Virus record (IMG/VR): IMGVR_UViG_3300034141_000007
Coordinates: 1-23,308 of that record
Strand: one strand, 5' to 3'
DNA length: 23,308 nucleotides
DNA from: a virus
The notes under the pieces were generated by a model. The model made no database searches and was not told the origin of the DNA. It saw only the letters and a program-made list of their open reading frames with translations. Shown in pieces: positions 1-23,308 of this stretch. The translations under genes were made by a program, and so were the position numbers. The first letter of the stretch is position 1. Every line of letters begins with the position of its first letter.

Positions 1-2
1 AA

Positions 3-584
3 ACTAACTTCAACTTCCGCACGGTTAAAGATGCTAAGACTGGTATCGAAACTAAGCGTCCTACTGTTGCACTGCCAGTACCAGTTCCAAGTCTGGAAGG
101 TATCGTAGAGATTCTTTCTAAGGGTCCAGGTAAAGAAGTTGATCTGCTGGTTGAAGCAGTAACCGCAGTAATTCTGGAACAAGCTCGTGAATATATCAAT
201 GAGCATGAAGAAGTTAATGCTGATAACTTCCCATATGAAATGCTGTCGTGGGAAACGATTGCTAATCTGCCTAAAGCTGAGCGTCGTGGCGGTGGTATTA
301 GCAAGGAAGTTTGGGAAGACTTTGCTAAGGACTATGTTGAAGTTATGCCGGGGGTTACTGGTAAGAAGAAAGAATCTGTTGAAATGGCAGCTAAGGTGTT
401 TGTTGCTAAGTTCGCAGGTGCTACTACCAATAAGCCAGTACTGAAACTGTTGCAACAGCAACTCGCAGTGTATGCATCGAATACTACGCAGGGTGAACAG
501 TTCGCACCTTGCATTGAATTCTTGATGAACAAGTTGGAGAAGCTGCTGAACACGGATGAAACCAATCTGCTGTTGGCACTGTAA
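3..584 (+). CDS. Unknown phage protein, 5' end outside window, codon-adapted
   Basis: An open frame runs from the left edge to TAA at 582-584, so the N-terminus is missing; about 193 residues are visible. I do not recognise the family. The protein is soluble-looking, Lys/Glu-rich, with a mostly helical-looking C-terminal half ending in a Leu-rich helix (MNKLEKLLNTDETNLLLAL). Codon use differs from most of the window: every Arg codon is CGN, no Ile codon is ATA, and Leu is mostly CTG, as expected for a strongly expressed gene. It is followed by the structured non-coding stretch and the tRNAs. Its high expression would suit a stoichiometric DNA-binding protein, but nothing in the sequence demonstrates that. 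The reading frame is certain; the function is unknown. Confidence 0.85.
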   Translation, partial: TNFNFRTVKDAKTGIETKRPTVALPVPVPSLEGIVEILSKGPGKEVDLLVEAVTAVILEQAREYINEHEEVNADNFPYEMLSWETIANLPKAERRGGGISKEVWEDFAKDYVEVMPGVTGKKKESVEMAAKVFVAKFAGATTNKPVLKLLQQQLAVYASNTTQGEQFAPCIEFLMNKLEKLLNTDETNLLLAL

Positions 585-615
585 TAAATAGTATTGTTGG
601 TGTTGCCGCTGGTTT

Positions 616-766
616 GCTAGTTCCCAGTTCGTGGAAATAACTAGCATTAGGTTTATTCAGTTCAATTAAAACTAGACTTCGAGCGCTAGTCTGAATAAGC
701 CTTCTTATAGATGGCCTGATATGACATGTTCATATTTCCTGCAAATTAGTAGGAGCCATCTATAAG
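616..766 (+). ncRNA. Candidate structured RNA of three consecutive stem-loops before the tRNAs
   Basis: The 188-base gap between the first gene and the first tRNA has no convincing ORF but holds three adjacent inverted repeats. Stem 1: GCTAGTT 616-622 with AACTAGC 639-645 (7 bp), with CCA/TGG inside. Stem 2: GGTTTATTCAG 650-660 with CTGAATAAGCC 691-701 (11 bp, one G-U), enclosing ACTAG 671-675 with CTAGT 686-690. Stem 3: CTTATAGATGGC 704-715 with GCCATCTATAAG 755-766 (12 bp, perfect). Inside stem 3 two hairpins, 719-723/731-735 and 737-740/751-754, make a three-way junction. The tRNA begins 6 bases later. I found no clear promoter. It may be a separate small RNA, a processing signal or a 3'-end stabiliser of the upstream mRNA; the stems are seen, the role is inferred. 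Confidence 0.45.
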
Positions 767-772
767 ATCAAT

Positions 773-849
773 GTCCTCTTAGCTCAGCTGGTTAGAGCAA
801 CCGACTCATAATCGGTAGGTCCTGTGTTCAAGTCACAGAGGGGATACCA
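773..849 (+). tRNA. tRNA with anticodon CAU (Ile2 reading AUA, or Met)
   Basis: A full cloverleaf can be drawn. Acceptor 773-779 pairs with 839-845; the D arm starts GCTC at 782. The anticodon stem ACCGA/TCGGT holds loop CTCATAA (anticodon CAT). The T arm is CTGTG/CACAG with loop TTCAAGT. Discriminator A846 is followed by encoded CCA. A CAU anticodon is either Met or, after lysidine modification by host TilS, Ile2 reading AUA. The anticodon arm looks like bacterial tRNA-Ile2, and AUA is common in most genes here, so Ile2 is favoured; Met is not excluded. Confidence 0.93.
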
Positions 850-852
850 AAT

Positions 853-927
853 GTCACCGTAACTTAATGGATAAAGTAGGGGACTTCTACTCCCTAGATG
901 TGGGTTCGATTCCTACCGGTGATACCA
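853..927 (+). tRNA. tRNA-Arg, anticodon UCU
   Basis: A full cloverleaf can be drawn. Acceptor GTCACCG 853-859 pairs with CGGTGAT 917-923. D stem ACTT/AAGT; anticodon stem GGGGA 879-883 with TCCCT 891-895 around loop CTTCTAC (anticodon TCT at 886-888). T arm GTGGG/CCTAC with loop TTCGATT; A924, then encoded CCA at 925-927. It reads AGA (and AGG) codons, which are frequent in most plus-strand genes here. Only 3 bases separate it from the preceding tRNA, so the two are probably co-transcribed and processed. Confidence 0.95.
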
Positions 928-965
928 AGATTCAGTTTCTTAACAGTTCTAACTCCCACATTCCT

Positions 966-1223
966 ATGCCCTCCATTGATAACAAGTACAGTGAAATATG
1001 GAAGAAATTAAAAGAGGATGGCCATGTAACATTGGCTGTTCCGATTCCGATCCAGAAAAGATTACTGCTTGCAATGAAGAATATTAAGCATCGTGATATA
1101 GTGTTTAAATTAGAAGCTGAAACAAGGAAAAAGAAATACGTGCTGTATAGTAAAAGAGAACAGGCGAGAATTAAATTAATACTAAGAGAGAAAGATGATA
1201 TCTTTCAACATCTAATTGGGTAG
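966..1223 (+). CDS. Small basic unknown protein
   Basis: An open frame of 85 residues starting MPSIDNKYSEIWKKLK. It is very rich in Lys and Arg, with a charged C-terminal half (EAETRKKKYVLYSKREQARI) that looks helical and could bind nucleic acid. The frame stays open upstream to an ATG at 867, but that start lies inside the Arg tRNA, so 966 is the first plausible start. No good ribosome-binding site precedes 966, which leaves the start uncertain. The stop is 11 bases before the next gene. No family recognised. Confidence 0.6.
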   Translation: MPSIDNKYSEIWKKLKEDGHVTLAVPIPIQKRLLLAMKNIKHRDIVFKLEAETRKKKYVLYSKREQARIKLILREKDDIFQHLIG

Positions 1224-1234
1224 GAGAATAGATC

Positions 1235-1612
1235 ATGAGTAGAACAGGTAATGTATTCAGATCACTAATTGGCACAGTTACAGGTGAGACTGAGAAAGCA
1301 GTGCGGTTTCAAATAGATGTAACTATGGGCAAGTGTGAAGAAGCTATTATGAAGGTTGAATGGTTCCCACGCTCTCAATTATCTAGTATCCATTTCGGAA
1401 TAAATGACTTCGGTGCTGATGTAATCATGGCATCTGAATGGATACTAGGACAAAAAGGTTGGCTTGACTTTGCTGGTGCTGTAGGATATAATCCAGCCAT
1501 TAGTAAGGTTATCGCACAACAGGTAGTACCAATTACACCTAAATTATCAGACAAGTTAACGACTCCTCCAGTCCGAAGCTTCTCTGACATGGATGATGAC
1601 ATTCCATTTTAA
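1235..1612 (+). CDS. Unknown phage protein with SSB-type acidic C-terminal tip
   Basis: 125 residues, preceded by AGGAGA about 8 bases before the ATG. The core has WFPRSQLSSI (43-52) and MASEWILGQKG (65-75), which resemble small phage and plasmid proteins with a W-(I/F)-P-(K/R)-S-Q and W-(I/L)-x-x-K-G pattern whose role is unknown to me. The last eight residues are DMDDDIPF; the final six, DDDIPF, are identical to the tip of E. coli SSB, the docking peptide for RecQ, PriA, Exo I, Chi subunit and other partners. The core does not look like a typical SSB OB-fold. It may dock onto host SSB partners or be a divergent phage SSB; this is inference. Confidence 0.85.
   Translation: MSRTGNVFRSLIGTVTGETEKAVRFQIDVTMGKCEEAIMKVEWFPRSQLSSIHFGINDFGADVIMASEWILGQKGWLDFAGAVGYNPAISKVIAQQVVPITPKLSDKLTTPPVRSFSDMDDDIPF
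1464..1492 (+). promoter_or_regulatory. Sigma70-like promoter inside the preceding gene
   Basis: TTGACT at 1464-1469, a 17-base spacer, and TATAAT at 1487-1492: eleven of twelve consensus bases with ideal spacing. Transcription would start near 1499 and read into the gene starting at 1642. It lies within coding sequence and in an AT-rich genome, so a chance match is possible. Confidence 0.4.
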
Positions 1613-1641
1613 GTAACATTTATTATTACTGTGAGGAAAAC

Positions 1642-2160
1642 ATGGCTATTGATCTGGCAGCCTTAAGAGCTAAGTTACAAGCAGCTGCGGCAGCAAACAA
1701 TATAACATCCAATAAGGAGAACTTAAATGTTCCAGTCCCCGTGGTCCAGAAAGAAGATAGCACTGGCATGGTTAATAGCACTAGTGGGCAGTTACCTGTT
1801 GTTCTACCTAGTGTACCTGCTGTTTCTGAAGCTGTTTCAGTACATGCAGTTGTAGTATCTAACACTGATGTAATTGGTACGGCTAAAACTTCTGAGATTG
1901 ATCATCTGGATTTTCTCAATAAGATGAATCTTCTGCAAGAAGCTATTCACAAGCAACATCCAACTATGCCAGTACTTCTGATGCAGATTCACAAGCAACT
2001 GCGCGCTGATCCAGAACTAACTAGCACCCTTAGCGAAGAAGGTATTGGTGTGATTGTACGTGGTCTCCAGATTCAGACTAAGACAGAACTTGTATCTGTA
2101 GTAGTTAAGGAATCCAAGAGTAAGAAAAATAAAACACCAATCAGTCTTGATATGTTCTAG
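1642..2160 (+). CDS. Conserved-looking phage protein of unknown function
   Basis: 172 residues with GAGGAAAA upstream of the ATG. The N-terminus is a short helix rich in Ala and Leu (AALRAKLQAAAAA). A low-complexity Val/Ser/Pro/Thr linker follows (about 25-80). The compact C-terminal domain (about 85-155) contains HLDFLNKMNLLQEAIHKQHP and an LSEEGIGVIVRGLQ helix, then a basic tail. The C-terminal domain resembles a hypothetical domain I have seen in other phages near replication genes, but I cannot give it a function. The long flexible linker suggests a scaffold or adaptor between the two ends. The gene may be driven by the promoter at about 1464. Confidence 0.85.
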   Translation: MAIDLAALRAKLQAAAAANNITSNKENLNVPVPVVQKEDSTGMVNSTSGQLPVVLPSVPAVSEAVSVHAVVVSNTDVIGTAKTSEIDHLDFLNKMNLLQEAIHKQHPTMPVLLMQIHKQLRADPELTSTLSEEGIGVIVRGLQIQTKTELVSVVVKESKSKKNKTPISLDMF

Positions 2161-2175
2161 TCACAGGAGAATAAC

Positions 2176-2535
2176 ATGCATACCCCACAGTCAGAGCCAC
2201 AAGGTTTCTCCTTACAACTTCCCGGTGATATCATTCTCACTGTGCCAGATACTAAGTTCCCTCTTTGGAATGGTCCTTACAATGAAGGTACTCTCACAGT
2301 ATATAAAGCTGATATGTCTGGTGCAGGTAATATTCCTGACACTGTAGCATTTGTATCTGTATATGTTGATCCGGGTGCAGCAGAAGATTTTCTCACATTT
2401 ACTTGGTATAAATCTGATACTCCCGTGAGTGATGTATTAGCTGATATTCAAGAGAAGACAATGGAACAGTATGCAGTAGCAAGAACAGCATTAGCGATAA
2501 GACTTGCAAGTGAAAGTAGTAAGACGATTCATTAA
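2176..2535 (+). CDS. Unknown small phage protein
   Basis: 119 residues, preceded by AGGAGA with good spacing. The sequence is rich in beta-prone stretches (FSLQLPGDIILTV, DTVAFVSVYVDP, DFLTFTWYK), followed by a C-terminal helix, with no cysteines and no membrane segment. No family recognised. It sits 15 bases after the previous gene and 17 bases before the next, in a run of plus-strand genes with similar strong ribosome-binding sites. Confidence 0.8.
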   Translation: MHTPQSEPQGFSLQLPGDIILTVPDTKFPLWNGPYNEGTLTVYKADMSGAGNIPDTVAFVSVYVDPGAAEDFLTFTWYKSDTPVSDVLADIQEKTMEQYAVARTALAIRLASESSKTIH

Positions 2536-2552
2536 TAGTGAGGAGAAGGTCT

Positions 2553-2810
2553 GTGAGTATAGATAAGGCAGTACTAATTAATTTATATATTGCTCACAGA
2601 CGATTCTTTTATCTGGATTATTTCCAGAACTTTAAACTGTTTGCTAGTTGGTATCTTAGTGAAAATGGTAGTACTCAAGAATACGGCACTGAGTATGTAG
2701 GTGAACAACTTCCTTGGTACAGAACTAACTATGAAGTACAGGAACTAGCAAAGATTTTAAAGATATCAGAACAAGAGATGTTAGAATTATTGGAGAATGA
2801 ATATGAATGA
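2553..2810 (+). CDS. Small unknown protein with GTG start
   Basis: 85 residues. The frame is open from a GTG at 2538, but the AGGAGA at 2541-2546 points to the GTG at 2553, seven bases downstream, so the product begins MSIDKAVLINLYIAH. Aromatic-rich N-terminal half (RRFFYLDYFQNFKLFASWY) and a C-terminal helix (VQELAKILKISEQEMLELLE) that could be a small helix-turn-helix-like unit. The stop overlaps the start of the nuclease gene, so the two are probably translationally coupled. No family recognised. Confidence 0.75.
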   Translation: MSIDKAVLINLYIAHRRFFYLDYFQNFKLFASWYLSENGSTQEYGTEYVGEQLPWYRTNYEVQELAKILKISEQEMLELLENEYE

Positions 2811-3843
2811 TTTAGATTTTCTTGATACACCAATCAGTACAGGAACTATAATCCCAATACTTCCTGCTGATGGCTTCGATCCAAGACTTAAACTAATGTC
2901 TTACAGCAGTAACCTAACTCTTCATGCTTGTCCTCGGAAGTATCAACTGTATAAACTAAAAGCTACTGATGATCCTGATGATCCAGAAGCAGCAAGTAAT
3001 CAGAATATTACATTCGCCTTTGGTCATATTGTAGGGGAAGGAATACAAGATGTGCTCGATGGTATATCGGAAGAGAAAGTTATCTGGTCAATGTTCTTGG
3101 GATGGCACGCTAGTCTCGCAGATAGAAATGATAAGCAAAACAAATCGTTCTATCTTGCTGTCCTTGCAATACAAAGATTTATCAGCCTGCGTAATAATGG
3201 ATTCTTGGATGACTATGAACTCTTATTATATAATGGCAAGCCAGCGAAAGAATTATCATTCAGGATTAATTTACCAGATGGCTTTAAGTATCGGGGTAGT
3301 GTTGACGCAGTGTTACGACATAAAACAAGTGGTAAGATTCTCGTCTTGGAATGTAAAACAAGTAGTAGTTCCAATCTTAACCCGACCACGTTTAAAAATT
3401 CTTCTCAAGCAGTTGGTTATTCGGTAGTACTAGATGTAATTGCACCAGAGATTAGTTCCTACGAGGTGCTGTATCTAGTATATCTTACTAAGGATATGGC
3501 ATATGAACAACTTAAATTTGTTAAGACTTACCTCCAGCGAGCTACGTGGATTCAGGAACTTCTCCTCGACGTTGAAAGTATTAAGCTCTATGAACGAACA
3601 GGAGTATATCCAATGCGTGGAGAAAGTTGCAATAACTTCTTCAGGGACTGTGAATATCTCAATCAATGTACCCTTAGCACTAAGCTTATTACAACACCGT
3701 TAGTACCGGAAGCAGTACATGATGATAAGATTTATGATGTGGAAATCACACTGGAACAATTGATTGAAGGTCAGTTGAGGAAAGTAATTAGTGTGAGTGA
3801 TACATTAGATGCATTACCTCAGGATGGAGATGAAATGTTATGA
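2803..3843 (+). CDS. PD-(D/E)XK nuclease, Cas4/RecB-like exonuclease
   Basis: 346 residues from ATG 2803. An ATG at 2797 is also in frame, but the GGAG at 2792-2795 is correctly spaced only for 2803. Visible nuclease motifs: H75 in FAFGHIVGEG, D168 in RGSVDAVL, E183-x-K185 in LVLECKT, and Q202-x3-Y206 in the QAVGYSVVLD helix, the usual RecB/Cas4 order. C43 near the N-terminus plus C276, C283 and C289 near the C-terminus match the layout of Cas4 and AddB iron-sulphur nucleases. It should resect DNA ends for recombination or replication. It shares an operon with the Sak4-like ATPase two genes downstream, a pairing common in phages. Confident on the family, less on the Fe-S cluster. Confidence 0.9.
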   Translation: MNDLDFLDTPISTGTIIPILPADGFDPRLKLMSYSSNLTLHACPRKYQLYKLKATDDPDDPEAASNQNITFAFGHIVGEGIQDVLDGISEEKVIWSMFLGWHASLADRNDKQNKSFYLAVLAIQRFISLRNNGFLDDYELLLYNGKPAKELSFRINLPDGFKYRGSVDAVLRHKTSGKILVLECKTSSSSNLNPTTFKNSSQAVGYSVVLDVIAPEISSYEVLYLVYLTKDMAYEQLKFVKTYLQRATWIQELLLDVESIKLYERTGVYPMRGESCNNFFRDCEYLNQCTLSTKLITTPLVPEAVHDDKIYDVEITLEQLIEGQLRKVISVSDTLDALPQDGDEML

Positions 3844-4055
3844 GTACCGATCTTCAGAAATTAGCACAAAAAGAAAACTATGCTTTGTTCCAGCTTAATG
3901 CAATGAAAAGTAATCTGCATCATGTGCACTTACAGAACACAAATATTTTAGAAGAGTCAGCTTGTTACTTAATACAAAAACATATATCGGAAATGATAGC
4001 TTTAATTAAACGTAAACAAACTGTAAGAAAAAAGAACAGGAGTAACAAGGTATGA
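3840..4055 (+). CDS. Small basic unknown protein between nuclease and ATPase
   Basis: 71 residues. The start overlaps the nuclease stop as ATGA, and its own stop overlaps the ATPase start, so it lies within a translationally coupled trio. The sequence is helical-looking with a strongly basic C-terminal tail (LIKRKQTVRKKNRSNKV), which could contact DNA. No family recognised. Its position between two recombination genes suggests, but does not show, a role with them. Confidence 0.75.
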   Translation: MSTDLQKLAQKENYALFQLNAMKSNLHHVHLQNTNILEESACYLIQKHISEMIALIKRKQTVRKKNRSNKV

Positions 4056-5002
4056 AACTATCACAAATGCAAGGAACAATAGAACAGCGAGTCTGTCTAT
4101 TCGGTCCTCCTAAAGTAGGTAAGACACTTCTTGCTGGTATGCTGGCAAAGAAGTATAAGCTACTAGTATTCATGCTAGAAAATGGGCACAGTGTACTGAC
4201 TCAAGTACCTGAAGAATTCCATGATCGTATTGAAATCATTGTTATCAGGGACAGTAAAGACTATCCAATTGCAATTGAAACAATGCTTAAGGTTGTGAAA
4301 GGTAAAGAAGTATTTATCTGTCATAAGCATAGTAAAGTAGCTTGTCCAATATGCAGTAAAAATTGTCCTGATGCTCGTGATAGAATCTGTCTTGATGAAG
4401 TAGGTCTTGATACTATTGTGATCTATGACAGTCTTACACAGCTTACTCAATCAGCACTTGCACATATTACTAAGTCTCAACCTGATGATTACAAGTGTCA
4501 GCTTGATGATTGGGGTAACTTAAAACTGCTGATGGAAAAATTCATGAGTGCTATTCAAGTAGCTACTTATAATTGTGTAGCAATTAGTCATGAAGAGGAA
4601 GTTAAATTTGAAGACGGTAGAACTAAGATTGTACCAGTTGCTGGAAGTAGTAACAGCAGCCGCAATACTGCTAAGTATTTTGACCATGTTGTATATTGCA
4701 ATGTAGTGAATAAGAAGCACGTAGTTGGTAGTGCTACAGATTACAGCACTAGTGTACTCACAGGTTCTAGAACTAATGTAAAACTGGAAGCTAATAAAGA
4801 AGGTGGTGATCTGCTGGAGATATTCACTAATTGGAAGCTGCCGAATTTTGGAATGAAGATTACAGAAGATGTAACTAAAATTGACATTCCAAATGAAGGT
4901 ACTCAAGCTCAAGTAATAGCAAATATAAAAGCAGCAGAAGCTGAAGTAGTTAAATCTCCTGCACAGATCGCACTTGATAATCTTAGAAACAAGGTGAAAT
5001 GA
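4052..5002 (+). CDS. Sak4/RecA-like P-loop ATPase, recombination
   Basis: 316 residues, AGGAG upstream. Walker A is GPPKVGKT at 18-25 and Walker B TIVIYDS at 121-127 (D126); SHEEEV (179-184) follows a beta strand where RecA-like ATPases carry a sensing residue. Overall it fits the AAA_24/Sak4 phage family of RecA-like ssDNA annealing ATPases. Between strands 2 and 3 is an insert with C90, H91, H93, C98, C101, C105 and C113, probably a zinc-binding knuckle. The C-terminus is a helical tail. With the Cas4-like nuclease it probably forms a recombination or repair pair. The ATPase class is firm; the recombinase role rests on family knowledge. Confidence 0.85.
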   Translation: MKLSQMQGTIEQRVCLFGPPKVGKTLLAGMLAKKYKLLVFMLENGHSVLTQVPEEFHDRIEIIVIRDSKDYPIAIETMLKVVKGKEVFICHKHSKVACPICSKNCPDARDRICLDEVGLDTIVIYDSLTQLTQSALAHITKSQPDDYKCQLDDWGNLKLLMEKFMSAIQVATYNCVAISHEEEVKFEDGRTKIVPVAGSSNSSRNTAKYFDHVVYCNVVNKKHVVGSATDYSTSVLTGSRTNVKLEANKEGGDLLEIFTNWKLPNFGMKITEDVTKIDIPNEGTQAQVIANIKAAEAEVVKSPAQIALDNLRNKVK

Positions 5003-5004
5003 AA

Positions 5005-5193
5005 ATGGATGATAACACTAAACCTCCTCGCGGAATGGCTCGTATGTCCTTTGATGCTAGTGCTGCTGCTAATTATCTTGAACGTGATAGACAAAAGAAA
5101 TTACAGCGAGAGCAAGCTAAATTTGATAAGCTGAAAGTTAAGCCGCTCTTAAATGCCATGACTGCAATTGATGTTAAGGAGTATAAGAAATGA
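5005..5193 (+). CDS. Small charged helical unknown protein
   Basis: 62 residues from ATG 5005; ATG 4999 is in frame, but AAGGTG at 4991-4996 is better spaced for 5005. The middle is a highly charged helix (ERDRQKKLQREQAKFDKLK) with coiled-coil character. Its stop overlaps the next start in an ATGA arrangement. No family recognised. Confidence 0.7.
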   Translation: MDDNTKPPRGMARMSFDASAAANYLERDRQKKLQREQAKFDKLKVKPLLNAMTAIDVKEYKK

Positions 5194-5780
5194 AAATTAA
5201 TCTTCAAGCTACAGGTGAAAGAAAATCTGGCAGAACTGCTATACTTGGTTGGATTAAATACAATCTAGAATTCTTAGGAGCTACAGTTAATTATACTATA
5301 GGAGATCATGAACTACAAATATCAACAGATAATGATTTTACGTTTCAATCTCTTGCGCCTAAAAGGTTAGAAGTCAAGACTAAAGGTACTGCGCTTGAAC
5401 AAGCACAAGTAATTATCTACGGTGATCGTGAACAAACTTATGGTTCTCCTGATAAGAACTTAAAAGTAATAGCTGAATACTGGACTACGCATCTTAATGC
5501 TGCTTACGGAAAAAACCTTCGCTTGACAGTGGATGATGTCTGTGGTATGATGGTGTTACTGAAGCAAGCAAGACTCGCTAACAGTCCTAAGCATGAAGAT
5601 AGTTTAGTAGATCTAATTGGTTACGCTGCATTGAAAGATCGGTGTGACAGATTGGAAGTAAGTAGTAAAGCAGTAGATGTAGCAGCAAATGTAACAACAG
5701 ATGTTTTTGTAGAAAAAGTAAGAGCACATTGTACAGCTGGAAATTGTAGGTATCCTAATTGTGGATGTGTAATACCCTGA
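5190..5780 (+). CDS. DUF6378-type protein with degenerate P-loop N-terminus and Cys tail
   Basis: 196 residues. Residues about 77-153 carry the signature I associate with DUF6378: GDREQTYGSP, a Trp-rich helix (LKVIAEYWTTHL), a DDVCGMMVLLKQARL helix and HEDSLVDLIGYAAL. These acidic helices recall MazG/dUTPase-like all-alpha pyrophosphatases, so a nucleotide-related role is plausible. Residues 9-16 (GERKSGRT) sit where a Walker A would be, with Arg replacing the catalytic Lys, in a short fold that looks like a decayed P-loop. The C-terminus has C181, C186, C191 and C193, a possible zinc site. Starts in an ATGA overlap. The DUF match is from memory of the motif; function unproven. Confidence 0.8.
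   Translation: MKINLQATGERKSGRTAILGWIKYNLEFLGATVNYTIGDHELQISTDNDFTFQSLAPKRLEVKTKGTALEQAQVIIYGDREQTYGSPDKNLKVIAEYWTTHLNAAYGKNLRLTVDDVCGMMVLLKQARLANSPKHEDSLVDLIGYAALKDRCDRLEVSSKAVDVAANVTTDVFVEKVRAHCTAGNCRYPNCGCVIP
5523..5551 (+). promoter_or_regulatory. Sigma70-like extended -10 promoter inside the DUF6378 gene
   Basis: TTGACA at 5523-5528 (perfect -35), a 17-base spacer, TATGAT at 5546-5551, and TG at 5543-5544 giving an extended -10. Transcription would start near 5558, about 290 bases before the codon-adapted gene at 5848. That gene is followed by a terminator-like hairpin, which would give a compact unit. Chance remains possible because the match is within coding sequence. Confidence 0.5.
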
Positions 5781-5847
5781 ACCCGACAATTCTGTCCCGT
5801 CCAGTCCTGTAAATTAAATTAATCTCCCAACCTAGAAAGAACTTATC

Positions 5848-6342
5848 ATGTCTAATTCCGAACTGAACCAAAACGTTTCCCTCGACGATCTGCTGGATGG
5901 TACGCTGGATGATCTTGCTGATGTTCCAGAGTTTAAACCATTTGCTGCTGGTGCTCACAAGATGACGCTGAAGTTTGATGCAACTAAGAAGATTAATGAT
6001 ATGCCAGCGATTGAAGTTAAGCTGACTATTGTTGAATCGGTTGAAATGACTGACCCAACTGCTACTCCACCAGCTCCCGGTGATACTACTAATGTTATTT
6101 ACATCTTGAAAAAGAAAGATGACAAAGGTAATGTAGTTCGCAATGAACTTGCAGAAGGTCAGTTCAAAGCATTGATGGCAAGTCTGTCTCCTAGTTTCCC
6201 TGATGCTGGTGGTTCGCCAAGGAAAATCATGGAAGCTGCTGATGGCTTTGAAGTTCTGGGTCTTACCAGTGTTCGTACGAATGCTAAAGATAAGAACAAC
6301 ATCAAGTATTACACCTCGCTGGAATCGGTTCAAGTACTGTAA
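5848..6342 (+). CDS. Codon-adapted phage protein, possible ssDNA-binding protein
   Basis: 164 residues. The N-terminus is acidic and repetitive (SLDDLLDGTLDDLADVPEF), followed by a beta-rich region (HKMTLKFDATKKI, AIEVKLTIVESVEM, TTNVIYILKKKDDKG) and a compact C-terminal part ending in strand YYTSLESVQVL. The order of strands would allow an OB-like barrel, but this is weak. Codon use is unlike its neighbours: Leu mostly CTG, no ATA, Arg mainly CGN, suggesting high expression. It has its own possible promoter (about 5523) and a hairpin at 6375-6413 after it. Lying between recombination genes and the polymerase, a stoichiometric ssDNA-binding protein is the best guess, unproven. The start follows an AGAAAGAA stretch, a weak Shine-Dalgarno. 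Confidence 0.85.
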   Translation: MSNSELNQNVSLDDLLDGTLDDLADVPEFKPFAAGAHKMTLKFDATKKINDMPAIEVKLTIVESVEMTDPTATPPAPGDTTNVIYILKKKDDKGNVVRNELAEGQFKALMASLSPSFPDAGGSPRKIMEAADGFEVLGLTSVRTNAKDKNNIKYYTSLESVQVL

Positions 6343-6374
6343 GTAGTTAGCTAATCTGATTCTCTAAACCTCTG

Positions 6375-6417
6375 TCCCCTCTCTATGGAATTACAAGTTC
6401 TGTATTGAGGGGATTTT
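6375..6417 (+). terminator. Terminator-like hairpin after the codon-adapted gene
   Basis: TCCCCTC at 6375-6381 pairs with GAGGGGA at 6407-6413 (7 bp, 25-base loop), followed by TTTT at 6414-6417. The loop is long and the T tract short, so termination may be partial, letting some transcription continue into the polymerase genes. Confidence 0.45.
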
Positions 6418-6444
6418 AGTTTGCAGAATTTCACGGAGTTCAGA

Positions 6445-6651
6445 ATGAGTAAGTTTAATAATCTTGATCGCATGAGACAACAGTTAGAAGATAATGGAAT
6501 TAATACTTACACCTTCGATGAAGCTAGATTAATCCATGAGTATGATGTATGGTTCCTTGCTAATGTCAATGCACAAATACATACTACTGAATCTCGTCAG
6601 ATTGGAATTAGCTTAGCTAAGAAAACAATTATTACTAGAAAGCCTGCGTGA
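6445..6651 (+). CDS. Small unknown protein upstream of the polymerase
   Basis: 68 residues from ATG 6445, which has GGAG at 6435-6438 with good spacing; a TTG at 6421 is also in frame but poorly placed. The sequence starts MSKFNNLDRMRQQLEDNGIN and ends with a basic tail (LAKKTIITRKPA). The stop TGA overlaps the polymerase ATG by one base (TGATG), so it may be coupled to polymerase translation. No family recognised. Confidence 0.75.
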   Translation: MSKFNNLDRMRQQLEDNGINTYTFDEARLIHEYDVWFLANVNAQIHTTESRQIGISLAKKTIITRKPA

Positions 6652-9032
6652 TGACTACACTTCTATTCCTCGGTACTCCACCACAGCGTGATGAAGATGA
6701 TCCTGCTAAGTCTTATAATGAAGCAGATTATAAAGTACACTTGAAAGGTCTTGTTGGTACTGCTACAGTATTCACTTTGTTCCATGATGTGACTACACTT
6801 GCGGAAATTATTTTCTTTTGTAAGAAACGGAATATTACTGGAGTCATTACTACTAACAAATCCTTGCTTCTGAAACTTCTCACAGCAATGGGGAATCCGA
6901 AAGCTAAAGCTAGTCTTGATGACTATGCTGGTAGTTATTTCTTTCAGCAAGGAATTGAATTCGTAATCATCCCTCCACTTAAACAACTAGTAACTGTGAA
7001 CTATGGTAAATTCCTCGCACGTAGATTCATTAGTAAACTGGTGGAACCCTCTGTATGGACTGAAGTACCAGCTTTTAATTGGGAGTTACTTAATGCTTCT
7101 AATGCTGATCGTATTTATAATCTGTATACTACTGCTATTGCTATTGCGATTGACATTGAGACGCTCAAGGAATTCCTCCAGATTAAATGTATTGGTTACA
7201 CTGCTCTTTTCCTCGATACTAGGACTGGTAAGTTCACTACTCATAGTTGTGTACTTCCTATTGCAGCAGTAGCCTGTGGCATTAGTGGGAATGAGGCGAT
7301 GTATAATCTCACTCTCATGCGGAAGTTTAACTGGCAACTGCAAGCACCGAAGGTATTTCAAAATGGTAAATATGACATATCGTATCTGTCGCGATACAAT
7401 GCTGTACCCTTTAATTACCTTTGGGACACTGCAAATATGTTTCATGCTTGGTACGCAGAGTTACCAAAAGACTTGGCGTTCCTCGGTGCGTTCTTCGTAC
7501 GTAAAGCAATGTACTGGAAAGACCTTGCTAATACGTCTGATCTACATGAGTACTACAAATACAATGCTCTTGACACGTGGACTACAATTCTCGTATTCAT
7601 AGCATGGATATTAGAATCTCCTGAATGGGCGAAAAGGAATTATAAATTAGAGTTCCCATTAGTATTCCCTTGTCACCTCAGTGAAATGACTGGTATTAAA
7701 AGGGATATGGAAATACTGGAAGCTGCGGAAGAAACAGTTAATAATCAGATTGCCGCCGCAGGGAAACAATTAGATGTAATGTTGGGAGTTCCAGCTGGTT
7801 TGACATTTAATACCAACAGTGCACCAATGAATGCAAGACTTCGTAAGGTGCTTGGCTGCGAACACATAGCTAGTAGCGATGAGAAGTCAGTTAAAAAGAT
7901 GAGCCTTCTTCATCCACTTAATAGCCGTATCTTCGGAGTGTACGGTAAGATTAAGAAATGGCGCAAGTTATCCTCCACATATCTCACTCCCGGAAAAGAA
8001 TTAAATGGCCGAATCCTTTACTCTCTCAATCCGCATGGAACAGATACAAGCAGACTGGCTAGTAGAGAGCATCACTTCTGGTGCGGATTACAAGTGCAGA
8101 ACATTCCACGTGGCCCAGAAGTTAAAGTTACACTCATCGCTGATGCTGGATTTAAGCTTGCAGAGTGCGATCTTAAGCAAGCTGAAACACGAGACACTGC
8201 TTACATATCGGGAGATTCTGCGCTTATCGCAGCAATCAACAGCCCCAAGGATTTTCACGCTCTTAATGCAGCAGCATTCTTTGGTGTGGCTTACGAACTT
8301 ATCTTTGATGATGCCACTGGAAAGACTCTTGATAAAGCATTACGCGATCTCAGTAAACGGACCAATCACGGTGCTAACTATCTCATGGGTTGGTCAGTAC
8401 TAATTGATACTATGGGAGAAGAAAAGGTATGGGAAGCGAAAAGACTTCTGTGTTTGCCGAGGAGTTACACACTTCGTCAAGTGGCTGAACATTTGCTTAT
8501 TGTATTTCATCAGACTTATCCTACTCTTGGCAGTATCTATTATCCAGCAGTAGTGCATGAGGCAGAAACTACCAGTATGCTTGTATCCCATACTAACATT
8601 CAGACTCCAGAAGTATATGGTATTGAACCTGTATGGCCAGCAGATTGGGAATTAGAACCAGCAGTAGGTTGGACTAGATATTGTTTCGGACATCCTAGTA
8701 AAAACAAGTTAGATAAAAATGCGTACGTAGCCCATGTATCACAATCCCTTAATGCACAGGTACTTAACAAAGCATATCTCCGAGTGTTCTATGAGATAGC
8801 AATGAATCCGAAGTATCAACCATACTTTAAATTGTGTGCGCAGATTCATGATAGTATCCTATTTCAGTTCGCTGATGGTCATGAGTATCTGTGTGACATG
8901 GTTGCAAAGCTTATGGAAGTTCCAGTAATAATAGATTCGTATGATGGTGTGCGCAGGAAGTTTGCAGTACCCGCTGATATTAAAGCAGGCAAGAAAGGTA
9001 CTGGCGCACTTAGATGGTCCGAGACAGAATAG
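6651..9032 (+). CDS. Family A DNA polymerase with 3'-5' exonuclease
   Basis: 793 residues from ATG 6651. Replicative phage DNA polymerase with proofreading. Exonuclease motifs: D168-I-E170 (Exo I), D242 in FQNGKYDISYL (Exo II), Y304-x3-D308 (Exo III). Polymerase motifs: A, D507 in ECDLKQAETRD; B, R565-x3-K569 with H573 and Y577 in RDLSKRTNHGANYLMG; C, H733-D734-S735 in AQIHDSILFQF. There is no 5'-3' exonuclease domain. The product-strand motif TDTSRLASREHH followed by LQVQNIPRG is present. Motif C reads HDS rather than HDE, and His occupies the position of E. coli Phe762; both catalytic aspartates are kept, so the enzyme looks active. The ribosome-binding site is weak and translation is probably coupled to the upstream gene. 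Confidence 0.97.
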   Translation: MTTLLFLGTPPQRDEDDPAKSYNEADYKVHLKGLVGTATVFTLFHDVTTLAEIIFFCKKRNITGVITTNKSLLLKLLTAMGNPKAKASLDDYAGSYFFQQGIEFVIIPPLKQLVTVNYGKFLARRFISKLVEPSVWTEVPAFNWELLNASNADRIYNLYTTAIAIAIDIETLKEFLQIKCIGYTALFLDTRTGKFTTHSCVLPIAAVACGISGNEAMYNLTLMRKFNWQLQAPKVFQNGKYDISYLSRYNAVPFNYLWDTANMFHAWYAELPKDLAFLGAFFVRKAMYWKDLANTSDLHEYYKYNALDTWTTILVFIAWILESPEWAKRNYKLEFPLVFPCHLSEMTGIKRDMEILEAAEETVNNQIAAAGKQLDVMLGVPAGLTFNTNSAPMNARLRKVLGCEHIASSDEKSVKKMSLLHPLNSRIFGVYGKIKKWRKLSSTYLTPGKELNGRILYSLNPHGTDTSRLASREHHFWCGLQVQNIPRGPEVKVTLIADAGFKLAECDLKQAETRDTAYISGDSALIAAINSPKDFHALNAAAFFGVAYELIFDDATGKTLDKALRDLSKRTNHGANYLMGWSVLIDTMGEEKVWEAKRLLCLPRSYTLRQVAEHLLIVFHQTYPTLGSIYYPAVVHEAETTSMLVSHTNIQTPEVYGIEPVWPADWELEPAVGWTRYCFGHPSKNKLDKNAYVAHVSQSLNAQVLNKAYLRVFYEIAMNPKYQPYFKLCAQIHDSILFQFADGHEYLCDMVAKLMEVPVIIDSYDGVRRKFAVPADIKAGKKGTGALRWSETE

Positions 9033-9056
9033 TAGTAACAAACTAAGGGGATGGAA

Positions 9057-9416
9057 ATGAAACGTAGAATAGGTTACTTAGCCCAGCCTGATGGATTCGC
9101 TGATATTACAGTGCCTCCTGCAATGCTTGCGGAATTTAAGGTATTAGTGCAACGTGCTACAAGTACTTGGCAAGATATGAGTCCTGATATGCGGGACTTT
9201 GCAGATAGAGTATTAGGAAGGGAACATGTAGTAGGTAGTAATATGAAAGAAGGATTCCAAGGTGAGCCTCCGAAAGAATGGAAATTAGCTACTCGTTCTT
9301 GCTGTGGTACTCTGCTTCGTGAACCTCATCTTGCTAGTTGTGTTGAGCTTAGTAAAATTAATAAATGTAAATGCCGAGCTGTTCCTTGTGTATGCAGCTG
9401 GATAGACGGTATTTAA
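9057..9416 (+). CDS. Cys-rich unknown protein, possible zinc binder
   Basis: 119 residues from ATG 9057; ATG 9051 is in frame but abuts the AAGGGG at 9045-9050, which is correctly spaced for 9057. The N-terminal part is ordinary (RRIGYLAQPDGFADITVPP). The last 40 residues hold eight cysteines, in SCCGTLLREPHLASCVE and KCKCRAVPCVCSW, enough for one or two zinc sites. It sits between polymerase and helicase, suggesting a replication accessory. No family recognised. Confidence 0.78.
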   Translation: MKRRIGYLAQPDGFADITVPPAMLAEFKVLVQRATSTWQDMSPDMRDFADRVLGREHVVGSNMKEGFQGEPPKEWKLATRSCCGTLLREPHLASCVELSKINKCKCRAVPCVCSWIDGI

Positions 9417-9418
9417 GT

Positions 9419-10678
9419 ATGGAACAAGGAGATAGTTTCTTAACCCAATATCTCCACTACGTAGGTGACACTGAAGCTCCCACATTCTATCATCGGTGGG
9501 CAGCAATTAGTGCAGTAGGTGCTTACTTAGGGAGACAGTATTCTTTCCCTCTCGGCCATGCGCAACTCTATACCAATATGTACATCATGCTTATTGGTGA
9601 GCCGGGTTCTAGAAAGAGTACTGCAATTAAAATAGCAAAGAAGATTATTACAGCAGCAGGATACAATACCATCAGTGCCGATAAATCCAGTAAAGAAAAG
9701 TTCATGCTTGATCTTGCTGGGGAAGGTGATGACAATGAAGGTAAGACTGTTGATGAAATACTCGATACTAACCTGTGGGGAAATGAGGAAGATGATGGAC
9801 AGCCTGCTGAAATGTACATTGCCTGCGATGAGTTCAATGACTTTATTGGCTTGGGCAATATGGAATTTATTTCTTTGCTCGGTAATATGTGGGACTACAA
9901 TGGCGTATTCAAGAACAGAATCAAAACTGGTAAAAGTGTGGCTATTAATAATCCTACTGTTAGCATTCTTGGTGGGAATACGTCCACATCTTTTGCTAAT
10001 GCTTTTCCCCCTGATACATTAGGACAAGGGTTTTTCTCTCGCTTACTTCTAATCCACGGTGAGAGTACTGGTAGACTTATTACCTTTCCTGAAATGCCAA
10101 GTGTTGCTGATACTTCCCATATCATTAGAGAACTTCAGCGTATTAAACTTACTGCCCGCGGTGAAGCTAAACTTACTGCAGGTGGCAGATACTTACTGGA
10201 TAAGATTTATAAATCCACTAAGCGAATGGAAGATACACGGTTTGTTTCTTATTCCAATCGCCGCTTCACACATCTGTTAAAACTTTGTCTCATTATTAGC
10301 GCATCTCATTACAGCACAGTAATTACGGAGGAACATATAGTAGAAGCAAATACTCTTCTTACTCACACTGAACATCTGATGCCCAAAGCATTAGGTCAAT
10401 TTGGTAAAGCTAAGAACAGTGATATTACCCATAAGATTATGAGCATACTTGCTAATGCTGAAAGACCACTGCAAGTAAAAGACATATGGGAGTTTGTTCA
10501 TAATGATATGGATAAGATGAATGATCTAGTAGATGTAATTAGAAACCTCATTGGAGCTAATAAGGTGTTGGCAATCAATGGTGGGTATCTCAGTAAGACA
10601 GTAGTAATTGAAGAAGTCAATAATGACATGCTTGATTATAGTTATTTAACCAATGAAGAAAGAGGGATGAAAAAATGA
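9419..10678 (+). CDS. DUF3987-like P-loop helicase
   Basis: 419 residues from ATG 9419. The frame is open further upstream to 9371, but that would overlap the previous gene. The N-terminal YLHYVGDTEAPTFYHRWAAI and SAVGAYLGRQY region, then Walker A GEPGSRKS (60-67), Walker B CDEF (D137, E138), a GGNTSTSFANAFPP strand-loop (sensor-like) and GFFSR (R208, candidate arginine finger) follow the pattern of DUF3987/VirE-like helicases found in phage replication modules. The Walker A has Arg where Gly is usual. The C-terminal part (about 350-400) looks like a winged helix. It probably unwinds DNA at the fork with the polymerase just upstream; no primase domain is visible in it. Confidence 0.82.
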   Translation: MEQGDSFLTQYLHYVGDTEAPTFYHRWAAISAVGAYLGRQYSFPLGHAQLYTNMYIMLIGEPGSRKSTAIKIAKKIITAAGYNTISADKSSKEKFMLDLAGEGDDNEGKTVDEILDTNLWGNEEDDGQPAEMYIACDEFNDFIGLGNMEFISLLGNMWDYNGVFKNRIKTGKSVAINNPTVSILGGNTSTSFANAFPPDTLGQGFFSRLLLIHGESTGRLITFPEMPSVADTSHIIRELQRIKLTARGEAKLTAGGRYLLDKIYKSTKRMEDTRFVSYSNRRFTHLLKLCLIISASHYSTVITEEHIVEANTLLTHTEHLMPKALGQFGKAKNSDITHKIMSILANAERPLQVKDIWEFVHNDMDKMNDLVDVIRNLIGANKVLAINGGYLSKTVVIEEVNNDMLDYSYLTNEERGMKK

Positions 10679-11091
10679 AACTAGCTCCTATTTATAATAC
10701 AAACGTATATCAAACTTTAGCTAGTCGCACTGCTAAAGATATGGGAACAAAAGACTTGAATCTTATTCACGCAGCTATGGGTCTTGCTAGTGATGCAGGT
10801 GAATTTGTAGATGCAATTAAAAAACATACTATTTACGGTAAACCTCTTGATTACAATAATGCAGTAGAAGAGCTTGGTGACGTATTGTGGTTTGTAGCTC
10901 TTGCATGTGATACACTTGGTATTAGTATGGGATGTGTTATGAGGGAGAACATTGATAAACTAACTAAAAGATACCCAGAGAAGTATACTGATACAGCTGC
11001 AATTGCAAGAGCTGATAAGAAAGAAGATTCTGCATCTACAGTTGATCCAGTATTCTCTGCTGACTTTCCTCGTACTGACGGAGAACCCTAA
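10675..11091 (+). CDS. MazG-like nucleotide pyrophosphohydrolase
   Basis: 138 residues; the start overlaps the helicase stop (ATGA), with GAGGG 8 bases upstream. The all-alpha MazG-type metal motif is visible: E43-F-V-D46 in SDAGEFVDAIKK and E65-E66-x2-D69 in VEELGDVLWFVAL, with an N-x3-KL-x-KRYPEKY end. These enzymes hydrolyse nucleoside triphosphates to monophosphates and pyrophosphate. In phages they may clean non-canonical dNTPs or modulate ppGpp-type signals; which applies here is not shown. The first motif is ExxD rather than ExxE. The C-terminal 30 residues are a low-complexity tail. Confidence 0.88.
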   Translation: MKLAPIYNTNVYQTLASRTAKDMGTKDLNLIHAAMGLASDAGEFVDAIKKHTIYGKPLDYNNAVEELGDVLWFVALACDTLGISMGCVMRENIDKLTKRYPEKYTDTAAIARADKKEDSASTVDPVFSADFPRTDGEP

Positions 11092-11093
11092 TC

Positions 11094-11663
11094 ATGAACA
11101 CACATCATGTAATGCTTGATCTAGAAACTCTTGGTAAGAAACCCGGCTGTCCAATAGTTAGCATTGGTGCTACTACCTTTCTTACTCGTACTCCTAAATT
11201 CTTCTATCAAGTAATTCAACTTGGTCAAGCTAGAATGAATCCACCTAACCCTGACACAATGGCTTGGTGGGCTACAAAGAGTGAAGAAGCAAGAGAAGAA
11301 ATATTTGATAATCCTAATGCAATTCATATCTCTGATGCACTACAAGATTTTGTAGATTGGTTAATTGATCTTAAAACTTCTCCTGAAGACCGCATAGTAA
11401 TCTGGGGCAAAGGTGCTACGTTCGATGAACCAATCTTACTAGAAGCAATGCGCCGGTATGATGTTAATTGTCCTTGGACTTTCAGAGATTCTATGTGTTT
11501 TAGAACTTTAGCAGATATTGGTAACATGTTTGGAGTAAACGAACCAGAGCGTATTGGTACTAAACACAATGCACTTCACGATGCAGAACATCAAGCACAG
11601 TGGGCAGAAGAAATCTTTAAAGTTCTCTATCCCGGAAAGATATTTTATGAACCGAATATTTGA
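11094..11663 (+). CDS. DnaQ-fold 3'-5' exonuclease, Rv2179c-like
   Basis: 189 residues, GGAGA upstream. DEDD motifs: D9-L-E11 in MLDLETLGKKPG, D111 in WGKGATFDEPILLEA, D132 in WTFRDSMCFRTL, and H158 with D163 in HNALHDAEHQA. The conserved TMAWWATKSEEAREEI stretch is characteristic of the Rv2179c-like 3'-5' exoribonuclease family (PF16473). It could degrade RNA or single-stranded DNA 3' ends. The polymerase already has proofreading, so this is more likely a separate nuclease for nucleotide recycling or end processing. Two bases separate it from the MazG-like stop. Confidence 0.92.
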   Translation: MNTHHVMLDLETLGKKPGCPIVSIGATTFLTRTPKFFYQVIQLGQARMNPPNPDTMAWWATKSEEAREEIFDNPNAIHISDALQDFVDWLIDLKTSPEDRIVIWGKGATFDEPILLEAMRRYDVNCPWTFRDSMCFRTLADIGNMFGVNEPERIGTKHNALHDAEHQAQWAEEIFKVLYPGKIFYEPNI

Positions 11664-11787
11664 AACAGCAGCAGAGATTGGTTGTCTAGGTCCATACCTT
11701 AATACTCTAGCAGCTAGACGTGGACAATCAGATAGTGCTAGAGAACAATGGCAGATTAATAGAAGACTTGATAGGAGTATCCCATGA
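11647..11787 (+). CDS. Very small unknown protein
   Basis: 46 residues from ATG 11647, with GGAAAG about 8 bases upstream. Sequence begins MNRIFETAAEIGCLGPYLNT and is rich in Arg, Gln and Ser at the end. It overlaps the exonuclease C-terminus by 17 bases and its stop overlaps the next gene in ATGA form. The position in a tightly coupled set of small genes supports reality, but size makes this uncertain. No family recognised. Confidence 0.6.
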   Translation: MNRIFETAAEIGCLGPYLNTLAARRGQSDSAREQWQINRRLDRSIP

Positions 11788-12059
11788 GCCACTGGTATCA
11801 TTTAAATATCTGGCCTGATGAACTCATTAATCTCAATCGTGAAACTGTGCATCATCCTAAGTTGATGGAACGACTTGCTAATCATCCTTCAGATCAATGG
11901 GAAGTTAAGATCACGGAAATTGCTAACTACTGTGAAGTGATTGTAGATGGTGATTACATGCCGGAACAGATGGTTCAACTTGCAGGAATATTGCATAAGA
12001 AGTTGATTGAAAGAAGGGAGGATAATAGAGGGTTGGTAGTGATAACAACAGTGCAGTAA
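11784..12059 (+). CDS. Small unknown protein
   Basis: 91 residues, AGGAG with good spacing; ATGA overlap with the upstream small gene. Sequence begins MSHWYHLNIWPDELINLN, then a HHPKLMERLANHPSDQW helix, and a possible mixed alpha/beta remainder (NYCEVIVDGDYMPEQMVQL). No cysteine cluster, no membrane segment. No family recognised. Confidence 0.8.
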   Translation: MSHWYHLNIWPDELINLNRETVHHPKLMERLANHPSDQWEVKITEIANYCEVIVDGDYMPEQMVQLAGILHKKLIERREDNRGLVVITTVQ

Positions 12060-12070
12060 GAGGAATTAAA

Positions 12071-12424
12071 ATGACAGTTAACTATATGAGAGAGTATAAT
12101 ATGAACATGAATCCTAGACAAGTAACAGACGGTGAAACCGCACAACGTACTGTAGCTCCACAAAACTTACCGCGTCTCGTAGCAGCAGACATTGAAGAAT
12201 CAATTATCAAGGAACAGTATCATCACTTTGAAGGTACTACACTTACTGTTTGTTGCATTACTCTTCGCAATGGATTCCATGTAACAGGTGATAGTGCTTG
12301 TATTCATCCTTGTGATTTCAATGCTGAACTTGGTCGCAAGTACGCAAGAGAACAAGCGTTTAAAAAAGCATTTGATCATGAAGCTTACATGCTTAAACAG
12401 CGTATGTTTGTATTCGGAAAGTAA
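12071..12424 (+). CDS. Phage gp49/gp66-family protein
   Basis: 117 residues, AGAGGAAT upstream of the ATG. The C-terminal two thirds match the conserved pattern of the phage gp49/gp66 family (PF13876): EQYHHFEGTTLTVCCITLRN, then GFHVTGDSACIHP and FNAELGRKYAREQAF, and a Lys-rich last helix. The N-terminal 40 residues are variable. The family is common in phage early regions; its role is not established. It is the last plus-strand gene, ending in the poly-A arm of the convergent terminator. Confidence 0.88.
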   Translation: MTVNYMREYNMNMNPRQVTDGETAQRTVAPQNLPRLVAADIEESIIKEQYHHFEGTTLTVCCITLRNGFHVTGDSACIHPCDFNAELGRKYAREQAFKKAFDHEAYMLKQRMFVFGK

Positions 12425-12425
12425 A

Positions 12426-12469
12426 AAAAAAATCCCCACTACCTCTTAATTGAAGTGTGGGGATTTTTT
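12426..12469. terminator. Bidirectional terminator between converging modules
   Basis: ATCCCCAC at 12432-12439 pairs with GTGGGGAT at 12457-12464. The A run before it and T run after it (TTTTT to 12469) extend the pairing and supply a U tract on either strand. It lies 2 bases after the last plus-strand gene and 15 bases from the end of the last minus-strand gene, so it can stop both transcription units. Confidence 0.92.
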
Positions 12470-12483
12470 ATGTCTACTAATTA

Positions 12484-13236
12484 TTACATCTCTTTAGATG
12501 TAAAACTCTTACCTGTGACAGCTCCAATACAATTCACTGCTTCTGTAGTAACAGCATTACCCTCCATTATAAAACTAGCACCTACTGCAATTTGAATGCT
12601 GGGTTGATCTGTATTAGCAGCTGTAGTAAAATTACACCACATCACAGTATCAGATACATTCTGAATAAACAGATATCTTCTAACAGCATTGGCAGCCATA
12701 ATCTGTTGACTAGTTCCACCAGTAGTAATAGTACCTGAGCGATTAGTAAATGTACCTTTGGAAGCAATAGTTGCAGTGCCAGCTGTAGTACCTACTTGTC
12801 TATCCCAACTAGTACCATTAAATACCATACTATACCCTCTAGTACTTAGTGCATTAATAGTTGCATTAGCTGCAGTATCAACGCCAGCAGCAATTACACC
12901 TACAGGTGTTACAGAGTCAGGAAACATCAACTGCATCATCTGACTTCCACGAGTACCAAACTGAATAGCTGCTTGCTGTCCATTGGTAAGAGTTGGAAGA
13001 GTAGTATTATATATTCCACCTTCCAAAGATGAATCAGCAGCAGCAGTTCCGCCAGTTTTAGATCCACTAGTAGTTACAGGAGCAGCAGTTCCAAGAGTCT
13101 TCACTTGTCCAGTAGCATCAACTGCTACATTGGTATAAACTCCCGGAGATATTTCCCCTCGAATTACAGGATTACCTTGTGCCAGCACTGCCATACACAT
13201 TGTTGCCAGCAGCATTCCAATAAATGACTTCTTCAT
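12484..13236 (-). CDS. Exported late protein with signal peptide, beta-rich C-terminal domain
   Basis: 250 residues, with GGAAGGGGAA upstream of the ATG. The N-terminus is a classical signal peptide: KK, then FIGMLLATMCMAVLA with a plausible cleavage after VLA. The mature part is low in charge and rich in Thr, Gly, Ala and Ser. The last 65 residues (RRYLFIQNVSDTVMWCNF, then IQIAVGASFIMEGN and CIGAVTGKSFT) look like a beta-sandwich domain I associate with phage virion or baseplate-type proteins, with two cysteines that could form a disulphide in the periplasm. It is the last late gene, 3 bases after the giant protein. A virion surface protein or a periplasmic or exclusion factor are both open. 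Confidence 0.85.
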   Translation of the reverse strand: MKKSFIGMLLATMCMAVLAQGNPVIRGEISPGVYTNVAVDATGQVKTLGTAAPVTTSGSKTGGTAAADSSLEGGIYNTTLPTLTNGQQAAIQFGTRGSQMMQLMFPDSVTPVGVIAAGVDTAANATINALSTRGYSMVFNGTSWDRQVGTTAGTATIASKGTFTNRSGTITTGGTSQQIMAANAVRRYLFIQNVSDTVMWCNFTTAANTDQPSIQIAVGASFIMEGNAVTTEAVNCIGAVTGKSFTSKEM

Positions 13237-13239
13237 ATT

Positions 13240-16200
13240 TTATTCCCCTTCCTGTGATTGAACATCCATTTGTTGTGATTCTTCTTGATTCTGAGTGTTA
13301 CCAATTCCACTAGTCACTTCATTCCTACCTCCCATAAGTACCTGCATCTTTTGATTAAAGGGATTCTGAAGTTGTTGCAGTATCTTCTCACTTTGTGCAG
13401 TATTAGAACTTTGATACGCACCTAGCATGAACTTATTAAACTGCGCTTGCTTACCTCCAGTAGCTGCATACGCTTCAGAGAACTTATCAAGACTTTCCAT
13501 ATCAACTTCTTGCCCCTGAATTCCGGTAGTCTTAATTGTCTCTAACAACTTATCACGAGACTTCTTTCGTGCAGCTTCGTAACTAGCTATCCGATACATA
13601 CCATCATTAACAATAGCTTCATCTAACGGCCTACCACCTGCAAGTCTACTCAAAGTAGCAAAAGAAAGAAAATCATTAGAGCCAATAATACTTCCCTTAT
13701 TGCTTGTGCTGAACACCACACCGTTACCTGTAGTTGCTTGTAACGTTTGTGCCAAGCCTGCCAACGGTCTTGAGATTCCATTATGTTCTACTCCCTGAAG
13801 TATGCTCTCCCAGACATTACCTCCCCCATTGATCTTACCTGCAGTTTCATACAGACTTCCAAATAGTTTACTATACGCAGAGACTATTGGGATGTTCTCA
13901 ATCTGATTAGGAATGATTGTAAGAGTACGAGGATTAATATCTCCGCGAGAATACAAGTTAGTTTGAATAATGTTTGAAGGTATTCCATACATCAGGAAGT
14001 CACCAGCAGTCTTACCAGCGATCCCGTATGTAGCATCGTAAAGATCTGTATGGTTTTTATTGCCAGATAGGTTCCCTACTATATGCGTATTAATTGCATT
14101 GAACGCAGGAAGTCCATTAAGCCCATACATAGTTCCCTGAAGTCCAAGCAACATTGCTGCATCTTTACCAGTACCTTCTCCTACATAACGGAACAACTGT
14201 TGCATAAGATTGAACTGGTAAGATTGGAATAATCCTACTGCTTGACCAATTGGACCTTGAAACATTACTGGTCTCTGGCTAGCAATAGTATTTCCTTCCA
14301 CCCGATTTACAAATGTATTTCGGTATGCTTTAGATTCTGCTGGTGTAAGTAATCCAAGAGCTTCTGCTGCATCTGTCTTTTGGCGCATGACGTCCGCAGA
14401 GATGAAACGATTGAACTGTTCAAAGAATTTATTACCTGTGTACTTCTCACCAGCGACGAGGGCATTGTCAGTAAGTTGTTTAGCTCGATTGAAGCCACTA
14501 GCAATTCTCCTATCAATATCACTTACAGATTCCGTACCGCGCAATGTGAAATCATCTAGCATATCTCTGAACTGATTAAGTGTATCTTTAACCAATCCTT
14601 CTTTCTGATATTGTGCTAGCAATGCGCCATCAGTATCATTGAAGAAGTTTCTAATTGCGTTACTCACAAGCTTAGTACTAGACTGCACAGATTCCTCTGG
14701 TACTCCGGGAATTCCAATACGCTGCTGTTTTGCTAGTGCACCTGCTACATCAGTATTACCATTTGCAATAGCTCTATCAATATTCTTAAGCTCAGTGAAC
14801 CTCAGAATATTTGCACCAACTGCATTGTTAATACCATTCAATGGATCAAGCATCAGAGTAAACTTCGCAAGGATCGCATTGGATGATCTTATAAACTTAC
14901 TCAGTACTGCTTTCGGTGCAGTGTGATTAATAAGAGCATCAGCAGCTGCACTGTTATACGCACTATTAATTCCATGCGATTCCAAGATATTATTAATCCC
15001 TGCAAGATCAGCTGGACTCTTAGCTCCTGCAAACATCTTAGCAACACTTCCGTATACTACACTAACTGCACGATCCAGTTCTTTATTTGCACTATACAGC
15101 AATGTGTACTCACTAGCTTTAGATACATCCAGTGCTGTCTTCGTGTAATCAGTATATGGATTCTTACCAAACTTCTCCACATTACTAAGTGCATTACCAT
15201 ACCGACTAGATTCCACACTAGAGAATTGTTTACCTTGATCTTCCAACCAATCAAATGCTGGTTGATATTTCATACGTACCAATTCGACAGCAGTTACATC
15301 ATCTGCTCTAGTGTGATACCTCAATATGTCATCAACTATCTTTTGCGGATCAGTCTTAGTAAAGAACTGAGAATTAATACCTTTACTCTTGAGTTCACTG
15401 TCAATATAATTCTCATGCAGAGTGCGGCTATACTCAAACTCACCGCGTGCTTTGTAATACTCCTCAGCTTGATCTTTATAAATTACTTTATATCCTTTAT
15501 CCGTAGGAACCTTATCTACAAGTGCACGCAATTCAGCTTCAGTATTTGCATGTATCATACTAGTATGACCAGCACCTGTAATCTTCTGATCTTTAACAAA
15601 TGCGAAGAATGGATAGTCATCAGGATTCGGGCGCAGTGGTCTGAAGATATCTACTTCTTTAAAATCTTCCTTACCAAGTGCACTGTTAATTTCTTTACGT
15701 GTTGCTACCCGTGAACCTTCACGATCTATATGTGCACGAATTGTATCAAAGGTTTCTTGATTTTTAACTTCTATAAATTCCTGTGCACCTTTCTGCAATG
15801 TAGGTACTGGTACATTTTCTGCACCTTCTTCAATCGCACGATGGTAATCACGTATTTTCTTACTTATCAACGCGTTCTGTACACCACTGTAACCAGCAGT
15901 ATCAACTACATACTGTTCAGTGGTAGCAGCAATACGATTGTTAATGATATCAAATTCAATAGCTGCTTCTCTCTTGGAACCCATTGCTACTAGTGGTCCC
16001 TCAAATGCAGCAGCAGTAGCCTTGCGATATGCTTCCTTAAGCGGACGTGTAACATTAGCTCCTACTTGCTGCATGTAAGAGCCAAGAGAACCATAAGAAC
16101 CATTAGCAAAACTTACCAATCCTGCACCACCATCAGTAAGATTAGCATTTAGAAGCACACTATCAGTAACAGGAAGTGCGGCGCTATTAATATCCGCACC

Positions 16201-18177
16201 TGCATTCTTTGCAAATACTCTATCTGCAGATTCTTGAAACAGTTTCTGTTGTTGTTTAATCCATACCATTCCATCAACTACATTACCATCAATGTCTTCC
16301 AGAGCTTTAGTTTTATAACCTATCTTCGCATACTGAGGTACAAATGCAGTATCAATTATTTCATCAGCTTCTGTACGCAGTCCTTTACTTACAAGATTCT
16401 TTGCATGACTTACATTAGCTGCTTGACGTGCATACAGATCAAATGATTCTTCCGCATGCGTACCTTCCAGATACCCTCGACGCACATTGACAATTTTACT
16501 AATAGCTTCCGTACCAAACTCCACTGGAATACTTCCTCTAAATACCATATCTTCCAGAAGCTTATTAGCAGTTGCTACTTTAGTTTCCGCTAGATGCTTC
16601 CGCAGTTCAGTACTTGTAAGTCCATCACCAATGCTATCATCAGTGTATTTAATTTTATAATCTACTGCCTTACCTTTATCCAAATCAGCAATGACACGTT
16701 CCAGTAATGGAATATCATTTGCATGAATTATAGTACCAGCTTTAACTTCTGGCAGTACATGATTAGCCCAAATGTATCTAGCTTCAGCAGCAGTATGAGA
16801 AGTCTTACCACTGAGTGCAGCAGCATCCCAGAGTTCTTTAGTATTAAATTTATAATTCCGCACTTCCGCAAGTACTGCATCTCTCACGGTTCTACCTGCA
16901 CTAGTACTAACTGTGTCTGCAATATTAGTAATCAGTGGAGCCACATCAGAAACTGTACCTGAACCCTCACCCGTAAGTTTAACATAACGAGTTTCCAGAC
17001 TTCTAACTTGATCAATGTCCAAAGCCTTAAGTGCTTTCTGGCGCAATTGTTCTATCTTACTAATTCCACCAATCGTACTGATATCTGCCGCATGCAGCAT
17101 AGTTTCCATCATCTGTGGAGCAGGAGCATTGTAAAGTGCATCAGCTACCATGTTACCAATAGTACCATCCCCACCAGTTACAAGACTATTGATACTAGCC
17201 CGGATGGTATTGTTATCTTTTTCAACTGCATTCGCATACAGTTTATTATTCGCATCAGCATTACTACTTCCCAATGCATACCCATCACCTTCTAATTTCA
17301 CAGGAATAGCTCTGTAATCTCTAGCTTCAGCAGTAAGTATAATCTTCTGATCCGCAGGAGTAGCTTCAGCACCAATGAATCTATTACTGAATGGCTTACC
17401 TGCTTGTACTTCACCTTGTACTAGTTTCTTAATTCCATACACACTTCTTGCACCATCAATAGCGCCACCAATTGCTCCACCTACAGCAGCACCTAATGCA
17501 ATATTCTTTGCGATATCCCAACCATCTTGTTGATCAAGGATAGGAGATTTAAACATAGTAGCTTGTACTGCGACTTCAAATGCAGTAGCTTCCAGTACAT
17601 TAGCATATACTCCAGAACCAAGTGCACGAATAGTATTAGCGTTCAATGTACTAACTGCACCACTGGCCGCACTGATTTCACTAGCTGCAAGTCTTACATA
17701 CAACTGAGTTTCAGGTACTAGCAACCCGGTAGCTCTAGCGAGATTACCACCAATAGCTCCAGTTGCCATTCCAGCGCGCAGTGCATTCTGTCCTACATTA
17801 AGCAATTTAATACCTGCAAGCCCCGGAACAAAACTAGTTACAATGAATCCTGCCAGATCAACTGCTTCCCGATTCTGTTGATAATACTTACCAAGATCAT
17901 CATCAAGAGATGCAATCCACTCACCTGTATCATGCGCACCTTCTTCACTGATACCTGCCCAAGAACCTACGGTAGCTGCACTATTATACAAGGAATCAGC
18001 CCCACTAAGTACACTAGTAGCTATGAATTTTCCTGCATTAGAGAACTTAGTAGTCCAAGTATCTGAATCAAACCAAGAACCTCCAAGAGTATTTCCAATA
18101 TTGTGATTATCCGCAGCAAGCAGATAATTAGGAACTTCCCCATTTGGATTCACATCTGTATTAAATAAGTTATCCAT
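13240..18177 (-). CDS. Giant internal virion (DNA-ejection) protein
   Basis: 1645 residues, AAGGA upstream, start one base after the previous stop. Size and order (third of three late genes, small-middle-giant) match the ejected internal proteins of T7-type podoviruses (gp14-gp15-gp16). Near the N-terminus are hydrophobic stretches (AGFIVTSFVPGLAGIKLL, about 109-126) and a glycine-zipper-like segment (NIALGAAVGGAIGGAIDG, about 225-242) suited to membrane insertion. The centre is a long mixed alpha/beta region. A FQSYQFNLMQQLFRYVG helix lies in the last third. The C-terminal tail is rich in Gln and Glu. Unlike T7 gp16, I see no transglycosylase motif. It probably forms the trans-envelope DNA channel; family assignment rests on context and composition. 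Confidence 0.85.
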   Translation of the reverse strand: MDNLFNTDVNPNGEVPNYLLAADNHNIGNTLGGSWFDSDTWTTKFSNAGKFIATSVLSGADSLYNSAATVGSWAGISEEGAHDTGEWIASLDDDLGKYYQQNREAVDLAGFIVTSFVPGLAGIKLLNVGQNALRAGMATGAIGGNLARATGLLVPETQLYVRLAASEISAASGAVSTLNANTIRALGSGVYANVLEATAFEVAVQATMFKSPILDQQDGWDIAKNIALGAAVGGAIGGAIDGARSVYGIKKLVQGEVQAGKPFSNRFIGAEATPADQKIILTAEARDYRAIPVKLEGDGYALGSSNADANNKLYANAVEKDNNTIRASINSLVTGGDGTIGNMVADALYNAPAPQMMETMLHAADISTIGGISKIEQLRQKALKALDIDQVRSLETRYVKLTGEGSGTVSDVAPLITNIADTVSTSAGRTVRDAVLAEVRNYKFNTKELWDAAALSGKTSHTAAEARYIWANHVLPEVKAGTIIHANDIPLLERVIADLDKGKAVDYKIKYTDDSIGDGLTSTELRKHLAETKVATANKLLEDMVFRGSIPVEFGTEAISKIVNVRRGYLEGTHAEESFDLYARQAANVSHAKNLVSKGLRTEADEIIDTAFVPQYAKIGYKTKALEDIDGNVVDGMVWIKQQQKLFQESADRVFAKNAGADINSAALPVTDSVLLNANLTDGGAGLVSFANGSYGSLGSYMQQVGANVTRPLKEAYRKATAAAFEGPLVAMGSKREAAIEFDIINNRIAATTEQYVVDTAGYSGVQNALISKKIRDYHRAIEEGAENVPVPTLQKGAQEFIEVKNQETFDTIRAHIDREGSRVATRKEINSALGKEDFKEVDIFRPLRPNPDDYPFFAFVKDQKITGAGHTSMIHANTEAELRALVDKVPTDKGYKVIYKDQAEEYYKARGEFEYSRTLHENYIDSELKSKGINSQFFTKTDPQKIVDDILRYHTRADDVTAVELVRMKYQPAFDWLEDQGKQFSSVESSRYGNALSNVEKFGKNPYTDYTKTALDVSKASEYTLLYSANKELDRAVSVVYGSVAKMFAGAKSPADLAGINNILESHGINSAYNSAAADALINHTAPKAVLSKFIRSSNAILAKFTLMLDPLNGINNAVGANILRFTELKNIDRAIANGNTDVAGALAKQQRIGIPGVPEESVQSSTKLVSNAIRNFFNDTDGALLAQYQKEGLVKDTLNQFRDMLDDFTLRGTESVSDIDRRIASGFNRAKQLTDNALVAGEKYTGNKFFEQFNRFISADVMRQKTDAAEALGLLTPAESKAYRNTFVNRVEGNTIASQRPVMFQGPIGQAVGLFQSYQFNLMQQLFRYVGEGTGKDAAMLLGLQGTMYGLNGLPAFNAINTHIVGNLSGNKNHTDLYDATYGIAGKTAGDFLMYGIPSNIIQTNLYSRGDINPRTLTIIPNQIENIPIVSAYSKLFGSLYETAGKINGGGNVWESILQGVEHNGISRPLAGLAQTLQATTGNGVVFSTSNKGSIIGSNDFLSFATLSRLAGGRPLDEAIVNDGMYRIASYEAARKKSRDKLLETIKTTGIQGQEVDMESLDKFSEAYAATGGKQAQFNKFMLGAYQSSNTAQSEKILQQLQNPFNQKMQVLMGGRNEVTSGIGNTQNQEESQQMDVQSQEGE

Positions 18178-18178
18178 C

Positions 18179-20107
18179 TTATTGTCCTTGGGCTGGAGTT
18201 ATTTTACCGCTAATTCTACGACGTTCATTTCCAGTTGCTTTATTTTCAAAATCACTAGCACGTGGAAGATTCTTAAAGAAGTTTTCTACTGCTGGACCAA
18301 CTGAATCTGCTGCTGCATCAAGAGCATTAGCTGCTTTAGGATTAGGTTGGAACATAGAATCAGGAGCAACGCCGCGATCATCAAAGATAGGATTTCTAAA
18401 TTCTTTAGGTTTATCATTGATGTTATTTCTACGTCCCATCATATCCTTATGCATTGCACCTGCTTGTATCTTCATTAGTGCGCGAGATACTGCATCAGGT
18501 TTAGTAAGATCTACAATTTCACTGCTCACAAAGGAGTTAGGATTAATTTCAATTTTCGCATTATACTTCATGCTAGGTTGAATACCAAAAGCATCAAAGT
18601 TCCGCATAGCCATGTTAGCTTTTACACCTACATGATATATAGTTGAAACCTCCAATGCTTCTTTATGAGTGATCTTACCTTTACTGACTGCTTCACTTAC
18701 CATAAACATAATCTGTTTAGGGTCAGTAATTTGCTGGCCACTTTTAATCAGTGGTTCAAACACTTTCTTAATTACTGGAAGTTCACGCACAGTTGGCGAG
18801 TTAGCATATAATTGATTAATGCTTGCAATCTGATATGGGTTACTAGCATCAGCAGGATTGATTTCTCTTTCATAGCTGCCCATAATCTGCCGTACTCTAG
18901 CATTATAAGCACTTGATACTGCTTCTTTATTTTTTGGATCAACGCCATTAAATATTGCATTTGCAGCTTTACCATTTCTACCTGCATCTCCGATACCTGC
19001 AGCAGTATCAGACATAGCTTGTCCAAGTATTTGTTTAATAGGAGCTTGAGTAGGATTGAGTTGCACATCTGGCATAGCTTGTAATGTAGTAGCAGCTTGT
19101 GCAGGAGTACTGCCAATCATTACCTTACCTGCTATTCTACTTCTATTACCAGCTTCATAGAATACTTTATATTCATCACTCAATACACCTTTACTTTTTA
19201 GAGCATTAATTACCATCTTACCATCAATATCTGTGAGTGGTGTACCTTTATCGCCAAGCAGTGCTCTACGTCCAAGATTAACTGTATCAACTACCGACCT
19301 GCCCATATCATCTTGTGCTTGTTTATCTGCTGCACGTTCTTGATATTCTTTTTGTCTATACGAGAATTCGATTCTACTCTGCGCTGCATTCTCTTGTTGT
19401 AGTGCGAGTGATGCAGCAGCATTTTTAGCTCCTTGTGCTTGGAAGTCTAGGGCGAGTACTTCTTTCGAACTATTCAATGCAACTTCAATTGCACGTACAC
19501 TATAATTAAGTGTGTCAATATCAGACTTACGTGCATTAACATTAGCTGCTACTGCTGCATTTCTAGTTGCTGCGGCTGCGGCTGCTGCGGTGAGTGGTTC
19601 ACTAATTGCATTTTGAGTTGCTACTGTAGTCTGAGTTAATGCATTAATAGTAGCTATTCTTTTTTCAGCTTGTTGCATCTGTGCGTTAGCTACATTATGT
19701 GCACTGATATCTCTATTAATAAGCAATTGTGCTTTTACATATTCTACTGGGTTATCCAAAAAGTTAATTGCTTTCTTCTTTTCATACTCTTTAAGTGCTG
19801 CATCCTTAGCTTCATATGCTGCATTAGAATCAGCAGCTAATTTAGTAACTACTTCAGTACTGCTTTTAAGATTAGTACCAAGAGCATTAGCAGCTTTAAC
19901 TCTAGACAATTGAGTTTCCAGTTCAGCAGCAGTTTTAGCTGCCATGATAGTTGTATCATCAGCTGCTTGCTGTTTGAATATATCTGTAATTTCTGCGTTG
20001 CGTTCTGCTTGTTGACCTAGGATTCCAATTACTTGTCTAGTTGCAGTCTCAGAGCCCTTTTTAAATGCAGCTACATTAGACAGCAACTCTGAGAGTGTAT
20101 CAGCCAT
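18179..20107 (-). CDS. Internal virion protein, middle-sized, coiled coil
   Basis: 642 residues with AGGAAACC upstream. The first 270 residues are very rich in Ala, Lys, Glu and Gln and heptad-like (KQQAADDTTIMAAKTAAELE; ALKEYEKKKAI), indicating long coiled coils. The rest is mixed, with an Asn/Pro-rich C-terminal part. Together with its flanking genes it occupies the gp15 position of a T7-like internal core, so it is expected to be packaged in the capsid and ejected with the DNA. It lies 16 bases after the upstream gene and one base before the giant gene. No enzymatic motif seen. Confidence 0.8.
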   Translation of the reverse strand: MADTLSELLSNVAAFKKGSETATRQVIGILGQQAERNAEITDIFKQQAADDTTIMAAKTAAELETQLSRVKAANALGTNLKSSTEVVTKLAADSNAAYEAKDAALKEYEKKKAINFLDNPVEYVKAQLLINRDISAHNVANAQMQQAEKRIATINALTQTTVATQNAISEPLTAAAAAAATRNAAVAANVNARKSDIDTLNYSVRAIEVALNSSKEVLALDFQAQGAKNAAASLALQQENAAQSRIEFSYRQKEYQERAADKQAQDDMGRSVVDTVNLGRRALLGDKGTPLTDIDGKMVINALKSKGVLSDEYKVFYEAGNRSRIAGKVMIGSTPAQAATTLQAMPDVQLNPTQAPIKQILGQAMSDTAAGIGDAGRNGKAANAIFNGVDPKNKEAVSSAYNARVRQIMGSYEREINPADASNPYQIASINQLYANSPTVRELPVIKKVFEPLIKSGQQITDPKQIMFMVSEAVSKGKITHKEALEVSTIYHVGVKANMAMRNFDAFGIQPSMKYNAKIEINPNSFVSSEIVDLTKPDAVSRALMKIQAGAMHKDMMGRRNNINDKPKEFRNPIFDDRGVAPDSMFQPNPKAANALDAAADSVGPAVENFFKNLPRASDFENKATGNERRRISGKITPAQGQ

Positions 20108-20123
20108 GATGGTTTCCTATTAG

Positions 20124-20885
20124 TTATTTAGTGTATAAGCTCATAAAGTCTACTGGTTTACGTGCTACTGTGCGGCTAAGTGTCCAGCAAATTGCATACA
20201 ATCCTTTGAGTGCAATGTAGCCAAATATAGTTTTCTTAGCTCCAGTAACATGTACCTGTGCTGCAATATACTCAGCACGTGCGTTCATTACTGCTTCAAG
20301 CATATGGCTACGAATACTATTTGGATGCGCACGAAGATGATGAACTGCTGGAATTGCCCAGAAATAATAACCAGCTTTTACTCGCACAGGAGTTCTAGCA
20401 AATACAGGCCAACCAGTATCATAATATTTCTTACACATTCTACCCTGTTTATGCAACTCCGTGCAAATTACCCACTCAAGTGCACCTTTCTTTTTAGTAG
20501 TGTTAGTGGTGTTCTCATCAATATTACCTGTCTGAGCACTAGTTTTAATACTACTAAGAGAAGCAACTTGTGCAACAGTGCGAGCAAGAAGATCATTAGT
20601 AAGTTGTTTATTAACTGTACTATTATAAAGACCTGCACCTTTTTCACCTTGTGCAAGTTGTCCAAGTCCTTGAGTACCTCCAAGAATTTGCTGCATCAAT
20701 GCCATTGCTTTTTCAGCTGACACTTCCTCAGTTTCTTTAGTAACAGTATTCAATGTCTTACGATTGTTATTAGTTACTGTCTGCTTCTTACCACGAAAGA
20801 GACTTACTGCATCATCAATAAATCCCACACCGTCACTAAGAAACTTTAATCCGTCACTGCCGGGAAGATCACCATCTGCAGGCAT
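20124..20885 (-). CDS. Small internal virion protein, gp14-like position
   Basis: 253 residues, AGGAGA upstream. The first 130 residues are a Gly/Gln/Asn-rich, partly helical region (KAMALMQQILGGTQGLGQLA). The last 115 residues form a distinct domain: WVICTELHKQGRMCKKYY, GWPVFARTPVRVKAGYYFWAIP, and HHLRAHPNSIRSHMLEAVMN, then a hydrophobic stretch (FGYIALKGLYAICW). This C-terminal unit resembles one I have seen at the end of structural proteins in other podoviruses and siphoviruses, with unknown function. Order before the 642- and 1645-residue proteins supports the small internal virion protein role; the hydrophobic tail would suit insertion in the outer membrane or gating. Confidence 0.78.
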   Translation of the reverse strand: MPADGDLPGSDGLKFLSDGVGFIDDAVSLFRGKKQTVTNNNRKTLNTVTKETEEVSAEKAMALMQQILGGTQGLGQLAQGEKGAGLYNSTVNKQLTNDLLARTVAQVASLSSIKTSAQTGNIDENTTNTTKKKGALEWVICTELHKQGRMCKKYYDTGWPVFARTPVRVKAGYYFWAIPAVHHLRAHPNSIRSHMLEAVMNARAEYIAAQVHVTGAKKTIFGYIALKGLYAICWTLSRTVARKPVDFMSLYTK

Positions 20886-20918
20886 AATATATTCTCCTAA
20901 AGTTATACCACAATTCTA

Positions 20919-21485
20919 TTAATCAATTTTACCAATTACTTTTTCAACTATCTTATGCTTAGCAGGTATCTGTATTGCTGGTGGAATCTCTGGATCAGCT
21001 TGTGCTTTACCTCGGAAGAAACTAGCAATACCAAGTATGCCACCCCAAGTAAGCCACACTTCATTTGGTATTTCAGGAGTTTCTATTCCAAAGAGCGGAA
21101 GCAGGAAGTAAGAACAGAAAATTGTAATACCAAACAGGAATCCATTAAATGGTCTCCAGCTATAAGTAGGCCAATGTTCAGCAGCAGCTTCTACTCTCAT
21201 CGTCTGGTTAACTTCACCAATGATTTTAGTCTCTAGTTCCGCAAGATCAAATACAGACTTAAGACCAAGTTCTTGCATTTTAAGTTGTACTTCTAATTCC
21301 GCCAATTTTAGTTTAACTAACTCTTCCGGAGGCATTCCACTAAGAGTGTTTTTTACATTCTCAATAGTAGCATCTTTCATCCCTAGTGCTTTACCTACTG
21401 CCTCAGCAGCAAGTCCACCTAAGGGACCACCTAATGCTGTACCTATCCATGGAAGTACAGACTTAACTAAATCAAGCGCTTTCAT
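20919..21485 (-). CDS. Holin, 3TM (GTA-type) family
   Basis: 188 residues; the start overlaps the previous stop (ATGA). It carries the pattern of the GTA holin 3TM family: a Gly/Ala-rich hydrophobic N-terminus (VLPWIGTALGGPLGGLAAEA), a long amphipathic helix (about 55-95), then SWRPFNGFLFGITIFCSYFL and a second membrane segment (VWLTWGGILGIASFF). The tail is basic. It would permeabilise the inner membrane to let the endolysin reach the peptidoglycan, timing lysis. It is the last gene of the lysis trio. Confidence 0.88.
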   Translation of the reverse strand: MKALDLVKSVLPWIGTALGGPLGGLAAEAVGKALGMKDATIENVKNTLSGMPPEELVKLKLAELEVQLKMQELGLKSVFDLAELETKIIGEVNQTMRVEAAAEHWPTYSWRPFNGFLFGITIFCSYFLLPLFGIETPEIPNEVWLTWGGILGIASFFRGKAQADPEIPPAIQIPAKHKIVEKVIGKID

Positions 21486-21772
21486 TTAAGTGGTCCCCAT
21501 TTGAAGAAAGCAGTTATAATACCAGCGCCAATTAAAAACTTACTAAGCCACATAACAAAAGAGTTAACACCTTTAGCAGTTTTCCAGAAGTCTAAAAGTT
21601 CTCTATTTTCAGCTCTTACTGCGGTGAGTTCAGCTTCCACTTTCAATTGATACTGTGTAAGCTTAACATCTATTGCAGTAAGCTGAGTGCTAACTTTAAT
21701 GTAATCAGCTTGTAGTGTATCATATTCTCTGCGACCTACTGCAAGTTCTGGCACTGGCGGTACGGGATTCAT
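21482..21772 (-). CDS. Coiled-coil membrane protein of the lysis cassette
   Basis: 96 residues; ATGA overlaps with both neighbours. Residues about 15-62 form a coiled coil (YDTLQADYIKVSTQLTAID; VEAELTAVRAENRELLDFW). A single C-terminal membrane helix follows (FVMWLSKFLIGAGIITAFF, about 72-90). This layout matches XhlA-like accessory lysis proteins and some type III holins or antiholins; a spanin-like role is less likely because the membrane segment is at the C-terminus. No cysteine or lipobox. It probably works with the holin just downstream. Confidence 0.82.
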   Translation of the reverse strand: MNPVPPVPELAVGRREYDTLQADYIKVSTQLTAIDVKLTQYQLKVEAELTAVRAENRELLDFWKTAKGVNSFVMWLSKFLIGAGIITAFFKWGPLK

Positions 21773-22245
21773 AGCTTGTTTCCTTTCATATCGGTTAACC
21801 CTGTGGAATACCCACCTGTTTTAAGTAAGGATAACACTGCACCTCTTGGCTTGATACCAGAGAGAGTGAAAGAAATATGAACCCAGCTAGGTTCTAGAAT
21901 CAGCTGATCAAATCTAATTAAGTCTTGAAGCTCAATTAATCTTTTACAGATAGCTAACGGAGTTCCATAAGCTGCACACGTGAAATCTACAGCTTCACCT
22001 AATGTATGCTGACTGCTTGGCTTTGAACCTACTGCTCTGTTAACTGCTGGTGAGCGATACCAACTAGTAATGCGAATACTATTATTTCCTAGTACTGCAC
22101 GCACACGCTCCATTGCATCTGCTGTATGTTGAATAGCACAATCTAAATGCGGTGGCGGTTCATTAGCAATACCATGAGTTACTGCATACCCACTATGACA
22201 GATTTCTTTGTATGAAAAATGTTCAGTGACCATAGGCTTATCCAT
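21769..22245 (-). CDS. Endolysin, M15 family peptidase
   Basis: 158 residues from ATG 22245, with GGAG 6 bases upstream; a TTG further out at 22257 would overlap the previous gene more and is poorer. The zinc-peptidase motifs of Peptidase_M15_3 (PF08291) are visible: SWYRSPAVNRAVGSKPSSQH, H80 and D87 in SSQHTLGEAVDFTC, and H123 in PSWVHISF. It should cleave peptide cross-links or stem peptides in peptidoglycan. No signal peptide is present, so export depends on the holin system encoded next. The stop overlaps the next start. Confidence 0.93.
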   Translation of the reverse strand: MDKPMVTEHFSYKEICHSGYAVTHGIANEPPPHLDCAIQHTADAMERVRAVLGNNSIRITSWYRSPAVNRAVGSKPSSQHTLGEAVDFTCAAYGTPLAICKRLIELQDLIRFDQLILEPSWVHISFTLSGIKPRGAVLSLLKTGGYSTGLTDMKGNKL

Positions 22246-22246
22246 G

Positions 22247-22486
22247 TCAGGCTCCAATCTTAGCAGTTATTAATAAGGTTCTTATTGCGTTTACAAGTGC
22301 CATAGTTGTTGCAGGATCAGTAGCCGCAGCTGGAAGCACAGTACCAAGTTGCACATCTCCGAAAGCTTGTGCAAGTAATTGAATTGAATTATATACTCGT
22401 ACTAGTTCTTTAAATAATTCTGGATCAACTGTCTCCGGGGTCTGAGGAATGTCAAGCTCTATTGGACTACTCATAGTAACTGGCAT
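22247..22486 (-). CDS. Small unknown protein before the lysis cassette
   Basis: 79 residues; GGGAGAA upstream of the ATG and the start overlaps the previous stop (TAATG). Sequence: a polar N-terminus, a helix (DPELFKELVRVYNSIQLLAQAFG), then AAATDPATTMALVNAIRTLL. Small helical protein with no membrane segment. Its position between a tail gene and the lysis cassette suggests a minor structural or assembly role, unproven. Confidence 0.75.
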   Translation of the reverse strand: MPVTMSSPIELDIPQTPETVDPELFKELVRVYNSIQLLAQAFGDVQLGTVLPAAATDPATTMALVNAIRTLLITAKIGA

Positions 22487-23308
22487 TATCTTCTCCCGTG
22501 CATATTGAATTTAAGTATTAAAGAACTCATGTAAAAATTACCTTGTACTAGCAATGAGTGATTAATTCCAGTCTGTCTGCATGCATAAGTTCTAAGATTG
22601 CCTACAGGAGTAATAGCAGTTACAGGCAGGAGTACTGTGTTTTTTCCATCTATGCTTAACAAGTTACTAACACTAAAGGTACTAGCTGGGAATACATTTT
22701 CTAATTCTATTCCTTCCAGTTGTAGCAATCTGGCTCTTACATATTGATACTTCCCTAATATAAGAGTACCATTAGAAGTTTCATTTCCTACTGTGAACTC
22801 AACTGTTTTAATTGTTCCATTCTTTTGAAGAAACGCAATACTTGTTCTAGGTGCATCTCTTCTTTCAGGATCAGAAAATAATGTAATACCAAATTCGAAA
22901 CTAGCTACATGATCTATTTTAAATTTACCAAATCGTTTTTGTGCAAGATCGTAAACTATTGCATGAGTAAGATTTAAAATTGCGAAGTCTACGTTGATAC
23001 CGTAAGATATTACAAGATAACGATCAGAGATTACATTGATAGCTTTTCGCATCGGTGTTGTTAAAATCTGACGAATGAATTGTTTTGTTGTATCGTCAAA
23101 ATCTTCAAAATATCTACCAGCTAAAAAGTCTGTAACTTCTGACATTGGACTAGATACATTAGTCATTCCAACAAGCTGTAGTCCAGAACTTGTATATGCA
23201 TAATGATTACCTGCATCCGAGTCACTGGATATTAGTCCAATATCTACCACTCCACCTGCACCAATGATTTCTTTGAAATTAAATGGAAATCTAGCATTCC
23301 CTGAATAC
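22486..23308 (-). CDS. Putative tail or neck beta-propeller protein, N-terminus outside window
   Basis: The frame is open to the right edge with no stop, so the N-terminus is missing (a GTG at 23250 is internal, not the start). About 273 residues are visible. The visible part alternates beta strands (HYAYTSSGLQLVGMTNVSSP; DRYLVISYGINVDFAILNLT; HAIVYDLAQKRFGKFKIDHV) as in the C-terminal blades of podovirus tail tubular or DNA-stabilisation proteins. The DLAQKRFGKFKIDHV motif is one I associate with such proteins. Upstream of the small unknown gene and the lysis cassette. The family is inferred, moderately confident. Confidence 0.7.
   Translation of the reverse strand, partial: YSGNARFPFNFKEIIGAGGVVDIGLISSDSDAGNHYAYTSSGLQLVGMTNVSSPMSEVTDFLAGRYFEDFDDTTKQFIRQILTTPMRKAINVISDRYLVISYGINVDFAILNLTHAIVYDLAQKRFGKFKIDHVASFEFGITLFSDPERRDAPRTSIAFLQKNGTIKTVEFTVGNETSNGTLILGKYQYVRARLLQLEGIELENVFPASTFSVSNLLSIDGKNTVLLPVTAITPVGNLRTYACRQTGINHSLLVQGNFYMSSLILKFNMHGRR

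Follow-up and report, generated by a model that had tools for sequence, protein, structure and literature searches.

The window analysed here is the whole stretch of 23,308 nucleotides from a viral record (IMG/VR IMGVR_UViG_3300034141_000007). It opens with the 3' part of a gene, here called gene A, which is followed by a structured gap, two tRNA genes and a small gene, gene B (Table 1). Neither gene A nor the ORF containing gene B matched Pfam or PHROG, and only tRNA matches, or none, were returned when the first 2 kb and gene A were used as queries against an annotated phage collection. Relatives of gene A were present among viral contigs, and its neighbourhood is a replication and recombination gene cluster. 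The AlphaFold model of the gene A protein from the sister phage (L001) was confident (pLDDT 88). Its comparison with the PDB gave no match at E <= 0.001, beside one unnamed viral match and HU-like matches that were weak only. A PF00940 RNA polymerase search was also without match, but its positive controls were silent too. The original prediction had described the gene upstream of the gap as strongly expressed. Consistently, the full gene A ORF of the sister phage showed the lowest ENC of 36 ranked genes (33.1, the strongest codon bias; 37.0 for the major head protein), which suggests that gene A may be highly expressed.

Table 1. Features of the gene A-gene B region (positions in the window).
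Feature	Position	Strand	Remarks
gene A, 3' part	3..584	+	function unknown; synteny with structured gap and gene B in 78/82 distinct relatives
module 1, H-type pseudoknot	609..646	+	S1 fully paired in 9 relatives whose placement relied on position or sequence
S1 of module 1	609-612 (CTGG) with 624-627 (CCAG)		
S2 of module 1	615-622 (TGCTAGTT) with 639-646 (AACTAGCA)		
loop 3 of module 1	628-638		A-rich at its end
module 2, long hairpin	649..702	+	pairs 649-660 with 691-702, encloses an inner hairpin; L001 has other letters at the same position
module 3, three-way junction	703..767	+	outer helix 703-715/755-767; inner hairpins 718-736, 737-754
tRNA-Met (CAT)	773..849	+	
tRNA-Arg (TCT)	853..927	+	
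gene B, small protein, unknown	966..1223	+	conserved downstream border of structured gap; homologue after gap in 78/82 relatives

The gap was far more structured than expected by chance. The 163 nt from 610 to 772 reached a minimum free energy of -57.2 kcal/mol (z = -6.45), and none of 200 shuffled sequences was equally stable, so the view that the stretch is too organised for a spacer was borne out. The same gap in the sister genome (-52.2 kcal/mol) was the most stable among the listed 120-nt stretches with z below -3.8. Three adjacent stems had been predicted, and all of them were found in place: stem 1 (616-622 with 639-645, 7 bp), stem 2 (12 bp including one G.U, thus 11 Watson-Crick pairs) and stem 3, whose length is 13 bp here rather than 12. 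The two hairpins described inside stem 3 were also present (718-724 with 730-736, and 737-742 with 749-754), and the stems abut as described, shortly before tRNA-Met. No family at or above the gathering threshold was found by Rfam 15 in 616-767, tRNA being matched only outside that stretch, which agrees with the earlier statement that no known RNA family is recognised. Among openly licensed papers we found no description of this element. A consensus scan of 500-1000 detected neither a sigma-70-type promoter (other promoter types were outside the scan) nor a terminator-like site (loops of 3-8 only), which argues against the independent small RNA that had been offered as one possibility. TATAAGAT was considered as a promoter and rejected, as the promoter scan gave no match.

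By itself, stem 1 does not form a stable simple hairpin, as 585-650 folded no better than shuffled sequences (z = -0.5). The bases just 5' of stem 1 pair with its loop, and an H-type pseudoknot beginning at 609, 24 nt downstream of the gene A stop codon, describes the stem better. Across 14 sequences with 11 distinct arm pairs, every one of the 56 S1 cells was paired. When the 3' arms were shuffled whole, a mean of 36 cells was paired and none of 2000 shuffles reached 56. Because five of the 14 sequences had been picked by the pairing descriptor itself, the clean evidence comes from the nine that were located through their position or sequence (the window, L009, L015, L016, L017, L001, L043, L027 and L005), all of which were fully paired. 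The loop helix S1 is thus kept by compensatory change, the kind of change that the original prediction had proposed to look for among relatives. With S1 and S2 interleaved in this way, module 1 has the predicted features of an H-type pseudoknot.

The structure was not limited to the window. We collected 82 distinct loci with gene A, and gene B came next in 78 of them. In these 78, the median gap length was 289 nt and the fold z had a median of -3.7. Helices with 9 or more Watson-Crick pairs numbered 108, versus 18-24 in each of five shuffled sets. Pseudoknots of strict geometry occurred in 37 of the 78 gaps (8.75 expected; at most 14 in 20 shuffles) and in only 6 on the reverse strand; some pseudoknots were 100-370 nt away from the stop codon. 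Among the helix irregularities, G.U outnumbered A.C by 34 to 9 in the real gaps, compared with 29 to 27 summed over the shuffles. Such a bias would be expected for RNA of the gene A strand and not for a DNA hairpin, and therefore it is the gene-A-sense RNA strand that matters. These results indicate that the gap structure is real and under selection as RNA.

The comparison with the sister phage showed how this structure is kept. Its gene A is 98.3% identical to that of the window, and module 3 together with tRNA-Met is 94% identical, but 590-702 could not be aligned. Nevertheless, a pseudoknot and a stem 2 peculiar to the sister phage lie at the corresponding places; the letters of stem 2 are wholly replaced between the two phages (98% identical), and the helix is still perfect. 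The modules drift and move between phages as cassettes, presumably because the fold matters more than the letters. What had been taken for a single compact noncoding RNA is therefore an array of three separate exchangeable modules (pseudoknot, long hairpin and branched stem), which swap separately.

Module 2 keeps its place next to module 3. Among 12 relatives having TCTTATA and a TATAAGA arm, a helix of at least 7 bp ended 0-1 nt from TCTTATA in 11, and the helix was at least 8 bp in 10; when positions in these gaps were drawn at random, 14% had a helix of 8 bp or more. In the one relative left over (L020), the loop exceeds the length permitted in the scan. The adjacent helix reached 12-13 bp in L027 and L043.

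In module 3, the outer helix is constant and the cores inside it are swappable. Its ends, TCTTATA...TATAAGA, are common to the window, L001, L002, L005, L009, L012, L015, L016, L020, L021 and others, including L083/L084. The inner sequence of the window recurs in the sister phage only, and a wider search for module 3 returned only the sister phage and L083/L084. The three-way core of the window is thus represented by two near-identical phages only. The commonest core (six sequences) showed two-sided changes at 8 of 22 predicted pairs. Other cores were also observed. A junction core 'CTGGTAA-hairpin-TCAATGCAGAAATC' lies in a module-3-like stem in the gap after gene A of L005, L043, L027, L055, L061 and L064; its exact pattern was found in 9 viral contigs, and a variant, 'GATGGTAA...GCATAAAAC', in L076, L078 and L080. 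A second core with an invariant TCCTCAGCC loop within a TCTTATAT stem was found in the gaps of L002, L009, L012, L015, L016 and L021. The gaps of L009, L015, L016 and L023 hold a further conserved module, TCCAGATGACTGCGCAT...AAAAAAGATAAGAG, whose 18-base form was present in 4 viral contigs only.

In distant relatives, the first slot after gene A is occupied by a different pseudoknot family, here called family X, with the pattern CTGNNYAN...AAACTGNNCA (S1-C-TGNNYA-N-S1'-..AAAC-TGNNCA). Family X and module 1 are alike in general fold and in slot position. However, module 1 has a 2-nt loop 1 and an 8-bp S2, lacks the X loop letters and does not fit the X frame (CTG..YA. after S1, AAACTG..CA at the end). 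No Rfam match to X was found in the loci scanned. In an alignment of 11 X sequences, 110 of 110 cells were paired, partly because these sequences had been chosen as pseudoknots; two-sided change was seen in 5 of 10 pairs, and the covariation score was 0.542 versus 0.193 after shuffling. Searching the loop frame in the loci scanned without demanding pairing gave 59 distinct sequences, 56 of them with intact S2; among these 56, S1 was paired at 4/4 positions in 45 and at 3/4 in 11, and the fully paired S1 arms were of 22 different kinds. The exact-frame scan matched 38 viral contigs and 3 genome contigs. X lay at most 60 nt from the upstream stop of an ORF with 100 aa or more in 57% of cases, versus 5.5% of random positions. 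Unrelated phages that infect Mycobacterium, Arthrobacter, Synechococcus and Paracoccus carry X behind stop codons, and X stands a few nt past a stop codon in the named phages Labelle, Molivia, S-RIM4 and ParMal1; in Molivia the gene is annotated as single strand DNA binding protein. In Nostoc phage NMeng1, the match is weak (E 0.2) and lies about 100 nt past the preceding gene, just before an annotated pseudo-tRNA. Across viral contigs L146-L183 and L192-L195, from unrelated phages, X repeatedly lies 3' of genes, with several copies per genome. L154 and L167 each carry four distinct copies, and X recurs after several genes of one phage.

Starting from the observed folds, which are conserved as RNA of the gene A strand, and from the modular exchange, the 3' position, the lack of a promoter- or terminator-like match and the codon bias of gene A, we tentatively propose that the array is a 3'-UTR or intercistronic module protecting the gene A mRNA against 3' exonucleases. 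The array would belong to one gene A-(tRNA)-gene B transcript. The polycistronic RNA may be cut downstream, by tRNA 5' processing in this phage and by other endonucleases elsewhere. Modules 1, 2 and 3 would then act as consecutive road-blocks that halt 3'-to-5' exonucleases, which would make the gene A mRNA long-lived and could raise the level of its protein. The siting of X, mostly near upstream stop codons and after several genes of one phage, supports this reading. Against it, a generic road-block leaves the X loop letters and the TCTTATA/TATAAGA ends unexplained, and some pseudoknots are far from the stop codon. In addition, the gap beside the major head gene of the sister phage, which is also strongly biased, was unstructured (z -0.7; one gap tested, on the 5' or 3' side of same-strand neighbour genes). 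Strong expression alone therefore does not call for an array, and the idea that every strongly expressed gene needs one was rejected on this one gap. Among the roles that the original prediction had offered, stabilization of the upstream mRNA fits best; a tRNA link and an independent small RNA were not supported.

In favour of the tRNA link, tRNA-Met begins 6 nt past module 3, and a tRNA start lay within 150 nt of family X in 5 of 56 cases versus 0.9% at random. However, ARAGORN on L001-L006 found two tRNAs in L001 and none in L002-L005 (L006 ends before the gap), and L002 and L005 nevertheless carry the array architecture; the array is therefore not tied to tRNAs, and a tRNA-specific role is unlikely. 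Theta ribozymes, the proposed phage tRNA processors, also work at the 3' trailer (PMC10879173), so we consider a processing guide or spacer for the tRNA pair very improbable. A structured insert (z -3.0) separates the two tRNAs of L001 at 4820-4942 and is absent from the window. Pseudoknot-driven stop-codon readthrough was set aside because gene A ends in a double stop, TAA TAA in the window and TAA TAG in L001. An element acting as DNA, such as replication or recombination hairpins, would agree with the inverted repeats and with the sharp cassette borders at 590 and 702, but it is largely refuted by the strand asymmetry (G.U versus A.C 34:9; pseudoknots 37 versus 6 on the two strands), and its chance is slight indeed. 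A transcription attenuator or processive antitermination element, which would control how far transcription runs on from gene A into the tRNAs and gene B, with module 2 plus the T-rich TCTTATA as a partial terminator, seems unlikely. Module 2 adjoins TCTTATA in nearly all relatives of its class, and in L002 and L003 a hairpin is followed by a real T-run; but the consensus scan (loops 3-8) found no GC-rich hairpin with a following T-run in the window, and attenuation does not need pseudoknots.

The swapping of modules raises the possibility of an arms race. The modules could be decoys that imitate host RNAs, type III antitoxins for example, and neutralize RNase toxins or RNA-sensing defences. 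Type III antitoxins are H-type pseudoknots (PMC5086642), as module 1 is, phage phiTE escapes ToxIN through pseudo-ToxI repeats (PMC3475682), and near-identical phages differ here by cassette replacement. But type III antitoxins come as repeats and the window holds one copy, X keeps the same general fold across phages of very different hosts, and a decoy needs no siting at stop codons; we regard this reading as doubtful. It appears similarly doubtful that the locus, with its exchangeable cassettes of pseudoknots and junctions, is under diversifying selection and acts in trans as counter-defence or host-takeover RNA, with X as its most visible part. Finally, gene A or gene B protein might bind the pseudoknot and regulate translation, like T4 gp32 on its own mRNA. 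Gene A lies within a replication/recombination cluster, X follows the single strand DNA binding protein gene of Molivia, and a gp32 pseudoknot is already known; in T4/T2 it is upstream of gene 32 and represses its translation (PMC3014915). Since that pseudoknot is 5' of its gene and module 1 is 3' of gene A, the gene A model has no confident PDB match, and the letters of S1 and S2 are free to change, such a protein-binding operator is rather improbable.

Phage mRNA 3' ends are poorly described. In this locus, gene order is conserved on both sides of a gap whose fold is kept while its sequence is swapped. Likewise, the compact pseudoknot X follows stop codons with 22 different fully paired S1 helices and has no Rfam match in the loci scanned. 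The question is raised whether pseudoknots serve as mRNA 3' caps in phages.

Compared with known systems, the array lies 5' of the tRNAs and matches no ribozyme family, while theta ribozymes are HDV-like folds 3' of a tRNA. Module 1 and the T4/T2 gene 32 pseudoknot are alike as H-type pseudoknots in phage mRNA near replication/recombination genes; unlike it, module 1 is downstream of a stop codon, 3' of gene A (whose model has no confident PDB match) and about 320 nt 5' of gene B. The small H-type pseudoknots of type III toxin-antitoxin RNAs (ToxI, CptI) and of phage pseudo-ToxI, which occurs in a phage as a mimic, share the fold of module 1. However, ToxI and CptI are repeated arrays matched to a toxin, whereas the pseudoknot here is a single copy of other sequence, and Pfam and PHROG searches of gene A and the gene B ORF identified no toxin. 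Bacterial REP elements and 3'-terminal stem-loops block exonucleases. The array resembles them in its 3'-UTR position, in its polycistronic context and in keeping structure with varying letters, and it differs from them in combining three kinds of element (pseudoknot, hairpin and branched stem), which stand in fixed order and are exchanged as cassettes.
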